Shown: positions 1 to 64,000 of the stretch, one piece after another
Layout: every line of letters begins with the position of its first letter
Position numbering within the stretch: the first letter of the stretch is position 1
Source of the DNA: a virus
Length of the DNA stretch: 64,000 nt
Direction: 5' to 3' (one strand)
Virus record (IMG/VR): IMGVR_UViG_3300026484_000390
Location: 1-64,000 of that record
Notes under the pieces: generated by a model
Told to the model about the DNA's origin: nothing
Seen by the model: only the letters and a program-made list of their open reading frames with translations
Databases searched by the model: none
Made by a program: the position numbers and the translations under genes

Positions 1-672
1 CTAGGAGATATGTTTATGCAATATTTACTCGATGAAGCAGATTTACAAGAAACTAGAAAGAAATCTACCATTAGAGAAACTATTGATGATGCAATTCTAG
101 AGGTTAATGTTGTTTTACAAGAGTCTGAAGGTGTCAAAGTAGCATATATAAAAAATGAAGAAATCCTTAGTATGGATCTATTTTGGAATATATTACAAGA
201 AGAAGAACATTGTTTAATATTTTTAGATGATTTGGATTTTTCATTACTTCCAAGAACACAGAATATTAGTACAAGTGAAGATAACCAAAAGAATAAATTT
301 ATTAGCAATCTTTTAAGTTTCACTGATGGTATTTTTGATGCAGGAAATAAAACAAAATTTGTTATCACAAGTAATAGAGATGTATCAGAAATTGATACGG
401 CAGTTCTTAGAAAAGGTAGAACTTTTGATATTTTAAATCTTAGACATTTAAAACACGAAGAAGCATCTAAAATTTGGTTAAATTCAGGTTTACCATTAGA
501 AGAGTTTAATGAAGAATTTCAAGAAGAAACAGTACTTCAAGCAGATTTGGGTAGTACAATTTCTCTTAAAATAAAAGCGAAAGATCAAAATAAACAAATA
601 GAGCCTTATATAAAAGAAGAGGGTATTTCAGTTTATAAAAAAATTAAAAATCCAAAAAAAGTAGGATTATAA
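1..672 (+). CDS. AAA+ ATPase, C-terminal part (5' end outside window)
   Basis: The frame is open back to base 1, so the gene probably begins upstream; an ATG at base 10 is the first inside the window. Visible are a Walker B strand CLIFLDDLD, a sensor-1-like strand KFVITSNRD and a following AVLRKGRTFDI, the layout of classical AAA ATPases whose second region of homology carries arginine fingers. The Walker A loop is not in the visible part and must lie upstream. The last 60 residues are lysine/glutamate rich. It is not the T4 gp44 clamp loader: the RKGR-type segment fits spastin/BCS1-like AAA proteins better. A late promoter and a structured RNA follow its stop codon at once. Function unknown; energy-dependent remodelling is inferred from the fold. 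Confidence 0.75.
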   Translation, partial: LGDMFMQYLLDEADLQETRKKSTIRETIDDAILEVNVVLQESEGVKVAYIKNEEILSMDLFWNILQEEEHCLIFLDDLDFSLLPRTQNISTSEDNQKNKFISNLLSFTDGIFDAGNKTKFVITSNRDVSEIDTAVLRKGRTFDILNLRHLKHEEASKIWLNSGLPLEEFNEEFQEETVLQADLGSTISLKIKAKDQNKQIEPYIKEEGISVYKKIKNPKKVGL

Positions 673-678
673 ATACTA

Positions 679-686
679 TATAAATA
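679..686 (+). promoter_or_regulatory. T4-type late promoter TATAAATA
   Basis: Exact TATAAATA, seven bases after the stop of the AAA+ gene. Transcription would start about base 692, which is the first paired base of the structured RNA that follows. Confidence 0.75.
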
Positions 687-691
687 ATTAA

Positions 692-786
692 TATAAGAGG
701 TTTACTATCAAGACTTCAATCCTTAAGCCAAACCAGTTGGAGTCCTTGGAAATTTTAATAGTGAACGGTTTGGTGACACTCTTATA
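692..786 (+). ncRNA. Pseudoknotted structured RNA, copy A
   Basis: An outer stem pairs 692-699 with 779-786 (TATAAGAG/CTCTTATA). Inside, 710-717 pairs with 739-747 (one bulge) and 727-734 pairs with 767-774 (CCAAACC/GGTTTGG). The two inner helices interlock, so this is an H-type pseudoknot closed by an outer helix. A second copy at 53103-53202 has the same three helices with different paired bases, including a 9-bp second helix, which is covariation. Single-stranded parts such as GACTTCAAT and GAAATTTTA are conserved. Expected start of transcription is at the 5' edge of the outer stem. It may be a small RNA or the 5' leader of the HU gene 270 bases downstream. The 787-1055 stretch after it is AT-rich with no credible gene. 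Not identified with a known family. Confidence 0.72.
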
Positions 787-1027
787 AAATTTAATTTATA
801 TGAAAAATACATATTTTAGAAAACTACCTTACATTTTTACAATAGAATTATTACTTAAATATAGTGCAGATAATATAGTAAAACAAAAATAATATATTTA
901 ATGGTTGGTATATTAAGTAAAAGTTTAATATAATAAAACAAAATAGGCGTTTAGATTATTATAGATTATTAGGAAGTACAAAGGAAACCTATCATTTAAT
1001 TTATTGTAAGCCCTAAAATTAAAAAGT

Positions 1028-1038
1028 CGTTAAACACG
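1028..1038 (+). promoter_or_regulatory. Leader hairpin CGT/ACG before HU gene
   Basis: CGTTAAACACG lies just upstream of the Shine-Dalgarno AAAGGA. Similar CGTT-loop-AACG motifs precede the helicase (3548-3561) and gp32 (48807-48818) genes, suggesting a shared translational operator. The stem here is only 3-4 bp. Confidence 0.35.
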
Positions 1039-1055
1039 CATTAAAGGATAAAAAA

Positions 1056-1328
1056 ATGAATAAAGCAGAATTAGTAGAAGCAGTAGCAGGTAAATTAGAA
1101 GTATCAAAAGCAGAAGCAGGGAAAATTATTGAAGATGTTGTTGGTGTTATTATTGAGGGTGCAGTAGCAGGTGAATGTGTAGTTCCGGGTCTTGGTAAAA
1201 TTGTTAAAACAGCAACAGCAGCAAGAAGTGGTGTATCTAAGTTAGGTGGAGAAGAAAAGGCTTGGACAAAACCAGCTGGCCATACTTTAAAATTAAGATT
1301 ATCTTCTGCTGGCAAAGCGTTAGTATAA
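1056..1328 (+). CDS. HU-family DNA-binding protein
   Basis: 90 residues, the normal HU size. The N-terminus MNKAELVEAVAGKLEVSKAEA and the amphipathic helices are typical of HU/IHF, and the central GECVVPGLGKI matches the conserved VxLxGFGxF region. The usual DNA-contacting arm is altered: instead of RxxRNPxTG there is ARSGVSKLGGEEKAW, so the minor-groove intercalating proline is not obvious. HU dimers bend and compact DNA; a phage copy may act in genome architecture, replication or packaging. RBS AAAGGA sits 9 bases before ATG. A hairpin resembling a terminator follows at 1346-1366. Confidence 0.88.
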   Translation: MNKAELVEAVAGKLEVSKAEAGKIIEDVVGVIIEGAVAGECVVPGLGKIVKTATAARSGVSKLGGEEKAWTKPAGHTLKLRLSSAGKALV

Positions 1329-1345
1329 TCCTTAAGAACTCTTTT

Positions 1346-1366
1346 AATACAGAATTTTTCTGTATT
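1346..1366 (+). terminator. Hairpin after HU gene
   Basis: AATACAGAA and TTCTGTATT form a perfect 9-bp stem with a three-base loop. No strong T-run follows, so it may be a 3'-end stabiliser rather than an efficient terminator. A second weaker stem AGTTAA/TTAACT follows. Confidence 0.55.
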
Positions 1367-1423
1367 ATTAGTTAAGATTATATTAACTGTAGTTTTAATT
1401 AATAAGGCAAAAAATAAGTTAAA

Positions 1424-1459
1424 TAATCTTTAGTGTTTTCTACAGAATACGAAAGATTA
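1424..1459 (+). repeat. Hairpin element with conserved loop, copy 1
   Basis: TAATCTTT (1424-1431) pairs with AAAGATTA (1452-1459). The loop begins AGTGTTTTCTACA. A second copy at 39447-39482 shares the loop and most of the stem. It lies between the 3' ends of HU and the minus-strand gp62-like gene, whose stop it touches. Confidence 0.55.
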
Positions 1460-1867
1460 GTTTTTAGTTTTCTTATAAGTTACTTGTTTATATTTGTCAA
1501 GTATTTCCTGAGTTTTTTCTGCCCCTAAGGTCTTTACATAATCTTTAGCAAGGATAGTGTTTATTTTAAAATGAGTAGCGATTATCGCTAAGTCTTTATC
1601 TGATAATGCTCTTTCCTTTTTTGGATAGTTAATAAAAGCAACTTTATCTAAAGTGCTATTTAAAACGAAGCTATATTGTGCTTCCATTGGTATCTTATAC
1701 ATACAGTTAAGAGCATTTGCTATATAAATTGAAGCAGGGTCGTTAGAAATAAATCTTACTAGGAAAAAGGAATTTATTTTTCGGATTTCGTCAGTTGTAG
1801 GGACAATAAGATTGTCAACTGACGACTTCATAATATTATATGGAGAATGAGGTATATTGTTTTTCAT
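1457..1867 (-). CDS. gp62-like clamp-loader small subunit (short paralog)
   Basis: 136 residues. The core motif NDPASIYIANALN followed by an AQY and an ending helix with AKDYVKTLG aligns with the gp62-like protein encoded divergently at 1956-2564 (VHPQANYQANFLN, then AEY and AKDYFKILG) and, more weakly, with T4 gp62 (187 residues). gp62 joins four gp44 subunits to load the sliding clamp gp45 onto primer ends. This copy is shorter and lacks the acidic N-terminal part of its neighbour. It is on the opposite strand with its own late promoter at 1906-1913, so it should be made late. That suggests a specialised role, for example modulating the clamp in late transcription, or a degenerating duplicate. 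The paralogy is clear by eye; the gp62 assignment is moderately sure. Confidence 0.6.
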   Translation of the reverse strand: MKNNIPHSPYNIMKSSVDNLIVPTTDEIRKINSFFLVRFISNDPASIYIANALNCMYKIPMEAQYSFVLNSTLDKVAFINYPKKERALSDKDLAIIATHFKINTILAKDYVKTLGAEKTQEILDKYKQVTYKKTKN

Positions 1868-1905
1868 ATTTTTCCTTTTAATTAAGTATTTTTATAATAT
1901 AATTT

Positions 1906-1913
1906 TATTTATA
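1906..1913 (-). promoter_or_regulatory. Late promoter TATAAATA for gp62-like paralog
   Basis: Exact TATAAATA on the minus strand (TATTTATA on plus), 39 bases before the ATG; RBS AAAAGGAAAA. Confidence 0.65.
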
Positions 1914-1955
1914 AAAGTACAAAGAGTCTCAGGAAATTAAACAAGAAGGAAATTT

Positions 1956-2564
1956 ATGGCAGATACAGTTTATGCAACGGCATCAAACGAGGAAATATTA
2001 TCACAATATGATGACACGGATGATTTTGGAATGTTGGACCATTATATCAAACCCCCTAAAAAAGCAGAGGAAGATATAACAAAAAAGAATAATAGATTCT
2101 GGGAAATTTTAAATTCAGTAGTTTCTAAAAAACGTATTAGTGATGAGGATATCGAAAAAAGTTTTGATTCTTATATGGCAATGAATATGCTTAAAGTCCA
2201 CCCTCAAGCAAACTATCAAGCAAATTTTTTAAATACAGCGAGAGGTTTAAAATATATTTCAAAACATAAAACAGCAGAATATAAAGCTTTAAAAAGTTTA
2301 ATTACACTCCCAAAGAATACGAGGCTACAGGGTGACAAAGTAGATAAACATCAAGAGATAATATTAGGTGTAATTAGTAAACATTACAAAGTGGGTACTC
2401 TAACAGCAAAGGATTATTTTAAAATACTAGGTGGAAGAAGAATTATAGCTTTAATGGAACTTTACGCAAGAAAAGGTGAAACTAAGTTATCGGCAACAGA
2501 TAAAGCAGCAGTTATGAAAATAAGAACTGCATTAACAGCGAAGAAAAGGGATTTATTAAAGTGA
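1956..2564 (+). CDS. 62: Clamp-loader small subunit, gp62-like
   Basis: 202 residues, near the 187 of T4 gp62. The central motif LKVHPQANYQANFLNTARGL recalls the gp62 segment around AVYAMNLI, and the C-terminal helix rich in Lys ends ALTAKKRDLLK as in gp62. Position supports the call: in T4 the order is 45-44-62-regA-43, and here helicase and polymerase genes follow. It would form the clamp-loader complex with a gp44-like ATPase encoded elsewhere. RBS AAGAAGGAAA precedes the ATG. Its stop overlaps the GTG start of the next gene by 4 bases (GTGA), implying translational coupling. Confidence 0.68.
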   Translation: MADTVYATASNEEILSQYDDTDDFGMLDHYIKPPKKAEEDITKKNNRFWEILNSVVSKKRISDEDIEKSFDSYMAMNMLKVHPQANYQANFLNTARGLKYISKHKTAEYKALKSLITLPKNTRLQGDKVDKHQEIILGVISKHYKVGTLTAKDYFKILGGRRIIALMELYARKGETKLSATDKAAVMKIRTALTAKKRDLLK

Positions 2565-3520
2565 ATATATTAAGCCTTAGTCATTGTGACTTAGACGGAA
2601 TTGGTGCACAGATTGTGCTAAGGAAACAATTCGGAGAAATAACAAGAATGAACACTTCTTACAGTAACATAGAAGAGTATTTGGAAAATATAGAAGGTTA
2701 TTGTTATAGGAGTAAACCAGATAAAGTTTTTATTACAGATTTATCTTTTACTTATAACTTTTTACAAAGATTGCATAGCATTGCTCTACAAAACCCTAAT
2801 ACAGAGTTTTATTTTATTGATCATCACCCGTTTGAAGAAAATAATGGTGATTTTAGTAATTTACTTTTAAACAATTTTACAATCGTAATTTCATCAAAAG
2901 CATCTGCTACAAAATTAACTTATTTGTTTCTTAAAAGTAAGTTCGGTTTAAACAATCTTGAGCTTTTTCAATTTGTAGAATATGTTAATGCATATGATAT
3001 ATGGTTAGAGGAGGAAAAAGAGTTTAGGGTAGGATTTGTTTATAATGAGTTATTTTGGGATTATAAAATAAGTGTTTTTTGGAGTAAATTTAAAGACAAT
3101 TATAAATTAAGAAATAATGATAAAGAACGTTATAAAGAACTAATTACAAAGAAAAATAAATTATTTACTAAATTAGAAAGCTCAGGAAGAATTATGAAAT
3201 TTGGTAATAGAATTTTATTAATTTTTATAGATGATTTTCAAGGTCATGTAACGATAGATTATCCGGGTTTCTACTCTTACGCTATTATCAGAAGTAACGG
3301 AAGTTGTTCAGTTAGATTGAAGTCAGATGCAGTAGCAGATGGAAATACGAAAAACGGAATTATTGAGAAAATGATAAACGCTAAATTGACAGATACAGCT
3401 GGTGGACACGATGGAGCATTTGGAATTAACATTTTAAATCCCACAGCACACCAAATGGTTGAATTTAGCAAATCTTTAGTGGGATTTATAGATGAAGAGT
3501 TAGAAAAAATCAACTTGTAG
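2561..3520 (+). CDS. DHH-family phosphoesterase (NrnB/oligoRNase-like)
   Basis: 319 residues. Motifs of the DHH superfamily appear in order: SHCDLDGIGA at residues 6-15 (metal-binding HxDxDG), ITDLSF near 60, the diagnostic DHHP near 93, and a C-terminal DHHA1-like GGHDGAFGI near 285. Such enzymes hydrolyse short oligonucleotides, cyclic dinucleotides or 3'-phosphoadenosine phosphate. NrnB-type nanoRNases finish RNA degradation, a sensible role for nucleotide recycling in a phage; degradation of cyclic-nucleotide defence signals is another possibility that cannot be told from sequence. Start is GTG, overlapping the previous stop. Confidence 0.85.
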   Translation: MNILSLSHCDLDGIGAQIVLRKQFGEITRMNTSYSNIEEYLENIEGYCYRSKPDKVFITDLSFTYNFLQRLHSIALQNPNTEFYFIDHHPFEENNGDFSNLLLNNFTIVISSKASATKLTYLFLKSKFGLNNLELFQFVEYVNAYDIWLEEEKEFRVGFVYNELFWDYKISVFWSKFKDNYKLRNNDKERYKELITKKNKLFTKLESSGRIMKFGNRILLIFIDDFQGHVTIDYPGFYSYAIIRSNGSCSVRLKSDAVADGNTKNGIIEKMINAKLTDTAGGHDGAFGINILNPTAHQMVEFSKSLVGFIDEELEKINL

Positions 3521-3530
3521 AATATTATAC

Positions 3531-3561
3531 AACGAGTACGGAACGCTCGTTAAACTAAACG
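3531..3561 (+). promoter_or_regulatory. Helicase leader hairpins
   Basis: AACGAG (3531-3536) can pair with CTCGTT (3546-3551); alternatively CGTT (3548-3551) pairs with AACG (3558-3561). The two stems share bases and are mutually exclusive. Followed by RBS AAAGGA. The second stem matches leaders of HU and gp32. Confidence 0.45.
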
Positions 3562-3580
3562 ATTAAAATAAAGGAACAGA

Positions 3581-4945
3581 ATGGAAGAAATGGAAAATGT
3601 AGTTCTCCAGAATTTAATGACGAATAATATGTATTTTAGCAAAGCATATTCTCACTTATCTTCTGATTTATTTAAAGACCCTTCAAATGAAGTAATTTAT
3701 AATACAATTAGTGAATATGTGAACGCCCACTCAGTTAGACCAAACTTAAAAGAAATTGGCTTAACTATAAGCCAAAGTAATAAGATTAATAAAACTTTGA
3801 AATCAGCCACTTTATTAAAATTTAAAGAAATAGCAAAAGATTCTCCAGTAGAAAACTTAGATTTTATGTTAGAAAAAACAGAACTTTGGGTTCAAAGACA
3901 AAAATTAACAGAAGCAGTTTTTACTTCAGCTGATATCATCCAAAGTGATGGTGCTTTTGAACCAATAGTTGGAATGTTTACAGATGCTTTACAGGTATCT
4001 TTTGATACAGATACTGGTATGTCTTATCAAGAAACTATTGATGATAGAGCAGAATATTATCACAGAAAAATACAAGGTTTAAGTACTGGTATTCCTGGTA
4101 TGGATAAAGCATTAGGTGATGGATATATGAAAAAAACACTGAATCTCATATCCGCGCCAAGCCATGGTGGAAAGTCGGCATTACTTGCTTGTATATCAGC
4201 AAATATGGTTGTAAAAGGAAATAATATTCTTTATATTACACTTGAAATGTCTGAGGAAGAAACAGCAAAAAGAATAGATGCAAATATTTTGGATATAGAT
4301 ATTAACGAATTTAAAAATACTCCAATGGATGTAATTAAAGATAAATTTAATAAAGTTAAAGACCACTTAGGGGAATTAGTAATAAAAGAATATCCAGCAG
4401 GCACTTTTAACACTCTCCACTTAGAAGGACTAATGCAGGAATTGTCCACTAAAGGTTTTGTTCCTGATGCTATTATGATAGATTATTTGGGCCTTATGGC
4501 TTCAAGTAGAACTACTTTAGCAACTTCAGGAGGAACATATATGTATATTAAACAAATAGCAGAAGAATGTCACGGCTTTGCAAAAAAATATGACTTACCA
4601 GTTATTTCAGCAGCACAACTTAACAGAAGTGCATTTGGAAATACCGAGGTTGGTATGGAAAGTATTTCAGAATCTATTGGACTTGCGGCAACAGCAGATA
4701 CTATGATTGCTATGATAGCAACAGATGCTATGAGAGATCTTAATCAAGTTTTAATAAAATTTCTTAAAAACAGAAATACTGGTATGTTAGATAGTGTTAT
4801 GTTAGAAAGTGATTATCCAAAAATGCGTTATACGGACTATCAAGGGGATGATTACAACGAATACGAATCTCAAGAGTCGATAAATACTAAACCAGCGGAA
4901 ACAGTTGGCAAAAACGATCTTGATTTTGGCTCTATAAGGTTCTAA
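3581..4945 (+). CDS. 41: Replicative DNA helicase, DnaB/gp41 family
   Basis: 454 residues (T4 gp41 475). The N-terminal 150 residues form the helical domain; the RecA-like motor begins with GIPGMDKALGDGYMKKTLNL. Walker A is SAPSHGGKSALL near residue 195, the H1a segment ILYITLEMSEEE follows, Walker B is DAIMIDYLGLM near 300, and the later VISAAQLNRSAF holds the catalytic Gln of DnaB motif H3. It is the hexameric 5'-3' helicase of the replisome, working with the gp61-type primase at 54215. RBS AAAGGAACAG is 3 bases upstream; an alternative ATG lies 9 bases in. Confidence 0.93.
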   Translation: MEEMENVVLQNLMTNNMYFSKAYSHLSSDLFKDPSNEVIYNTISEYVNAHSVRPNLKEIGLTISQSNKINKTLKSATLLKFKEIAKDSPVENLDFMLEKTELWVQRQKLTEAVFTSADIIQSDGAFEPIVGMFTDALQVSFDTDTGMSYQETIDDRAEYYHRKIQGLSTGIPGMDKALGDGYMKKTLNLISAPSHGGKSALLACISANMVVKGNNILYITLEMSEEETAKRIDANILDIDINEFKNTPMDVIKDKFNKVKDHLGELVIKEYPAGTFNTLHLEGLMQELSTKGFVPDAIMIDYLGLMASSRTTLATSGGTYMYIKQIAEECHGFAKKYDLPVISAAQLNRSAFGNTEVGMESISESIGLAATADTMIAMIATDAMRDLNQVLIKFLKNRNTGMLDSVMLESDYPKMRYTDYQGDDYNEYESQESINTKPAETVGKNDLDFGSIRF

Positions 4946-4967
4946 ACAGAAAGATTAAGTTCTTTTC

Positions 4968-4976
4968 TGTTATAAT
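4968..4976 (+). promoter_or_regulatory. Early promoter, extended -10 TGTTATAAT
   Basis: TGTTATAAT with AAGATTAAG about 14-22 bases upstream. It reads into the DNA polymerase gene. Between it and the ATG, CACTT/AAGTG (near 5001 and 5020) can form a hairpin, the place where T4 polymerase controls its own translation. Confidence 0.6.
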
Positions 4977-5045
4977 ATAATTACTAACTATTTAAAGACA
5001 ACACTTCCAAATGCGGATACAAGTGGCAAAACTTAAAGGAAAACA

Positions 5046-7472
5046 ATGGCAAAACAATACGAATATGTCTTCAAGGCAAAAAATAACCTATACACACGAG
5101 AATATGATACAGTAACTAAACAAACTGAACTAAAAGTTGTTAAGCATATACCTGAAATTTATATTCCTTCAAAAGAAAAATCAAAATATGTATCATTACC
5201 AGAGAGAAATTTTCTTAAAAGAGTACCTTTTAAGACATTGAGTGAATATAAAGATCAAACTAAATTGTTTGAAAGTAATAATATTCCTATGTACGGTTTA
5301 AAGTCCGAACCTTTTGGGTATATAAGAGATAATTATGGTGACCCAGTTTCTAACAACCACGATTTTCAAACTCAATTCTTTGATATTGAAACAGCAGTTC
5401 TAGATAAAACAGTTGAGAAAGATGTATCTAAAAATGACTGGAAGCCAACAGGACACGAAAGAGCGGCGATGGCTACTATCACTTCTATTCAAATGTACGA
5501 TACAAAATTTAAACAATTTTATATATTAGGATTGGCAAAAGATTGGAATAACGATGATAATTTCTCTTCTGAGTACGGTGAAATTAAATATATTAAATGT
5601 GAAACAGAACGAGATTTACTAATTAAATATTTGACTATTATGGAAAGAACAAAACCACTAATTTTAAGTGGGTGGAACTCTGAAGGATATGATATTCCTT
5701 ATATTACAAATAGAATAATCAGAGTACTAGATGGTAGAGATGACTTATACGAGTTTGACGATAAAAAGAAAAGATGGTTATTTAATAGAAGTTGTCTAGA
5801 TGGTGAATATGTAAAACAATTATCCCCAGTAAATATGATTACACATAGAGAAGTTGAAAATAACTTTGGATTTCAAGATGAGTTTCAATGGGCCGGATTA
5901 ATTTTAGAAGATTACAAAGGACTTTATCACAAATATACTTTTGAAGTATTAACTTCTTATAGTTTGGATTCAGTTGCTAGTCACGAACTAGGAGCAAATA
6001 AAGTAGAGCACGATGAATATGCTGACTTTGCTGAATTTTACGAGAAAGACTTTGACCGTTTCATTAGATATGGCATTATCGATGTCCAACTATTGATTGA
6101 AATAGATAACAAACTCAACCTTATTAACTTGGCTAAATCAATAGCATATATTTGTGGCGTTTCTATGCCGGATATTAGAGGTACAGTGCGACAATGGAAT
6201 CAATATATGTTTAATAACTATGCCGATAAAGGATTTATGCTTCCACTAAAAGGTAAATTTGGTAAAAATGATACTGTTATTTTAGAACATGCAAATAATA
6301 TGGAGAACTTATCTCTAGAAAGAAAAAGGACTTTTTCTAGACTTTTAGCCAATCCTGAGTTACACGGACAAAAGTTCGCTGGTGGTATTACAAGAGGAAC
6401 AGCTAAGTTTTGGAGAGAAGTATTTTCACTAGACTTTGGTTCACTTTACCCGTCTTGTATCCAATGGGCCAATATCGGTATGGAAACTTTAATTCAGCCT
6501 AAAGACTTACATAAAGACTTATTAGATTTAAGAGCAAAATATGCTATATATTATGAAAAAGAAGTACCAAGTAAAGATTTAATTCAATTTGACTTTGCTT
6601 ATAGTAAAAATGTCCTTAACTATCCTGAAGCGTTAAAAGAAATGGAAGAAGTACTTACTAGACATAATGTTTCTATGACGCCAAATGGTATGTTTTTTAG
6701 AAAAGATAAAAGAAGTATTTTATCACAAACAATGGAAGATATTATTACACAAAGAAAAGTGCATAAAAGTGAAATGAAAGAACATTTTAAAACTATGCAA
6801 AAGATTAAAGATGTCAAAGCACAAGGTTGGGAAGATGAATATTACAGAGTTAGTGCTTTAGCAGATGGTTCAAATGTTATGCAAATGGCCTTAAAAATTC
6901 TTGTAAACTCAGCATATGGGGCTTTATCAAATGAGGCTACGACTTTTGCTGGAGATAAAGAATACTTTTCTGGAGCCGTTACAAGTTCTGCTAGGATAGC
7001 TAATTTACTTGCTGGTCAAGTTAATTCTAAAAAAGTAGATCAAATTGCTGGTATAAATGCTAAAGAAGTACAATACGGAATTAACTCGTTTCATGATTGG
7101 ATTCCTCAAATTGATACAGATAGTGTGGTGGGGGATAGTATAGTATATATAGATGGTGAAAAAATAAAAATAGAAGATTTATATGAAAATACCAAAGGCA
7201 GAATAGAAAAAAGAGATAAAAATAATTATATTAAGCATATAGATAAAGAAATATATACTTTAAGTCTTAATAAAGAAAAATATATAGTAGAAAATAAAAA
7301 AATAAAATATATAATGGCTCATAAAGTTAAAAAAAGAATGTTTAAAATAAAACATAAAGACACTGAAGTCATAGTTACTGAAGACCATAGTGTTATAGTC
7401 AAAAGAAATAATGAATTTCTTGATGTTAAACCCAAAGATATAATTCAAGGTGACAAAATTATTAAAATATAA
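5046..7472 (+). CDS. 43: Family B DNA polymerase N-terminal part plus N-half of split intein
   Basis: 808 residues. The polymerase part covers residues 1-692: 3'-5' exonuclease motif FFDIETA near 115, a later exo motif LSGWNSEGYDIPY near 212, Pol motif A as SLDFGSLYPS near 475, the fingers motif LKILVNSAYGA near 617, and motif C breaking off at PQIDTD. From Ser693 (base 7122) it is intein: GDSIVYIDGEKI is an intein block A, and VTEDHSVIV near 780 is block B with the usual His. The gene then stops. The rest of motif C resumes after HN/S in the gene at 8569. Trans-splicing would restore IDTD-SNYVS. Spliced polymerase would be about 977 residues; T4 gp43 has 898. Ser as first intein residue and motif C as insertion site are known for PolB inteins. 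Confidence 0.93.
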   Translation: MAKQYEYVFKAKNNLYTREYDTVTKQTELKVVKHIPEIYIPSKEKSKYVSLPERNFLKRVPFKTLSEYKDQTKLFESNNIPMYGLKSEPFGYIRDNYGDPVSNNHDFQTQFFDIETAVLDKTVEKDVSKNDWKPTGHERAAMATITSIQMYDTKFKQFYILGLAKDWNNDDNFSSEYGEIKYIKCETERDLLIKYLTIMERTKPLILSGWNSEGYDIPYITNRIIRVLDGRDDLYEFDDKKKRWLFNRSCLDGEYVKQLSPVNMITHREVENNFGFQDEFQWAGLILEDYKGLYHKYTFEVLTSYSLDSVASHELGANKVEHDEYADFAEFYEKDFDRFIRYGIIDVQLLIEIDNKLNLINLAKSIAYICGVSMPDIRGTVRQWNQYMFNNYADKGFMLPLKGKFGKNDTVILEHANNMENLSLERKRTFSRLLANPELHGQKFAGGITRGTAKFWREVFSLDFGSLYPSCIQWANIGMETLIQPKDLHKDLLDLRAKYAIYYEKEVPSKDLIQFDFAYSKNVLNYPEALKEMEEVLTRHNVSMTPNGMFFRKDKRSILSQTMEDIITQRKVHKSEMKEHFKTMQKIKDVKAQGWEDEYYRVSALADGSNVMQMALKILVNSAYGALSNEATTFAGDKEYFSGAVTSSARIANLLAGQVNSKKVDQIAGINAKEVQYGINSFHDWIPQIDTDSVVGDSIVYIDGEKIKIEDLYENTKGRIEKRDKNNYIKHIDKEIYTLSLNKEKYIVENKKIKYIMAHKVKKRMFKIKHKDTEVIVTEDHSVIVKRNNEFLDVKPKDIIQGDKIIKI

Positions 7473-7488
7473 CAACAGGATACTGGTT

Positions 7489-7496
7489 TATAAATA
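7489..7496 (+). promoter_or_regulatory. Late promoter TATAAATA
   Basis: Exact TATAAATA 21 bases before the homing endonuclease ATG. It gives the endonuclease expression independent of the early polymerase promoter, and could also supply late C-part polymerase. Confidence 0.68.
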
Positions 7497-7517
7497 ATAT
7501 TAAAGAGAGGTTAAAAT

Positions 7518-8567
7518 ATGACTGAATGCATTATTTGTAAAGAAGATATTTTTAAGAATGTACCAAAAACATCAAAAGGAACTTATATAGTAGGTAAGTT
7601 GAAGAAGTTTCATAAAGAAATTTTAGATAACAATATTAAAGTGAAACCTAAAATGTGCTATAATTGTGCTGAAAATAAAATAGGCCATAAAATAATGAGA
7701 AGTCTATCTAATAAAGAAAGAAGTATAATTTATGATATTCCTTTAGAACAAACTAAAGGAATGACCAAAAATGGTTATTCTCTCAAAAAAGCAATTGAAT
7801 TGCATGGAGTAGAAACAGGCACCAGAATGTTTGAAGAATACAAAGAAAAACAAGCATATACCAATACATTAAAATACAAACAAGAAAAATATGGTATGAC
7901 CGAAGAAGAGTTTAAGGACTACAATAATTCAAGAGCCGTTACATTGAAGAATCAGACCAAAAAATACGGAGTGAAAGAAGGCACAGAAAGATTTGAAAAA
8001 TATAAGAATAAACAAAAAGAAACTGGTTGTTCATTAAACTATTTTCAAGATAAATATGGTCAGGATGACGGCAAAACATTCTATGGAGAATTAAACAATA
8101 GAAAAGCAAATACCTTAAATAACTTTATTTTAAGACATGGTAATGAATTAGGGATAGAGAAATTTGAAAAATATATTCAAACTGAAAAAGGATTTTATTC
8201 TAAGGAGTCAATTCGGTTTTTTGAGGAAGAATTAAGTAATATTATTATAAAATATAAAGTATATTATAAAGACAAAGAATTTGGACTAATGGACATAGAA
8301 AATAATACCTATTATAAGTATGATTTAGTTATTCCGGAATTAAAATTATGTGTTGAATATAACGGTGATTTATTTCATGCCAACCCCAAAATGTTTGAAA
8401 GCAAAGATAGACCAAATCCTTTTAATCGAGAACTAACTTCTGAAGATATATGGTTAAAAGATAAGAATAAGCTGGATTTAATAAAATCTAAAGGATATAA
8501 AGTATTAGTTATATGGGCAAGTGATAAAAATAAAGAGCAAAAAATAAAAGAGTTTATAAAGGAATAA
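7518..8567 (+). CDS. Free-standing homing endonuclease, Vsr-like, inside split-intein gap
   Basis: 349 residues. An N-terminal CIIC...CYNC pair suggests a zinc ribbon. Residues 95-230 contain tandem motifs of the type KKYGVKEGTERFEKYKNKQ and RHGNELGIEKFEKY, a repeat common in phage homing endonucleases for DNA recognition. The C-terminal 120 residues hold the nuclease fold: YDLVIPELKLCVEYNGDLFH, then a Trp-containing segment and a final strand YKVLVIWASD. This matches the Vsr-like/EDxHD endonuclease group described beside split inteins and in I-Bth0305I. It lies exactly between the two intein halves, so it probably cuts intein-less polymerase genes at the motif C codons. It has its own late promoter and RBS AGAGAGG. 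Confidence 0.82.
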   Translation: MTECIICKEDIFKNVPKTSKGTYIVGKLKKFHKEILDNNIKVKPKMCYNCAENKIGHKIMRSLSNKERSIIYDIPLEQTKGMTKNGYSLKKAIELHGVETGTRMFEEYKEKQAYTNTLKYKQEKYGMTEEEFKDYNNSRAVTLKNQTKKYGVKEGTERFEKYKNKQKETGCSLNYFQDKYGQDDGKTFYGELNNRKANTLNNFILRHGNELGIEKFEKYIQTEKGFYSKESIRFFEEELSNIIIKYKVYYKDKEFGLMDIENNTYYKYDLVIPELKLCVEYNGDLFHANPKMFESKDRPNPFNRELTSEDIWLKDKNKLDLIKSKGYKVLVIWASDKNKEQKIKEFIKE

Positions 8568-8568
8568 A

Positions 8569-9543
8569 ATGATAGAAACAGAAGAATTTATAGTTGAAGA
8601 TATGGGTGTACAAGAACAATGGGTTTATGATATTGAGGTTGAGGATAATCATAACTTTTTTGCTAATGATATATGTGTTCATAATAGTAATTATGTAAGT
8701 ATTGAACCAGTTGTTAAAAAGAAATTTGGAACTGATTATTTAAAAACAACAGAAAGAATAAGAATTACAGAATTTATTGAAAACTATATCAACAAAGTTT
8801 CGTTACCTTTAACTTATGATGCTCTTAATAATATTTTAAGCAAATCTCATAATGCATATTTACCAGAAAAACTGGTTGAAGACCCTGAAGTAATTTGTGA
8901 TAACTTTATATCGATTGCTCCTAAAATGTACTTCGCTAGAAAGTGGTGGGATGAAGGATTAACCTTAAGTGCACCTAAGTTAAAAATTACTGGATTAAGC
9001 ACAATTAGAAGTACTACCCCAAAATATTATAGAAAAGAACTTGCTTCAGCTATGGATATTTTAATAGATGGTGATATTCCTAAAGTGATTGAATACATAG
9101 AAACAGTTAGAGAAGGAACTATGACACAAGCACCTGAAGATATTGCAATTAACCAAGGTGTATCTAGTTTGGATTATACCTGGGATGAAAATATTAAAAA
9201 ATTCAGAAGATGGACAGGAGAGAAATACTTAGGAGCACCAGTAAATTCTAGAGCTTGTCTTACTCATAATCTGTATATTGAAAAAAATAAATTAACTATT
9301 AAAGATATTGAACCAGGAGATAAAATTTCTTTTTTATATATGAAAACTCCTAATCCTACCTTTAATTCAAGTAACGCTTTTGGATTTAGAGATACGAAAG
9401 TATTTGATGGAGAACTTAGAAAATACATAGATCGCAATTTAATGTTTGAAAAAGGCTTTGAGACACCAATTAGACTTATAACAGATCCGTTAAACTGGGA
9501 TTTAACTCCTAAAGACGAACAAATTGATGACGATGAATGGTAG
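8569..9543 (+). CDS. 43: C-half of split intein plus C-terminal DNA polymerase
   Basis: 324 residues. Residues 1-39 are intein: VYDIEVEDNHNFFANDICVHN contains block F (DIEV..NHNF) and ends in block G His-Asn. Residue 40 is Ser, the +1 nucleophile, starting SNYVSIEPV, the other half of polymerase motif C. The remaining 285 residues are palm and thumb; the end, with FLYMKTPNP and YIDRNLMFEKGFETP, matches the gp43 C-terminus. The start ATG lies one base after the endonuclease stop with RBS AAAGGA. The product has no function until spliced in trans with the protein from 5046-7472. Confidence 0.92.
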   Translation: MIETEEFIVEDMGVQEQWVYDIEVEDNHNFFANDICVHNSNYVSIEPVVKKKFGTDYLKTTERIRITEFIENYINKVSLPLTYDALNNILSKSHNAYLPEKLVEDPEVICDNFISIAPKMYFARKWWDEGLTLSAPKLKITGLSTIRSTTPKYYRKELASAMDILIDGDIPKVIEYIETVREGTMTQAPEDIAINQGVSSLDYTWDENIKKFRRWTGEKYLGAPVNSRACLTHNLYIEKNKLTIKDIEPGDKISFLYMKTPNPTFNSSNAFGFRDTKVFDGELRKYIDRNLMFEKGFETPIRLITDPLNWDLTPKDEQIDDDEW

Positions 9544-9546
9544 ACT

Positions 9547-9554
9547 TATAAATA
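9547..9554 (+). promoter_or_regulatory. Late promoter TATAAATA
   Basis: Exact TATAAATA between the polymerase stop and the 501-residue gene; RBS AAAGAGG follows. Confidence 0.68.
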
Positions 9555-9572
9555 TTCATAAAGAGGAATAAA

Positions 9573-11078
9573 ATGATTAATGAAGCATCAATAACAGGAA
9601 GTAACACTTATGGTCCGGGCCATAAGTTAGTCCTTAAAGAATCACCAGTTAATTCTGCCAATAAAGAATTAACAAATATGGGCTATTCAATTAATAGTGA
9701 TTTCGAAATATCTAAAGAAGTAAACGACTATATTGAAATCGGACAGGGTAAAGAAACTATTTATATTAAGGAAATGACAACAAATAGAACTTTTAAAATT
9801 AACGGAAGCAGAAGTTTTCTAAATAATATTTTTAATCACGCTAATATTAATAAGAGAGTTTTACCTAAGGGAGTAAACCCCACAAATTTCTTAGAAACTT
9901 TTGCTACTTTGGGTGTTATGGGTATTAAAACTTTTGAAGAAGCTTTATCTTATAATAATGAAGAGTTGCAAATAGATCTCAAGAAGTTTTCAAATACAGA
10001 TAAAGAAACAATAGACGAGGCAGAAAAATTACTTAAAGGAGGCAACAAGAGTCCATTTAAGAAACCAGATTCTTTTATTCATAAAAATATTAAGGATTAT
10101 TATAGAGCTTTGGAAAAATATGAGAATATTAAAAAAGCTGTGAAAGATAATACTTCAGATGTTGTTTTTATTTACGGTGGTAGCCCTAAGGATTTATTCA
10201 ATAATTTAAAATCAAATATCCCCAATCAATTCGATAAAGAAACAGGTCTTATCACACTAGGTAACATTTCTTTTTTTCAAGTGTCCCTCAAAAAAGGTGC
10301 CGATAAAGCAAGACTAGGAAGGATAACTACTCTAATCAGACAAACATATGATATTAACGAAGGATTGCTGGATAGAATTAAAAATGTGGGAACTTTAGGT
10401 TTTAAGGCGTTTAGCTTTATTAAATCAAAAGTACAGAAATTTCTTACTATACTTACTGAAACCTTTGCGACTAAGAAATTGGAATTAGAACTAGAAAAAT
10501 TTACAAAGAAGTATTTAAAAAAACATAAATTCCTAGTTGAAAATAACGAAACGGAAAATATAGTTAATTCTATTAATAACTCTTTCGCTGAAATTAGCAG
10601 AGTAAAGGGGATTAAAACAAAGATTATTCAAACAGACCTTAAAGAGTGTAAAACCAAAAGTGAAACTAACCTACTTATCTGTAATGATATTTCACTTTCT
10701 TATCTTAATAAGATCTTACTAGATATTTCAAAATCTGATGCGCCTAAATATATTGCCAAAACTATAGAATTAATGAGAAAAGGAGAAACTAACTTACCAG
10801 TTGTAATGATGTATGGAGATGGCTCAACTGATGTTTTAGTTTCCGTAGATGCTGTTGTACCCAGTGGTGGGCAGATACCTACTGTAATTTTGAGCATCAC
10901 ACCAGCAAAAAGCGCATCATATTACGTTATATCACTTTATTACCTAGTGGGAATAGACGCTAATCCTGAACTAAGTAAGTATATATTAATTCAGTTTAAT
11001 AATGCGGGTGGAGCTTCCAAAATAGCTTGGAAAGTAGAAGGAAATTCAGTAAAAACTCTTAAACAAATAAAGATTTAA
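9573..11078 (+). CDS. Late protein of unknown function, N-terminal INE/A processing-like site
   Basis: 501 residues, not recognised. It starts MINEASITG, where INE-A fits the T4 prohead protease rule (Leu/Ile-x-Glu before Ala/Gly/Ser), though the leader is only four residues. Residues 200-270 contain FIYGGSPKDLF, TGLITLGNISFFQVSLKKG and ARLGRIT; a QVSLKK strand followed by ARLG is seen in some nuclease-like phage proteins, but I would not assign activity. Two pairs of cysteines (EC and IC) sit near 365-375. A middle segment (290-340) is basic and helical. Driven by its own late promoter, first of the late cluster of putative capsid contents. Confidence 0.72.
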   Translation: MINEASITGSNTYGPGHKLVLKESPVNSANKELTNMGYSINSDFEISKEVNDYIEIGQGKETIYIKEMTTNRTFKINGSRSFLNNIFNHANINKRVLPKGVNPTNFLETFATLGVMGIKTFEEALSYNNEELQIDLKKFSNTDKETIDEAEKLLKGGNKSPFKKPDSFIHKNIKDYYRALEKYENIKKAVKDNTSDVVFIYGGSPKDLFNNLKSNIPNQFDKETGLITLGNISFFQVSLKKGADKARLGRITTLIRQTYDINEGLLDRIKNVGTLGFKAFSFIKSKVQKFLTILTETFATKKLELELEKFTKKYLKKHKFLVENNETENIVNSINNSFAEISRVKGIKTKIIQTDLKECKTKSETNLLICNDISLSYLNKILLDISKSDAPKYIAKTIELMRKGETNLPVVMMYGDGSTDVLVSVDAVVPSGGQIPTVILSITPAKSASYYVISLYYLVGIDANPELSKYILIQFNNAGGASKIAWKVEGNSVKTLKQIKI

Positions 11079-11101
11079 TATTTATTTAAAGTTTATTATG
11101 T

Positions 11102-11107
11102 TATAAT
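11102..11107 (+). promoter_or_regulatory. Early promoter TATAAT
   Basis: TATTATGTTATAAT with TTTAAAGTTT upstream, the early-promoter pattern of this phage; reads into the metallophosphoesterase at 11133. Confidence 0.6.
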
Positions 11108-11132
11108 AATACATAGAAGAAAAAGGACATAG

Positions 11133-11675
11133 ATGAAAACTTGGTTTATATCAGATACGCATTTTTTACATGAAAATATAAAAAAGTATTGTAATAGAAG
11201 AGATGAATATAACAAAACTATTATTAAAAACTGGAATGATTTAATCCAACCAGAAGATACAGTTTTTCATCTAGGAGACTTAACAGCGGGGGTTGGAAAA
11301 GTTCAAGATGGATATAGTAAACTTAAAAAAATAATGGGTATGCTTAATGGTAATATAGTACTTATTAAAGGCAATCATGATCACTACACAAATGAGCAAT
11401 ATAAAAATGATTTAAATATTAAAGCCGTTACAGAATATCATATTCAAGGTGAGTATTTTTTATGCCATTATCCACTTATAATTGATTCTTTCACCAAAGA
11501 AAAAATGATACCAGTTTTTACAGAACTTAAAAAATTATTTAAGGATTCTGGTTGTAAGTATTTACTTCACGGACATAGTCATTTAACCAAATTTGGTGGT
11601 AAAAGAATTAACTTATCAGTAGATTTAACAGATTTTAAACCAGTTGAATATAATGATTTACTTAAACATATTTAA
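11133..11675 (+). CDS. Calcineurin-like metallophosphoesterase
   Basis: 180 residues. The five metal-binding blocks are present in order: DTHFLHEN (residues 7-14), HLGDL (near 49), KGNHDH (near 82), CHYPL (near 112) and a final HGHSHL (near 147). Proteins of this compact form are phosphodiesterases or phosphatases in phages and bacteria; substrate cannot be deduced, with nucleotides or cyclic phosphates possible. It follows its own early promoter in an otherwise late neighbourhood. RBS AAAAAGGA. Confidence 0.88.
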   Translation: MKTWFISDTHFLHENIKKYCNRRDEYNKTIIKNWNDLIQPEDTVFHLGDLTAGVGKVQDGYSKLKKIMGMLNGNIVLIKGNHDHYTNEQYKNDLNIKAVTEYHIQGEYFLCHYPLIIDSFTKEKMIPVFTELKKLFKDSGCKYLLHGHSHLTKFGGKRINLSVDLTDFKPVEYNDLLKHI

Positions 11676-11679
11676 AGTA

Positions 11680-11687
11680 TATAAATA
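11680..11687 (+). promoter_or_regulatory. Late promoter TATAAATA
   Basis: Exact TATAAATA 21 bases before the ATG of the capsid-targeted pair at 11709 and 12063. Confidence 0.68.
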
Positions 11688-11708
11688 ATTAAAAAAAGAG
11701 GTGGAAAA

Positions 11709-12053
11709 ATGAGAAGTTTTAGAGAGATGGCTGAAGAACAAGTTAATGAAGGTGTTTTAAAAAATGCTTATAAATGGTTATTAACAAAATCAAGAGTATT
11801 AAGAAAAATAGAAATAGATAATGAAAAACAATATGGTTACCGATTACCAGTTAAAGTAATTGAAATTGAATTCTTATCAGGTGATGAAGTAGCAGAAGGT
11901 TATGCTTTAAGTTATATCAGTTCCAAAGAAAAAGGTAGAATGCTTTGTATTCATGAAGAAGAAATATTAAAAGGTGACAAAGTTAAAATTGCTGGACCTA
12001 TTAAAAGTCTTAGTAATGAAAAATTTGATATTTTCATAGCTAAAAAGGTATAG
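11709..12053 (+). CDS. Putative capsid-targeted internal protein 1
   Basis: 114 residues. The N-terminus MRSFREMAEEQVNEGVLKNA looks like the T4 capsid-targeting sequence (aromatic at position 4, acidic amphipathic helix, then V/I/L-N-E before Gly). Cleavage is predicted after Glu14 by the prohead protease. The mature part is a small mixed alpha/beta domain containing two VI/EIE strand pairs; no family recognised. Paired with 12063, whose leader is nearly the same (MRGFREMTEAQVNEGIL). Late promoter at 11680. By analogy with T4 IPI-IPIII it would be packed in the head and injected. Confidence 0.72.
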   Translation: MRSFREMAEEQVNEGVLKNAYKWLLTKSRVLRKIEIDNEKQYGYRLPVKVIEIEFLSGDEVAEGYALSYISSKEKGRMLCIHEEEILKGDKVKIAGPIKSLSNEKFDIFIAKKV

Positions 12054-12062
12054 AGGTTTAAA

Positions 12063-12482
12063 ATGAGAGGTTTTAGAGAGATGACTGAAGCACAGGTTAA
12101 TGAGGGAATATTATCAAAATTTAATAGTTGGTTTAAAAATTTAGAATTAATTAAAATAATAAGAGAGGATAAAATACAAGATGAATATAATCATACTGTT
12201 AAACTTTTTCCTATTAGCATTACATTTTCAAGAGAAGAAAATGGTTACGATTTTTATATTATAGAATCTAATAAAGAAAATAGCTTAAAAGCAAGCAAGA
12301 ATAACCAACATTTATGTTTTATGAGTTCGAATGATAAAGATGTTATGGAAAACTTCCAAAAACAAATAGATAAGAGAAAAGAAGGTTCATTTTGGTTTAC
12401 ATTAGGCGAAGTAAAAAGTATGACTCAAAATAATATAACGCCTTATTTTATTCAAGAAATGTCAATTGACGAAAACAAATAG
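12063..12482 (+). CDS. Putative capsid-targeted internal protein 2
   Basis: 139 residues; leader MRGFREMTEAQVNE then Gly, predicted cleavage after Glu14. Mature domain about 125 residues, charged, with no recognised motif. Shares the leader with the preceding gene but the mature parts do not resemble each other clearly, as is usual for T4 internal proteins, which share only the targeting peptide. RBS AGAGG overlaps the end of the upstream gene. Confidence 0.72.
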   Translation: MRGFREMTEAQVNEGILSKFNSWFKNLELIKIIREDKIQDEYNHTVKLFPISITFSREENGYDFYIIESNKENSLKASKNNQHLCFMSSNDKDVMENFQKQIDKRKEGSFWFTLGEVKSMTQNNITPYFIQEMSIDENK

Positions 12483-12491
12483 GATATAATT

Positions 12492-13730
12492 ATGGGCGGA
12501 AATGTAACAGGAATAAACAAAAAAACTGGTGAAGAAATTAAAGCACAAAAAATTGATTTGAAAAAAGCCGGAAGAAAGGAATTTGTAAATAAATTCACAG
12601 AAGCTTTTAAAAAATTAAACAAGCTTTATAAAAGTAAATTTAAAGAACCTTTATGGGTAAAAGAGTCGAGACTTGACACCAATGAACTGTATAATGGAAG
12701 CACAAGTTATATAATGGATGCAAGAATTTCGGATGAAGAATTACTCCAACATAAAGAATCTGCTGGTGATTTAGATATTATTGTACCTAAACATACTAAA
12801 GAAAATCTTTGGACTCTACTTGATGATTTAGAGGGTAAAGAAATTATTAAAGGAGTTACTTATCATGGTTCAAATAAAGCAACAGTTTCTTCAATTGGAG
12901 ATCAAATAAATTCTCTTTTTATTGTAGAATTTGGTGATTATAAAGCACTTGCACAAGTTGATTTTGAATTTCTTGAAGTATCAGAAGATGGTGTTCCATC
13001 AGAATTATCAAAATTTACTCATAGTTCTTCTTTTGAAGATGCTAAAAATAAAGTAAAAGCAGTTCATCATAAATTTTTAATATTTGCTATTAGTGGATCT
13101 ATGGATGTTAGAGAAGACATCGCATTAGCAACTCCAGCAAGTACACCTGAAAAGTTAAGAATTTCTGGCAAAAAAGGTTCAGATGTTATAAGAATGCTTA
13201 AATTTGATTTAAATAAAGGTATTAGTGTTGGATATGAAAGAATGGTTGATGGCAATGGTGAGTATATGCAAACAGAAGATGGAAAAGATATTTATAAAGA
13301 AATTCCAACTAAAAATAGAAAAGATCCTGCTAATACCGTAAGACAAATGTATCAATTATGTTTTGATAGAATTGAAGGAAATGAGCAAGATGAAAAATTA
13401 TTTTGGTCTTTTATGGGAATGGTCGAGTTACTTAAAAAATATGTTAAAGATAAGAAAACACTAGAAAAAATACATAACAGATATTTTGAAAAATTATTTG
13501 CAATAAAAGGTCAACCTGGTCAAATTTTAGAAGTTGGAGATCCAGAATTAGATTATCAAGTTAAAATTTCGGGGTATAAAAGATTTTGTAAAGAATTTGG
13601 GTTAAAAGAAAGAACAAAAGAAATACAAGCTTATTATGATAATTTTGAAAATATGAGAGGTGGAAAACTTAGAGAAAGTTGTAATATTAATGAATTTGCA
13701 AATTTTATTAACGAGTTTATTAATAGATAA
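12492..13730 (+). CDS. Pol-beta-like nucleotidyltransferase fold protein
   Basis: 412 residues. Start MGGNVTG preceded by RBS AGGAT. The region 65-165 has the nucleotidyltransferase pattern: NGSTSYIMD (GS motif), SAGDLDIIV (D-x-D metal pair) and, later, AQVDFEFLE (third acid). The C-terminal half is helical and ends with an acidic segment. Related proteins with an MGGNV start occur in other large T4-like phages. The activity could be RNA end extension or nucleotidylation of protein or RNA; the substrate is unknown. It lies between capsid-targeted genes and next to a kinase and a ligase fusion, so an RNA-repair or host-modification role is suggested by context only. No capsid-targeting leader is visible. 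Confidence 0.72.
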   Translation: MGGNVTGINKKTGEEIKAQKIDLKKAGRKEFVNKFTEAFKKLNKLYKSKFKEPLWVKESRLDTNELYNGSTSYIMDARISDEELLQHKESAGDLDIIVPKHTKENLWTLLDDLEGKEIIKGVTYHGSNKATVSSIGDQINSLFIVEFGDYKALAQVDFEFLEVSEDGVPSELSKFTHSSSFEDAKNKVKAVHHKFLIFAISGSMDVREDIALATPASTPEKLRISGKKGSDVIRMLKFDLNKGISVGYERMVDGNGEYMQTEDGKDIYKEIPTKNRKDPANTVRQMYQLCFDRIEGNEQDEKLFWSFMGMVELLKKYVKDKKTLEKIHNRYFEKLFAIKGQPGQILEVGDPELDYQVKISGYKRFCKEFGLKERTKEIQAYYDNFENMRGGKLRESCNINEFANFINEFINR

Positions 13731-14127
13731 TAAATTTCTATTTATATAGGATTATATAAAAAATACTAAATATAAATAAATAAGTTATATAAATGCTAAA
13801 AAAGTAAAAGAAATAATAGGTATTGCAGGTTAAACTTTAAAAAACTACAGAAGAAAAGATAAAGTAGTAGGAATTTCTTATATGATATAGATGGTCTAAT
13901 GCTTACAAAACCTAAGGTTAAAAAGACAAGTTATTTTCTAGGGTAAGTAATGCTAAACAAAAAGAAGACTTAGAAGCAAGAAAATATTAAGGGAATTTAC
14001 TACTTCTAAAGGTATTATAGTATATAAAGACATAGCTTCTGGAATGAAAGAAGATAGAAAAGGATTAAATAAGTGCAAAATAGTAATATAACTTATAAAG
14101 GTAGACTTACTAGGTTTGGATATAATT
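13731..14127 (+). pseudogene. Decayed late gene, about 330 bases
   Basis: A late promoter TATAAATA lies at 13771-13778 and an ATG at 13793, but the frame stops after four codons. Beyond it, readable pieces such as IIVYKDIASGMKEDRKG, KVVGIS and LMLTKPKVKK occur in different frames, separated by stops and frame changes, up to about 14110. This looks like one gene broken by several small indels. No complete gene is present in this gap. Confidence 0.5.
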
Positions 14128-14664
14128 ATGTTTAGAGAATTAGTTTATTTACAAGAATCAGATAAAATTAGAGATATTTTATTTGAAGAAAGTATATTTG
14201 TTTTAGTTATTGGTGGCTCAGCATCAGGTAAAAATTATATTTATGATTTAAATTTTAAAAATATAGAATTAGTTGATAATGATCAAATAACAAAAGAACT
14301 TTCTGGTGGAGATTTTGAGAAAGCAAGAAAGTTAATTTCAAAAGCAACTTCAATAGCAAATAAAAGATTAGAAAAAGCATTTAAAGATAACACAAGCATT
14401 GGACAAGTTTCGACTGGTAGTAATCAAAAAGGTGTTGAAAATAAACTTATTAAAGCAAAATCATTTAATATGAAAACTGCACTTATTTTAATTGATACAA
14501 ATGTTAAAAAAGCAATTAAAAGAAATGAAGAAAGAGCAGAAGAAGGCTTACAAGGATTAATTCCGGAATGGAAAGTAGAAAAATCAAATGAAAAAGCACG
14601 AGAAACTTTTAACAGTTTGAAAAAATTAGATATAGTAGACTATAATATAGTAATTAAAAATTAA
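14128..14664 (+). CDS. Capsid-targeted P-loop kinase-like protein
   Basis: 178 residues from the ATG at 14128; a TTG four codons earlier is also possible. The start MFRELVYLQE followed by Ser fits a short capsid-targeting leader with cleavage after LQE. The mature part begins with a strand FVLVIGGSASGKNYIYD, a Walker A in which Asn replaces the usual Ser/Thr after Lys. ELVDNDQITKEL would be the acidic substrate-side strand and ALILIDTNVKKAIKRNEER the LID-type helix with Arg residues, as in Zeta-toxin/polynucleotide-kinase-like (AAA_33) proteins. If packaged, it would enter the cell with the DNA. Phosphorylation of RNA ends or of a small molecule is inference. Confidence 0.72.
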   Translation: MFRELVYLQESDKIRDILFEESIFVLVIGGSASGKNYIYDLNFKNIELVDNDQITKELSGGDFEKARKLISKATSIANKRLEKAFKDNTSIGQVSTGSNQKGVENKLIKAKSFNMKTALILIDTNVKKAIKRNEERAEEGLQGLIPEWKVEKSNEKARETFNSLKKLDIVDYNIVIKN

Positions 14665-14686
14665 GGTTATTTAAATTATTTTATGT

Positions 14687-14692
14687 TATAAT
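14687..14692 (+). promoter_or_regulatory. Early promoter TATAAT
   Basis: TTATGTTATAAT just before the ligase-adenylyltransferase gene, with TTAAGGTTATT 17-27 bases upstream. Unusual, because the downstream protein carries a capsid-targeting leader and would be expected late. Confidence 0.5.
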
Positions 14693-14713
14693 TAAAAACA
14701 AATGGAGAAACAA

Positions 14714-16243
14714 ATGAAAAAATATAGTGATTTAATCTTTGAAGCAGCAAATAAAACAAAATTGGATATTAGTATTCAAGCAGCAGGAAAATTTTTAACT
14801 TCAAATAAAAGAATAGAAGATTTTTTTAATGCTGATGTTATTGTTGAACACAAGACAGATGGTGTAAAAATTACAGCAATGAAAATAGCAAGTAATGGAA
14901 CTTTAGATGATTGGATTATTGCTTATAAGGGTAATATTTTATATGAGGGTGAATTTGAATTTGCACCAAAAACAAATGTAAAGAAAAGATCAATTGGAGC
15001 TAGTCAATTTAGTTTTGTTGTTGAACACTTTGCCGATATTGCTAAAGATACTAAAAAAATCCCAGTAGGTACAGAATTGTTTGTTGAATTCCTTATGAAT
15101 AAACCAACATTAAGTTCTAATTATACAAGAAAACACGGTATGATTTTAATCGCTCATACCAAATCTTCTTATAAAGTTAAAAATGGTTTATTATTAACAA
15201 AACCAGGAATTTTTGATATTTCACATAGAGATGAATACGCTAAAATGGCAAATTTAGATGTACCAGCATTATTATTTAAAGGTAGAATGGGAACACAAAA
15301 AGATTTTGAAAGCGGAATTATTAATACAAAACTTAAGAGTCTATTTAACGAACGAAGTAATGCTATGAATTGGATCACAGTTGAGATTTTACTTGATGAT
15401 ATAAGAGAGTTATTTCTTGATGTCGAGAGCCGGTATGGCGGGAAAGAAGAAGGCGTCGTAATTAAATATGATAATGTTATACTTAAATTTCAACAGGATT
15501 ATCAATTGGATCAAGAAGCAAGAAGACAAATTAAACTTAAATATCAAGACGAAAATCCAGAAGTTGAAACTCAATATTGGAATAATGTTAGGCTAGCTGC
15601 AATGGAAATTACAGGTGAGATTCAAGTAAAACCAAAATCTGATTTAAAAGATTTAGTAAAAGAATTATCTCAAGGCTTAAAAGATTATAAATTAAACTTT
15701 AAACATCCCAAAAAAGATAAAACAAATATCGAAGATGATATTCAACTTACTGCTAAACAAATTATTATGAGAAAACTTAAGGGAAACAATAATGCTTTAG
15801 TTCTTGGAAAATTTAGAATCTTAACAAAGGCGCATGCTGGTATAATTAAAGAAGGTTTGAAAAAATTTGATGGTGTTGTAGTGGCATTAATTAGTTCAAA
15901 AGAAACAAAAAGTACAAAAGAACTTAGAAGAAAAATGTTGGAATTAACATTCGGTGATAAAATTGAAATATTTGAAGCTACTTCAGGTAATCTTATGACA
16001 CTTATGAATAGAACAAATGAAAATATTAACTGGATTATGGCTGGTTCTGATAGGGTTAAAGCTTATGAAAAAATGTTAGAAAGAAATAAAGATGTTAAGG
16101 TATATGAAATACCGAGGACAGATGAAGATATTTCAGCTTCAAAAGTTATAGCAGACATTACAAATGAAGCTTATTTTAAAAAAAATACACCTAAAGAAAT
16201 ACATTCATTATATAATGAAATATTAGAAGTCTATAAAGATTAA
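14714..16243 (+). CDS. Capsid-targeted polynucleotide ligase / nucleotidylyltransferase fusion
   Basis: 509 residues from ATG 14714, chosen because GGAGAAACAA precedes it; an ATG at 14702 overlaps that RBS. Leader MKKYSDLIFE-AANK matches a capsid-targeting peptide cut after Glu10. Residues 15-310 form a ligase-type nucleotidyltransferase: VEHKTDGVKI is motif I (K-x-D-G lysine), GTELFVEFL motif III, KEEGVVIKY motif IV and VILKF motif V. From about 350 a second domain of the HxGH nucleotidylyltransferase superfamily begins: NNALVLGKFRILTKAHAGII (T-x-A-H in place of T-x-G-H), WIMAGSDR and DISASKVIADI (ISxT/S motif), as in NMN adenylyltransferases and NadR. A virion-delivered RNA ligase joined to an NAD-making type domain would suit RNA repair and NAD restoration against host defences. 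The fusion is seen; activities are inferred. Confidence 0.82.
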   Translation: MKKYSDLIFEAANKTKLDISIQAAGKFLTSNKRIEDFFNADVIVEHKTDGVKITAMKIASNGTLDDWIIAYKGNILYEGEFEFAPKTNVKKRSIGASQFSFVVEHFADIAKDTKKIPVGTELFVEFLMNKPTLSSNYTRKHGMILIAHTKSSYKVKNGLLLTKPGIFDISHRDEYAKMANLDVPALLFKGRMGTQKDFESGIINTKLKSLFNERSNAMNWITVEILLDDIRELFLDVESRYGGKEEGVVIKYDNVILKFQQDYQLDQEARRQIKLKYQDENPEVETQYWNNVRLAAMEITGEIQVKPKSDLKDLVKELSQGLKDYKLNFKHPKKDKTNIEDDIQLTAKQIIMRKLKGNNNALVLGKFRILTKAHAGIIKEGLKKFDGVVVALISSKETKSTKELRRKMLELTFGDKIEIFEATSGNLMTLMNRTNENINWIMAGSDRVKAYEKMLERNKDVKVYEIPRTDEDISASKVIADITNEAYFKKNTPKEIHSLYNEILEVYKD

Positions 16244-16321
16244 CAAAAGAAGGTCAAAGTTTGCTATCTATTAAAAAAAGAAAAATTTGTTCCTTTTGGG
16301 AAATTATATTAGGAGATTAAA

Positions 16322-17074
16322 ATGAAATTTAAAGATTATTTAAACGAAAAAACTGCGATGACAGGTTTTAAACTAAGTAGATTAATTGGTTCTTTATCTA
16401 TCCCTGTCAGTACAAATATGATGGATAGATTAGGATATAGTTACGAAGATGAAGCTTATCATGTTACTGATATTCAATATTTAGACAGTCTTGTTAAGTT
16501 ACAGGGTAAAAAGAAACAAATTTCTGCTTTCACTAAAGGCGGAAGTGAATTGATGAGACTGCCTTCTAATCCTACAGTTTTAGTTAAACTTGAAGGCAAT
16601 ATTGTAATTGATTCCGCAAGTGATATGTGGACCTTATTAGATAAACAAGGTAGGAGATGGATAACATTAGCCGATAAATCAGATGATATTGGAACAGAAT
16701 ATAGTGAAAAGTTAAAGTTTTTTATTAAGGGAATATTAAATAAAATAGTTAAAAAATTAGGTTATAATGAACTAGAGGCTCAAACATCATATGATTCAGA
16801 ATTATCTAAAATGGCAAAAAAAGATAGAGCTATTTTGTATAAAGAATATATAAAAGAAATCGAAAAATATCTTGAAAAGGATGGTTATAAATTACTTAAT
16901 AAACATTTAAAAGAAAATATTTCTTATAGTTATAATGAAGTTGTGCTTAATAATTTTAAGATATTGGGAGCATTTTCGTTGGATAACGATTATAAAAAAC
17001 AAGAAATTAAGGATTCGGGAATTAATTATCTCGGAGTAATGTCTAGACTAGACTTGGCAAATATAGGGAAATAA
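16322..17074 (+). CDS. Capsid-targeted protein, possible ADP-ribosyltransferase-like fold
   Basis: 250 residues with RBS AGGAG. The leader MKFKDYLNE followed by Lys resembles the other capsid-targeting peptides but P1' is atypical. The segment AYHVTDIQYLDSLVKLQGKK then QISAFTKGG has the spacing of the H-x-T and S-T-S-like strands of some ART-fold proteins (His, helix, Ser-x-Phe). T4 packages such an enzyme (Alt), so the idea is attractive, but no catalytic Glu motif is certain. The C-terminal half is helical and basic. Ends at a bidirectional hairpin. Confidence 0.65.
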   Translation: MKFKDYLNEKTAMTGFKLSRLIGSLSIPVSTNMMDRLGYSYEDEAYHVTDIQYLDSLVKLQGKKKQISAFTKGGSELMRLPSNPTVLVKLEGNIVIDSASDMWTLLDKQGRRWITLADKSDDIGTEYSEKLKFFIKGILNKIVKKLGYNELEAQTSYDSELSKMAKKDRAILYKEYIKEIEKYLEKDGYKLLNKHLKENISYSYNEVVLNNFKILGAFSLDNDYKKQEIKDSGINYLGVMSRLDLANIGK

Positions 17075-17085
17075 ATCCTATATTT
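17059..17085. terminator. Bidirectional terminator hairpin
   Basis: AAATATAGG (17059-17067) pairs with CCTATATTT (17077-17085). It separates the plus-strand late genes from the convergent minus-strand module, overlapping both gene ends. Confidence 0.65.
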
Positions 17086-18334
17086 AAAACCTATAGCTAA
17101 AAACAATTTTAGTTATTTCAGTTTTTTTCCTTTGTATTCCAATATATTCTTCTTGTGATAATGAAGAACCTACACCACCAATTTGTAGTGCTTCTTTAGA
17201 CTCAAGATAGGCATAATTTATTTGCATAAAAGTACTTTTACCAAGTCTGTAACCATAATTAATAAAATAGCTATTATTTCTAATATCGAATAATTGTGTA
17301 CAATTTCCTGTATAAGGTGCCCCCACATTACTAGACAACCATCCTCCTTTAGTGTGAAACCATTCGAAATTAATAAAACTTTCATTCCCAAATGTTTCAA
17401 AATCTTTTCTAATTCCCAATAAATTTGCTGCACTTAGTTGTATCTTACCAGTACCGAAATTAAAACTACTTGGTGCTGTTTTTACCATCTTTGGGTCAAT
17501 TTCAGAGTCGGCTAACATTTCAAATTTGGCATTATTTGATAAATTCTTAATTCTCGAAAAACCTATACTATCATAAATACTCCATCCTGAAAATTCTGAG
17601 TCATCATATACAATCCCAAATCCAATAGTGTTACTCTCTGCTATTTTATGTTTAGTATAATAAGTATTAGCATAAATATATTCTGTTGTAGCGTGAATCT
17701 TTCCTTTAGAAAACTTATGAATAACTGCCATACCTTTAGTATTATCAATTAAATGTGGAATGGCATGCATCCCGCTTGGAATGTTCAAAGTATTAGTTTG
17801 AGAAAAATTTACAAGTATTTTATGATTTTCATTTATTTTAAATTTAAAAAATATACCCAAAGGGTCTATATCACTCAGGATACTTAATCCTTCTCCGTCA
17901 CTCATATAGTCTTTTGTATATTCCATAGGAAAACCATTACCCATAGGCACTATTCCCATTCCCACTAAAATCTTTGGTGATAAATTATAAGATATATATA
18001 AACCCCTAAAAAATAAATCCTGGCTGTTAAAAAGTTTATGAAAATTGGCATTTTCATTATTTCTACTTGATTTTGTACCTGTTTTATAGGCATAAGGGAC
18101 GGCATTAAATCTGAAATTTTTATAATGATATTTTATTTTCATTTCAAGACTTATATAGTTCCCTGTTTCTTCGTAGCTTTTTTTATTTAATAAAGTTTTT
18201 TTAATATTAAATATTTTATCATTAAATTCGCCAGAAAGTCTCCAGTTATTTTGTTCTTTGATTTCATTAGCATTTAATCCACTTAATATACTTAATGTTA
18301 ATATTATTCCTAATATTTTACTTTTAAAATTCAT
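17084..18334 (-). CDS. Outer-membrane beta-barrel (porin-like) protein
   Basis: 416 residues. Residues 1-23 (basic start, hydrophobic LGIILTLSILSGLNANE) form a Sec signal peptide with a likely cut after LNA. The remainder is rich in alternating beta-strand patterns such as FRFNAVPYAYKTGT, YFINYGYRLGKSTFMQINYAY, with acidic turns, and the chain ends KIVFSYRF with the C-terminal Phe used for BAM-mediated assembly. Length and pattern fit Campylobacterota porin-type proteins. A phage has no outer membrane, so this acts in the host envelope; a single pair of cysteines is not obvious. It is the last gene of a late minus-strand module and starts within one base of the upstream gene's end. A role in blocking receptor, changing permeability before lysis, or superinfection exclusion is inference. 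Probably acquired from a host. Confidence 0.82.
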   Translation of the reverse strand: MNFKSKILGIILTLSILSGLNANEIKEQNNWRLSGEFNDKIFNIKKTLLNKKSYEETGNYISLEMKIKYHYKNFRFNAVPYAYKTGTKSSRNNENANFHKLFNSQDLFFRGLYISYNLSPKILVGMGIVPMGNGFPMEYTKDYMSDGEGLSILSDIDPLGIFFKFKINENHKILVNFSQTNTLNIPSGMHAIPHLIDNTKGMAVIHKFSKGKIHATTEYIYANTYYTKHKIAESNTIGFGIVYDDSEFSGWSIYDSIGFSRIKNLSNNAKFEMLADSEIDPKMVKTAPSSFNFGTGKIQLSAANLLGIRKDFETFGNESFINFEWFHTKGGWLSSNVGAPYTGNCTQLFDIRNNSYFINYGYRLGKSTFMQINYAYLESKEALQIGGVGSSLSQEEYIGIQRKKTEITKIVFSYRF

Positions 18335-18630
18335 TATTCTATACCTCTTTCATATTTAATGGTTTTGTTTTGATATTTTTTTCTAAAGAAGTTCAAAATC
18401 ATTTTTCTTTCTTCATAATTTATAACAAAATTATAATCTTTAGTTTTTTCTTTTGAATTGAAAACCCTTATCCAACCTTTATAAGACTTAGTGTCAATAT
18501 CCATTTTATTTTCTCTAAAAATTCTAACAACTTTGTTATAAGTAAAAAATTCCAATTCTTTCGGTATGGCAGTAGTTTGAAGGAAGATTATTATAATTAA
18601 TATAATTGGTATTTTATTTATTTTTTTCAT
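18334..18630 (-). CDS. Small exported protein of the porin module
   Basis: 98 residues. N-terminus MKKINKIPIILIIIIFLQTTA is a signal peptide or anchor. The rest (KELEFFTYNKVVRIFRENKM and on) is basic, without cysteines. Located between histidine kinase and porin, touching the porin start (shared base 18334), so translationally coupled. No family recognised. A periplasmic partner of either the kinase sensor domain or the porin is a guess from position. Confidence 0.7.
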   Translation of the reverse strand: MKKINKIPIILIIIIFLQTTAIPKELEFFTYNKVVRIFRENKMDIDTKSYKGWIRVFNSKEKTKDYNFVINYEERKMILNFFRKKYQNKTIKYERGIE

Positions 18631-18640
18631 ATCTCCTCCA

Positions 18641-19918
18641 TTATTTTATTAATATTGGCAACCTTAATTCAATTGTAGTTCCTTTATTGCTTGAGGAAAT
18701 CAATTCAATTTCTCCGCCAGCATTATTAATAATAAGTTTATTCAAATACATACCGTTACCTCTTATACCACTATCTGATTTTTTTGTACTAAAATTAGCC
18801 GAAAAAATCTTCTTTTGTACTTTTAACGGTATCCCTTTACCATTATCTATAATTCTAAAATATAATGTATTATCTTCTACTTTATTAAATAAAATAAAAA
18901 TTTTAGAAGCATTTGCCTCAAGTGAATTTTTAAAATGATTTAATAAAATGCTAAGAAGATCGGCATTCTTAAGTTTGTCAGTTCCTATTTTATAATTATC
19001 TAATTTTTGGTCAATCTTATATTCAAAATTTGTATTACTAATATTTATAATTTTAAAACCTCCATCAATAATATTTTTAAGAGATTTATTTCCATTACTA
19101 TACCTAAGATGTTTAAAACCTTTCATCTTTTCAAGAACGGCGTATATTTGTTCTGATGAAGTTTTAATAAATTCAAAATCCTTATTTAATTTTACTAATC
19201 GTTTATTTCTTTGAATCCTCTCTTCAGGCAGAGTAGTTATTTCTTCAGTTATTATATATTCCTCTATTAAAAAGGTACTTAATTCATTATGTATTTTTTC
19301 TATTTTATTATCAATTACTTCTAAAGGGGTATTTAATTCATGATGTATATTTTCGGTTATATTAATCATACTTTTGTTAGCTAATAAGGCTTCAGAACCA
19401 GCATTTATTAAGATTGATTCTTCTTTTTCTTTTTTAATAGCGTTAAATAACGGCCCTAAATATATTATTATTAAAAAGGGCAACAAAAATGCCATAGTTT
19501 TTAGATATTCCGTAATGTTTTTCCTTGTGTTTAAAGCATAATAAGATTTAGAAGTATTGTTATAAATATTTAATTCATATTTATCGTTTATATAAAGAAC
19601 TTTAGTAAGTTTAGAAAAAATATTGGTATTTCGAGAACCCACTTTAAGGTGGCCTTTTTCATCCGGAATAAATTGTTTATTATTAAAAATATTAGTAACT
19701 TTAGTACAAGCAACTATTTTACATAATTGCTCTCTATCGATTTCTCCATATTCTTTAATATTATTGTCTATTTGATTATTTATATAATAAGCGTGATCGT
19801 TAAAAGCCATAGCAAAACTGGCAAAAGCAACAGCATTTATTAAAAATAAAAAGATTAAAATATTTAGAATATACTTTCTAATTATTGAGAAAGCATCCTT
19901 TAGATTGATATCATTCAT
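18641..19918 (-). CDS. Membrane sensor histidine kinase
   Basis: 425 residues. A transmembrane helix at about 12-35, an extracytoplasmic segment of about 95 residues, and a second helix MAFLLPFLIIIYLGPLF near 140. The dimerisation box has ENIHHELNTPLEVID, with the phospho-accepting His in the HELNTP context typical of kinases. The ATPase domain carries the N box LLNHFKNSLEA, the G1 box RIIDNGKGIP, an F box and G2 GIRGNGMYL, so all catalytic elements are intact. Complete kinases are rare in phages. It starts at the TAATG junction with the stop of a 25-residue membrane peptide. The partner is probably the receiver-domain protein at 20079-20756 in the same module. Signal unknown. Confidence 0.92.
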   Translation of the reverse strand: MNDINLKDAFSIIRKYILNILIFLFLINAVAFASFAMAFNDHAYYINNQIDNNIKEYGEIDREQLCKIVACTKVTNIFNNKQFIPDEKGHLKVGSRNTNIFSKLTKVLYINDKYELNIYNNTSKSYYALNTRKNITEYLKTMAFLLPFLIIIYLGPLFNAIKKEKEESILINAGSEALLANKSMINITENIHHELNTPLEVIDNKIEKIHNELSTFLIEEYIITEEITTLPEERIQRNKRLVKLNKDFEFIKTSSEQIYAVLEKMKGFKHLRYSNGNKSLKNIIDGGFKIINISNTNFEYKIDQKLDNYKIGTDKLKNADLLSILLNHFKNSLEANASKIFILFNKVEDNTLYFRIIDNGKGIPLKVQKKIFSANFSTKKSDSGIRGNGMYLNKLIINNAGGEIELISSSNKGTTIELRLPILIK

Positions 19919-19995
19919 TAGTGTTCTGTCCTTACATTTAAATATAACATAATCACTAATGAAAAAACTACTATACTACGGAACATTTTTTTCAT
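19918..19995 (-). CDS. 25-residue membrane peptide upstream of histidine kinase
   Basis: Starts MKKMFRSIVVFSLVIMLYL: basic N-terminus and one hydrophobic helix. It has a strong RBS AAAAGGAG and sits right behind a late promoter. Its TAA overlaps the kinase ATG by one base (TAATG). It may be a leader peptide coupling translation or a real single-pass regulator of the kinase. Confidence 0.6.
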   Translation of the reverse strand: MKKMFRSIVVFSLVIMLYLNVRTEH

Positions 19996-20014
19996 AAATA
20001 ACTCCTTTTGTAAA

Positions 20015-20022
20015 TATTTATA
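20015..20022 (-). promoter_or_regulatory. Late promoter TATAAATA for kinase-porin genes
   Basis: Exact TATAAATA on the minus strand, 20 bases before the 25-residue peptide gene. It divides the module into two transcription units, this one and that from 21249. Confidence 0.72.
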
Positions 20023-20078
20023 ATTAAGGCTTTTCTTAAATACTGCTATGCAGTATTTAAAAATAGAATTAAAAAGTT

Positions 20079-20756
20079 TTACTTCTTAAATATGCATTTT
20101 AAAATATAATCCCGTCTTGTTTTTATATCCATGCTAGTTTTAAATAATATTTTCTTTTTAATATCACCACCAGTTATTTTCTTAAATTGATTAATCAATT
20201 TTTCATTAGACTTAATATAGGGATTTAAGTTATTACCCGTATAAAACAAATATTCTAAATCCGGATTATTACTATACATCATATTAAATGCATCAACACC
20301 CGTATATTTAATATTTCCTTTTTCAGTCATTTTAGAACCGCCTAATGTAATATCAATAATAGCCCATTTAATATTTAAATTAGATAATTTCTCATATAAT
20401 AATTTAAGAGTAAAAGCAGCATGAACCCCACTAATTGTTAAAAGATTAACTTCTTTTAAGTTAATTATGCCTTCTTCGCTAAAGTATTCCATATCATCTT
20501 TAAGAAAACTTACCATTCCTTCATTATCATCTATTATTAAAATAGTATCTAATTTTGGATTATATTCTGGAAGTTCAATCGCATTTTCACATTCATGAAC
20601 AAATTGACCCTTTTTACTACATAATTTTCTTAATGGACATTCATTACAATTAACATCAATAGTAATTTTATCATCTCCAAATAAAGCATCCGCAGTCATT
20701 TCTTCATCCACTAATTTTTCTTCTTTCTTAAACACATTTTTTAAAAATTTAAACAT
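20079..20756 (-). CDS. Receiver-domain (response-regulator-like) protein with Cys cluster
   Basis: 225 residues. Residues 36-56 contain CNECPLRKLCSKKGQFVHEC, four cysteines that may bind zinc or an Fe-S cluster. From about 70 a CheY-like receiver follows: TILIIDDNEGMV (acid pair), KWAIIDITLGG (phospho-Asp), EYLFYTGN (Thr) and KILFKTSMD (Lys), all conserved functional residues. There is no DNA-binding output domain, so it would act by protein contact, with the Cys region as output. In the same late module as the histidine kinase, therefore its likely phosphorylation partner. Followed 13 bases upstream by the tail-anchored protein gene. Confidence 0.85.
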   Translation of the reverse strand: MFKFLKNVFKKEEKLVDEEMTADALFGDDKITIDVNCNECPLRKLCSKKGQFVHECENAIELPEYNPKLDTILIIDDNEGMVSFLKDDMEYFSEEGIINLKEVNLLTISGVHAAFTLKLLYEKLSNLNIKWAIIDITLGGSKMTEKGNIKYTGVDAFNMMYSNNPDLEYLFYTGNNLNPYIKSNEKLINQFKKITGGDIKKKILFKTSMDIKTRRDYILKCIFKK

Positions 20757-20767
20757 CTGTTTTCTCC

Positions 20768-21229
20768 TTATAATAATTTTGATAGTTCTTTGATTATTTC
20801 AATAAACATATCTGGAGCCAATACAGCCCCAGCTGCTAATGTGATAACTGCCAGCGCTGTTAATATCATTTTTACATTTTTCATAATGTAACCAGTACTT
20901 TTAACTTTTTCCCATATTGTCATATTATCAAAAGTGTCAGTTTTAATTTCCTTTTCTTCTATTAATTTTTGAACTAACGTTAGTTTGTTTCTGATTGATT
21001 CATTAAAAGAGTCAATAACAATCTCAGCAAATATTGTTTGATTAGTTTCCAACTTATCATTAATAAAAACCATAAATTGCAATAATTCTTTATGATCTGG
21101 ATATTTAGCACTTAAATCTATTATTGTATTATGAAATTCCTTAGTATTTGTACCAAGTGCTTCAAGCTGGGTATTAAAATCTTTATGTAATTGTTCTAAT
21201 GATATTTCCATTCTTTTAAAATCTTTCAC
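20768..21229 (-). CDS. Helical protein with C-terminal membrane anchor
   Basis: 153 residues. Residues 1-105 are charged and alpha-helical with coiled-coil-like spacing; 116-140 (MILTALAVITLAAGAVLAP) are a single hydrophobic helix near the C-terminus. This is an N-in, tail-anchored layout. First gene of the late minus-strand module, with RBS AAAAGGAGG and promoter at 21249. Possible membrane platform for the receiver protein, or a lysis-related membrane protein; sequence alone does not decide. Confidence 0.7.
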   Translation of the reverse strand: MKDFKRMEISLEQLHKDFNTQLEALGTNTKEFHNTIIDLSAKYPDHKELLQFMVFINDKLETNQTIFAEIVIDSFNESIRNKLTLVQKLIEEKEIKTDTFDNMTIWEKVKSTGYIMKNVKMILTALAVITLAAGAVLAPDMFIEIIKELSKLL

Positions 21230-21248
21230 ATTAGCCTCCTTTTAAAGT

Positions 21249-21256
21249 TATTTATA
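21249..21256 (-). promoter_or_regulatory. Late promoter TATAAATA at head of minus-strand module
   Basis: Exact TATAAATA on the minus strand, 20 bases before the ATG at 21229. Confidence 0.7.
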
Positions 21257-21312
21257 TATAGAAATTAAGTAAAAATATTATATAATATATAATAAAAATA
21301 AAGGGATAGAGA

Positions 21313-22488
21313 ATGATAAAGAGTGATTTGCCAAAATGTGATTTTTGTAATAGTGCACAAACAATAGATAATAAGGTAATAGAGGCTGAAAGTCATGGCA
21401 TTTGTCAAAGTTGTGCCGAAACAGCACTTTATTTGATGCAATCTCAAGAATTTATTGCAGATGTAAACGATGAAACTGAAGTTAGTGAAAATAAAAATAT
21501 TTCCCCGAAACAGTACAAAGAAGTTTTAGATATGTTTGTAATCGGTCAAACTAATGCCAAAAAAGTATTAAGTGTTGCCATTTTTAATCACTTACAAAGG
21601 ATTAAAAATCCAGATTTAAAAATAGACAAAAGTAACGTATTATTTATAGGACCCACAGGTTCAGGCAAAACCTATCTTGCAGAAACGATAGCAAAACATT
21701 TAGATATTCCATTGGCAATTGTCAATACTACAAGTTTAACAGCAGCAGGTTATATTGGTGAAGATGTTTCAAGTGTTTTAGAAAGGTTATGGAAAGATGC
21801 TGGTGAAGATATTGAAAAGGCAGAAAGGGGAATTATATTTCTTGATGAAATAGACAAAAATGCAACAGCAGGTGGTGGCACAAAAAATAAAGATGTATCT
21901 GGTAAAGCAGTTCAACAAGAATTACTTAAAATACTTGAGGGCGATATTGTTAAAATTTATCCAGAAGGTTCTTCTAAAAACAGAAAAGCAGGCGCAGCTA
22001 TTGAAATAAACACTAAGGATATTTTATTTATTGCGGGTGGTGCTTTTGTTGGGCTTAAAGATAAACCAGGTGTTCAACTGTCAGTACTTGGACAAGTTCG
22101 AAAAGATAGTAATACTACAAATATTCAAATGCAAGAAATGCTCAATAATTTTGGAATTATCCCAGAATTTTATGGACGATTTCCTAATATAGTAGAACTT
22201 GAAGAATTAGATTTAAAAAGTATGGAAAATATTATGACTGTTCCAGAAGGCAATATAGTTCAGCAATATAAGGATTTATTTAGTCTAAGTGAAGTTGATT
22301 TAAGTTTTTCTAAAAAATTTATAGATACAGTAGCAAATGAAGCACTAAAAGTAAAAACAGGGGCAAGAGGTTTAAGAACTATAATGGAGGATAAACTTAA
22401 TAATGTTATGTTTAATATTGAGGATTATAAAGGTTGTAATATAACTTTAGATTATAAGTATAATAAGGTTAAGATTATTAAATCTTAA
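21313..22488 (+). CDS. clpX: ClpX-like AAA+ unfoldase
   Basis: 391 residues (E. coli ClpX 424). An N-terminal C4 zinc domain is present: CDFCNSAQ with CQSC 26 residues on. Walker A is GPTGSGKTYLAE, the pore loop is AGYIGED, Walker B IIFLDEIDK, and the C-terminal GARGLRTIMED matches ClpX sensor 2 (GAR). The region where bacterial ClpX carries the IGF loop that docks on ClpP reads SVLGQVRKDS, without an IGF tripeptide, so it may unfold proteins without feeding ClpP, or use a variant. No ClpP is in the window. AT-rich promoter TATATAATATATAAT upstream and RBS AAAGGGA. Diverges from the late module. Roles could be replisome remodelling or targeting host proteins. Confidence 0.92.
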   Translation: MIKSDLPKCDFCNSAQTIDNKVIEAESHGICQSCAETALYLMQSQEFIADVNDETEVSENKNISPKQYKEVLDMFVIGQTNAKKVLSVAIFNHLQRIKNPDLKIDKSNVLFIGPTGSGKTYLAETIAKHLDIPLAIVNTTSLTAAGYIGEDVSSVLERLWKDAGEDIEKAERGIIFLDEIDKNATAGGGTKNKDVSGKAVQQELLKILEGDIVKIYPEGSSKNRKAGAAIEINTKDILFIAGGAFVGLKDKPGVQLSVLGQVRKDSNTTNIQMQEMLNNFGIIPEFYGRFPNIVELEELDLKSMENIMTVPEGNIVQQYKDLFSLSEVDLSFSKKFIDTVANEALKVKTGARGLRTIMEDKLNNVMFNIEDYKGCNITLDYKYNKVKIIKS

Positions 22489-22618
22489 TAGTATATGTTT
22501 GTCTTTAAGATTATAGTAACCTTTTGTTAAGTCATGTGATTGTATATTGTTTCAAATAACTTAGTTTAAATATTAAAAAATAAATCTCTAATTTAAATTT
22601 GATTTAAGATTAATCTGT

Positions 22619-22624
22619 TATAAT
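22619..22624 (+). promoter_or_regulatory. Early promoter TATAAT
   Basis: TTTAAGATTAATCTGTTATAAT, close to the early consensus; 32 bases before the ATG at 22656. Confidence 0.68.
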
Positions 22625-22655
22625 TATATTAACAAAATTAATTAGAGGAAAAATA

Positions 22656-23030
22656 ATGAAAATAAATATCTTAAGAGCAGTTTATGCTGGAGCTGGTGTT
22701 GTACATAAATTAAACAAGTTAATTAATACTTCTCATTACCCTGAACAAGAAGACATTATTAATTATAAATATTATTGTAAGGATGAAATAAATGTTTTAG
22801 TATATGACTATACACCTATTGCTAGGGGTAATATTTTAATAAAATTTCCTAATAAAAACTGGGAGATTCTAAAAATGAATACCAGAATTTTTAAGGATAT
22901 TTCTAAATTGGTAACTAAAAAAACGCCTCATATCAGTAGTAAAAGTAATTGGCTATCTTCTATCAGAAGTTCCTCTTTAAATTCAGTAGAAATTGAAATA
23001 CCTATTAAAACTACAAGGGATTTAAGATAA
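22656..23030 (+). CDS. Early protein of unknown function (124 aa)
   Basis: Starts MKINILRAVYAGAGVVHKLN behind RBS AGAGGAAAA and an early promoter. Mixed composition, basic C-terminal third with repeated Ser. No motif recognised. Followed by a terminator hairpin at 23061. Confidence 0.68.
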   Translation: MKINILRAVYAGAGVVHKLNKLINTSHYPEQEDIINYKYYCKDEINVLVYDYTPIARGNILIKFPNKNWEILKMNTRIFKDISKLVTKKTPHISSKSNWLSSIRSSSLNSVEIEIPIKTTRDLR

Positions 23031-23232
23031 TTGCTCTTTACAAAAATATAGACGATAATAAAGAGTTCCATATCGGAACTCTTTTAACCTCAATAGAAAA
23101 AGCACTTTATTGTGATGTTATTCCGTTAGGCTATATAGAGACGAGTAAATTAGATTGGAAAACCGTCATATTCAAGAAGTTAGTGTAAAATTATATTAGC
23201 AATAGCTAATAGCAGAGAGGCGCTTGAAAAAG
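23031..23232 (+). pseudogene. Decayed paralog of the 23726 gene
   Basis: The sequence aligns along its length with the intact gene at 23726-23965: both encode YKN..D then EKALYCDVIPLG and, in DNA, end with an identical run AGAGAGGCGCTTGAAAAAG. This copy has no ATG, a one-base deletion after TGGAAAA and resulting stops. It is a degraded duplicate. Confidence 0.8.
23061..23085 (+). terminator. Rho-independent terminator-like hairpin
   Basis: AAGAGTTCC pairs with GGAACTCTT (9 bp, five-base loop) followed by TTTT. Lies inside the decayed gene copy and could end transcription of 22656. The intact paralog has a different 7-bp hairpin (23755-23774) at the same place. Confidence 0.6.
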
Positions 23233-23380
23233 TAAACCTTTATCTTTACAAATTTGTTTTAATTCTCCATTGCATTCATAAATTAACTCATTTTTATCAT
23301 TGAGACTGTAAGTATAGCATATTATTACAAAAAAATTTAAAAGGGAGAGTTAATTTAAAGTTGTTTTAAAGTTAATATGT
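23233..23380 (+). other. Non-coding remnant sequence
   Basis: No ORF with start. A cysteine-codon containing stretch on the minus strand is broken by stops. Probably further decay debris before the next promoter. Confidence 0.3.
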
Positions 23381-23386
23381 TATAAT
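23381..23386 (+). promoter_or_regulatory. Early promoter TATAAT
   Basis: TTTTAAAGTTAATATGTTATAAT, an excellent match to the repeated early consensus. Confidence 0.72.
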
Positions 23387-23417
23387 TATATAAACAAATT
23401 AACATTAGGATAACAAA

Positions 23418-23726
23418 ATGGCAAAAACTCCAAAAATATTTAAAATAGAAAGCACAAGAAGAGGAAGAACTTCAGAAACAGTTGGGACAATAGCAGAATT
23501 AACACAAGCATTTAGTTATACATTAGAATGTGGTAAAAGTTATGAATGGGAAAAAGGTAATAAAAAGATTAACATAGCTCCTAAAGGTATTAAAAGTTTA
23601 GTTAAAAATATTGACAATGCAGCAAATAACTCAGCGGTAAATGGTTGGTCAGATACAAGTTACTCTGAAGGTACAATTACTGAAGCTGATAAAATAAAAT
23701 ATACAGCTGAATTAGAAGCTGTATAA
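23418..23726 (+). CDS. Small early phage protein (102 aa)
   Basis: Basic start MAKTPKIFKIESTRRGR, then TLECGKSYEW, IAPKGIKSLVKNIDNAANN and an acidic end. The pattern of a Cys-Gly-Lys-Ser-Tyr turn followed by a Lys-rich PKGIKSLV helix is familiar from small T4-like phage proteins, but no function is known to me. Its stop overlaps the next ATG (TAATG). Confidence 0.72.
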   Translation: MAKTPKIFKIESTRRGRTSETVGTIAELTQAFSYTLECGKSYEWEKGNKKINIAPKGIKSLVKNIDNAANNSAVNGWSDTSYSEGTITEADKIKYTAELEAV

Positions 23727-23965
23727 TGATAGTTTTATATAAAAATAAAGATGACAGTATGAAAATTCATACTGGAACACTTATGACAGATATCAGAAAA
23801 TTAGAAAAAGCACTTTATTGTGATGTCATTCCATTAGGAAATGTAGTAAATGGCGAATTAGATTGGAAAAATCGTCATATTCAAGATGTTGGAATGGAAT
23901 TTATATTGGCGATAGCCAATAACAGAGAGGCGCTTGAAAAAGGTATGCCTGAATATTTTTTATAA
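23726..23965 (+). CDS. Small early protein, intact member of a duplicated pair (79 aa)
   Basis: MIVLYKNKDDSMK... with EKALYCDVIPLG and an acidic DWKNRHIQDVGMEFIL. The decayed relative lies at 23031-23232 with the 102-residue gene between them. A 7-bp hairpin CAGTATG/CATACTG lies within the coding sequence. Function unknown. Confidence 0.7.
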   Translation: MIVLYKNKDDSMKIHTGTLMTDIRKLEKALYCDVIPLGNVVNGELDWKNRHIQDVGMEFILAIANNREALEKGMPEYFL

Positions 23966-23974
23966 GGAAAATAT

Positions 23975-24498
23975 ATGAAAACTTTAATAACAAAATACAC
24001 AGAAGAAATTATAAAATTAAAAAACATTTGATAAATATAGTATAGAAGGTTTCATTGAAGGTGCAGATATTACAGAAGCAAAAATTAAGGTATTAACAAA
24101 TGTTATAAACGATATGGAACAATTTTAATTCCAATTGATAATACAAAAAAACTTCAACTATTGAATATTTTAAAGGAAAAGATGGATATTTTTTGAAAAA
24201 ATATGCTGAATTATGTCTTAAATATGATTTTTATGATATTGATCTAGATAAATTAGACAAAGATTCATTAGAACAATGTGAAGTTAATTATCAAGAATGG
24301 TTAATAGAAAATAATATAAGAGAAAATTCTAAAACTTATACAGTAAATGACTATTTAATGACAAGTATTGATGCTGAAACCATTTCGAGCGCCACAAGTT
24401 CAAATCTTATAAAATATATCGATAGTATTGTACTGCCATTTTGGTATTATTTAAATGGTTCAGTTAGTGAAAACTTTAGAAAAATAAGTGAGAAATAA
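23975..24498 (+). pseudogene. Frameshifted early gene (C-terminal 101 codons open from TTG 24193)
   Basis: An ATG at 23975 with RBS TAAGGAAA opens MKTLITKYTEEIIKLKNI and then stops. Coding-like sequence continues in a second frame (KYSIEGFIEGADITEAK), a third (ILIPIDNTKK) and then the frame open to 24498 (IEYFKGKDGYFLKKYAELCLKYDF). The breaks sit at poly-A runs. One gene with two or three single-base indels is the simplest reading, either real decay or sequencing error. A TTG at 24193 could still start the last part as a 101-residue protein. Confidence 0.6.
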
Positions 24499-24507
24499 AG
24501 GTATAAA

Positions 24508-24909
24508 ATGTTGGATAAATACAGGCTAGAAAGTTATTTAAAAAATAATTTATTTAAAGAAGCAATTAGTAAAATGAATTATTTAAATCTTTATAATGCG
24601 GATGCTAATGATAAATCTAATACTGTTTTAATTAGTAATCAAGATTCAGATAGGGAAGTTCATTCAGAGGAAAAAATACAAGTTTTTAAAGATGTTCTTC
24701 AAATTCAATTCTGGGATGATGAGAATAACATAGGAAAATTCCTTGTTCATTGTGCAGTCGGACAAAGTAGAAGTACTGGCATGGGATGTGCAGTTGAATG
24801 TATTGTTAATTTCAATGGAAGCAGATATGATTATGGAACTGGTTCAAGTGATGTTAAACGACTTGAAAGATATAACCTAAATTTAGCAGTATTTGATGCT
24901 ATTAAGTAA
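24508..24909 (+). CDS. Small tyrosine/dual-specificity phosphatase-like protein
   Basis: 133 residues. VHCAVGQSRSTGMG near residue 90 is a full H-C-x5-R-S/T phosphatase signature, preceded by an F-W-D-D segment that could supply the general-acid Asp. The upstream SNQDSDREV and the helix after the loop fit the small phage predicted-tyrosine-phosphatase shape, but the chain is short. It could dephosphorylate host kinases or act on RNA 5' triphosphates as some members do. Its last 14 bases overlap the next gene. Activity is inferred from the signature. Confidence 0.62.
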   Translation: MLDKYRLESYLKNNLFKEAISKMNYLNLYNADANDKSNTVLISNQDSDREVHSEEKIQVFKDVLQIQFWDDENNIGKFLVHCAVGQSRSTGMGCAVECIVNFNGSRYDYGTGSSDVKRLERYNLNLAVFDAIK

Positions 24910-25162
24910 ACTAAAAGCCGGAGATATATTTTTATATCAGAAAGATTTGGGATTTGCTATTGATGTATTAATAGTTGAATACATTGCCAGATATCCGGAC
25001 GGAAAGCATGTTGGAAAATTATATCACAGTGAACCTTTTCAATTATTTGAAGATGGGTTAATATGTTATTTTAGTTATGAAAAACTAAAAGAATTAAATC
25101 TAAGAACTAACTCGGATTTACGAGCATATGCAGAAAAAATAAAACCAGAATGTTTTATATAA
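24896..25162 (+). CDS. Small early protein (88 aa)
   Basis: ATG 24896, inside the end of the previous gene. MLLSKLKAGDIFLYQKDLGF begins like a papain-like NlpC or cell-wall domain turn (AGDIFLY), but no catalytic Cys-His pair is certain. Unknown. Confidence 0.62.
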   Translation: MLLSKLKAGDIFLYQKDLGFAIDVLIVEYIARYPDGKHVGKLYHSEPFQLFEDGLICYFSYEKLKELNLRTNSDLRAYAEKIKPECFI

Positions 25163-25197
25163 CATTTTCTTTTAAACTCGATTTAATATTAATCTGT

Positions 25198-25203
25198 TAT
25201 AAT
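25198..25203 (+). promoter_or_regulatory. Early promoter TATAAT
   Basis: TTTAATATTAATCTGTTATAAT, nearly identical to the one at 22619. Confidence 0.7.
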
Positions 25204-25231
25204 TATATTAACAAAAACATAAAGGAAACAA

Positions 25232-25528
25232 ATGATAATTATCCAAACAAACGCAGCATTAGGTTATGCAGAATATGCTTCTTTTATAAAAATACCAAAT
25301 GGGAAAAATAAATTTTTATGTATTTTTACAAATGAAAAAAGGGGTTATGATAACTGTTATAAACCTGGTGAAATTAAAGAATTTACTTATACATATGACT
25401 ATAAAATTATTCCTAAAAGTAAATATGATTTAGTTCTTAACGAAAGTCCTTTAAAAGGAACATATTTATATGAAGAATTTTTAAAAAATTTAAAAGAAAA
25501 CAAGGAAAATAATGATAAAAATATATAA
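25232..25528 (+). CDS. Early protein of unknown function (98 aa)
   Basis: Starts MIIIQTNAALGYAEYASFIK behind RBS AAAGGAAA; lysine-rich C-terminus. Overlaps the next gene by 17 bases. No motif. Confidence 0.68.
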   Translation: MIIIQTNAALGYAEYASFIKIPNGKNKFLCIFTNEKRGYDNCYKPGEIKEFTYTYDYKIIPKSKYDLVLNESPLKGTYLYEEFLKNLKENKENNDKNI

Positions 25529-26156
25529 TTTAGAAATGGCAATTCATTTTTTAGAAAGAAATGATGACAGAAGTTTATTTGCTTGTGGTTTATATCAAAA
25601 TAATGAAATGGAATTAACTTATAAAGATTTGGACAAGTTAAGAAAATTAAAAGAAGATAAAGAGAATTCTTGGATGTATCAATATTATACTCAAAATCTT
25701 GGCGGAAATAAATGGGAAAAGTATGCAGAGTTAGATGTTTTTACTGTTAAAAAAGACAGGTTTGGTAAAAATCCTGGTTGGAATTCTGAAAGCGAGTTTT
25801 TATATATAGGTTATAGTTCTGTGGTATGTGGTCTTCAGGAAAAAATCCAAAATCTCGAATCTCAGTTTAAAAGGGAGCAGGAAGAGAATCAAAGATTTTT
25901 TGGGGAAAATACAAAATACACAGGTATGATTTTAAATATGGCTGACGATTTTGAAAATGATTGCCCGTCTGAAATTAAGGAAAAATTAGTGGCAGAATAT
26001 GATAACTGTAAAGATAAATATAAGAGTGATTTCCATATTCTACCTAATATTGTCGCTGCTAAACACATTAAAAACCAACTAGATGAATGGGCATTTATAG
26101 CAGAAGAAACAGACGTTATTGATGGATGGTATGCTGTTTGGTCAATAGGAGATTAA
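25512..26156 (+). CDS. Early protein of unknown function with coiled coil (214 aa)
   Basis: An acidic protein, with a heptad-like helix LQEKIQNLESQFKREQEENQ around residue 115. Several Trp/Tyr residues at both ends. RBS AAGGAAA lies inside the previous gene. No family recognised. Confidence 0.7.
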   Translation: MIKIYNLEMAIHFLERNDDRSLFACGLYQNNEMELTYKDLDKLRKLKEDKENSWMYQYYTQNLGGNKWEKYAELDVFTVKKDRFGKNPGWNSESEFLYIGYSSVVCGLQEKIQNLESQFKREQEENQRFFGENTKYTGMILNMADDFENDCPSEIKEKLVAEYDNCKDKYKSDFHILPNIVAAKHIKNQLDEWAFIAEETDVIDGWYAVWSIGD

Positions 26157-26158
26157 AA

Positions 26159-26497
26159 ATGGATCTTCATAATTTTTCGGGAGTTTCCTCAATCGAAAAT
26201 AAAGTAATGAGAAAAGAAGTATTTAGGTCAACGGAAATGAAATATTTTTTTGAAGACATAACACCAGAAATTTATGTATATACATTAAAAGAGGAGAAAT
26301 ATGAAAATTATCAAGAATTAATTAATAAGGTATTTGCTGGATATTCTGATATTAATGGTAATAATTTTAATTATGATTTAGAAAAAATGTATATAAAAAT
26401 AAATAATAATTATTGTAACCGCACCATATATTTTGTAAATATTAATAAAAATTATTTCAAAAGAAGAATACTTAAAAGAATTTCAAAAGGAAAATAA
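26159..26497 (+). CDS. Early protein of unknown function (112 aa)
   Basis: ATG 26159 is preferred because AGGAGATTAAAA precedes it; a longer frame begins 33 bases earlier. MDLHNFSGVSSIENKVMRKE start, basic C-terminus FKRRILKRISKGK. Unknown. Confidence 0.62.
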   Translation: MDLHNFSGVSSIENKVMRKEVFRSTEMKYFFEDITPEIYVYTLKEEKYENYQELINKVFAGYSDINGNNFNYDLEKMYIKINNNYCNRTIYFVNINKNYFKRRILKRISKGK

Positions 26498-26768
26498 TGG
26501 AAGAGTGGGAATTAAGTGGGATATGTAGAAGTACTAAGAATATTAATTCTTATAAGATTCTAATCTATTAAGTTATATAATCTATTAAATTTTCTTCTAT
26601 AAAGATTGTACTAAAATTAGTTACTTACTTTAAGACGAAAAAGTTTAAAGCTTATCTTTATGAGTTCATAACCGACTCTATATCAACTGGTTCTAAGGTT
26701 TTCTTAGAACATCAACGACTACATTTTTATACGGAATCATTACATAATTTTAAAACAGGAAAATATTT
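26498..26768 (+). other. Non-coding stretch with strong hairpin
   Basis: No convincing gene. GTTCTAAG (26690-26697) and CTTAGAAC (26703-26710) make a perfect 8-bp hairpin with a GTTTT loop. An ATG at 26497 opens about 20 codons only. Probably degraded early sequence or a leader. Confidence 0.4.
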
Positions 26769-26972
26769 ATGAAAACAGGTTATGTTCTATACGAACGATT
26801 TGGTAAACTAGAAATCTCTTTTGTTAAAGAGGAAGTAAAAAATGAAATTTACTCAAAGTCAATTGGAGTTTGTTCTGAAACTGTTATCGTCAATTCAGAC
26901 GATACAGTGATAATTGACTTTAAATCCACCCAAGAAGAAGTAGAAAAAGATAACGCCGAGTACTTTATTTAA
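26769..26972 (+). CDS. Small early protein (67 aa)
   Basis: MKTGYVLYERFGKLEISFVK then acidic end. RBS AGGAAAA. No function recognised. Confidence 0.6.
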   Translation: MKTGYVLYERFGKLEISFVKEEVKNEIYSKSIGVCSETVIVNSDDTVIIDFKSTQEEVEKDNAEYFI

Positions 26973-26994
26973 GGTTGTTCTAAGTATAATATGT

Positions 26995-27000
26995 TATAAT
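26995..27000 (+). promoter_or_regulatory. Early promoter TATAAT
   Basis: CTAAGTATAATATGTTATAAT, 31 bases before the ATG at 27026. Confidence 0.65.
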
Positions 27001-27025
27001 TATACATAAACAAAAAGGAATTAAA

Positions 27026-27166
27026 ATGGACTTTATTTTAACTGATGTACAAAAAGCTATAACAGGTTTAACATTAACATTTATAGTTTTACCAGGAATA
27101 GCACTATTTATTATCTCTAAAATAGTTAGTATAATTCCTGAAAAAATATTAGAAAAAGTTCTATAA
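27026..27166 (+). CDS. Small membrane protein (46 aa)
   Basis: Starts MDFILTDVQKAITGLTLTFI and has one hydrophobic helix to residue 34, then a basic end. RBS AAAAAGGAA and a good early promoter. Its TAA overlaps the next ATG (TAATG). May act at the host inner membrane. Confidence 0.65.
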   Translation: MDFILTDVQKAITGLTLTFIVLPGIALFIISKIVSIIPEKILEKVL

Positions 27167-27387
27167 TGACAAAATTAGATAGGATAATTTTAACAATAAT
27201 TGATATTAACCAAAATAGTTCTTTAATTACTAAGGTTTCAACTAAAGATATACATAAATTTATTAAAGATAATAAATTAAAATGGTTGATAGAAGATATT
27301 GGTAGATCACAAAAAATAGATTTAATTAAAAGTATAATTAAACATAATTTGGAATTTAAGAAAAACCTTAAATGTGAAGGCAATTAA
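27166..27387 (+). CDS. Small early protein (73 aa)
   Basis: Translationally coupled to the membrane protein upstream. Lysine-rich, helical; no motif. Directly abuts the next ATG at 27388. Confidence 0.6.
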   Translation: MTKLDRIILTIIDINQNSSLITKVSTKDIHKFIKDNKLKWLIEDIGRSQKIDLIKSIIKHNLEFKKNLKCEGN

Positions 27388-27609
27388 ATGAAAAAATATA
27401 AAACTTATTTTGTAACTTGTTCTGAAAATAGTGAGGGAGTTCAAATTCATACTGATTTAAATTTTGATTTAAAAAGAGACGATTTATTTATTAATCCAGA
27501 AACAGAAACATTAATTATTAATTATGTTTTTGGACAGAAACTTGATAATACTAGAACATTATGTGATATTGAGTTTAATGAAATTCAGATTGAAGAATTA
27601 AAAGAGTAA
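27388..27609 (+). CDS. Small early protein (73 aa)
   Basis: MKKYKTYFVTCSENSEGVQI start, acidic C-terminal third. RBS GAAGG lies in the end of the previous gene. Unknown. Confidence 0.6.
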   Translation: MKKYKTYFVTCSENSEGVQIHTDLNFDLKRDDLFINPETETLIINYVFGQKLDNTRTLCDIEFNEIQIEELKE

Positions 27610-27633
27610 ATTTAATCTTATCTTAAAGTTATT

Positions 27634-27644
27634 ATACTATAAAT
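27634..27644 (+). promoter_or_regulatory. Early promoter, TATACTATAAA region
   Basis: TTATCTTAAAGTTATTATAC then TATAAA; same block as at 28414-28441 with a slightly different -10. Confidence 0.55.
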
Positions 27645-27671
27645 TATACTATATAAAAAGAAGGATAGAAA

Positions 27672-28205
27672 ATGATTTTGCAAACATCAAATATAAACAA
27701 ACTTAAAGAATTTCAAAGAATCTTACCAGGCCTACAAAGTGAAAAAGGTAAAGACTTAAAAGAAGTTCAGGGTACAATGAATGAAGTAATAATTTATAAG
27801 TCGCTTGAAGCAGGAAAAGGTATTATTGTAGAAGATACTATTCTTATTGTAGACGGTGAAGAAATTGTAGATATTAGATGGAAAATAGATAGCTTAACTA
27901 CAACTTCAGATATTAGATGGATTGTATCTTTAGGATACAATGACGGTAAATCAATTAAAGTTTATAGAGGAATTATTGATGGTAACTTAGTTAAAACTGA
28001 TAAAGAAGGTTTTGGTTTTGACCCTTATTTTATTCCGAATGGAACAGATTTATCATTACAAGAATTAACTGAATTAAACCAAAAAGACAAATATAGTGCT
28101 AGAAATATTGCTTTAATTAACTTAAAAAACAAAAAATTTACTAAGAAAATTAGAGTTAAAGATGTTCCTGTTTGGACTGGAAAATATCAAAACGAAGAAG
28201 TTTAA
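27672..28205 (+). CDS. Ham1/RdgB-family NTP pyrophosphatase
   Basis: 177 residues (RdgB 197). Opening ILQTSNINKLKEF is the T/S-x-N-x-x-K-x-x-E substrate loop, EDTILIVDG the acidic metal site, KEGFGFDPYF the invariant GFGFDPxF, and KDKYSARNIAL the final SxR segment. The family hydrolyses ITP, dITP and XTP to monophosphates. In a phage likely to replace guanine by 7-deazaguanine derivatives it could clean the purine pool. Some phage relatives act on other odd nucleotides. Confidence 0.87.
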   Translation: MILQTSNINKLKEFQRILPGLQSEKGKDLKEVQGTMNEVIIYKSLEAGKGIIVEDTILIVDGEEIVDIRWKIDSLTTTSDIRWIVSLGYNDGKSIKVYRGIIDGNLVKTDKEGFGFDPYFIPNGTDLSLQELTELNQKDKYSARNIALINLKNKKFTKKIRVKDVPVWTGKYQNEEV

Positions 28206-28207
28206 TA

Positions 28208-28376
28208 ATGTATGTATTAGAAGAACGGGATTGTGGTGGATGTGGTAGCACAGTTGTTACTTGGGTAACTCAAATGGAACCGAATCTCAAGAAGATTTAT
28301 TACAAAGTGTGAAGCAAAGTGGTTAAGAGTTCCGGGTAATACAGAAATATATGAAACTATGAAAAAGGTTTTATAA
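28208..28376 (+). pseudogene. Frameshifted small Cys-containing gene
   Basis: An ATG at 28208 opens MYVLEERDCGGCGSTVVTW with a CxxC knuckle and stops after 34 codons. The continuation CEAKWLRVPGNTEIYETMKK lies in another frame and ends at the TAA at 28374. A single-base change near 28310 would restore one gene of about 56 codons. Confidence 0.5.
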
Positions 28377-28435
28377 TGCAAGATGAGATTTTTTGGAAAA
28401 CAGCACATATTAACTTTATCTTAAGGTTATTATAC

Positions 28436-28441
28436 TATAAT
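28436..28441 (+). promoter_or_regulatory. Early promoter TATAAT
   Basis: CTTAAGGTTATTATACTATAAT; full early pattern. Confidence 0.68.
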
Positions 28442-28468
28442 TATACTATATAAAAAGAAGGATAAAAA

Positions 28469-28789
28469 ATGAAATATTATAAGACACTAGAAACAAAAGC
28501 CAAACATATTGAATATTATCTTGATCATAAATGTAATCAAGATAATTTAAAAAAAATTATAGAAAACTCTGGTTATAATTTTTCTGATTTTAATATTATT
28601 AACACAAGAGGTTATGATATGAAACAAGTGCTTAGACTTAAGAAATCAAAAATTAAGAAGGATATAGTTTTATTAGAGCAATTAAAAGTATTTTTTATAA
28701 CTGAGAAAATTTATAATTCACTTAAGATAAATGAAAAAATGTATTATCCAAATTTAGAAAATATTACACCTGAATTAATTTTATCTTAA
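28469..28789 (+). CDS. Early protein of unknown function (106 aa)
   Basis: Lysine-rich helical protein starting MKYYKTLETKAKHIEYYLDH. The next gene (RNA ligase) also begins MKYY, but no further similarity. RBS AGAAGGA. Confidence 0.65.
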   Translation: MKYYKTLETKAKHIEYYLDHKCNQDNLKKIIENSGYNFSDFNIINTRGYDMKQVLRLKKSKIKKDIVLLEQLKVFFITEKIYNSLKINEKMYYPNLENITPELILS

Positions 28790-28801
28790 AGTATGTTGTG
28801 T

Positions 28802-28807
28802 TATAAT
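28802..28807 (+). promoter_or_regulatory. Early promoter TATAAT
   Basis: CTTAAAGTATGTTGTGTTATAAT before the RNA ligase gene; spacing one base longer than the others. Confidence 0.65.
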
Positions 28808-28832
28808 TAAAATATAAAAAGAAGGAAAGAAT

Positions 28833-29993
28833 ATGAAATATTATTTAAAAACAATAGAAGAGGTTGAAGCAATCTGTAAAAGAAATGAATCTTTTTACAT
28901 TAAAGAAACTGAAATTGAAGGATCTAGAGTTAAAATAGCCGACTATAGATTAGCTTCAATAACAGATTTTATTCAAGATGAAGCACAAGAACTAAGAGGT
29001 ATTTGTTTTGTTGAACAGGCAGACGGTTCTTGGAAAAGAAATCTACTTATGAATAAATTTCATAATCTTAACGAGACTAAATTTAATGATGAAATATCTT
29101 GGATGTATGAAGATGTTAAACATAAGAAAGTTATAAGCGTACAAGATAAACTTGATGGGAGTATTTGTAGTCCCGTAAAATATCCAAATGGTGCAATAAG
29201 AATGAAATCCAAAACTTCATTTATTTCCGATCAAGCAGTAATGGCACAAGAGTTTTTTAATAAAAAAAGTATAATGCAAGAAGAAGTTGATAAATTATTA
29301 GAAAAAGGGAAAACGCCAATTTTTGAACTAATATCAGCAGAAAATCAAATAGTTTTATCTTATAAAAATACAGAATTAATACTACTACAAATAAGAAATG
29401 AAGATGGTACTTATATGTCTTGTGAAGATATAAAATATTATTCAATTATTATGGGAGTTAAGCAAGCAAAGGTTTACGATAAATCATTTAATGATTTGAA
29501 TAAATTGTTAAAACTTAAAGAAACAGAAGAAAATATCGAAGGTTATGTGGTAACACTAGAAGATGGTCAAATGTTAAAAATTAAATGTAATTGGTATTTA
29601 CAATTACATAGATTAGTTTCACCAAACCAATTTCAAGAAAATCATCTAATTGAAGCAATTTTAGATGGTAATTTTGATGATATCATATCTCAATTAAACG
29701 AAGGGCCAAAAAAAGAAAAATTTATTGAGTTAGAACATTTAATTTCACATAAATTTAATGAATTAGTTCAAGAATTTATAGATTTAAGAGGCGAATATTT
29801 TAACAAATATCAAGAAAACAGAAAAGAATTTGCATTAGCTAATGCTAAAAAACCATTATTTGGTTCAATAATGAAATCTTTAAATACATCTTTCAGAGAT
29901 GTAGAGAAAACTGCTGAACAAAGTGTAACTGATTTTATATTAAGACAATGTAAAACTTTGGGTTCTGCTAAAGAGTTCGTAGAAGGATTATAA
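28833..29993 (+). CDS. rnlA: T4 RNA ligase 1-family protein
   Basis: 386 residues; T4 Rnl1 has 374. Motif I VQDKLDGSI supplies the adenylated lysine (K-x-D-G-S), preceded by an ELRGICF strand as in Rnl1. Motif III is IFELISAENQIVL, motif IV ENIEGYVV and motif V MLKIKCNWY. The C-terminal 130 residues are helical, like the tRNA-binding domain of Rnl1. T4 Rnl1 with polynucleotide kinase repairs tRNA cut by host anticodon nucleases. The HD-Pnk protein at 35828 would supply matching ends. Early promoter directly upstream. Confidence 0.92.
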   Translation: MKYYLKTIEEVEAICKRNESFYIKETEIEGSRVKIADYRLASITDFIQDEAQELRGICFVEQADGSWKRNLLMNKFHNLNETKFNDEISWMYEDVKHKKVISVQDKLDGSICSPVKYPNGAIRMKSKTSFISDQAVMAQEFFNKKSIMQEEVDKLLEKGKTPIFELISAENQIVLSYKNTELILLQIRNEDGTYMSCEDIKYYSIIMGVKQAKVYDKSFNDLNKLLKLKETEENIEGYVVTLEDGQMLKIKCNWYLQLHRLVSPNQFQENHLIEAILDGNFDDIISQLNEGPKKEKFIELEHLISHKFNELVQEFIDLRGEYFNKYQENRKEFALANAKKPLFGSIMKSLNTSFRDVEKTAEQSVTDFILRQCKTLGSAKEFVEGL

Positions 29994-29994
29994 A

Positions 29995-30150
29995 ATGAAA
30001 AGAGTTGTTCTTTTAAACAAAGTTGAAGAAGTTAGTGTATTGAAGAAAAATAAAAAATCAATAGCGGCATATAAAAGAAATGGTTGGGTTCAAATTTATG
30101 AAGGTAAATTTGGCTTAACTTTACAAAAAACCGTTAAGAAAGGAATATAA
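29995..30150 (+). CDS. Small basic protein (51 aa)
   Basis: Starts one base after the ligase stop. MKRVVLLNKVEEVSVLKKNK start, basic end. No function recognised; coupling to the ligase suggests co-expression. Confidence 0.55.
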   Translation: MKRVVLLNKVEEVSVLKKNKKSIAAYKRNGWVQIYEGKFGLTLQKTVKKGI

Positions 30151-30151
30151 A

Positions 30152-30409
30152 ATGAGAAATATTTTGGATGGAATTAATCCAAAATATTTTGATGAAGTTT
30201 TTGATAGAGTTCAAAAAGAAGCTATTAAAAAGGAAAGGAAATTAACTGAAAGATTAAAACATTATAAAAAAATGCAAGAAAAACATATTTTTCTTACTAA
30301 AAAAGGTTATAAAATTTCAACATTAGGTGGAGGATATGAAAGTAATATAAAAAATACTCAATATTGGCTTGACAAACATATTGAAAAAAATATTGAGTTA
30401 CTTATTTAA
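30152..30409 (+). CDS. Small helical basic protein (85 aa)
   Basis: Lysine/glutamate-rich helices; starts MRNILDGINPKYFDEVFDR. RBS AAAGGA at the previous gene end. Unknown. Confidence 0.58.
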   Translation: MRNILDGINPKYFDEVFDRVQKEAIKKERKLTERLKHYKKMQEKHIFLTKKGYKISTLGGGYESNIKNTQYWLDKHIEKNIELLI

Positions 30410-30424
30410 TTAGAAGGAAAGAAT

Positions 30425-30502
30425 TTGAAAACTCTTATAAATATTACTAATATTAATGTTTTGTCATTTTTAAGTATTGTATTTAATACTTTTGGGATAT
30501 AG
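30425..30502 (+). CDS. Possible 25-residue hydrophobic peptide
   Basis: TTG start behind RBS AGAAGGAAAG; contains INVLSFLSIVFNTFGI. Ends two bases before the next ATG. Short and without ATG, so uncertain. Confidence 0.3.
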   Translation: MKTLINITNINVLSFLSIVFNTFGI

Positions 30503-30504
30503 TA

Positions 30505-30747
30505 ATGGAATATGAAATAATAGAGGCACAAGAACTTCAAGAAGTGGTAGAAGAAGTTAAAATATGGATTAAATCAGGTTGGAAGCCACAAGGCGGGATA
30601 ACTGCAATTTGTGTAGAAAATGAAATTAAAAACGGGCATGATTCTAATTACAGTGGGGTTTTTAGAGGCTTACAACCAAAGAAATTTAAGTATATGCAGG
30701 CAATGGTAAAAGAAATAGAACCAATTAAAATAAAAAAGGAAATATAA
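30505..30747 (+). CDS. DUF1737-like small protein (80 aa)
   Basis: YEIIEAQELQEVVEEVKIWI followed by SGWKPQGGI gives the pattern of DUF1737: variable strand, helix of about 15 residues, then a GWxPQGG turn. Function of the family is unknown. Next gene starts without a gap. Confidence 0.68.
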   Translation: MEYEIIEAQELQEVVEEVKIWIKSGWKPQGGITAICVENEIKNGHDSNYSGVFRGLQPKKFKYMQAMVKEIEPIKIKKEI

Positions 30748-31200
30748 TTGAAAAAATTAAAAATATTACTGCTTATTATGTTAAGCACAAGTCTATTCTC
30801 AAGGGAAATAATTTATCAGGATTTTGCTATTAGAAATATTGTTTCAGTCTATGATGGAGATACATTTAGAGTTAATTTGCTTTGTAAAGAACCTTTATTA
30901 TGTAGTAATATTCCAATTAGAATATTTGGAATTAATACACCTGAAAGACGAGGCGGTTCTGGAACAGATACAGAAAAGAGAAAAGCAAAAATAGCACAAA
31001 AATATACTTATAAATTTCTTAAAAATTCAAGAGTCAGATTAGTGAATTGTTTTAGAGGAAAATATTTTAGATTAGTTTGTAATGTTAAAAGTGAATTAAA
31101 CGAAGATATAAGTGATTATTTAATTAATACAGGTTATGCAGTACCATATTTTGGTGGAACAAAGACCAAAGATTGGTCAGATGAAAATGATGGTTTATAG
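30748..31200 (+). CDS. Exported staphylococcal-nuclease-like (thermonuclease) protein
   Basis: 150 residues from TTG 30748. Residues 1-18 (KKLKILLLIMLSTSLFS) are a signal peptide. SVYDGDTFRV has the SNase catalytic Asp and metal-binding DGDT; IRIFGINTPER carries the essential Arg and substrate loop; YAVPYFGG is a typical later strand. The usual second Glu-Arg pair is partly replaced by a KRKAK helix. A nuclease sent to the periplasm early in infection could degrade incoming DNA, so superinfection exclusion is a natural hypothesis. Acquired probably from a bacterial host. Confidence 0.82.
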   Translation: MKKLKILLLIMLSTSLFSREIIYQDFAIRNIVSVYDGDTFRVNLLCKEPLLCSNIPIRIFGINTPERRGGSGTDTEKRKAKIAQKYTYKFLKNSRVRLVNCFRGKYFRLVCNVKSELNEDISDYLINTGYAVPYFGGTKTKDWSDENDGL

Positions 31201-31209
31201 GAGTAAATA

Positions 31210-31437
31210 ATGAGTCAAACTTTAATGGTAAAAAATTATCAGGCAGGGGAAAATTTGGATATTGAAGGTGATATTCAAGATAGTATTTTAGAAATTCAAG
31301 ATGAAAATGAGATTGATGAATATGGAGATTATAAAGGTTATATTAAAGTGACAGTTCAATATATTCCAGAAGATAGTTGTGAATGTATTGGTTTTCAACA
31401 TAGTACTGGATGTAAGCATTGGATAATGAGTTATTAA
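31210..31437 (+). CDS. Small SWIM-like zinc protein (75 aa)
   Basis: Acidic N-terminal 55 residues, then CECIGFQHSTGCKHW, i.e. C-x-C followed by C-x-H, the ligand order of SWIM zinc fingers. Very short for a functional SWIM protein. May bind nucleic acid or protein. Confidence 0.55.
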   Translation: MSQTLMVKNYQAGENLDIEGDIQDSILEIQDENEIDEYGDYKGYIKVTVQYIPEDSCECIGFQHSTGCKHWIMSY

Positions 31438-31476
31438 GGAAAAATATAGTATATTATAAAGAAAGAAGGACGGAAA

Positions 31477-31833
31477 ATGGCACAATTAAATGAAAGATTA
31501 GCAACACAACAGGAAATTACACAAGAGCAACGAGGTAATCTAGATTTATTATATGAAGAAATGGACATCTTATTTCGAACTGAAAAAGAAGATCCAAATA
31601 TTAAAGTAACTGGTCAGTATTATGCTGAAGATATGAAAAAATTAGAGTTTAAATTACAAGAAAATTGGAACTTTCCTCAAGATGAATTATACCATACTTG
31701 GTGGAATAAATTTAGTAATTGTAAATGTCCTAAATTGGACAATGACGAAAGATTTGGTAGACCAAAAATAATTACTTGTGATTGTCCATTGCATAAGCAT
31801 ATCTGCCTTGAAGAAGAAAAGGAAAACCCTTAA
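31477..31833 (+). CDS. Small phage protein with two CxC clusters (118 aa)
   Basis: A helical N-terminal half (QEQRGNLDLLYEEMD) and a C-terminal CKCPKLDN then TCDCPLHKH, two CxCP/CxC pairs plus histidines, a likely zinc site. Such proteins are frequent in T4-like phages but of unknown function. Stop overlaps next ATG. Confidence 0.68.
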   Translation: MAQLNERLATQQEITQEQRGNLDLLYEEMDILFRTEKEDPNIKVTGQYYAEDMKKLEFKLQENWNFPQDELYHTWWNKFSNCKCPKLDNDERFGRPKIITCDCPLHKHICLEEEKENP

Positions 31834-32273
31834 TGAGAACTTTAACAGTAACAGGTACAAGCAATAATTTTAGTAATAGAGAAAACGGTATAAATGCAGC
31901 TAAAGATAATGCTACATTTAAATTTTCTGAAAGCCTAAATAATAACGAAGTGATAATAGAAGTTAATCATATTAACAATTATTTCTCTCACAATTCTCGT
32001 AAGGGAACTTCGGAGTCAAGTTGTATAATAGGTACACTTAAAGAAAAATTACTCTATAAACAAAATGAAATAGCTCTAAAAATTGAAAAAGCTAAATTAA
32101 TGAACTTTGAAAAGGAATTGACAATAGATAGTAATAATAAACATTTATTGCTTTATTTAGTTGATAAATATGGAATAGAAAAAATGACCGAATTACTTCA
32201 AATATTTAAAGAAGTAGAACCACCATTAAGAGAAAAAGAAGTTCAAAATAATAAACTAAAGAAATATTTATAA
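31833..32273 (+). CDS. Early protein of unknown function (146 aa)
   Basis: Ser/Asn-rich first 60 residues, then a coiled helical segment LKEKLLYKQNEIALKIEKAK. Coupled to upstream gene by TAATG. No family. Confidence 0.62.
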   Translation: MRTLTVTGTSNNFSNRENGINAAKDNATFKFSESLNNNEVIIEVNHINNYFSHNSRKGTSESSCIIGTLKEKLLYKQNEIALKIEKAKLMNFEKELTIDSNNKHLLLYLVDKYGIEKMTELLQIFKEVEPPLREKEVQNNKLKKYL

Positions 32274-32281
32274 GGAATAAT

Positions 32282-32911
32282 ATGAAATATTTAAAGAATT
32301 ATTTTAATAGATTTAAAATATTCGACCCTATCACAGAATTCAGAATAATTAATACAATATTTGTAGCAATGGGAATGGCATTATTAGTTCCTGTTATAAT
32401 CTCACTTAAAGGGATTTATTTTGCAGCTTGGTTAATTGGTACGTTTTCAATAATTCAAACTTTAACAGTTAAAAGCAATAGTTATATTGTTGAAAAAGTC
32501 TCAATAAGAGCAATGTTTAGACTAGGAATATATATCCATTTTGCTTATATTGGAATGAGTTTATTTTATTTTATATCACCAGAAATTATGTTATGGACAG
32601 ATAGCATTTTAGGTATAGTTGAAGTAGCATTATTTAGTGCATTTTCAATAAGCCTTAATAACTATATTACAGATGAACATCCGAGAGATATGAGTAAGTT
32701 CCAAATTATTAGAAATTCTGTTTGGGCAGATGGATATTTAATTGGATTATTTACAGTAACTTTAGTTACTTACTTTGGAACTATTGGACAAGCAGTCATA
32801 TTATTTATTATATTTAATGTTTTATTTAATATATGGATGATAAAAAACTGGAACATTTACAATGATAATGAATATTGTTGTGATTCATTATTAAATAAGG
32901 ACATAAAATGA
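32282..32911 (+). CDS. Polytopic membrane protein (209 aa)
   Basis: About five or six hydrophobic helices, for instance MGMALLVPVIISLKGIYFAA and GQAVILFIIFNVLFNIWMI. No transporter motif. Inserted in the host inner membrane; role unknown. Overlaps next ATG by 4 bases. Confidence 0.68.
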   Translation: MKYLKNYFNRFKIFDPITEFRIINTIFVAMGMALLVPVIISLKGIYFAAWLIGTFSIIQTLTVKSNSYIVEKVSIRAMFRLGIYIHFAYIGMSLFYFISPEIMLWTDSILGIVEVALFSAFSISLNNYITDEHPRDMSKFQIIRNSVWADGYLIGLFTVTLVTYFGTIGQAVILFIIFNVLFNIWMIKNWNIYNDNEYCCDSLLNKDIK

Positions 32912-33549
32912 AAATAACGGTAGAATATTTAGTTAATTTCTTAATTAGTTTTAATAGTAAGAAATATGCACATGAAGATTATATTAATTTATATAATAAA
33001 CAGTTAGAAGTTATTCTTGAAATTCTCAATATTAAAGATTTAATTACTTTTGATAAATCAGATGAGAAAAACCCCAAATTTATTTTCAAAAGATTATTTC
33101 CAGAATATATTAGAGGTAATATAATGCAGGGAATGGAATATGAAAGTTTAAAAAAGACTGAAGAAGTAATTAATTGGACTATTAATGACTCTTTAGAAAA
33201 AATAAATGTTTCAAGAAATATTAGAAATAGCGGCCAGTTGACTACTTTCAATGATATGGAAATGGTTCATAAAGTACTTAATACAAGACAAAAAGATTAT
33301 GCAATTGATATTTTAAATAAAAGTATTAAGGAATTATACAAAGAGCAAATTATTGAAGCATTAAGAATGTTATATACGGCAGATTCTCTTTATAAGAAAA
33401 AATTAAAAGATATACAAAAGGATGAAGACCCAGAATGGGATCTTGCAAGTTTAAAAAGAGTACAAAAATCCTGGAGTATTAACAATTCTGCATCCGAAGA
33501 ACAAACTGAAATACTTAAAAATAATATTTGTGATTGGGATTATGTGTAA
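32908..33549 (+). CDS. Early protein of unknown function (213 aa)
   Basis: Charged, helical protein starting MKITVEYLVNFLISFNSKK. Coupled to the membrane protein by ATGA overlap; ends at a terminator. No motif recognised. Confidence 0.65.
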   Translation: MKITVEYLVNFLISFNSKKYAHEDYINLYNKQLEVILEILNIKDLITFDKSDEKNPKFIFKRLFPEYIRGNIMQGMEYESLKKTEEVINWTINDSLEKINVSRNIRNSGQLTTFNDMEMVHKVLNTRQKDYAIDILNKSIKELYKEQIIEALRMLYTADSLYKKKLKDIQKDEDPEWDLASLKRVQKSWSINNSASEEQTEILKNNICDWDYV

Positions 33550-33575
33550 ACTAGGATTAATTTCCTAGTTTTTAT
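33548..33575 (+). terminator. Rho-independent terminator
   Basis: AAACTAGG pairs with CCTAGTTT (8 bp, 8-base loop) followed by TTATT. It closes the 28.8-33.5 kb early gene run. Confidence 0.72.
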
Positions 33576-33839
33576 TCCTTTTGTAATATCTTGCTATTAG
33601 AAATATAACGTATTTTTACGCTACTTTTATCATAATTTGAGGAATCAATCATATGAACTCAACAACATCCTTCTTTTTTTTAACATCTCCTATACAAACT
33701 TTATTATTTTCAAAAATTATTTCTTTAAAACTATCAGCAAAATTTTTTTATTTTATTCCTAATAAATAAATATGTTCGCTTTTTCAAGTGTACTTAAAAT
33801 TGCAATTCCTTCATTTTTTTTGAGAATATTAATAAGCAT
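33572..33839 (-). pseudogene. Decayed minus-strand gene
   Basis: On the minus strand an ATG at 33839 opens MLINILKKNEGIAILSTLEK then stops. Further pieces, DSFKEIIFENNKVCIGDVKK and SSNYDKSSVKIRYISNSKIL, lie in two other frames. No intact gene remains. Confidence 0.5.
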
Positions 33840-33903
33840 TATTTTCTAGTTGGTTATGTAAAATATAAACTTTCCTTTAATATGAGCCTAAGGTTTAATG
33901 TGT

Positions 33904-33909
33904 TATAAT
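33904..33909 (+). promoter_or_regulatory. Early promoter TATAAT
   Basis: CTAAGGTTTAATGTGTTATAAT; drives the decayed frame and then the 34161 gene run. Confidence 0.62.
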
Positions 33910-33963
33910 TATATAAAGGATAAATAATTCATTTTACTAATAAAAAGCCATTAAAATCTTTGA

Positions 33964-34152
33964 ATTAGAAATACTCTTGAAATTGTCGAAAATCCAGAGG
34001 AAATATTTATAGTTATAAGTATTTTCAAAAAATATAATGGTAATGACTTTCTAGAAGCAAAATATGTTGAAAACTTAAATGAATCACAACAAAGTAGAAC
34101 GACAAATATGTTAGTACAAGACTTTTTTATTACAAGGATTTATTATAAGTAA
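33964..34152 (+). pseudogene. Open frame without start, gene remnant
   Basis: 62 codons from TGA to TAA with coding character (EIVENPEEIFIVISIFKKYN, then FLEAKYVENLNESQQ) but no ATG/GTG/TTG at its head. The start was probably lost by a frameshift near 33960, where the upstream frame reads HFTNKKPLKSLN. Confidence 0.45.
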
Positions 34153-34160
34153 GAGAAATT

Positions 34161-34460
34161 ATGAAATATTTACACAGAATTATATTTTTTGGAGGATTGT
34201 TTATTATGTTTAAAAATTATACAGTGGGAAGTTTTAAAGTAGAAATAGCATTTTGGGTTCTTGGTTTAGTAACATTAAGTAAATTTGCATCAGCCGGAAC
34301 AGTTTTACAAATAATGGGTGCTACAGATTTACCTTTTCTATTCAACTTAAATGATGGGTTTGTATTATTTTTAAGTATGATAGGAACTTTTAGATTAATG
34401 TATGCCACTACTAAATACTTTAATATTACTCCAAAAATAAAGGAAGATAATGGCAAATAA
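34161..34460 (+). CDS. Small membrane protein (99 aa)
   Basis: Three hydrophobic segments (IIFFGGLFIMF, IAFWVLGLVTLSKFASAG, GFVLFLSMIGTFRLMY). RBS AGAGAAA. Unknown function. Confidence 0.66.
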   Translation: MKYLHRIIFFGGLFIMFKNYTVGSFKVEIAFWVLGLVTLSKFASAGTVLQIMGATDLPFLFNLNDGFVLFLSMIGTFRLMYATTKYFNITPKIKEDNGK

Positions 34461-34512
34461 ATTAGAAATTAAAAACTGCATTTTACCCAAAACAAATGGA
34501 GATTCAATATAA
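34450..34512 (+). CDS. Possible 20-residue peptide
   Basis: ATG inside the end of 34161 gene with RBS AAGGAAG; TAA overlaps the next ATG at 34512. May serve only to couple translation. Confidence 0.35.
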   Translation: MANKLEIKNCILPKTNGDSI

Positions 34513-34721
34513 TGAGTTGGAATTCAATGGAAAATCAAGAGAAGAGAGCAAAAGAGTGTGAAACAAGACTTATAGAAAAAATAGAACTTCTTAAAAAATC
34601 TCAAGAAAGCTATAATATATGGAATGGTTTTAGAACAGATAATGGGTACAAAGAGTCAATAGAACAGTTGGAAATACAACTTACAGATTTTCAAATAAAA
34701 AATGTTGATTTATTAATATAA
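34512..34721 (+). CDS. Small helical protein (69 aa)
   Basis: Coiled-coil-like (ENQEKRAKECETRLIEKIEL). Unknown. Confidence 0.58.
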   Translation: MSWNSMENQEKRAKECETRLIEKIELLKKSQESYNIWNGFRTDNGYKESIEQLEIQLTDFQIKNVDLLI

Positions 34722-34731
34722 AGGAAATTAA

Positions 34732-34914
34732 ATGGAAATTAAAAAAACAGAGAAAGAAATTCTAGAAACAGAATATAAAAAAAATAAACAAAGAGAACAA
34801 AATGCCAAATTGATGCCGAATCTTAAAACAGCACATAAACTGTACAAAATTCAAACTGAAAACGCTAAACGAAAATTAGAAAAATGCATTTCTGAAAATA
34901 TAAAGGAAATTTGA
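34732..34914 (+). CDS. Small basic coiled-coil protein (60 aa)
   Basis: Lys/Glu-rich helix, RBS AAAGGAAA. Similar in style to its upstream neighbour. Unknown. Confidence 0.56.
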   Translation: MEIKKTEKEILETEYKKNKQREQNAKLMPNLKTAHKLYKIQTENAKRKLEKCISENIKEI

Positions 34915-35277
34915 ATGACAGCAGGTAAATATTTTACAACACCAATTGCAAGGTTTGCAACAAGACCAGGTGGAGGAGGATTAGACAAATATAAAGAAGG
35001 AACTCCAGAAAATGAAAAACTTCCTAATGAGACACCAGATTTAATTATGGGAACTCTTATGCAAAGTGGTGCTCATTTATTAAAAAGTGATTGGATTTAT
35101 GAAATGGTTATGAATGAAATGACTGGTGTTATCGAACTTAGAGAAGTCGGAAGAAGTGTAATAGGTAAAAAATGGTTTATGGAATATCATACAATTCCTT
35201 TATATCACGGAAACAGAGTTTGGTTAAGTAGAGATGAATTAAAAGATTTAGAAGAACAAGAAAGAGAGGAAGCATAA
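34915..35277 (+). CDS. Early protein of unknown function (120 aa)
   Basis: GGGG turn near residue 20, aromatic-rich middle (GKKWFMEYHTIPLYHGNRVW) and a Glu-rich end. RBS AAAGGAAA. Coupled by TAATG to the next gene. Confidence 0.62.
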   Translation: MTAGKYFTTPIARFATRPGGGGLDKYKEGTPENEKLPNETPDLIMGTLMQSGAHLLKSDWIYEMVMNEMTGVIELREVGRSVIGKKWFMEYHTIPLYHGNRVWLSRDELKDLEEQEREEA

Positions 35278-35648
35278 TGTCAGGTTATGAATTATTACAA
35301 CAAGGACTAAAAAATCTTGACAGAGAAGAAGCAAGGAAATATTATAATGCGTATAAACAATGGGGTATGGGTGAGCATAAGAGTCCAGTTGATGCCATTT
35401 TCGATTTAATTGAAAAATCAGAAGAAACAATTTATAAGATTAAAATAATTAGAAAAGACACTGATACTCAATATAAGAAAAAGATTTATGAAACCTTTAA
35501 CAAATATATAAAATACGGGAAGGATTTTCATAAAAGGTTTCATAATATAAAACACTATAATAACTTAGAAACCTATGTTGAACACTATAAGATGATTACT
35601 GGCAAATGGATAAAGATAGATATACCAGAAGAATTTAGGGAGAATTAA
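35277..35648 (+). CDS. Early protein of unknown function (123 aa)
   Basis: Helical, Lys/Tyr/His rich; no recognised motif. Confidence 0.62.
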   Translation: MSGYELLQQGLKNLDREEARKYYNAYKQWGMGEHKSPVDAIFDLIEKSEETIYKIKIIRKDTDTQYKKKIYETFNKYIKYGKDFHKRFHNIKHYNNLETYVEHYKMITGKWIKIDIPEEFREN

Positions 35649-35664
35649 AAAGTCAGATTACAAA

Positions 35665-35760
35665 ATGCTTAAAGGGAAACTTGGACTAACAGAACTATTA
35701 AAAGAAGAAATTGCTAAAGATTTTAGACAATTATTCAGACTTAGAAGAACTTCTTTATAA
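35665..35760 (+). CDS. Possible 31-residue peptide
   Basis: ATG with RBS-poor context, MLKGKLGLTELLKEEIAKDF, basic end. May be a truncated gene tail. Confidence 0.35.
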   Translation: MLKGKLGLTELLKEEIAKDFRQLFRLRRTSL

Positions 35761-35797
35761 ATAGGAAGTTTTAAGTCCCTTTTAAGAGTTTTTTTGT

Positions 35798-35803
35798 TAT
35801 AAT
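35798..35803 (+). promoter_or_regulatory. Early promoter TATAAT
   Basis: TTAAGAGTTTTTTTGTTATAAT, with the T-rich -16 region seen in Campylobacter promoters. Confidence 0.68.
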
Positions 35804-35827
35804 TATTTATATAAAAGGATATAAAAA

Positions 35828-37294
35828 ATGAATAAATATTTTAGAGATATAAAAGACCCCAGTATAAATGAGCTTATTTATTGGTTTATGGTTGAATACA
35901 CAGAGTTAGTTGATGATATGCAAGAAAGTTATCATGCAGTAACAACAAATGAGCCTAATCCATATCATACAGGTGATAACTCAATTTGGACGCACACTAT
36001 GTTGGTTTGCCAAAGAGCAGAAATATTTGATGTTCAAAAAATAAATAAGATTTGTGCTTTATTGCATGATATCGGGAAACCAATGGCACGAGAAGTTATC
36101 CCTTTTGAGGCAAAAAAACCGATTCACTCAGATTTAAATGAGTTAAGAAAAGATTCTGGAATGAATAGGGTAATGCCAAAGTCAGGATTGAAGAGCCACT
36201 TTAGAGGCCACGAGGGACTTTCTTTTTATCTAGCTATTGAACCTTTAAATAGACTAAAAGATTTAGGCGTACTTACAAGAAAAGAAGTAGAACAATGTTT
36301 AATTATTATAAGCAAGCATGGTCAATTATTTAATTACATAACTGATGATGGTGAAATGAGAAAACCCGAAAAATTATTTTCTCATTTTATAAGTGAGGAA
36401 AAGATAATAAATTACAAAACAGAAGTTCTTGAAAATTATACATTACTTAAAAGAGAAGTTGAAGAATATTTTAAAGACGAGATGTTTCTTTTTAATGCTT
36501 TAGTAACTCAAGTAAAATGTGACAGTCTTGGAAGATTCTTTTCATCCTCTGACGGTAGAAAAAACAAAGCTTTTAGATTAGGAACTGAAATTTTTACTAA
36601 TGCTCAATTTATTGAATATATTATTACTAAATTAAGAAAACCAAGAAAACGAGTTTTACAAAAAGCAGAATTAATGGTTTTAGTTGGTGTTCCAGGTTCA
36701 GGAAAAAGTTCATTTTTAGAAATATTAGCACAAGATGGAATTTTAGATGGATATGCAGTTTTATCAAGAGACAATGTTTTAATGGAATATGCCAAAGCAA
36801 ATGAAATTATAGGTAAAAAAATTAAATGTGATAACTGTAACTTAAATGAAGAAGTTATTGATTATGCTTTAGATGGTGTTAGAAAAGAAGATATTAATCT
36901 TGGGAAATGTCAAGCTAAAGGTTGTAAAGATGGATACAAAATTGTTGAAAATTATTCGGATGTTTGGAAGCAGCTAACTGATGAAGATCAAAAAGAAATT
37001 GATAAAATTCTTGAAGGTACTTTTAAAGAAGCATTTGATAAAAAAGAAAATATGATTATAGATATGACGAATATGAGCAACAAAGGTCAAAGAAAATGGG
37101 TTAATAAATGTGGTAACAAATACAGAGCAAAAGCTATAGTATTTGCAACTGGATTTAAAGAGGTCAAAAGACGATTAGTTAAAAGACGAGACGAAACAGG
37201 TAAATGGATTAATCCAACAGTAATTAACAATATGATGAAAGGTTTTGGGATGCCAGTTAGAACAAACTTTACAGAAGTGGAGTTTGTACATTAA
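35828..37294 (+). CDS. HD-Pnk: HD phosphohydrolase fused to polynucleotide 5'-kinase
   Basis: 488 residues. The N-terminal HD domain shows WTHTMLVC, the central ALLHDIGKP (His-Asp) and FRGHEG with a later SKHG, giving the metal ligands. From about 280 the kinase begins: LMVLVGVPGSGKSSFLE is Walker A, VLSRDNVLME the acceptor side, MIIDMTNMSNKGQRKW the D-x-T-N segment, and VKRRLVKRRDETGK the Arg-rich lid, as in T4 Pnkp. Between them is a zinc-like insertion CDNC with CQAKGC. Bacterial HD-Pnk enzymes remove 2',3'-cyclic or 3'-phosphates and phosphorylate 5'-OH RNA or DNA ends. With RNA ligase 1 at 28833 this makes a complete RNA end-healing and sealing pair, replacing the HAD-type phosphatase of T4 Pnkp. 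Confidence 0.85.
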   Translation: MNKYFRDIKDPSINELIYWFMVEYTELVDDMQESYHAVTTNEPNPYHTGDNSIWTHTMLVCQRAEIFDVQKINKICALLHDIGKPMAREVIPFEAKKPIHSDLNELRKDSGMNRVMPKSGLKSHFRGHEGLSFYLAIEPLNRLKDLGVLTRKEVEQCLIIISKHGQLFNYITDDGEMRKPEKLFSHFISEEKIINYKTEVLENYTLLKREVEEYFKDEMFLFNALVTQVKCDSLGRFFSSSDGRKNKAFRLGTEIFTNAQFIEYIITKLRKPRKRVLQKAELMVLVGVPGSGKSSFLEILAQDGILDGYAVLSRDNVLMEYAKANEIIGKKIKCDNCNLNEEVIDYALDGVRKEDINLGKCQAKGCKDGYKIVENYSDVWKQLTDEDQKEIDKILEGTFKEAFDKKENMIIDMTNMSNKGQRKWVNKCGNKYRAKAIVFATGFKEVKRRLVKRRDETGKWINPTVINNMMKGFGMPVRTNFTEVEFVH

Positions 37295-37545
37295 TGGGTA
37301 AAAAGAAATTCTATAGAGAATTAACTATTGATGGTAAAATTTATCAATATCATATAGGTGAACATTATATTAAAATTAAAAATTTTGGTTCTCAAATGTT
37401 CACTAAAAAAGATATTGGTTACGTTTGGAATGAAGGATGGAATCAAATTTGTGTAACACCTGGAATGATAGCAAATATGATAAAAGAAGTAAATAAATAT
37501 CCTCAAAAATTTCCAAATTTGGGTAAAGTTTGGCCAGAAGTTTAG
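37294..37545 (+). CDS. Small early protein (83 aa)
   Basis: MGKKKFYRELTIDGKIYQYH start; beta-rich with aromatic residues, PEV end. Coupled to HD-Pnk by TAATG. Unknown. Confidence 0.62.
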   Translation: MGKKKFYRELTIDGKIYQYHIGEHYIKIKNFGSQMFTKKDIGYVWNEGWNQICVTPGMIANMIKEVNKYPQKFPNLGKVWPEV

Positions 37546-37574
37546 TACTTAAAGTTATCTTAATGTTAATATGT

Positions 37575-37580
37575 TATAAT
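37575..37580 (+). promoter_or_regulatory. Early promoter TATAAT
   Basis: CTTAATGTTAATATGTTATAAT, followed by TATATAAAC. Confidence 0.72.
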
Positions 37581-37611
37581 TATATAAACAAACACATATT
37601 AGGATAACAAG

Positions 37612-38127
37612 ATGATAACAAGTACAGAAATTACACCAGAGTTTACAAGAGTTTTAAAAATATTTACACCAGACATAACAGAAGGTAGATTAAATGAAAA
37701 CCCATTTCAACCAGAATTAACCAGTTTAGATTTTGGTTTATATGAAGATGGTAGATTTAGATACACAGTGGAAAACGATAAAACCGTTTATGAAAGATTG
37801 ACAGCTAGTTTTGATGAGAATGAAAACAAAATTATTAAAACAGAGAAAATGATAATTGTTGATTTGCCTCTTTTAGCTTTATCTTTAGTTATTGAAAAAG
37901 ATACAGATTTAGAGGGTGCTTTGAAATTAATTAAATCATATGACCACTATACAGGTGCTATTGATGATGGTGCTCAGTACAGAGATGCAAATAATAGCAA
38001 TAAAAGAAAACTTAAAGATTTACTTGCAATGGGCGTTAAAGAAATTATTTGGAAAGATATTACATTAATGTTTAGTACTCCACAAGATTTAAGATTTAAT
38101 CTTGTTAAAATAAATGAAGGAAAATAA
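37612..38127 (+). CDS. Early protein of unknown function (171 aa)
   Basis: Acidic mixed alpha/beta protein; starts MITSTEITPEFTRVLKIFTP. A DGAQYRDANNSNKRK segment may be a loop. RBS AGGATAACAAG. No family. Confidence 0.67.
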   Translation: MITSTEITPEFTRVLKIFTPDITEGRLNENPFQPELTSLDFGLYEDGRFRYTVENDKTVYERLTASFDENENKIIKTEKMIIVDLPLLALSLVIEKDTDLEGALKLIKSYDHYTGAIDDGAQYRDANNSNKRKLKDLLAMGVKEIIWKDITLMFSTPQDLRFNLVKINEGK

Positions 38128-38128
38128 C

Positions 38129-38299
38129 ATGAAATTTACAACATTAGATAAAAATAATATAATGGCAGAAATAATTTTTAAGACTTTAAGATTTTTTGCT
38201 TATGGTTCTACCAAACAAAAAGCAGGTAGTAAATGTATAAGCGAAATGCAAGAATACATTGACTCTATGCAAGAAAAACTAAATGAAAATTTAGTTTAG
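38129..38299 (+). CDS. Small early protein (56 aa)
   Basis: ATG 38129 chosen with RBS GAAGGAAA; helical with Lys and Met. Unknown. Confidence 0.55.
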   Translation: MKFTTLDKNNIMAEIIFKTLRFFAYGSTKQKAGSKCISEMQEYIDSMQEKLNENLV

Positions 38300-38327
38300 T
38301 AGTATAAACAAAACAAAAGAAAAATAA

Positions 38328-38417
38328 ATGCAAGCAGTAATAGGTACAATAGCAGGTTTATCAGGGATAATAGGAATAATTGATTCGATAATTTCAATGA
38401 GATTTTGGGTAAAATAA
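38328..38417 (+). CDS. Small hydrophobic peptide (29 aa)
   Basis: MQAVIGTIAGLSGIIGIIDS is one glycine-rich membrane helix. Overlaps the next membrane-protein frame. Confidence 0.5.
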   Translation: MQAVIGTIAGLSGIIGIIDSIISMRFWVK

Positions 38418-38587
38418 CATTAGTAGTAATGACAATTTTAAAATTATTAGGAGTTATAACAGTGGCTTGGTTTGCAGGACCATTTACAGTAGGTGCAGTT
38501 AGTACTGGATTATGGATGTTAGTTGGTGGTTTAATTATGTTAGGAACAAGTATAGTAGTAGCAGCAGTTGGTAATGCTTTAATATAA
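38405..38587 (+). CDS. Small membrane protein (60 aa or 52 aa)
   Basis: Two hydrophobic helices (ILKLLGVITVAWFAGPF and MLVGGLIMLGTSIVVAAVG). TTG 38405 or ATG 38429 could start it. With the overlapping 29-residue peptide it forms a two-component membrane pair, reminiscent of small holin/toxin pairs, though no homology is claimed. Confidence 0.52.
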   Translation: MGKITLVVMTILKLLGVITVAWFAGPFTVGAVSTGLWMLVGGLIMLGTSIVVAAVGNALI

Positions 38588-38607
38588 AAAATTAAAAAGG
38601 GGAGAAT

Positions 38608-38997
38608 TTGTACATTTATGATATACAAATAGGTACAGAAAGAAATGAGTTAATTTCAGAAGAGGAATTAAGTAAAGTTAAATTAGTAGAACAATTTATT
38701 ACCGAAAAAGATTTGGATTCTTTTTACGAAAATCCCAAGGAATTTATTGATAAAAAATGTATTTTAAACACTCGAGAAGGTTGCAAAAGTCTATACTTAA
38801 TATTAACAGACCAAAGTGGTTGGGACACTTATGACTCTGCAATTTATTGTGCATATACAGAGAAACAAGCAATTCAATTATCGGAGGAAAAAATGGGGGG
38901 TTCATATCAACGTTATACTAACACAGCAAAGATAATCGGAACTGCAGAAGATTTTGTACAAACCGGAGATGTTGTTTCATCTTTTAATGCCGGATAG
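38608..38997 (+). CDS. Early protein of unknown function (129 aa)
   Basis: TTG start with RBS AAAGGGGAGA. Acidic; a QSGWDTYDSAIYCAYTEKQA segment resembles small phage proteins that couple a GWDTY turn to a helix. Unknown. Confidence 0.65.
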   Translation: MYIYDIQIGTERNELISEEELSKVKLVEQFITEKDLDSFYENPKEFIDKKCILNTREGCKSLYLILTDQSGWDTYDSAIYCAYTEKQAIQLSEEKMGGSYQRYTNTAKIIGTAEDFVQTGDVVSSFNAG

Positions 38998-39000
38998 GTA

Positions 39001-39105
39001 ATAGAATACGAACACTATAAAATTATACTTTATAGTAGATAAATGTACGATACAGGAAAATGAGATTTGTGTTTTGGGTAGTTTGTTATAGGGATTTCAA
39101 TAGAA
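39001..39105 (+). pseudogene. Decayed paralog of the DUF1653-like gene
   Basis: DNA strongly matches 40443-40540: CACTATAAA, then TATAGTAGATAAATGTA.GATACA.GAAAA.GAGATTTG, but frames are broken and no start is left. Confidence 0.6.
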
Positions 39106-39189
39106 AATATGTAGTATATTTAACACAGCATACAGATTCTTGGTATAATTTAACAACAGAATAGGAAATTAATACTTGGAAAAAGTAAT

Positions 39190-39354
39190 AAAGGTATAAT
39201 ACTTAATTCAGACATCAATGGTTCCTTAAACATCTATAGAAAGTTTCTAAATAAAAATGTAGTCGGTGATGTTCTAAGAAAAACTTTAGAGCCAGTCAAT
39301 ATAGGGTTAGTTGATGAACCCAATAAAGATAAACTTAAAAATTTCTTTGTCTAA
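39190..39354 (+). pseudogene. TnpB (IS605 OrfB) C-terminal remnant
   Basis: Reads ILNSDINGSLNIYRKFL and then GLVDEPNKDKL to a TAA. NxDINGxxNIxRK is the terminal RuvC-III signature of TnpB/Fanzor-type nucleases. About 55 codons remain of a roughly 400-codon gene; no start. A GTACTAA/TTAGTAC hairpin lies just downstream (about 39361-39376), where IS605 right ends carry a stem-loop. Confidence 0.68.
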
Positions 39355-39446
39355 AAGTTGAGTACTAACCTTAGTACAATCTTTATAGAAGAAAATTTAA
39401 TAGATTTTGCATCTTAATAGAATATATAAGGACTAAATATTCTTAT

Positions 39447-39482
39447 ATAATTTAGTGTTTTCTACATAATATAAAAGATTAT
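39447..39482 (+). repeat. Hairpin element with conserved loop, copy 2
   Basis: ATAAT-TT pairs imperfectly with AA-GATTAT; loop AGTGTTTTCTACA identical to copy 1 at 1424-1459. A further stem TGCAAT/ATTGCA with inner AGTTAT/ATGACT follows at 39498-39537. No gene lies between 39355 and 39580. Confidence 0.5.
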
Positions 39483-39553
39483 GGTTTAAGCTATTTGCAA
39501 TCCTCTTAGTTATAAAAGTAGTATGACTGGGAATTGCATAAAACAGATAGAAA

Positions 39554-39561
39554 TATAAATA
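39554..39561 (+). promoter_or_regulatory. Late promoter TATAAATA
   Basis: Exact TATAAATA 20 bases before the first of two capsid-targeted genes. Confidence 0.68.
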
Positions 39562-39580
39562 CTTATAAAGAAGTAATACA

Positions 39581-39880
39581 ATGCAAAAGTTTAGTGAATA
39601 CATTCAAGAGGGATTTTTAAATAAGATAAAAAATATTTTAAAAAATAAAACACCGGAAGAAAAAGAAATTGTATTTCTAGATTCAATTAAGAAGAATAAA
39701 AAAGGAAATTTTGTTTATTGGCTTTCTACTGAAGATTATAAAAAATATGTAGAAAATAAAGATTTTAAATTACAACATTCATATTCATCAGTAGGTAATT
39801 TGTTTGTTTCGAAATTTAATTACAAAGAAATATTTAAAAAAACTGGTTTAGTTGTAAAATCATTTGGTTTAAAGGAGTAA
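39581..39880 (+). CDS. Putative capsid-targeted internal protein 3
   Basis: 99 residues. Leader MQKFSEYIQE then Gly; cleavage predicted after Glu10 (I-Q-E before G). Mature part about 89 residues, very basic, beta-containing; no family. The first 46 bases including the RBS spacer are almost identical to those of the next gene, showing duplication of the leader only. Late promoter directly upstream. Confidence 0.74.
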   Translation: MQKFSEYIQEGFLNKIKNILKNKTPEEKEIVFLDSIKKNKKGNFVYWLSTEDYKKYVENKDFKLQHSYSSVGNLFVSKFNYKEIFKKTGLVVKSFGLKE

Positions 39881-39884
39881 TACA

Positions 39885-40427
39885 ATGCAAAAGTTTAGTG
39901 AATACATTCAAGAAGGATTTTTTAGTAGATTAAAAAATAAAATAAAAAACGCAGGTACAGATTTATATGAAGGAGCTCAATTTCTTAAAGGAGATGGTTT
40001 TCCGGAATATTTAATTAATATAACTAAAGTTGATAAAGCTGAAGATATTATTGAATACACTCAAGAAGATACTAAGGGAAAAATCACTAAAGAAACTTGT
40101 AAGTTTCAAGATTGGTTTGACTTTAATGATGTTTCTTGGTCTGATCCAGTTGATGAACCAAAAGGTTCAGGTGAAAAAGTTTGGAGAATGATGATTGATA
40201 ACAAAACTTCTAATATTGAAATTACTTTTGATAAAGGAACAAAATTAGAAGGTACTGGCGATAATGATTCTGATTTAAAACTTAAAAAACCAAAAACATT
40301 TTTTATTAAAACTCAAAAAAGAAGAGACAATAATCACGATTGTTATGTTTACTCTTCAAAAGAATTTAAAAATGATGAAAAATATGATGTTTGGCCTTTT
40401 TCAATAACAGGTTATAAGAAAATTTAA
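39885..40427 (+). CDS. Putative capsid-targeted internal protein 4
   Basis: 180 residues. Leader MQKFSEYIQE then Gly as in its neighbour; predicted cut after Glu10. Mature part 170 residues, Lys-rich, several WFDFNDVSW-type aromatic strands; no recognised motif. RBS AAAGGAG. The mature sequence is unlike 39581. Confidence 0.74.
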   Translation: MQKFSEYIQEGFFSRLKNKIKNAGTDLYEGAQFLKGDGFPEYLINITKVDKAEDIIEYTQEDTKGKITKETCKFQDWFDFNDVSWSDPVDEPKGSGEKVWRMMIDNKTSNIEITFDKGTKLEGTGDNDSDLKLKKPKTFFIKTQKRRDNNHDCYVYSSKEFKNDEKYDVWPFSITGYKKI

Positions 40428-40436
40428 AGGATTAAA

Positions 40437-40610
40437 GTGATATATCAACACTATAAAAATCACAAATCATATATTATAGTAGATAAATGTATGATACAAG
40501 AAAACGAGATTTGGGTTCTTGGTATTAGATATAAAGAATTTAATGGGGATATTTTCTTTGTTCGTTCAGAACAAGAATTCAATAAAAAATTTAAAAGAAA
40601 GGTTATATAA
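40437..40610 (+). CDS. DUF1653-like small protein (57 aa)
   Basis: GTG start (40437) with RBS AAAGGATT. IYQHYKNHKSYIIVDKCM and later FFVRSEQEF match the DUF1653 plan (Y-x-H-Y-K-x-x-x-Y, then WVRPxExF). Function unknown. A decayed copy lies at 39001. TAATG overlap with the phosphatase gene. Confidence 0.55.
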   Translation: MIYQHYKNHKSYIIVDKCMIQENEIWVLGIRYKEFNGDIFFVRSEQEFNKKFKRKVI

Positions 40611-41440
40611 TGAAATGGATAATCGGAGATGTACACGGATGTCTAAAAACATTACTAGCACTTATGGATAAAGTTGAAAGCCAAGATTCAGAAGCAGAGT
40701 TTATATTCTGTGGTGATTTTGTAGACCGTGGTCCAAGAAGTGCTGAAGTTGTAGATTTTATACTTAAAGGTGTAAAAGCAAAAGAATTTAAAGCAGTTAA
40801 GGGAAATCATGAAGGATTGATGTACAGTTATTTTCAGTCAAAATTTGAAAGTAATTGGACATCCAGAAATGGTGGCCCACAAACAATTCGTTCTTATAGA
40901 AATTATTATCCGGAAATGGATAACGAGGAACTAGAATTAAAAATGGAAGAAGATGCCGAATTTTTATACTCTCTTCCCCTATATTTAATTTTAGATGATG
41001 TTGATGATAGAAGAAGAAAATTACTTGTATCCCACGCACCTTGTCTGGATTTTATTGATGATTATTTAAGTTTATATGGGCTTAACGCTGCACCAGACGC
41101 TTCTGAAAAATATGAGGATAAGTTTGGGCTTCATGCTAGATGCCAAATAACAAAAATGGAAGAACTTTTTGATTGGAATAGACAACTGCCGGCTAATAAA
41201 TCAGAAAAATATTTTAATATTACTGGACATAACATCACTGGACATTTACTTGAAAGAAATGGAAAAATTGAAGGATATGATTCAGAAACAGAAGTTATAA
41301 TTAATATTGATAAAGGTTACGCTTGTATAGATACAGGTGCTTTTGTTAATTATGAATATAGTGAAACTTATGGTGGTAAAATGACAGCTATTAGCTTTCC
41401 AAATAAAGAAATTATACAGCAAGAAAATATTGAGGTATAA
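40610..41440 (+). CDS. PPP-type protein phosphatase (lambda-phosphatase-like)
   Basis: 276 residues. GDVHGCL (residues 6-12), GDFVDRGPRS (near 38) and KGNHEG (near 65) are the three PPP signatures; VSHAPC near 144 and a C-terminal GHNITGH follow. Closely resembles lambda and bacterial Ser/Thr or Tyr phosphatases and diadenosine-tetraphosphate hydrolases (ApaH). Would act in the host cytoplasm on phosphoproteins or Ap4A. About 75 bases of its 3' half are duplicated downstream at 41576-41649. Confidence 0.9.
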   Translation: MKWIIGDVHGCLKTLLALMDKVESQDSEAEFIFCGDFVDRGPRSAEVVDFILKGVKAKEFKAVKGNHEGLMYSYFQSKFESNWTSRNGGPQTIRSYRNYYPEMDNEELELKMEEDAEFLYSLPLYLILDDVDDRRRKLLVSHAPCLDFIDDYLSLYGLNAAPDASEKYEDKFGLHARCQITKMEELFDWNRQLPANKSEKYFNITGHNITGHLLERNGKIEGYDSETEVIINIDKGYACIDTGAFVNYEYSETYGGKMTAISFPNKEIIQQENIEV

Positions 41441-41453
41441 TATATAAAAACAA

Positions 41454-41592
41454 GGAGAAAAAAATTTAAAGATTTATTTCATCAGAGATACTGCCTGCAT
41501 TAGAAGGTAAGAATAGAGAATATACAGATATTACATATGAGTTGCCTTATAACACAAAATTGTCCGATATAAAACAAAAAATATTTTAATAT
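41454..41592 (+). pseudogene. Gene fragment without start
   Basis: An open frame reading EILPALEGKNREYTDITYEL and ending TAA at about 41590 lacks a start codon. It is flanked by the duplicated phosphatase fragment, so it was probably trapped by a recombination event. Confidence 0.4.
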
Positions 41593-41649
41593 TACTGGAC
41601 ATAACATCACTGGCCATTTACTCGAAAGAAATAAGAATATTGAAGGATG
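41576..41649 (+). repeat. Duplicate of phosphatase gene segment 41205-41279
   Basis: About 74 bases nearly identical to the coding segment 41205-41279 (shared AATATTACTGGACATAACAT and flanks), with a few substitutions and one base difference. Out of frame and not expressed as phosphatase. Confidence 0.85.
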
Positions 41650-41653
41650 TAAG

Positions 41654-41875
41654 ATGACAAAAAGACATGAAAAAGAATTAGTTAAATTCCATTATATAAA
41701 GAAAAAGATAGACAGTCTTATTGGATATAAGAGGTGTTCAAGATTTATAAAAAACCAAATTTATCGTTTATCAAATAAAGAACAATTAGTAAAAACAAGA
41801 AGATTTTCTTTATGGGAATCAATGCATTTTGATAGAGAATTATTTAAATTAGCAAGGAAATCAAGATGCCAATAA
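41654..41875 (+). CDS. Small very basic protein (73 aa)
   Basis: Lys/Arg-rich; starts MTKRHEKELVKFHYIKKKID behind GAAGGATGTAAG, part of the duplicated fragment, which therefore supplies its RBS. Possible nucleic-acid binding. Overlaps the next gene. Confidence 0.56.
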   Translation: MTKRHEKELVKFHYIKKKIDSLIGYKRCSRFIKNQIYRLSNKEQLVKTRRFSLWESMHFDRELFKLARKSRCQ

Positions 41876-42129
41876 AAGAAATAGAAGTATTTTTCAAAAT
41901 AGATACTTTAAATTTAGAAGAAGAACTACAAGATTTATATATATATCAAGATATTATAAAGGGAGTTTATGAAATATACTATAACAACGAAATTAAATTT
42001 CCAGTGAATTTGGAGAAAGCATTTTGGAAAAAGTACGGAAAAGTTAAGTGTTATTTTAGTATAATAAAGGACATAAAGGCCCAGTTTAATCTTAAAGAAA
42101 ATTTAATTAAACTTACATATTTTATATGA
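41866..42129 (+). CDS. Small early protein (87 aa)
   Basis: MPIKEIEVFFKIDTLNLEEE start; mixed. RBS AAGGAAA in the preceding gene. Unknown. Confidence 0.55.
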   Translation: MPIKEIEVFFKIDTLNLEEELQDLYIYQDIIKGVYEIYYNNEIKFPVNLEKAFWKKYGKVKCYFSIIKDIKAQFNLKENLIKLTYFI

Positions 42130-42139
42130 AGGCTAAAAA

Positions 42140-42289
42140 ATGATAATAAATGTTTCCATAGAAGAATTTAAAAAACGATGGTACATAGCAGACTACGGTG
42201 AAGATACTTATACTGATGGAACAATCTATGGAATAATTATTTATGAAGATAATAATTATTTTGTAATAAAACTATCATCAAAACATTAA
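42140..42289 (+). CDS. Small acidic protein (49 aa)
   Basis: MIINVSIEEFKKRWYIADYG start, ends YFVIKLSSKH; beta-rich. RBS GAAGG. Unknown. Confidence 0.52.
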   Translation: MIINVSIEEFKKRWYIADYGEDTYTDGTIYGIIIYEDNNYFVIKLSSKH

Positions 42290-42298
42290 AGGAAAAAA

Positions 42299-42920
42299 AT
42301 GAAGAAAATAGAAGATCAACACAAGGAGACCGAGCACCTCGATAAAAAATGTTTACACATCAATATCTTTGGTGCTCCTTAATTCAGGCTCAGGAAAATC
42401 GACAATGAGAAGTAGGCTGTTTTATGAACTTAAGAAACAACAATTAAAAGTTGAAGAAGTAGTAGAATATGCAAAAGAATTAACATATGGAGAAGACAGC
42501 ATAAAATTATCAGACCAAATACTATTGTTTGGAAAACAAAGACATCCTCACTTTGTTCTTGATAAAAAAGTAGATTATGTTATTACAGATAGCCCCTTTA
42601 TTATGGGGTTTACTTATGTTGATAGTGCTGTTGATTATAAAGATGAATTAAAGGCACTTATGCTTAAGGTTCATAATTCTTATAATACTTTAAATATTTT
42701 TATCAATAGAAATCATAAGTATCAAGAATATGGAAGAAGCCAAACAGCAGAACTATCGGATAAAAAAGCATTCGATATTAAAGCACTGTTAAATGAATGC
42801 GGCATCGAATATCATGAAATGAAATCAGGCGAAGAAACAATTAAACAAACCCTTAAGCTAATTAATAAACTGGAGAAAAAAGATAATGAAAAAAACTTTA
42901 ATATTAATAAATGGTTATAA
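42299..42920 (+). pseudogene. P-loop NTPase (NadR-kinase/AAA_28-like) with 7-base disruption in Walker A
   Basis: From ATG 42299 (RBS AAAGGAAA) the frame runs to LHINIFGAP and hits TAA at 42380. Seven bases (TAATTCA, 42380-42386) later the sequence resumes GSGKSTMRSRLFYELKKQ in another frame to 42920. Removing the seven bases gives INIFGAPGSGKST, a perfect Walker A. The rest, with EYAKELTYG, VITDSPFIMG and FINRNHKYQEYGR, matches the ribosylnicotinamide-kinase/AAA_28 family. So the gene is broken inside its most essential motif, or uses recoding, or the sequence is wrong. TTG at 42369 could start the distal part but without a complete P-loop. Confidence 0.7.
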
Positions 42921-43491
42921 ACGGAGTGGTAAAGATTATACTGGTGAGTTAATTACTAACTTAATCGGAAGAAAGAAATGTAATATAGTTTCATTTGCCG
43001 AGCCCATTAAGAAAATTATAGCTTGTACTTTTGATATCTCTTTAAATGAATTGGAAAAATATAAGAATACAACCGAATCTTTTGGTATTGAAACTAAAGT
43101 TTATTCAAAATGCCAACCATCAGAGACTTTAGCATTTACAAATTTTAGAGCTATTTTACAGAAATTTGGTACTGAAGCTATGAAGCCTCAATTTGGTAAT
43201 AATGTTTGGGCTAAATTATGTATTAAAAAAGTTAGAAAGTCGAAGAAGAAAATAAATTTAATTACTGATTTTAGATTTTTAACAGAATTTGAAGAAGCCA
43301 AAAAATACTCTAATAAAGGAAAATATAAATTAATTACAATTAATGTCTTTAATAATGACATCGATAATACAGATATGCACGCTAGTGAATCTGAATTAAA
43401 AGATAATAAATTTAAATTTGATTTTTATATAGATAATACTAGTCAACCTGATATTACTAAAAAAGTGGAAGAAATACTTAACTCTTTATAA
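42886..43491 (+). CDS. 1: Deoxynucleoside monophosphate kinase (T4 gp1-like)
   Basis: 201 residues. ILINGYKRSGKDYTGELI is a Walker A (GYKRSGKD), SFAEPIKK follows as in T4 gp1, RAILQKFGTEAMKPQFGNNVW matches its central helix, and ITDFRFLTEFE gives the D-x-R/F pair. T4 gp1 phosphorylates dTMP, dGMP and hydroxymethyl-dCMP; this one may handle the modified or ordinary dNMPs needed for replication. Overlaps the preceding broken gene by 35 bases. Confidence 0.85.
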   Translation: MKKTLILINGYKRSGKDYTGELITNLIGRKKCNIVSFAEPIKKIIACTFDISLNELEKYKNTTESFGIETKVYSKCQPSETLAFTNFRAILQKFGTEAMKPQFGNNVWAKLCIKKVRKSKKKINLITDFRFLTEFEEAKKYSNKGKYKLITINVFNNDIDNTDMHASESELKDNKFKFDFYIDNTSQPDITKKVEEILNSL

Positions 43492-43494
43492 ATA
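43487..43494 (+). promoter_or_regulatory. Late promoter TATAAATA
   Basis: Exact TATAAATA overlapping the end of the dNMP kinase gene, ahead of late gene 43514. Confidence 0.68.
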
Positions 43495-43513
43495 TTAATA
43501 AACGGAGTTATAA

Positions 43514-44008
43514 ATGGCTACACTACTCAAGCAAGGTAAACAAATTGCTAATAGTAAAATATATGAAGATATTGATTTAGGTCAACAGAATCAAAATAGG
43601 GACTATATTGCAAAAGATGCTACAACATTAGAGCAAGATTTAAATGTAATTAGATCTATCTTAACTGATATACACGGTGAAGAAAAATGGACAGATGCTC
43701 CTAAAATTACTTTACAAGAGTTAGACGCTTTTGTACTAGCTCATAATAAAATGTTCCACCACGATAGAGATGAAAAAATAAAACTATTTTTTGATTACAA
43801 TGAAATACTAACTGATATTAAAACTTACGGAGCTGAAAATTTACTACTGGTTCATACCTCTTTCGGATACTTAGAAGATGTGCTAAGTGTAATTGAAAAA
43901 ATTACTTATACCACTGACGGTTCGAATATTTTCCAACATATTAAGAAAACTTTTGTTTATGATGACGGTAACAATTTAGAAAAAATTGTTAATGAAAAAA
44001 TAGTATGA
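43514..44008 (+). CDS. Probable virion-associated protein (164 aa)
   Basis: Starts MATLLKQGKQIANSKIYEDI; the region around DAFVLAHNKMFHHDRDEKIK has four histidines. Late promoter and position beside capsid-type genes imply a structural or assembly role. No direct family match by eye. Overlaps the next gene by 4 bases. Confidence 0.65.
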   Translation: MATLLKQGKQIANSKIYEDIDLGQQNQNRDYIAKDATTLEQDLNVIRSILTDIHGEEKWTDAPKITLQELDAFVLAHNKMFHHDRDEKIKLFFDYNEILTDIKTYGAENLLLVHTSFGYLEDVLSVIEKITYTTDGSNIFQHIKKTFVYDDGNNLEKIVNEKIV

Positions 44009-44226
44009 TTATAGAAGATAAACCCACTTTTGATAAAGAGTTGAGAACATTTACAACTTCCAAAGAAATAGAAACTTCAGACGATATAGTTATTTCAGTT
44101 AATGGTATGTGGTCAATTTATGATAATGATATTACCCTATTGGATAATTTTACAATAGAAGTTTCTGAATTATGTAATATAGATTGGGAAGAAGATGAAT
44201 TGGCAGTAATTTATACTGCCAAATAA
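44005..44226 (+). CDS. Small beta-rich late protein, paralog of 45225 (73 aa)
   Basis: Contains DDIVISVNGMWSIYDNDITL and ends ELAVIYTAK. The minus-strand protein at 45225-45461 has DISISLNNAIILSNNNIS and ends ISVIYYVEI, the same strand order. Likely small virion or tail component. Confidence 0.6.
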   Translation: MIIEDKPTFDKELRTFTTSKEIETSDDIVISVNGMWSIYDNDITLLDNFTIEVSELCNIDWEEDELAVIYTAK

Positions 44227-44305
44227 TTAGTTAATTTACATAGTCAACTTATATTCAGATTTTTCTTGTAGTGCTATTTCTCTAAAACTTTTCGTTTAAT
44301 TACTC

Positions 44306-45202
44306 CTAGTTAAAAATTTGAAGATCTGATAAATCAACATTGTATTTTCCAAGAAAGCCTGATACACCATTTCCACCATTATAATATTTTTTATCTAATG
44401 GATTAATTGCCATACCTGTTCTATCCATTACAAAATAAATTGGTTCACCAGTTTCTGAGTTAATTGCTTCCACCCATTTTGTCATATAAGGAGAATAAAT
44501 GGTACTACCTTTAGAGATGCCGTTCCCTTTGATGCCGAAAATTATTGAATCAGTACCATTATTTTGATGAGTATAATCAATATAATAATCAACACTAGCT
44601 ATTCTTCCTAAATAAGAAGGGCTATTATCATTTTCACCTGCTCTAGCACTATCTCCCAATGTCCCTGCTAGTAAAGAAGCAACATTTGAACTAACAATTG
44701 CCCAAGCCTGTGGGCTTCTATTATCTGAAATTGGTAAATCACAAGTACCTTTATTGACTGCAATTGCTATACTTTGGCCGACTGCCCATAAATTGGCATC
44801 ATAGTCTTCACCACTGAATGTCAAAGTATCCTTTGTTTCTGCCCTTTCTTTGACCATTGCTAAAAAATCATTATCTATTTTATAAACTATTTCATCTGAA
44901 ATATAAGTTGCTAGTACTTCATAAAAACTTTCACCATATATACTCTGCATATCTTGAATAGCTTCTACTGTAAACTCTGTTCTTATTTTTCTAGTTATAG
45001 CAGTAATATCTGCTTTTGCTATTGTTAATTTATCTTCTGTTTTATCCCATTCTGCACCTGAAATTATTCCAACAGGCCCTTTTAATGGCTGAATGTCAGA
45101 TACTCTTCTTGCTATACTTTTTTTAACAAGAATTTTATCAATAGCCCCTATTAACTCTGCCTGATTAATCATTTCATTTTCATTAATACTTTGTTCTGCC
45201 AT
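44306..45202 (-). CDS. gp23/gp24-like capsid protein
   Basis: 298 residues. RRVSDIQPLKGPVG resembles the DLVGEQPMTKPTG segment of gp23; RTEFTVEAIQDMQSIYGES followed by ATYISDEIVYKIDNDFL matches the HK97-fold spine helix E-x-AQDM-x-x-xHG and ExxxEINRE of gp23/gp24. A WAIVSSNVASLL and a late YMGRTG-like region with FVMDRTGMAINP follow. At 298 residues it is much shorter than gp23 (521) or gp24 (427), so it may be a vertex, decoration or minor capsid protein. Minus strand, own late promoter 45222-45229. Confidence 0.68.
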   Translation of the reverse strand: MAEQSINENEMINQAELIGAIDKILVKKSIARRVSDIQPLKGPVGIISGAEWDKTEDKLTIAKADITAITRKIRTEFTVEAIQDMQSIYGESFYEVLATYISDEIVYKIDNDFLAMVKERAETKDTLTFSGEDYDANLWAVGQSIAIAVNKGTCDLPISDNRSPQAWAIVSSNVASLLAGTLGDSARAGENDNSPSYLGRIASVDYYIDYTHQNNGTDSIIFGIKGNGISKGSTIYSPYMTKWVEAINSETGEPIYFVMDRTGMAINPLDKKYYNGGNGVSGFLGKYNVDLSDLQIFN

Positions 45203-45221
45203 TTTTAATCTCCTTTTAAGT

Positions 45222-45229
45222 TATTTATA
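45222..45229 (-). promoter_or_regulatory. Late promoter TATAAATA
   Basis: Exact TATAAATA on minus strand, inside the 3' end of the 45225 gene, 20 bases before the capsid-like gene. Confidence 0.66.
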
Positions 45230-45461
45230 TTTCTACATAATATATTACAGAAATTACATCTTTAGACGATATTTCCACTTCATTTTGAAGAAAAATTACA
45301 TTTTCTTTAACTTCTGATATATTATTATTACTCAGAATTATAGCATTATTTAAACTAATACTAATGTCTTCATTGGAATTGATGTTGTATTCGGTTGATA
45401 AAGTTTTTTTATCTATATTTAGCTTTGGGTAATTATCAATTACCAAATCACTTATATTCAT
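45225..45461 (-). CDS. Small beta-rich late protein, paralog of 44005 (78 aa)
   Basis: Starts MNISDLVIDNYPKLNIDKKT. See 44005: same EDIxISxN....N(N/D)I...EN/DN and ending VIY. Late promoter at 45487. Probably a structural partner of the capsid-like protein downstream. Confidence 0.6.
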   Translation of the reverse strand: MNISDLVIDNYPKLNIDKKTLSTEYNINSNEDISISLNNAIILSNNNISEVKENVIFLQNEVEISSKDVISVIYYVEI

Positions 45462-45480
45462 AATACTATACTCCTTTCTT

Positions 45481-45494
45481 TATAAATATTTATA
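45481..45494. promoter_or_regulatory. Divergent late promoter palindrome TATAAATATTTATA
   Basis: A perfect 14-base palindrome giving TATAAATA on both strands with a 2-base overlap: plus at 45481-45488 for gene 45507 and minus at 45487-45494 for gene 45225. The two polymerases cannot bind at once. Confidence 0.72.
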
Positions 45495-45506
45495 AAGGAG
45501 CAAATT

Positions 45507-45953
45507 ATGATTAAAAGATTTATGCCCAAACAACCTAATGGTAATACACTATTTAACCTACCTGATGATTACAAGGGCGGAAGCATTACGATTTTTATTA
45601 ATGGACAGATGATTCATAGTGAAGACGACAAGTCACACCCTTACGGTTATACCCTAGATCAGAAAAATAAGACTTTTAATTTTTTTGTTGCTCCTGATGA
45701 CGATGATTCACTTTATGTACTATATGAGTATAGCTTTCGTTTATCTTTTGAGAATATAGATTGGACAAAAAAAATAAGAAGTATGGACTTTAGTTTTTCA
45801 GTGCAAAAAAGTGTTTGGGAAAATAAACCCATTAAAGCAGTTTGGGAAGTAGGCAAAAATCCAATAGTTTGGGAAAGTAAATTATTTTTAATAGTCTGGG
45901 AACAAATTGTTAAAAAACAATTTTTTAATACCAAAGTCTGTTCTAAAATATAA
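45507..45953 (+). CDS. Late virion protein with VWE repeats (148 aa)
   Basis: Residues 1-85 are a beta sandwich with ITIFINGQMIHS, YTLDQKNKTFNFFVAP and YVLYEYSF, as in small phage neck/tail proteins. Residues 105-140 hold four VWE or AVWE units (SVWENK, AVWEVG, IVWESK, IVWEQ), spaced 9-12 residues. Basic C-terminus. The Trp-Glu series could be an interaction arm. Late promoter at 45481; RBS AAAGGAG. Confidence 0.66.
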   Translation: MIKRFMPKQPNGNTLFNLPDDYKGGSITIFINGQMIHSEDDKSHPYGYTLDQKNKTFNFFVAPDDDDSLYVLYEYSFRLSFENIDWTKKIRSMDFSFSVQKSVWENKPIKAVWEVGKNPIVWESKLFLIVWEQIVKKQFFNTKVCSKI

Positions 45954-45956
45954 ATA
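45949..45956 (+). promoter_or_regulatory. Late promoter TATAAATA
   Basis: Exact TATAAATA overlapping the stop of 45507; 20 bases before 45977. Confidence 0.66.
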
Positions 45957-45976
45957 GTAATAAAGAGGAGAATTGG

Positions 45977-46609
45977 ATGGAAGAGATAGAACTTATAATT
46001 GGAGATAGTTCAAGTATTTGGGAATTCAGCAACAAACAAATAGATCGTTTGGATAAATTTTGGGAGGGTTCTTGGACAGTTGCTTCTAAATTAGGTGAAA
46101 CCCCTTTAATACAAGGTAGCTTATTAAAAAACCAAAATATTCTAAATGATGACTCATTAGAAGAAGAAGAGTTTAGAAAAACTTTTAAAGTTTTTGAACC
46201 TAAAAAAGAAGAAATAATAGAATTTAATGATGATGTAATTGTAGACAAAAAATGCACAGTATCGGGAAAGATATACACCAAAGGAAATGATAATACTGAA
46301 ATTCCGTCTGAAGGAAGATATATTACTATTACAATTAAAGGAATCTTTAGCGGAAATAAAAGAGATATGCAAATTAAAACAGATGCACAAGGTAAGTTTG
46401 CTTGTGATTTTAATATAGGTAAAACTGTTAAGACTCCTGCTGACAGCTTCTTCCTTTTTCAAATTACACCTATGGAATCCCAAGAATTAGAAGTTGGCAC
46501 TTACATATTGTCAGTAGAAATAAGACAATTATCAGATCAAGGAGTAGTGGAGTTCAGACGAGAGGTACTGCACGCTAAATTAAAAATGAAAGCACAAGGA
46601 GTAAAATAA
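45977..46609 (+). CDS. Late virion/tail-associated protein (210 aa)
   Basis: An N-terminal DSSSIWEFSNKQIDRLDKFW then TVASKLGETPLIQGSL recalls upper-baseplate/fibre-attachment domains. Residues 85-205 form a beta domain ending GTYILSVEIRQLSDQG and KLKMKAQGV, with the plan of a carbohydrate- or Ig-like strand sandwich. Probably tail or neck. RBS AGAGGAGA. TAATG overlap with the next gene. Confidence 0.62.
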   Translation: MEEIELIIGDSSSIWEFSNKQIDRLDKFWEGSWTVASKLGETPLIQGSLLKNQNILNDDSLEEEEFRKTFKVFEPKKEEIIEFNDDVIVDKKCTVSGKIYTKGNDNTEIPSEGRYITITIKGIFSGNKRDMQIKTDAQGKFACDFNIGKTVKTPADSFFLFQITPMESQELEVGTYILSVEIRQLSDQGVVEFRREVLHAKLKMKAQGVK

Positions 46610-46881
46610 TGAAAACTTTTGAAGAAATAGCACTAATAATGCAAAATAAAATTAACGAAAAAAAGATGAAATCAACTGACAGGTTAAAAGCGGCTAAAGC
46701 CCTTAAAATAAGAAAGAAAACTTCTGAGTTTAAACGGAATAAAAAGAAACAAGATATTTGCAATAAAAAAATTAAACCGGGATCTAACAAATCGTGTGCT
46801 ATAGGGGACACTATACCCACAAAAATAGACAAAAAAAGAAGCAAGGCTTCTAAAATAGGTGCTAAAAGTAGACACCATTGA
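46609..46881 (+). CDS. Very basic late protein (90 aa)
   Basis: About 30 percent Lys/Arg with CNKKIK and a CAIGD turn, two cysteines; ends SKIGAKSRHH. Likely DNA- or scaffold-binding in the head. The opening MKTFEEIALIMQ recalls the capsid-targeting pattern but no L/I-x-E before Gly/Ala/Ser is close. Confidence 0.6.
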   Translation: MKTFEEIALIMQNKINEKKMKSTDRLKAAKALKIRKKTSEFKRNKKKQDICNKKIKPGSNKSCAIGDTIPTKIDKKRSKASKIGAKSRHH

Positions 46882-47249
46882 AAAATAGAAAAATTAAACA
46901 AAATATGTTGAATCAAATAACTAAAGGGAATCTTTTCGTGAGTATGGATAAATTGATGACGGAAATGAACAATAGCATTAAAACAACAGAGATTAAAACA
47001 ATCTATGATATGAGTGCGGTGAAAGATAAAGTTAAACAAACTTTTAAGGAAATTTTGTCTCTTATAGATAATAGTAGAGAATTCAATACAGATGCTTTAA
47101 AAGTAATACACAATGCATGTGTTCTAGATTTTCATATCAGAATGGCAGAAGGAAATGGATTAGATTTATTTCAACTATTGGACTTCTTGGGGGATTACCA
47201 TTCTGATGAATTTAGTAAGGCACAAGACAATAATCCATTTGCAAAATAG
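46878..47249 (+). CDS. Late protein of unknown function (123 aa)
   Basis: TTG start overlapping the previous stop (TTGA) or ATG at 46902. Helical; DFHIRMAEGNGLDLFQLLDF in the second half. Acidic C-terminus. No family; perhaps an assembly factor. Confidence 0.58.
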   Translation: MKNRKIKQNMLNQITKGNLFVSMDKLMTEMNNSIKTTEIKTIYDMSAVKDKVKQTFKEILSLIDNSREFNTDALKVIHNACVLDFHIRMAEGNGLDLFQLLDFLGDYHSDEFSKAQDNNPFAK

Positions 47250-47292
47250 TAGAATTTTTTAGCAATCTAATGTTATCTTAAGGTTAATATGT

Positions 47293-47298
47293 TATAAT
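47293..47298 (+). promoter_or_regulatory. Early promoter TATAAT
   Basis: CTTAAGGTTAATATGTTATAAT, the best match to the early consensus; drives gene 47367. Confidence 0.74.
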
Positions 47299-47366
47299 TA
47301 TTTTAGTTGCTTAAAAGTGTAACTATGACTAACGACTTAACTGTCTAAAAAATAAGGATTATATAA

Positions 47367-47831
47367 ATGTTAGAAAATTATGTACTAGGGGCAGAAGTAG
47401 CCAAGAAAGGCAGGTTCCATATTGCCAATATAAGTATGCTGCTAAAAGAATTTGGCTTAATAGAAGGAATAGATTATTTGAAATTTGGTGGAATAACTCT
47501 ACTAAACAAGAAATCTCTAAGATGTCCAAAATATATTTATAAGTTAATGTGGGACAAATCTATGACTAAAATGGACGACTTGGTGCCTTTAACTTTCTTT
47601 AGAGAGACTCTCGAAAATACAACAAAGCTAATAGAAAAAGATTATGAGGTACTTAAAATTGAAGGTAAGCAGTTTGTAAAAATAACTGGTAAAGAATTGA
47701 ATACAATATTTATGAATGAACAGATAGTTAAGTCAGTAGTAGCAAATGATGAAATACCTGATTTGGAAGCAGGTAAGCTTATAGATGGGTATATTAAACT
47801 GTCAAATAAAAAGTCTCTATGTTGGTATTAA
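47367..47831 (+). CDS. Early protein of unknown function (154 aa)
   Basis: The first 60 residues (EVAKKGRFHIANISMLLKEF and GIDYLKFGGITLLNKKSL) look like a winged-helix or phage anti-repressor type DNA-binding domain. The rest is helical, with FVKITGKELNTIFMN. Own strong early promoter in the replication region, so a regulator is possible. Confidence 0.6.
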   Translation: MLENYVLGAEVAKKGRFHIANISMLLKEFGLIEGIDYLKFGGITLLNKKSLRCPKYIYKLMWDKSMTKMDDLVPLTFFRETLENTTKLIEKDYEVLKIEGKQFVKITGKELNTIFMNEQIVKSVVANDEIPDLEAGKLIDGYIKLSNKKSLCWY

Positions 47832-47849
47832 TCAAAATTATTTAATTAA

Positions 47850-48743
47850 ATGCATAAAATAAATAAAGAAAGCAATAACCCCACAAAAGAATACATAGAG
47901 AAAAATTTCTTTAGAGTAGACGGAGCACTCAATAACCATAAAGTTAAAGCTTCGGGACTCTCCATAGAGTCTATTTTTAACATATATCACAACACTAAAA
48001 CTCCGTTATGTAAATGTGGTAATAAACTTAGTTTACACTCATTTAAAATAGGTTATAGGCAGTTTTGTTCTTCTAAGTGTAGTAATGCAGATAAGAAAAA
48101 GATACAAAAAGGCATAGATTCAACAGACTATGCTGCTAGAAAAGAAACAACAATTAAATCTCTTAGTTTAAAAGATAAAAGTTACTGGGATAACATCATT
48201 AATAAAAGGAAGGCTTCCAATTTAATAAGGTTTGGTTTTGAAAGCCATCAAAGTTCACCAGAGTATCAACTTAAAATGAAAAAATATTATTTGAAAACTT
48301 ATGGAGCAGAGACTTATCTGAATTCTGAAATAGGGAAAAAAGCGTCACAACAGACTAAGCTTGAAAAATACGGAAATATTAACTATAACAACCCTAAGAA
48401 AATTAAAAAGAACGAAAGATTAACAAAAGTAAGTCTGGGTATATGGATAGACGAAGAAGACAAGGAAGACTATGCTTTATATAGAGAAACGGTAGTTAAA
48501 CAAACTGAAGTCAATTATAAAAAATATTACAAAGTTATAAACGAAAATAACCTTAATAGGTCTTATAGAGAATTCCATTTAGATCATAGATATAGCATTA
48601 TAAGTGGTTTTAATAACAATATACCCACTTATATAATAGCATCCCATCATAATTTAGAAATGTTGTTTTGTTTGGACAACATTTCTAAAGGTGGAAAATG
48701 TAGTATATCATTAGATTATTTATTAAGTAATTTTTTTGTATAA
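47850..48743 (+). CDS. HNH homing endonuclease (Hef-like)
   Basis: 297 residues. CKCGNKLSLHSFKIGYRQFC then C forms an N-terminal C4 zinc finger. The middle carries NUMOD-like DNA-binding repeats, FGFESHQSSPEYQLKMK and KYGNINYNNPKK. The end FHLDHRYSIISGF, SHHNLEMLF and NISKGGKC is a HNH site (H-x-D-H, H-x-N, N). This combination is that of the Hef endonucleases frequent in Campylobacter T4-like phages. No RBS of strength. Lies just upstream of gp32, likely target locus. Confidence 0.8.
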   Translation: MHKINKESNNPTKEYIEKNFFRVDGALNNHKVKASGLSIESIFNIYHNTKTPLCKCGNKLSLHSFKIGYRQFCSSKCSNADKKKIQKGIDSTDYAARKETTIKSLSLKDKSYWDNIINKRKASNLIRFGFESHQSSPEYQLKMKKYYLKTYGAETYLNSEIGKKASQQTKLEKYGNINYNNPKKIKKNERLTKVSLGIWIDEEDKEDYALYRETVVKQTEVNYKKYYKVINENNLNRSYREFHLDHRYSIISGFNNNIPTYIIASHHNLEMLFCLDNISKGGKCSISLDYLLSNFFV

Positions 48744-48753
48744 TACTTTATAT

Positions 48754-48818
48754 TAAAATAAGACCAATAACATTTAAGTCTATAAACTATATGAAATTAA
48801 AATAAGCGTTAAAAAACG
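48754..48818 (+). promoter_or_regulatory. gp32 leader: direct repeat and operator hairpin
   Basis: ATTAAAATAAG occurs twice (48754-48764 and 48796-48806). The second is followed at once by CGTT-AAAA-AACG (48807-48818), then RBS GAGG. In T4, gp32 represses its own mRNA by binding a pseudoknot and UUAAA-type repeats upstream of the start; this leader has both repeats and a small hairpin, so autoregulation is likely. Confidence 0.5.
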
Positions 48819-48833
48819 ATAAGAGGAAACACA

Positions 48834-49844
48834 ATGAGTTTAGATTTCAATACAGCAGGGTCAATGGACTGGAGTTCATTAGAGAAAAATTTAGGGGCTA
48901 ATGTAACAGCACAAAAGAAAAATTATGCAGATGACAGATTTTGGACATTGGCCAGAGATGAGAATGACAATGGTGGGGCAATAATTAGATTACTTCCGGA
49001 TCCGGAAGGAACACCGTTTATACAACTTTTTAATCATGCATTTCAATCATTCGATAATGTAAACAAGAAAAAAAGATGGTATATTAACAACTCTCCGCAA
49101 ACAGTAGGTGCAGAATGTCCAGCAAGTGATTTATGGAGTGCATTATTTAATGAGGGCTCTGAAGAAGGAAAACTAGAAGCTAAAAACTTCTCAAGAAAGA
49201 TTCAGTTCTATACAAACATTAAAGTGATTAAAGATCCAAGTAATCCAGCAAATGACGGTAAAATTTTCGTATGGAAATTTGGCACAAAGTTAAAAGATAA
49301 AATTATGGCGGCTTTACAACCATCAGATACAGATATTGCAATGGGTGAGGAACCTAAACAATTATTTAATCCAATCACTGGATGTAATATTAAGTTAAAA
49401 ATTCAAAAAGCAGCAGGTTTTTTAAACTACGATGCTACAACTATTGAAGGTGTAAGTTCAATTTACCCAGATGGTGAAACAGCAAAAGCAGATATTATAG
49501 AAAATGCGCACAAATTAAGTGAATTTAATTCGCCAGATGCGTTTGAGACTTATGAAGAATTGTTAAAGAAAATGAAATATGTTTTAGAATGTTATTCACC
49601 TAAAAACTTAACTGCAGAAAGATTTGCACAAGTAGTTAATCCAATTATTAATGTGGCACCTACAGCAACCGCTCAAGCAGCACCAGTACAAGCTGTACAA
49701 GAAGTTACTCCTGTAACACAAGCAGCACCAGTACAAGAAGTAGCACCAGAAGTTGCTCCTGTAACACCAACAGCACCAGTAGTTGCAACACCAGCACCAA
49801 CTGCAGGAAATGAAGGTGATCTCAGCTTTCTTGATGATTTGTAA
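48834..49844 (+). CDS. 32: Single-stranded DNA-binding protein, gp32-like
   Basis: 336 residues (T4 301). DDRFWTLARDENDNGGAIIR begins the OB fold; RLLPDPEGTPFIQLFNHAFQ contains the conserved gp32 strand and the His of the T4 zinc site. Only one Cys (ECPASDLW) follows, while T4 uses three Cys with one His, so zinc is probably not bound. Residues 285-320 are an Ala/Pro/Val linker of repeated APVQ units, then the acidic tail GDLSFLDDL that contacts partner proteins. Coats ssDNA in replication and recombination, recruits helicase loader and others. The N-terminal MSLDFNT is the cooperativity (B) domain. Confidence 0.92.
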   Translation: MSLDFNTAGSMDWSSLEKNLGANVTAQKKNYADDRFWTLARDENDNGGAIIRLLPDPEGTPFIQLFNHAFQSFDNVNKKKRWYINNSPQTVGAECPASDLWSALFNEGSEEGKLEAKNFSRKIQFYTNIKVIKDPSNPANDGKIFVWKFGTKLKDKIMAALQPSDTDIAMGEEPKQLFNPITGCNIKLKIQKAAGFLNYDATTIEGVSSIYPDGETAKADIIENAHKLSEFNSPDAFETYEELLKKMKYVLECYSPKNLTAERFAQVVNPIINVAPTATAQAAPVQAVQEVTPVTQAAPVQEVAPEVAPVTPTAPVVATPAPTAGNEGDLSFLDDL

Positions 49845-49849
49845 GATAT

Positions 49850-49872
49850 AATAACTCTATAAAGGAGTTATT
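49850..49872 (+). promoter_or_regulatory. RBS-sequestering hairpin before HNH endonuclease
   Basis: AATAACTC (49850-49857) pairs with GAGTTATT (49865-49872), hiding the Shine-Dalgarno GGAG just before the ATG. Such hairpins keep homing endonuclease translation low on read-through mRNA in T4. It also follows gp32 closely and may protect its 3' end. Confidence 0.65.
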
Positions 49873-49873
49873 T

Positions 49874-50320
49874 ATGAAAATAAACATAGAAACATTTAAA
49901 AACTATAAGGTAGTTGATAAGAAAAAATTAGGGGAGTATATAGATTTATGCTCCTCTAAAAAAGATAACAAAAAGATTAAATTTAAGACTGAACTTCATC
50001 ACATTCTACCAAAAGCACTATTTCCTATTTTTAGTGATTTAAAGGAAAATATTTGGAATGGAGTTTATTTAACTTATAAAGACCATTATGTAGCTCATGC
50101 TTTACTCGCAGAAGCTCTTGATAACTTAAGTATGACTGCAGCCTGGTGGGAAATAAACAATCTTTATCAAAAATCAGAAAAGCTAAGTGAACCTAAAGAA
50201 ATTATAGGTTCAGAAAGATATAATATACTAAGGGAACAGGCTATTAGAGAAATAATTTTTCAATTTCCAAAAAAGGATTTTGATAAAAACAGCTCAAAGG
50301 ATACGCTTCCGATACAGTAA
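49874..50320 (+). CDS. HNH homing endonuclease, short
   Basis: 148 residues. FKTELHHILPKALFP then NGVYLTYKDHYVAHALL is the HNH site, and it matches TEHHHILPSSLYP and NGVHLTYEDHYKTHSIL of the larger enzyme at 56502. The C-terminal DNA-binding repeats of that relative are missing; sequence after the stop (50321-50530) may be its remains. Located right after gp32, as SegG and MobD type enzymes are in T4. Confidence 0.8.
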   Translation: MKINIETFKNYKVVDKKKLGEYIDLCSSKKDNKKIKFKTELHHILPKALFPIFSDLKENIWNGVYLTYKDHYVAHALLAEALDNLSMTAAWWEINNLYQKSEKLSEPKEIIGSERYNILREQAIREIIFQFPKKDFDKNSSKDTLPIQ

Positions 50321-50530
50321 CAGATATAAACTTTATAACTAATGAGTTAATTAGGTCTCCAAGGAGGAATTTAATAATACACTTTTTATTGGAGTTGCTA
50401 ATTCCAATTTCTTTCTTATAGACAGTAATCTACTTAGGAGTAGAGATGCAGAACTATGTCTGAAACCAAAAGTTATAAAAGTAGCATTCATAACTTTATA
50501 GGATTAAAAAATAAACAAAAAAGGACTAAA
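50321..50530 (+). other. Intergenic region with several hairpins
   Basis: TTGGA/TCCAA and CTACT/AGTAG stems and a CTCC/GGAG pair occur between the HNH gene and RNase H. The RNase H frame is open 25 codons upstream of ATG 50531 (from 50456), but only the latter has an RBS. No separate gene seen. Confidence 0.4.
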
Positions 50531-51775
50531 ATGAAACCATTGATAGTAGTAGATTTTAGTCATCTTTTTTCAAGAAACCTTTTTGTGGCGATAAACCAAG
50601 CAAAACCCAAAAAAGTAAAAGGTAAATTTATAACAGCAGAAATTAAACCATATTTCTTGCACTTATTATTTAACTCTTTGCAATATAATAAAAACAAATT
50701 CAAAGGTGAAATGATTTTAGCATTAGATGCTAGACATAACTGGCGTAAGGATTTTTATAAAGATTATAAAGGGACAAGAGCTAAAGGAAAAGAAGAAAGT
50801 GACTTAAATTGGGATGAAATATACCAAATAATAGACGAAACTATAGAAACAATAAAAGAGAACTTTCCTTTTAAGGTAATTAAAGTAGAAAAAGCAGAAG
50901 CAGATGATATTGGAGGTGTATTAGCACAGACCTTTGGGGATGAACGAGAAGTTATTTTGATAACTTCGGACCATGACTGGTTACAAAATGTTACGCACGG
51001 GAAGAAAGTAAAAATGTACGATCCAATTAAAATGGAATACAGCAATTTGACTGACTTTGAACACACTTTAATCAACACACCAGTAGGAAAAATGAGTAGG
51101 TTTACTGCTATGCATTCCTTACTAGGAGATAGTGGAGATAATGTGCCCAATCTTACTTTTGAAACAAAATTTAGTGACAACTTTTTAAGTTATTTAAAAA
51201 GTAATGAAATAACTTCTGAAAATGTAGATGAAGTCAGATCAATGTCAATTTATGATGAATTACTAGAAAAATATGATGTACTTGCTATAGTTAAAAGTGG
51301 CAATAGAAAAGGTTTGCCCCAATTTAATTATAGAGTATTTTATAGATTAACTGAAAGTCAAGAATTAATATCAAAAGATGAATATACGAAAAATCAATTG
51401 ACAGAGGAATACGAAGTTGAAAATGTATTTGAAAAAGATGTTTTTAAGAAAGTTATTTTTGGGCCTAAAAAAGCAACAGCGGCAGTACAGTCAGAAGATA
51501 CACTTAATGAAGTACTTAAAACGCATCCGAAATATTTAAAAAATTTCAAGTTTAGTAATACTTTAGTAGATTTTGCTAAAATACCTGATTACTTAAAAAC
51601 AAACATCTTAAATGAATTTAAAGAAGTTAAAGTTAATTATAACCAAAACGGAATATTAGAATATTTTATGGCTGAAGGATTGGGCAAGCAAGTTAATCAA
51701 GTTACTAAATTTTATGATCCAAGTTATGCTTCACAAGTTACTACAAGTTTGGATGATTTTTTTGCTGATTTTTAA
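50531..51775 (+). CDS. rnh: RNase H / flap endonuclease (T4 Rnh-like)
   Basis: 414 residues from ATG 50531 with RBS AAAAAAGGA (T4 Rnh 305). Metal-binding acids of the 5'-nuclease family: VVDFSHL at the start, LALDARHNWRKDFY with the conserved basic residues, KAEADDIGG near 145, ITSDHDWLQN near 170 and GDSGDNVPN near 222 (helix-hairpin-helix entry). Removes RNA primers and flaps on the lagging strand together with gp32. The C-terminal extension ending LDDFFADF may be a clamp- or gp32-contacting tail. Confidence 0.9.
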   Translation: MKPLIVVDFSHLFSRNLFVAINQAKPKKVKGKFITAEIKPYFLHLLFNSLQYNKNKFKGEMILALDARHNWRKDFYKDYKGTRAKGKEESDLNWDEIYQIIDETIETIKENFPFKVIKVEKAEADDIGGVLAQTFGDEREVILITSDHDWLQNVTHGKKVKMYDPIKMEYSNLTDFEHTLINTPVGKMSRFTAMHSLLGDSGDNVPNLTFETKFSDNFLSYLKSNEITSENVDEVRSMSIYDELLEKYDVLAIVKSGNRKGLPQFNYRVFYRLTESQELISKDEYTKNQLTEEYEVENVFEKDVFKKVIFGPKKATAAVQSEDTLNEVLKTHPKYLKNFKFSNTLVDFAKIPDYLKTNILNEFKEVKVNYNQNGILEYFMAEGLGKQVNQVTKFYDPSYASQVTTSLDDFFADF

Positions 51776-52035
51776 GAAAGAGCAATTTTAGCAAAAGACA
51801 TATTTTGCCACTCTAAAGATTTATCGTTAGTTGTTTTTAAAAAAGAAGCCAATCTCTCAGGGTATTTGTATTTATTAATACTCTTAAAACTGGCTTCGTC
51901 TAGTTTATCTTGAACTTGAACTTTTTTGGAACCTAAAATAACTAAAGAGTTTAATAACATTTGGACCGCTTCACTTTCAGTATGATTTTCTTTTACTTTT
52001 TCAAATACATCTTTTATAGATTGATTGTTTATCAT
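51772..52035 (-). CDS. Small late minus-strand protein (87 aa)
   Basis: Helical, MINNQSIKDVFEKVKENHTE start; convergent with RNase H, overlapping 4 bases. Late promoter at 52058 and RBS ATAGGAG. Unknown. Confidence 0.64.
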   Translation of the reverse strand: MINNQSIKDVFEKVKENHTESEAVQMLLNSLVILGSKKVQVQDKLDEASFKSINKYKYPERLASFLKTTNDKSLEWQNMSFAKIALS

Positions 52036-52057
52036 TATTGACTCCTATTTTTATATT

Positions 52058-52065
52058 TATTTATA
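52058..52065 (-). promoter_or_regulatory. Late promoter TATAAATA
   Basis: Exact TATAAATA on the minus strand 23 bases before the ATG at 52035. Confidence 0.66.
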
Positions 52066-52124
52066 AAAGTTATAAATTTAACCCGAGATGCCTTAAATTT
52101 AAGGTTACAATAAGGATAATAAGT

Positions 52125-52130
52125 TATAAT
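52125..52130 (+). promoter_or_regulatory. Early promoter TATAAT
   Basis: AATAAGTTATAATTATACAT ahead of the AAA+ gene; upstream AAGGTTACAATAAGG. Confidence 0.6.
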
Positions 52131-52163
52131 TATACATATTTAATTTAACACTAGGAACATAAA

Positions 52164-53093
52164 ATGACTGGATTAACACAAGCAAAAGAAGCATTCGAAA
52201 GAGTTGAAGGAAATACAATAGTTTTACGAAATAGTAAGGGTTTGTATAAAAGAAAACTTAAAAATAAAGAAGGCGTTTTAACATTTCCGTTTAATGGTGT
52301 GAAATACGCTTACAATCACGACACTAAAGAAATAGAAAGTGTAGAGACTGGAGAAAAAGCTACAGTAAGTACAGCCCCTGTTCAGTCAGAGTTTAATATA
52401 AATGAAAGATTCGAGTTTTTGGGTAACTTTACTAATATGGTAATTAAAAATGTAACAGCATCCTTATTAGTATCAGGAGAGGGTGGATTAGGTAAAACTC
52501 ACACTATTAAAGAAAAGATAGCAGAAGCAGGTTTGGTTGAGGACCAAGATTATGTTATAATTAAAGGTTATAGCACACCAAAAGCTTTATATGCAACTCT
52601 ATATGAGAATCAAGACAAATTAGTTATTTTTGACGACTGTGATATTGTTTTAAAAGATGTAACTTCTTTAAACATTTTAAAAGGTGCCTTAGATAATTAC
52701 GATGAGAGAATTATTAGTTGGTTATCAAGAGGTTTTGTGTCGGATGACTTACCGAGTTCGTTTAAATTTACCGGAAGAGTAATTTTTATTAGTAACTTAG
52801 CTTTAAATAAGGTAGATGGTGCAGTTAAATCTAGAACTTTAAGCGTAGATTTAAGTATGACTTCACAAGATAAAATAGATAGAATGAGAGCGATAATTGA
52901 AAAAATTGAACCAGACTACGCTTTAGAAGTAAAAGAAAAAGTACTTAATTTCTTAGACGAAAATAAAGAAAAAGCAAAAGAACTTAATATGAGAACTTTT
53001 GAAAAAGCAATTAAAGTATTGGCTTACTACATTGAAATGGATATAGAAGACCAAGGGATGGAAGCAATTAAATATTTACTTCTTTGTATATAA
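52164..53093 (+). CDS. Phage AAA+ ATPase
   Basis: 309 residues. Residues 1-80 are an N-terminal strand-rich region. LLVSGEGGLGKTHTIKE is Walker A, KLVIFDDCDIVL Walker B, RVIFISNLAL sensor 1, and DGAVKSRTLSVDL carries Arg finger residues. The type occurs in many large phages and is often left as hypothetical ATPase; a role in DNA replication or packaging is inferred from position beside gp32, RNase H and primase. Ends at a late promoter whose TATAAATA includes its stop codon. Confidence 0.85.
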   Translation: MTGLTQAKEAFERVEGNTIVLRNSKGLYKRKLKNKEGVLTFPFNGVKYAYNHDTKEIESVETGEKATVSTAPVQSEFNINERFEFLGNFTNMVIKNVTASLLVSGEGGLGKTHTIKEKIAEAGLVEDQDYVIIKGYSTPKALYATLYENQDKLVIFDDCDIVLKDVTSLNILKGALDNYDERIISWLSRGFVSDDLPSSFKFTGRVIFISNLALNKVDGAVKSRTLSVDLSMTSQDKIDRMRAIIEKIEPDYALEVKEKVLNFLDENKEKAKELNMRTFEKAIKVLAYYIEMDIEDQGMEAIKYLLLCI

Positions 53094-53096
53094 ATA
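53089..53096 (+). promoter_or_regulatory. Late promoter TATAAATA
   Basis: Exact TATAAATA overlapping the AAA+ stop; start of transcription expected near 53102, at the 5' edge of RNA copy B. Confidence 0.72.
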
Positions 53097-53102
53097 ATAG
53101 TA

Positions 53103-53202
53103 TATAAGAAGTTTATTACTGAGACTTCAATTCTCATAAGCCAACTATGGTTGGGTCTTAGAAATTTTAGTGAAGGATATAGTTGGCACTTAAACTCTTA
53201 TA
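53103..53202 (+). ncRNA. Pseudoknotted structured RNA, copy B
   Basis: Outer stem 53103-53115 with 53191-53202 (12 bp with one bulge). Inner helices 53120-53127 with 53153-53160, and 53140-53148 with 53179-53187 (GCCAACTAT/ATAGTTGGC, 9 bp), interlock as a pseudoknot. Same topology, order and unpaired conserved bases as copy A at 692-786, with changed pairs. Here it ends 15 bases before a methyltransferase ATG, so it forms most of that gene's 5' leader if it is not processed. Confidence 0.74.
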
Positions 53203-53217
53203 AGATAAAGGGAAATA

Positions 53218-54213
53218 ATGACTAAATATAGTGAACGGCTAAAAACTCAAGGAAACTACGAAATTTCTTTTGAACCTAATAGTATATGGAAATATAAAAA
53301 AAATAAAATTCTTGAAAAATTATGTGAAACTGAATACACCAAAGAGCAAAAAACTAAAAGGACTGGAGACTGGGTAAAGGCTGGGCCAGGAGGTCATTTT
53401 TCAGGGTGGAATAAGGAATACAATAAAAGAATAATTGAATTTTGGACTGCAAAAGGTGATACAATATTAGATCCTTTTGCAGGACATTCCTCTTCTTTTA
53501 TGCCTTATTTAATGGAAAGGAATTTTATAGGGTTTGAGATAACTACAAAACGATATAATATACAAGTAGAACATATAGCAAAGCTGAAAAATAAATATGG
53601 TTTTAAATCTGAAATCTTTTTATATAATAAATCTAGTGAGCATATAACAGACAATTTAATAGGCAAAAAGGTAGATGCCATTATAACAGATCCACCTTTC
53701 TGGGATTTGGAAAAATATGAAGCCCCTATTTCAGGTACGCAGTTATCAGATATTAAAAAGCTAGATGATTTTAATAAAAAGTTAAAAGATATTCTATCTT
53801 TAAGTGTTAAATACCTTAAAGATGGAGGGTATATGATAGTTAAAGTAGCGAATATGAGAAGAGAAGGTAAACTCGTAAAACTTAAAGTGATGTGGGAAGA
53901 AATGATAGAAAAAATGGGTATGGAATTAGTAGACGAAATTATTTTGGAGCTATCTCCAGTAAAACGACACCCTTTATATGCTCAAGCCATTACTAATTTG
54001 AATATGCTAAAAGTGCATGAATATGCCTTAGTATTTAGAAAGAAAGATAAAAATGTTTTAATAAGTAACCATATTAATTTTTCTAGGCCTTTAGTTAAAG
54101 ATGTGTACAACAACGAAGACCGGTTGTTTTGGAGTGAAGAGCGAGGGAAGAAGGACCATATTACAGAATCTTTGGAACGCACAAAAGAATCCTTCGACGA
54201 AAGTGAGTGGTAA
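53218..54213 (+). CDS. DNA N4/N6-methyltransferase
   Basis: 331 residues. DTILDPFAGHSSSF near residue 82 is the SAM-binding motif I and IITDPPFWDLE near 155 is catalytic motif IV (D-P-P-F/Y). Order I then IV indicates an alpha or gamma type, with a short target-recognition part. VKYLKDGGYMIVKVAN is motif V-like. Such phage enzymes methylate adenine or cytosine to resist restriction or mark DNA. Late promoter plus structured leader suggest late action, e.g. on progeny DNA. RBS AAAGGGAA. Confidence 0.9.
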   Translation: MTKYSERLKTQGNYEISFEPNSIWKYKKNKILEKLCETEYTKEQKTKRTGDWVKAGPGGHFSGWNKEYNKRIIEFWTAKGDTILDPFAGHSSSFMPYLMERNFIGFEITTKRYNIQVEHIAKLKNKYGFKSEIFLYNKSSEHITDNLIGKKVDAIITDPPFWDLEKYEAPISGTQLSDIKKLDDFNKKLKDILSLSVKYLKDGGYMIVKVANMRREGKLVKLKVMWEEMIEKMGMELVDEIILELSPVKRHPLYAQAITNLNMLKVHEYALVFRKKDKNVLISNHINFSRPLVKDVYNNEDRLFWSEERGKKDHITESLERTKESFDESEW

Positions 54214-54214
54214 T

Positions 54215-55414
54215 ATGACGTTAGAAACAGTAGACATGGACTATTTTATTCAAGTACACGAAGAAATAGGTTCTATCTCAGCAGTAGATGTAGCGGTTTC
54301 TTGTCCTCATTGCCGAGAAGGAAGATCTTGGGGTAGGAAACATAGATTACATCTTTACATTAAACCAGGATATGACACTGCTGCTATTAATTGTTTTAAC
54401 TGTGGACTTTCAACTAATATGTATGGTTATCTTAAAGAGTTTCATCCTAATGAATTTGTTTCATATAGAAAAGCAGTAGCTGGTAGAGGATTTGCCGAGT
54501 TACGAATGGCACACGAAAAAGAAGACCTCCTAAAAACAGAAGAGTTAGATTTTAGTAATGTGGACATTGGTATAGACTTGAACACCCCTTTAGAAAAAAA
54601 AGTAATTGAACCTAAGAAAACTTTATTACCCACAGACGGTTTTGAAGAGGGCGAAGTCCCAATGGATATGAGTACTATTAGAGGAATGGATTTTGGATTT
54701 GATATAAGTACGACTCCAACAATTAAAGAAAAAACTAAATTAGTTGCACCATTAGTTGTTAATCCTAATTTGCCCAATTTAGTAACGCCTGTTTCTAATC
54801 TTACTAAATTACCTGATGAAGCTGTTACTTACATCAATAACCGTGGGTTGGAAGTACAAGAGCACTGGTTGTATTCTGGGAAAAATAATAAAATTAGATT
54901 TAATAATACTGATATTGTTTTATCAGAATACATTATTGTTCCTTTAAGGATGGGTGATAAGTGGTATGGTTTCCAAGCATTAGCGTGGAAACAAAAGAAA
55001 TTTTTTGTTTATTTGGTAACTGGTAATACTTCATGGAAAGTTGAAAACTGGAGTGCAATTGATAAAGAGAAACCAGTTTTCATTTTTGAGAGTGTGTATG
55101 ACAGGTTAAGTTCAGGATTTCAAAATTCTATTGCAGTACTTGGTTCCAATTTACACGATGATAGATTAAAACAATTAAAAGAACCAATTTTTTGTCTTGA
55201 TAATCAGAATGTGGATGAAAAATCTATTGAAGAGAGTATGAAATATCTTAAACAAGGTTATAAATGCTTTTTGTGGCCTAGCGGGTCTGATAAATTTAAA
55301 GATACAAACGATTTAAGAAAAAAAAATGTGCCTTATGAGAAGATCCAGACAATGATAAATAATAATACTTACCACGGAATAAAGGGCATTTTAAAATTAA
55401 AGTTCTATAACTAA
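54215..55414 (+). CDS. 61: DNA primase, gp61-like
   Basis: 399 residues from ATG 54215, one base after the methyltransferase stop; T4 gp61 342. A longer frame starts at 54101 but runs inside the upstream gene. VSCPHCREGRSW with NCFNCGLSTN is the gp61 zinc-binding domain, followed by YGYLKEFHPNEF as in gp61. A linker of 120 residues precedes a TOPRIM-like part with VFIFESVYDRL and IFCLDNQNVDEKS (acidic metal site), FLWPSGSDKFKDTNDL. Makes the RNA primers with helicase gp41. Confidence 0.88.
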   Translation: MTLETVDMDYFIQVHEEIGSISAVDVAVSCPHCREGRSWGRKHRLHLYIKPGYDTAAINCFNCGLSTNMYGYLKEFHPNEFVSYRKAVAGRGFAELRMAHEKEDLLKTEELDFSNVDIGIDLNTPLEKKVIEPKKTLLPTDGFEEGEVPMDMSTIRGMDFGFDISTTPTIKEKTKLVAPLVVNPNLPNLVTPVSNLTKLPDEAVTYINNRGLEVQEHWLYSGKNNKIRFNNTDIVLSEYIIVPLRMGDKWYGFQALAWKQKKFFVYLVTGNTSWKVENWSAIDKEKPVFIFESVYDRLSSGFQNSIAVLGSNLHDDRLKQLKEPIFCLDNQNVDEKSIEESMKYLKQGYKCFLWPSGSDKFKDTNDLRKKNVPYEKIQTMINNNTYHGIKGILKLKFYN

Positions 55415-55435
55415 CTTATTTAAGTAAAAAATAGT

Positions 55436-55441
55436 TATAAT
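55436..55441 (+). promoter_or_regulatory. Early promoter TATAAT
   Basis: AATAGTTATAATATTC upstream of queE; RBS AAAGGAAG. Confidence 0.58.
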
Positions 55442-55461
55442 ATTCAAACAAAGGAAGAAAA

Positions 55462-56277
55462 ATGGCAATACCAATAGACGAAATATTTGGTGATAACAAT
55501 CAAGCGAGTAATGGCGGAGGAACACTCCAAGGAGAAGGATTACGAATGGGCATTCCTAGTATCTTTATTAGAACTGGAGGATGCAATTTAACTTGTTCAG
55601 GATTTGGTTGTACAATTAAATCGGCATTAGATAAAGAAACAATTATAACCGGGTGCGATTCTATACATGCAGTGAATGTGAAGCATTTTAAGCATACTTG
55701 GACTTATTACGATACTGCGTCTGATTTAGTTCAGGCTATTCTTAAACATTATAAAATTAGACCAGAAGGGAATTCCGAAAAGCCTGATTTAGTTTTTACT
55801 GGTGGAGAACCTCTTATTCATCACAGTGACCCTTCTTTAATAGGTGCTTTAGAATATTTCATATCTAGAGGGCATAAAATCTATTTTGAAACAAACGGTA
55901 CCATTCAAATAGATTTTGAGAAATATCCGATTTTTAAAAGAGTTTCTTTTAGTATGTCCGTAAAAATGAGTGCATCGGGGGAAAATAAAAGTAAAAGATG
56001 GAAACCTGAAGTTGTTAATCAATATTTGCTTAATACAGAGGGCTCCTATTTTAAATTTGTTTTAAGTAAAGTATCTATAGAAACAGAAAAGGCAGAAGTG
56101 TTTGAATTTCTTAATCAGGTTCCTACTTTTGGGATAGTTTACTGTATGCCTTTAGGTGAGACTTCTAAAGAAGTACAAGTTAATGCAAAAGCGGTTTACA
56201 ACTTTGCCGCAGAACATGGTTTCAGATATTCAGATAGATTACATATTAGAATTTTTGAGGATTTGCGAGGAGTTTAA
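55462..56277 (+). CDS. queE: 7-carboxy-7-deazaguanine synthase (radical SAM)
   Basis: 271 residues. LQGEGLRMGIPSIFIRTGGCNLTC is the QueE start with the substrate loop QGEG; the cluster cysteines are C-N-L-T-C-S-G-F-G-C. Spacing CX3CX4C differs from the usual CX3CX2C, so the third ligand should be checked. LVFTGGEPLIH gives the radical SAM GGEP motif and YFETNGT follows. QueE converts 6-carboxytetrahydropterin to CDG, the step that forms the deazapurine ring. With the DpdA-like enzyme at 57810 this points to 7-deazaguanine replacing G in phage DNA, as in Campylobacter phages. Confidence 0.88.
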   Translation: MAIPIDEIFGDNNQASNGGGTLQGEGLRMGIPSIFIRTGGCNLTCSGFGCTIKSALDKETIITGCDSIHAVNVKHFKHTWTYYDTASDLVQAILKHYKIRPEGNSEKPDLVFTGGEPLIHHSDPSLIGALEYFISRGHKIYFETNGTIQIDFEKYPIFKRVSFSMSVKMSASGENKSKRWKPEVVNQYLLNTEGSYFKFVLSKVSIETEKAEVFEFLNQVPTFGIVYCMPLGETSKEVQVNAKAVYNFAAEHGFRYSDRLHIRIFEDLRGV

Positions 56278-56328
56278 TAAATTTGGTGTATATGTAATTA
56301 TAACAGAAAAAAATATAGACAAGAAGAT

Positions 56329-56505
56329 ATGATGTATAAAGTACTAAAAGAATGGCAGTTCCAAGATGCCCAAGAAGAGCAAAATATTATAGAAAACTAT
56401 AAAAACTATGGGAATACTCCCCTAAGGGGAAATTCATCTGAGTTAAGGACAGAAGATATCTTGTTCTTAAAAGAAAAATACTATTCAATAAGGTTTTACT
56501 TATGA
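56329..56505 (+). CDS. Small ORF coupled to HNH endonuclease (58 aa)
   Basis: MMYKVLKEWQFQDAQEEQNI start; the end SSELRTEDILFLKEKYYS is helix-turn-helix like. RBS AAGAAGA. Stops on the HNH gene start (ATGA overlap). May be a detached part of the endonuclease or its translational leader. Confidence 0.45.
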   Translation: MMYKVLKEWQFQDAQEEQNIIENYKNYGNTPLRGNSSELRTEDILFLKEKYYSIRFYL

Positions 56506-57779
56506 AAGATGAGAATTTTTTCAAGTCCGAATTATCTAAAAGAAAAGTTAAGGACGCAAATAAAATACTAGAATACATATTTTTTTGTATTTCTAAAAAA
56601 GATCTAAAAACTAACAAGTATATTAAAGGAGTTACTGAACATCATCATATTTTACCCTCTTCCCTCTACCCAGAATATAGTAATCTCAAAAAGAACGCGT
56701 GGAACGGTGTACATCTAACATATGAAGACCATTATAAAACTCACAGTATTTTGGTAGAAGCCCTATCAGATAACAAAATGCTAATGGCTTGGTTCAATAT
56801 GGGTAATATTAAAGATTTACATAAAGAAGGATGCTATAAAGAAAGTAAAGAGCGTGCCTTGGAATATTTAAGTAAAACTGTTGTGGCTAGGCCATTAGGA
56901 TCATCAGAAAAATATAGAAGAATACTTTTAGAAGATTTTTACAAAGGTAAGTGGGAAATACCCACAGCCAATATGGTACCAGTTTCAAACAAAGAAGGAC
57001 TTAGATTTTCTGTACATAAAGATTATTACCACATCAATAAACACAACCTAAGCCCTTTTATAGGCACAAAAATGCCTGTTCGGGAAGTTGGGACAGATAA
57101 AAAGTTATCTGTATCTTCAGAAGAATTCAAATCAGGCAGATATATAGCTTTATCTAAAGATAGGGTGGGAGCTATAGCAGAAGATGGTTCTAGGGCTATT
57201 GTATCTTCTGAAGAATATGCTAATGGAAATTACTCTCATGCTAATTCTGGAAAAACATCTTGCTTAGATTTAGAAGGTAACAAAGTAACAGTATCAACAG
57301 ATGAATACAGAAAAAACAGAAACAAATATATTCATCCTAATGAAGGCAAGATATCAGTCTACAAAAGGGACACATTAGATCAAGTGTTTATTACTACCGA
57401 AGAATATATCAAAAACAAGAGCAAATACAAAATACCAACTGAAGGAACGCTTACAGCTTATAACGATAAAGGCATAAAAACCAGAATTACTAAAGAGGAA
57501 TATTACAGCAGAGGATACTCTCATTCCAACTCCCTTTTATTGACAGCTAGAGATATCTTAGGAGAAAGTAAAGCGATTCAAGTTACTAGGGAATTTTATC
57601 TGGCGAACAGAAACTACATCCAAAATTCTTCCAAATATGTGTATCTCTATAACGGTCAATATTATAGGTCGGCAGATTTAGTAGAGCTCTCAGGAAAAGT
57701 AAATGTTCCCAGAAAATATAAAAAAGTTAAAATATCAATAAAAGAATATACCGCTATATTAAGTAAGAAAACAGTATAA
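56502..57779 (+). CDS. HNH homing endonuclease with tandem DNA-binding repeats
   Basis: 425 residues. The HNH part, TEHHHILPSSLYP and NGVHLTYEDHYKTHSIL, matches the enzyme at 49874. From 165 to 415 about seven repeats of 35-40 residues follow; core forms are VSSEEFKSGRY, VSSEEYANGNYSHANSGK, VSTDEYRKNRNKYIHPNEG, ITTEEYIKNKSKYKIPTEG, ITKEEYYSRGYSHSNS, VTREFYLANRNYI. Each pairs two strands (e.g. AYNDKGIKTRI) with a short helix, like repeats that read bases in other phage homing enzymes. The gene separates queE and dpdA, its likely insertion locus. Confidence 0.82.
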   Translation: MKDENFFKSELSKRKVKDANKILEYIFFCISKKDLKTNKYIKGVTEHHHILPSSLYPEYSNLKKNAWNGVHLTYEDHYKTHSILVEALSDNKMLMAWFNMGNIKDLHKEGCYKESKERALEYLSKTVVARPLGSSEKYRRILLEDFYKGKWEIPTANMVPVSNKEGLRFSVHKDYYHINKHNLSPFIGTKMPVREVGTDKKLSVSSEEFKSGRYIALSKDRVGAIAEDGSRAIVSSEEYANGNYSHANSGKTSCLDLEGNKVTVSTDEYRKNRNKYIHPNEGKISVYKRDTLDQVFITTEEYIKNKSKYKIPTEGTLTAYNDKGIKTRITKEEYYSRGYSHSNSLLLTARDILGESKAIQVTREFYLANRNYIQNSSKYVYLYNGQYYRSADLVELSGKVNVPRKYKKVKISIKEYTAILSKKTV

Positions 57780-57809
57780 TCTTTATATTAGAAATTATAA
57801 AGGAAATAA

Positions 57810-59573
57810 ATGAACAATACCAAACACAAATTAAAATTGACCTATATCAGCTCTGCTATTACATCATTCGCGAGAGCGTCTGGAATTGCAGAATCAGGGA
57901 AGAAAATAGGTATGGAAAAAGAATATCGTAGTTTGATGCAAGATTTACTATATCGAATAGATGGTTACAGCGTTAATTGTGACCACGGCACTCTATGGAA
58001 TGCTCTTACAGAAAAAGGCCATAAAAAAATATTAAAAGGGTTAAACGACCCCCAACGAAAACAGATGATTGTTATGGCCGATTCTGGAGGTCTCCAACAA
58101 ATTACCTTAGGTATTAATGTGACAGATGAAGGAAGAAAGGAAATCTTTAGGCGACAAGCGGAATTTAGTACGCACGCTATGAACTTTGACGAGATGCCAG
58201 TTTTGGTAAATGAAGCTCTTCGAGACAAATTCGCATCACAAGGAAACGGTGATCAAGGACTTAAGCTAAATCATAGTATCAAATATTTTATTAAAGAGTT
58301 GAGATATGACAGAGGAAGAGAGTCAGGTTTTAACATTAAAGAGCAAATTGATATCATTATAGATTTTAAGAAAAATAACCCAGAAAAAGAAGTAACTAAA
58401 GTTTTAACAATTATACAAGGTTGGGATATCGAAGATTATAATGAATATGCTAGAGGGGTTTATTCGGTTTTTAACGAAATGGAAGAAGCAGAGAGAGAAA
58501 AATATTATGAACATATTGGTGGGATTTCACTAGGAACTTCAGGTATCATTTCTTACTTTAGAATGTTTGATTTATATTGTAGGGCACCTATGGATTTAAC
58601 TAACGTACCTGAAAGATTTAGAAGTTTTATTCATATTCTAGGATTAGGCGGCAATAATAAAAGTGGAGTTTTATTTGCTTTACAAGATAATTTTTTCGGA
58701 AAAGAAGTTCATTATACTTATGACTCAACATCTCTAACAGCCGCGAGCACTTTTGGTAAACATATAATTTTAGAAGAGAAAACAACTTACAAAAAAGGTG
58801 AGCAAATAACTTTTATGAATCAGAGATCGCAACAATTAGGAAGAGATATTAGTGATAAGACTGTAGATTTTATGAAAGAAGTTCAAGACGAATATGCTGA
58901 TTTATTACAATTACACTTAGGTGATAGTAAAATGAGTGCAGATGATTTTAGAAATAAATATAGCCCCTGGAGAGATGACGGTTGTGCCGGATTAAAATCT
59001 TTTGAAGATAAATTTGATGGGAAAGACGGATTAATAGCTAGAGAACAATACAATAATGCAATTTCTTTAAATGCATATTTGCATTTTGCTTTAGAAGCAA
59101 AAACTTTTATGAGATTATTGGACGATATGAAAAGAGGGGATTTTAATTCTATTTCAGATAATGAGTACAGAAAAGCAATGGAAAAATTATTTACAATTAA
59201 AACTTATGACGAATATATGAAAAGAAGAGGGGAATTTAAAGCTATCCTTGGATATATCCCAAATCCGGGTTCTGAAGAAGCTGAATGGTATGAGAAGACA
59301 AATCGCCCTTTAGAAAATAGTAACGAGAAAAGAAAGAGTACTATGACATATTGCCAAACAGTTGAAGAATTTAATGAAATTTGCAGAAGCTCTGTTATAG
59401 ACCCTTTAGACGATTTTATGGGAGATGAAGATCCTACAGAAAATATAGAAAAAATAACTAGGGAGTATGAAAATAGTATTGATATTCCAGTTAAATTGAC
59501 AGCTTCTCAACGGGTTAAAGCTGCGGCAGATATTATTTTAAGTAGACACAATTTAGACCCAGAGGAGTGGTAA
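57810..59573 (+). CDS. dpdA: DpdA-like tRNA-guanine-transglycosylase family DNA modifier
   Basis: 587 residues. VMADSGGLQQITLG is the TGT D-S-G-G-x-Q motif with the catalytic Asp; EFSTHAMNFDEMPVL and the GGISLGTSGIISYF and ILGLGG segments follow the TIM-barrel order. It is longer than a bacterial TGT and lacks the normal C-x-C-x-x-C zinc pattern near the end, both as expected for DpdA. DpdA swaps guanine in DNA for a 7-deazaguanine base. Expect partial or full G replacement. Ends one base before hddA, so modification and sugar genes share a transcript. Confidence 0.8.
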   Translation: MNNTKHKLKLTYISSAITSFARASGIAESGKKIGMEKEYRSLMQDLLYRIDGYSVNCDHGTLWNALTEKGHKKILKGLNDPQRKQMIVMADSGGLQQITLGINVTDEGRKEIFRRQAEFSTHAMNFDEMPVLVNEALRDKFASQGNGDQGLKLNHSIKYFIKELRYDRGRESGFNIKEQIDIIIDFKKNNPEKEVTKVLTIIQGWDIEDYNEYARGVYSVFNEMEEAEREKYYEHIGGISLGTSGIISYFRMFDLYCRAPMDLTNVPERFRSFIHILGLGGNNKSGVLFALQDNFFGKEVHYTYDSTSLTAASTFGKHIILEEKTTYKKGEQITFMNQRSQQLGRDISDKTVDFMKEVQDEYADLLQLHLGDSKMSADDFRNKYSPWRDDGCAGLKSFEDKFDGKDGLIAREQYNNAISLNAYLHFALEAKTFMRLLDDMKRGDFNSISDNEYRKAMEKLFTIKTYDEYMKRRGEFKAILGYIPNPGSEEAEWYEKTNRPLENSNEKRKSTMTYCQTVEEFNEICRSSVIDPLDDFMGDEDPTENIEKITREYENSIDIPVKLTASQRVKAAADIILSRHNLDPEEW

Positions 59574-59574
59574 A

Positions 59575-60591
59575 ATGCACAAAATAGTTAGAAGTAAAGC
59601 ACCTTTACGATTAGGTTTTGGAGGTGGAGGGACAGATGTCTCTCCTTTTAGTGACACCCACGGAGGATATGTTCTAAATGCTACTATAAACAAATACAGC
59701 TATTGTACAATAGAAGAAAACATAAAAGATAATAAAACTTATTTTGAAGCTACAGATATTGGCGAGACTAATGAATGCAATGAAAAAGGTAAGAGTATAA
59801 ATGATAAATGTTTACTTTTAACCGGAGTATATAACTCTTTAATAAAGCGCAATCTCATAAAATATACACCACTAAAAATTAGTACTTATTCTGATGTTCA
59901 AGGTGGTTCAGGATTGGGTTCTAGTTCTACAATGGTAGTAGCTATTTTGCAATCTTTTATAGAATATTTCAATATCCCATTGGGAGAATACGACATAGCA
60001 GAATTAGCTTGGGAAATAGAAAGAAAAGAATTATTATTGCAAGGCGGAAAACAAGATCAATTTTGTGCTACTTTTGGAGGATGGAATTTTATGGAATTTA
60101 ATAAGGATAATACAATAGTTAATCCTTTAAGAATAAAATCAAATTTTTTAAATGAATTATCTGCTAGTTTACTTATTTGTTTTGTGGGAAAAAGTAGAAA
60201 CTCTGGAGATGTAATAGCTGAGCAAATTAAATCACAAGGCAAGTCTGAGAGTTCACTAATGAATTTAAAGCAGTCAGCTTTAGATATGAAAGAAGCTGTA
60301 CTAAAATGTGATATAAAATCTTTTGGTATAATTTTAAATAAATCTTGGGAAGCCAAGAAAAAAACCTCTCAAAATATATCAAACGAGTATATAGATAAAA
60401 TATACAATACAGCCATTAAACACGGTGCATTTTCAAGTAAACTTTCAGGTGCCGGGGCATCGGGGTTTATGATGTTTTTAGTAGCGCCTGAAAAGAAAGT
60501 TAATGTTAAGCGAGTACTTAAAGATGAATTTGGACTAAAAGCCGAGGATATACAGTTTTCTAAGGAAGGTGTAGTTTCTTGGCAGGTTTAA
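59575..60591 (+). CDS. hddA: D-glycero-D-manno-heptose 7-phosphate kinase (GHMP family)
   Basis: 338 residues. SKAPLRLGFGGGGTDVSPF is the HddA start; GGSGLGSSSTMVVAIL is the GHMP ATP motif; GGKQDQFCATFGG and a C-terminal KLSGAGASGFMMFL complete the signature. Phosphorylates the heptose at position 1 on the way to GDP-heptose. First gene of the sugar set and directly after dpdA. Ends before a terminator at 60694. Confidence 0.9.
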   Translation: MHKIVRSKAPLRLGFGGGGTDVSPFSDTHGGYVLNATINKYSYCTIEENIKDNKTYFEATDIGETNECNEKGKSINDKCLLLTGVYNSLIKRNLIKYTPLKISTYSDVQGGSGLGSSSTMVVAILQSFIEYFNIPLGEYDIAELAWEIERKELLLQGGKQDQFCATFGGWNFMEFNKDNTIVNPLRIKSNFLNELSASLLICFVGKSRNSGDVIAEQIKSQGKSESSLMNLKQSALDMKEAVLKCDIKSFGIILNKSWEAKKKTSQNISNEYIDKIYNTAIKHGAFSSKLSGAGASGFMMFLVAPEKKVNVKRVLKDEFGLKAEDIQFSKEGVVSWQV

Positions 60592-60693
60592 GCGACAAAA
60601 TAGACAAGAATTAAAAACTTCAACTAACTTATAGATAATAAGTGTTTAATGGAACTAAGAGCACATATCTTCTTACTACCAGTATAATTAAAA

Positions 60694-60722
60694 ACGGTAC
60701 CTGCAAGAGGTACTGTCTTTTA
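60694..60722 (+). terminator. Rho-independent terminator
   Basis: ACGGTACCT pairs with AGGTACTGT (9 bp, one G-T, loop GCAAG), followed by CTTTTAT. Separates hddA from gmhA. Confidence 0.72.
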
Positions 60723-60745
60723 TATAGCTTTAAGGAAAATTCAGT

Positions 60746-60751
60746 TATAAT
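60746..60751 (+). promoter_or_regulatory. Early promoter TATAAT for gmhA operon
   Basis: AATTCAGTTATAATATAATA, with TTTAAGGAAAA 13 bases upstream; RBS AAAGGA follows. Confidence 0.6.
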
Positions 60752-60770
60752 ATAATATAAAGGATAAAAA

Positions 60771-61331
60771 ATGAATACAGATATTATTAACCACATAAAG
60801 GCATTATCGTCATTAGATAAAGAAACTTTAACTTATTATAAATCAATTGTTAAAACAGCAATTAAACAAAGAAGAACAATTTTTACAGCCGGCAACGGTG
60901 GGAGTGCATCAGATAGTGCACATTTAACTGGAGAAATAGTAGGGAAATTTTTAATTGACCGACCAGGATATCCTGCAGTTGATTTATCAGCCAATAATAC
61001 AGTTATAACAGCTATAGGGAACGATTTCGGATACGAAAAGATTTTTAGTAGACAATTAGAATCCGCTGCCAACCAGGGAGATGTGTTTATCGGTTTTACA
61101 ACTTCAGGAAATTCTAAAAATATTTTAGAAGGTGCTAAACAGGCTAAAAAGATGGGATTAGAAGTGTTAATTATATCAGGAAGAGATGGGGGAGAGATTG
61201 CTAAAGAAGGATTTAAGTCTTTAATTGTAAATAGTAACTCTACTCCAGTTATACAGATAGTGCACGGATTTATTTTACATCAAATTGCCTATGTAACTGA
61301 TGAAGTTTTCCGAGAACAAGATGACATCTAA
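60771..61331 (+). CDS. gmhA: Sedoheptulose 7-phosphate isomerase (SIS domain)
   Basis: 186 residues. FTAGNGGSASDSAHLTGEIV is the typical GmhA phosphate-binding start, followed by GKFLIDRPGYPAVDLSANN, GNDFGYE and FIGFTTSGNSKN, and VHGFILHQ near the end with the catalytic His. Makes D-glycero-D-manno-heptose 7-phosphate. Overlaps hddC by 11 bases. Confidence 0.93.
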   Translation: MNTDIINHIKALSSLDKETLTYYKSIVKTAIKQRRTIFTAGNGGSASDSAHLTGEIVGKFLIDRPGYPAVDLSANNTVITAIGNDFGYEKIFSRQLESAANQGDVFIGFTTSGNSKNILEGAKQAKKMGLEVLIISGRDGGEIAKEGFKSLIVNSNSTPVIQIVHGFILHQIAYVTDEVFREQDDI

Positions 61332-61968
61332 ATCTGAAATCTTAGAAAATATACCCGTATTGATATTAGCAGGAGGAAGAGGAACTAGATTGCAGTCAGA
61401 AGTATCAGATAGAGCCAAACCAATGGCTGATATAAACGGTAGGCCGTTTATGGATTTATTATTAGAGAAATATAAAAAACACAAAATTTATATTTCTGTA
61501 GGATACAAAAAAGAATCTATTATAAATGCGTATAAAGATAAATATGAATATATTATAGAAAATGAGGCTTTAGGAACTGGTGGTGCTATTAAAAAGGCAT
61601 TTACTGAGACTAAAGTTAATAAAATGATAGTCTTAAACGGAGATACTTATACAGATCTTAATATTACTTTAAGAAAAGAGAGTGTTGTTATTAATACAGT
61701 TTATCAAGAAAACTGTCACAGATACGGGCTTGTAACTTCTGTAAACGGAAAAATTCACTTTAAAGAAAAGGGTTACAACGGTGAGGGTTGCATCAATTCT
61801 GGAGTTTATATTATAGATAAAAAAGTGCTGGCAGATGAACCAGATATTTTTAGTTTTGAAGACTTTTTAACAAAATATGATGATATTGGTATTATAGAAC
61901 ATAAAGCTAGTTTTATAGATATTGGAGTTCCTGAAGATTATAGGAAGGCGGTAAAACAATTTGGATAA
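61321..61968 (+). CDS. hddC: Heptose 1-phosphate guanylyl/nucleotidyltransferase
   Basis: 215 residues from ATG 61321; an ATG seven codons upstream lies inside gmhA. VLILAGGRGTRLQSEVSDRAKPM is the sugar-nucleotidyltransferase start; LGTGGAIKKAF and VLNGDTY (metal Asp) follow; NSGVYIIDKKVL. The size and neighbours fit HddC, giving GDP-D-glycero-alpha-D-manno-heptose. Overlaps gmhB by 8 bases. Confidence 0.86.
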   Translation: MTSKSEILENIPVLILAGGRGTRLQSEVSDRAKPMADINGRPFMDLLLEKYKKHKIYISVGYKKESIINAYKDKYEYIIENEALGTGGAIKKAFTETKVNKMIVLNGDTYTDLNITLRKESVVINTVYQENCHRYGLVTSVNGKIHFKEKGYNGEGCINSGVYIIDKKVLADEPDIFSFEDFLTKYDDIGIIEHKASFIDIGVPEDYRKAVKQFG

Positions 61969-62431
61969 AATATTATTTTTAGATAGAGATGGGGTCATCA
62001 ACAAAGACCCAAACGGATACACTTATGATTATAACACTTTGGAATATAATAAAGACTTAATAGAATATATTAGTAGAAATTTTAACGATTATATTAAGAT
62101 AATAGTGACCAATCAGTCGGGAATAGCACGAGGAAAATATACTAAGAACGATTTTTTAGAATTAAGTGCCTATATAATAAATGATTTAAAAAAGTTTGAA
62201 ATAATAATTGATGAAATATATTATGCTCCTTATTTGCCTGATAGCAATCACTTTGATAGAAAACCTAACCCGGGTATGATTATTAAGGGATTAATGAAAT
62301 ATAAAATTAATCCCAAAAACTGTATAATGATAGGTGATAAGGAAACGGATAGAGAGGCAGCGAAACACGCTGGAATTGATAACTTTATAATGTATAAGGA
62401 AGGATTATATTATGATAAGGATAATTGGTAA
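61961..62431 (+). CDS. gmhB: D,D-heptose 1,7-bisphosphate phosphatase (HAD)
   Basis: 156 residues, TTG start overlapping hddC. LFLDRDGVINKD is the HAD nucleophile motif (DxDG), IIVTNQSGIARGKY motif II, RKPNPGM motif III, IMIGDKETDREAAKHAG motif IV, matching GmhB; the three-Cys zinc loop of many GmhB is absent (YYAPYLPDSN instead). Removes the 7-phosphate. Confidence 0.88.
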   Translation: MDKILFLDRDGVINKDPNGYTYDYNTLEYNKDLIEYISRNFNDYIKIIVTNQSGIARGKYTKNDFLELSAYIINDLKKFEIIIDEIYYAPYLPDSNHFDRKPNPGMIIKGLMKYKINPKNCIMIGDKETDREAAKHAGIDNFIMYKEGLYYDKDNW

Positions 62432-63137
62432 CGGTGCAATAGGTAAATATTTACTGACTGATAATAGTTTTGAGATGTTTCCTAGGTTCTCTTTGGAAAA
62501 CTATATTTCTAGTAAGGAAAATATTTTAAGTTATGGTAAAGGTAATACTTTTATATTTACAGCAGGAATGAGTAAACCTCAAGACTGTGAAGAAAATTTT
62601 GTATTATTGGGAAAGATAGTTAATGGAACAATAAAAGCTATTAAGGATATAGCTATTCATAATAAAGTACTTTTTTTGAGCTCAGATGTTGTAAAAGGTA
62701 GAAGTACATCGTATTCTTGGAGTAAAAAAGAAATAGAAAAGAATCTTTTGGAAATTAATAATGTTAAAGTAGCCAGACTGTCTTATGTATTCTCGGATGT
62801 AAAAGGATTTGAAGACCCTTTTACTAAATATGCTATACAAGAAGAAAAAGCAATAGAAGTTTATGCAGACCTTAAACGAAATATAATTCATATTAAAGAT
62901 GTTAAAGACGGAATTATCGAAATATGCAGTAATTTTAAAAAAGCACCTGATATTATTAGCTTAACTGGCAAAAACTGTATAGACAAAAGCACTCTATTGC
63001 AGTATATTAAGTGTGAATATAATATAATAACAGACACTAAGGCGATAGAAAAGTTTTTTAAAAATAGAGATAAATATATTTCTGTTGAACCAAACTTTTA
63101 TATGCCTAAAATCGATTTAACCAAAGGAAGAGAATGA
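62412..63137 (+). CDS. SDR-family epimerase/reductase (RmlD/GDP-sugar type)
   Basis: 241 residues. MIRIIGNGAIGKYLL is the dinucleotide-binding GxGxxG; VLFLSSDVVKG, YSWSKKEIEK (Y-x-x-x-K) and ARLSYVFSD follow as in RmlD-like reductases. Would reduce or epimerise the 4-keto sugar made by the dehydratase that follows. Overlaps its neighbours by 20 and 4 bases. Confidence 0.76.
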   Translation: MIRIIGNGAIGKYLLTDNSFEMFPRFSLENYISSKENILSYGKGNTFIFTAGMSKPQDCEENFVLLGKIVNGTIKAIKDIAIHNKVLFLSSDVVKGRSTSYSWSKKEIEKNLLEINNVKVARLSYVFSDVKGFEDPFTKYAIQEEKAIEVYADLKRNIIHIKDVKDGIIEICSNFKKAPDIISLTGKNCIDKSTLLQYIKCEYNIITDTKAIEKFFKNRDKYISVEPNFYMPKIDLTKGRE

Positions 63138-64000
63138 GCAATACAAAAATTAAAAAAGTATTATTAACAGGCATAACAGGACAAGTGGCATCGATATACG
63201 CCGATTTTTTATTAGCAAATACTGATGTTGATATTATAGGATCACTTAGGTGGCAAGAACCTATAGATAATATTAGACATTTAACCGATAGAATAAACAA
63301 AAAAGATAGAATCCTTACAGAGTTCGCAGATTTGAATGATTATAGCAGCTTTGAAAGATTAATTAAAAAGCATAAACCAGATGTGATTGTTTCACTTGCA
63401 GCTGAGAGCTACCCTACAACAAGTTTTTCAAATCCATTAATAACTATGCAAACAAACATTTTGGGTACTAATAATATTCTAGAAATTGTTAGAATTATGA
63501 AAGAAGAAGAAGGATATAATCCACTAATACACATAGTAAGCTCTTCTGAAGTTTATGGGAAAGCTAGTTCCAATAAAGATGGTAAAGACTTATTAATAGG
63601 CGAGGAAACAAAGTTTCACGGTGCAAGTCCATACTCTATTTCTAAAATAGCTACAGACTATTTAGGTCAATTTTATGGTGAAGCTTATAATATGAACACA
63701 GTAGTAACAAGGTTAGGCACTCATACAGGAGCTAGAAGAGGTTCTGTATTTGTAGAATCGGTAATGGCTAGAAAACTGGTCGAAATTGAGATGGGCTTAC
63801 ACAAACCAGAAATCCTAATGGGTAATTTGGAAAGTATTAGGACATTTCAAAATGCTAGGGATGCAGTTAGGGCTTACTGGTTGCTTACTTTAGAAATGGA
63901 AAAAGGTAATATTAAGAAAGGTGACTATTTTAATATAGCAGGAAATGAAAAATTTAAACTATCTGATTTATTAGAAACTATGAAGCAGAAAATAAATTAT
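63134..64000 (+). CDS. GDP-mannose/GDP-heptose 4,6-dehydratase-like (3' end outside window)
   Basis: 289 codons are visible, with no stop before the window ends. VLLTGITGQVASIYADFLL is the Rossmann motif (TGITGQ); SLAAESYPTTSF, VSSSEVYGK (active-site S/T-E) and SPYSISKIATDY (Y-x-x-x-K) follow as in GMD. GMD family members make GDP-4-keto-6-deoxy sugars. After a GDP-heptose pathway the substrate is probably GDP-heptose, giving a 6-deoxy-heptose with the SDR at 62412. ATG 63134 overlaps the previous stop by 4 bases. Confidence 0.86.
   Translation, partial: MSNTKIKKVLLTGITGQVASIYADFLLANTDVDIIGSLRWQEPIDNIRHLTDRINKKDRILTEFADLNDYSSFERLIKKHKPDVIVSLAAESYPTTSFSNPLITMQTNILGTNNILEIVRIMKEEEGYNPLIHIVSSSEVYGKASSNKDGKDLLIGEETKFHGASPYSISKIATDYLGQFYGEAYNMNTVVTRLGTHTGARRGSVFVESVMARKLVEIEMGLHKPEILMGNLESIRTFQNARDAVRAYWLLTLEMEKGNIKKGDYFNIAGNEKFKLSDLLETMKQKINY

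Follow-up and report, generated by a model that had tools for sequence, protein, structure and literature searches.

A gene cluster encoding a membrane sensor histidine kinase and a receiver protein was identified in a T4-like phage fragment, together with a predicted tail-anchored protein, a small exported protein and a porin-type barrel. The cluster very probably represents a functional two-component module that is specific to phages. Because it often lies next to genes whose products burst the host cell, we propose, although only tentatively, that it controls lysis: the virus would use a late, envelope-reading two-component system to adjust the time of its exit.

Organization and origin of the locus

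The analyzed DNA (hereafter the window) comprises positions 1 to 64,000 of the 68,490-base virus record IMGVR_UViG_3300026484_000390 from IMG/VR. The record carries T4-type replication genes encoding a DnaB-like helicase, family B DNA polymerase, exonuclease, primase, single-stranded DNA-binding protein and clamp loader, and a major head protein gene is also present in the window. The closest polymerases among those of isolated phages (approximately 30% identity) belong to Campylobacter phages, so a host from the Campylobacterota is possible.

The module (positions 17084-21256, minus strand) consists of five substantial open reading frames (ORFs), here named TA, RR, HK, SE and BA in the order of transcription, which are tightly packed except for a gap of approximately 160 bp between RR and HK. 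A preliminary description of this DNA had counted seven elements but listed six; all six exist as ORFs, each in its assigned place on the minus strand. Its designations of a tail-anchored helical protein, a receiver with intact phosphorylation residues, a full sensor histidine kinase, a small exported protein and a barrel protein with a signal peptide and terminal Phe are borne out by the features of the individual products described below.

The GC content of the module (25.3%) is close to that of its flanks (26.6 and 26.9%) and homologues are almost absent from the bacterial species scanned, so its recent capture from a host is not supported. The adjoining gene (21313-22488) encodes a ClpX-like AAA+ protein with a C4 zinc-finger-like N-terminus, and the same neighbor occurs in contigs L002-L004.

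The sensor kinase and the receiver

The HK gene (18641..19918, minus strand) encodes a 425-aa membrane sensor histidine kinase. The protein matches the Pfam family HATPase_c (E=1.3e-15) as well as many curated NCBIfam kinases, and hydropathy analysis indicated two transmembrane (TM) helices (residues 20-38 and 143-161). The H-box (HHELNTP), N-box (NHFKNSLEA), G1 box (DNGKG) and G2 box (RGNGMYL) are intact, and residues H193, N327, N331, G387 and G389 are invariant across the 19 HK sequences aligned. The periplasmic domain bears Cys66 and Cys71. Among the relatives, the boxes are degenerate or deleted in L039 and L003; the latter has lost the G1 box and has BA spread over two frames, defects explained by decay or assembly error. 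We infer that HK autophosphorylates and transfers the phosphate to RR.

RR (20079..20756, minus strand; 225 aa) is a receiver without an output domain. The window RR alone matched no Pfam family, and 3 of the 21 RR members, the window protein not among them, matched Response_reg at E<=0.01 (best 3.3e-4). Sequence-profile searches of the PDB with RR, BA and SE gave nothing convincing, while a larger RR profile reached CheY at E=0.017; the identity of the receiver was settled by fold comparison. In the AlphaFold2 (AF2) model, pLDDT is at least 85 over approximately residues 70-225, and the receiver occupies approximately residues 68-225. Its best match among PDB receivers is the ComE REC domain (Z 12.8, rmsd 2.9, 128 residues aligned), and CheY and Spo0F align with Z of 11-12. 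The model supports a CheY-type receiver fold of alternating β-strands and α-helices, with a predicted β-hairpin between strand 3 and helix 3 and with no DNA-binding output domain. Across 21 relatives, Asp76/77, Asp135 and Lys206 do not vary, and at least 90% of the sequences keep Thr173.

The N-terminal 60-70 residues of RR, modeled with low confidence, contain four Cys. This cluster had been noted as a feature of the receiver, but 4-5 Cys are found in 7 of the 21 RR sequences and few or none in the remainder, so it was rejected as a trait of the family. Its all-or-none distribution suggests an optional metal site.

The tail-anchored protein and the envelope proteins

The first gene of the module, TA (20768..21229, minus strand; GTG start), encodes a helical protein of 153 aa with a single C-terminal membrane segment, located by hydropathy at about residues 115-143. 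Proteins of TA-like architecture are encoded directly upstream of RR in the relatives. TA has no sequence likeness to any known holin or antiholin in Pfam and PHROG, and no lysis PHROG is matched by TA or SE.

An ORF for a hydrophobic peptide of 25 aa (19918..19995, minus strand) lies in the RR-HK gap and had been described as a membrane peptide of the module. The ORF exists, but the relatives have no counterpart (in L002 the RR-HK spacing is only 14 nt). It was rejected as a conserved component and probably does not belong to the conserved module.

SE (18334..18630, minus strand; 98 aa) is a small protein whose N-terminal hydrophobic segment predicts export. It contains the motif K-S-x-K-G-W-x-R, in which W53 and R55 are invariant in 13 aligned members, and no relative outside the module was found in Pfam, PHROG or sequence-profile searches of the PDB.

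BA (17084..18334, minus strand; 416 aa) was modeled by AF2 (pTM 0.75) as a 16-stranded barrel with an N-terminal helix (residues 3-21) and Phe416 as the terminal residue; the terminal Phe is present in 8 of 8 aligned relatives. A Foldseek search gave an E value of 8.7e-13. The model aligns with PorB (Z 23.0, rmsd 2.5, 271 residues aligned) and also with Omp32 and OmpF; OprO/OprP-type porins are matched too, no better than general porins. These comparisons support a porin-type outer-membrane barrel.

Late-type promoter

The late-type promoter element TATAAATA occurs 32 times in the window compared with 24.5 expected, an unremarkable number that is not significant; only the test of position is informative. 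The element lies at -26 to -33 of the start codon in 11 genes (mean 0.2 and maximum 2 for shifted stretches). One copy (21249..21256, minus strand) is at -27 of TA; ten other window genes, the head-protein gene (also -27) among them, have it at a matching position. Since a T4-type promoter is thus placed at -27 of TA, expression of the module late in infection is supported, as had been presumed. In T4-like relatives the element is kept before TA (at -28 in L002 and L004, -23 in L028 and -34 in L033); it is mostly absent upstream of TA in non-T4 relatives, as expected if other late promoters are used there. A second copy (20015..20022, minus strand) is followed after 27 nt by the ATG of the 25-aa ORF and after 104 nt by HK. 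Of the two exact promoters first attributed to the module, the TA site stands, while the other precedes an ORF that has no counterpart in the relatives.

Conservation of the module among viruses

IMG/VR was scanned with HK, RR and TA alignments, and the fetched loci were searched with six-frame profiles. An HK family member is carried by 31 records (window included), nearly all of them viral contigs. Whether related phages carry the genes separately had been set beforehand as a test of the module; they do not, as 27 of the 31 records have TA-RR-HK complete, in a single order and all on the same strand, although in the four most distant (L067 and L069-L071) TA was assigned by its place, size and C-terminal membrane segment and not by a profile match. 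The exceptions are L006 and L039 (no recognizable TA), L025 (no RR) and L013 (truncated where the contig ends). SE comes after HK in 13 records, and in 11 of these BA comes next; BA without SE was never seen. The linkage of six genes foreseen in the preliminary description therefore holds for the TA-RR-HK core, with SE-BA as an optional addition, but not for the 25-aa peptide.

Pairwise distances of RR and HK are strongly correlated (r=0.88, 17 members, 0/1000 permutations), and those of BA and HK are correlated as well (r=0.57, 12/1000 permutations). The contigs with the module range from T4-like ones to those without a Gp23 match and reach 273 kb, which indicates that the module crosses phage groups.

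The HK profile was also run against 84,980 species of bacteria and archaea, in a scan that relies on short conserved motifs and so could miss divergent bacterial relatives; it revealed one true relative: L028, a 5.8-kb contig of a Cloacimonadota metagenome-assembled genome (MAG) carrying TA-RR-HK, which is probably itself viral. L029 (Paenibacillaceae) was rejected as a generic kinase match and not a relative of the module. Among isolate phages, no match was found for the RR and BA of the window, the RR of L022 and L037 or the HK of L021, and the window HK gave three weak kinase-domain matches only. No RR match was detected in plasmids.

The sensor side of the module is variable. SE and BA accompany only kinases with a periplasmic domain, usually one with a Cys-x4-Cys pair; the kinases of L037 and L038 have no periplasmic domain, and SE and BA are missing from both loci. 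In L007 and L061 a membrane protein of approximately 200 aa with a Cys-rich periplasmic part is encoded between RR and HK, and in L023 (7415-8219) two extra receiver-like proteins directly follow HK. By this comparison TA-RR-HK is the constant part and the sensor-side parts are exchangeable, from which it follows that the output should lie in TA or RR.

Association with lysis genes

Genes of the lysis machinery (for endolysin, holin or spanins) adjoin the module in eight viral contigs, which belong to several phage groups. Directly upstream of the module, L037 and L038 encode a GTA_holin_3TM holin together with a GH108 endolysin. In L072, TA-RR-HK-SE-BA is followed by genes for a small holin-like protein with two TM segments, two spanins (one Rz-like, the other a lipoprotein) and a phrog_465 endolysin; a homologue of the same holin-like protein and spanins are found immediately upstream of TA in L056. 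An endolysin and a spanin-like pair precede the module in L061, an endolysin lies near it in L023, an overlapping spanin-like pair is placed beside it in L027, and a DUF5675 protein and a 3-TM protein in L017. A gene near the module of L024 (3541-4074, minus strand) encodes an S-adenosylmethionine lyase-like protein (PF23780), which is likely anti-restriction.

A lysis gene was located within about 2.5 kb of the module in 6 of 11 records (1.0 expected, P about 1e-4), a selection-biased count that covers only records with a located, family-scored lysis gene and uses families chosen after they had been sighted beside the module; moreover, some of these records are related and hence not independent. 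For phrog_465 alone, excluding the record that led to it, the association is weak (2 of 6 near the module, P=0.05). Five further records have a located lysis gene that lies far from the module. Because several unrelated lysis cassettes are involved, these data suggest a repeated association of the module with lysis genes. The earlier idea that the module serves to time lysis thus gains independent support from the holin, spanin and endolysin neighbors in several phage groups, but not from the T4-like members, the window included, in which no lysis gene is adjacent.

Possible role of the module

Few cases of lytic phages sensing their surroundings are known; these include T4 lysis inhibition, a Vibrio cholerae phage and phages that read quorum signals. 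If the module controls lysis, BA would be inserted late in infection into the outer membrane, SE would enter the periplasm, and HK and TA would reside in the inner membrane. BA, SE and the periplasmic domain of HK would form the input side, and a change in the envelope (an adsorbing phage, loss of integrity or a solute) would act on HK via SE and BA. HK would then autophosphorylate and pass the phosphate to RR, which would bind TA at the inner membrane, and TA would tune the holin step or the release of endolysin. Since RR has no DNA-binding domain and TA is its constant preceding neighbor, RR most likely acts via TA. We infer the envelope signal, the RR-TA contact and the effect on lysis; the steps from HK onward draw on what is known of the protein family, and the TA step on the constant neighborhood of the gene and the predicted topology of its product. 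More speculative still is the proposal that such modules form a widespread, phage-specific class with TA as effector, constituting the first lysis-timing phosphorelay, with the porin and periplasmic protein as a trans-envelope antenna and with exchangeable sensor parts.

Superinfection exclusion or a change of receptors is an unlikely alternative, in which BA would replace or mask host outer-membrane proteins while the kinase sensed a second phage and TA excluded it. The porin-type barrel predicted for BA, the inner-membrane location of TA indicated by hydropathy and the late expression, suited to protecting an infected cell, fit this explanation, and there are known examples of prophage porins with an influence on phage sensitivity (Lc/NmpC of the lambdoid phage PA-2). 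However, well over half of the modules have neither BA nor SE while TA-RR-HK persists, so the constant element is not the porin, and the adjoining lysis genes would be left unexplained.

Interference with host two-component systems seems improbable. Here the phage HK or RR would drain or feed the phosphate of host regulators and thereby alter host transcription, a role for which a stand-alone receiver resembling Spo0F or CheY would be suitable and for which PIT4, a phage protein acting on host two-component systems, provides a precedent (PMC10714779). The strong covariation of RR and HK argues instead for a private pair, and TA would have no explanation. Least probable is an auxiliary nutrient or stress circuit of the Pho type, sensing a limiting solute and raising its uptake via the phage porin: phosphorus-acquisition genes have been reported in phages (PMC10987575) and OprO/OprP-type porins are among the BA matches (not above general porins), but RR lacks a DNA-binding output domain, TA would have no role, BA is absent from many members and late expression is poor timing for uptake.

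Comparison with known systems

The module shares kinase boxes, a two-TM sensor, the receiver fold and its acidic pocket with bacterial two-component systems (HisKA/HATPase_c kinases with CheY/Spo0F-type receivers). Unlike these, it is phage-encoded, has an obligatory tail-anchored partner and has no DNA-binding output, and its RR escapes Pfam in 18 of 21 cases and has the predicted hairpin between strand 3 and helix 3.

In T4 lysis inhibition, the periplasm is sensed by RI, a small exported antiholin that postpones lysis (PMC8385771, PMC11413866). That system (holin T, periplasmic antiholin RI and cytoplasmic RIII) resembles the module in its late membrane and periplasmic phage proteins, but it has no kinase or receiver; SE gave no sequence match at E<=0.001 to PDB chains, RI-T entries included. 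Another receiver-like domain of phage genomes, cREC of jumbo phages, is a divergent Rec domain described as linked to NAD-processing enzymes and never to histidine kinases (PMC7824862), whereas RR almost always adjoins HK and retains the phosphorylation residues. BA has the 16-strand fold and terminal Phe of general porins (PorB, Omp32, OmpF) but shares only about 10% sequence identity with them, is phage-encoded and lies in an operon with a kinase.

No phage-specific kinase-receiver pair with TA, SE or BA partners was found described in open-access papers, in agreement with the preliminary statement that no described system of this composition was known. The single ingredients, namely two-component systems, porins and the inhibition of lysis by periplasmic proteins, are already known; their combination in a phage module appears to be new. 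If the proposed control of lysis is true, a conserved phage-specific phosphorelay beside lysis genes would provide viruses with a new, general means of deciding when to exit the host, lysis tuning would become testable by standard two-component methods, and full sensor kinases would count among the stable components of phage genomes, not as stray host genes.

Other features of the window

The family B DNA polymerase gene is divided into two ORFs (5046-7472 and 8569-9543), interrupted by an unrelated gene (7518-8567; phrog_22677) with its own late-type promoter. The split is common to contigs L003 and L007, and the polymerase gene is intact in other relatives. A Gp23/Gp24-type head protein gene (44306-45202), preceded by TATAAATA at -27, is located on the minus strand, alone amid plus-strand genes. 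The product of 14702-16243 is a nucleotidyltransferase (CTP_transf_like) fused to a long N-terminal region (phrog_27149), kept in L002 and L018. Finally, 55462-56277 encodes a QueE-like radical SAM protein, a hint of 7-deazaguanine modification of DNA or RNA.
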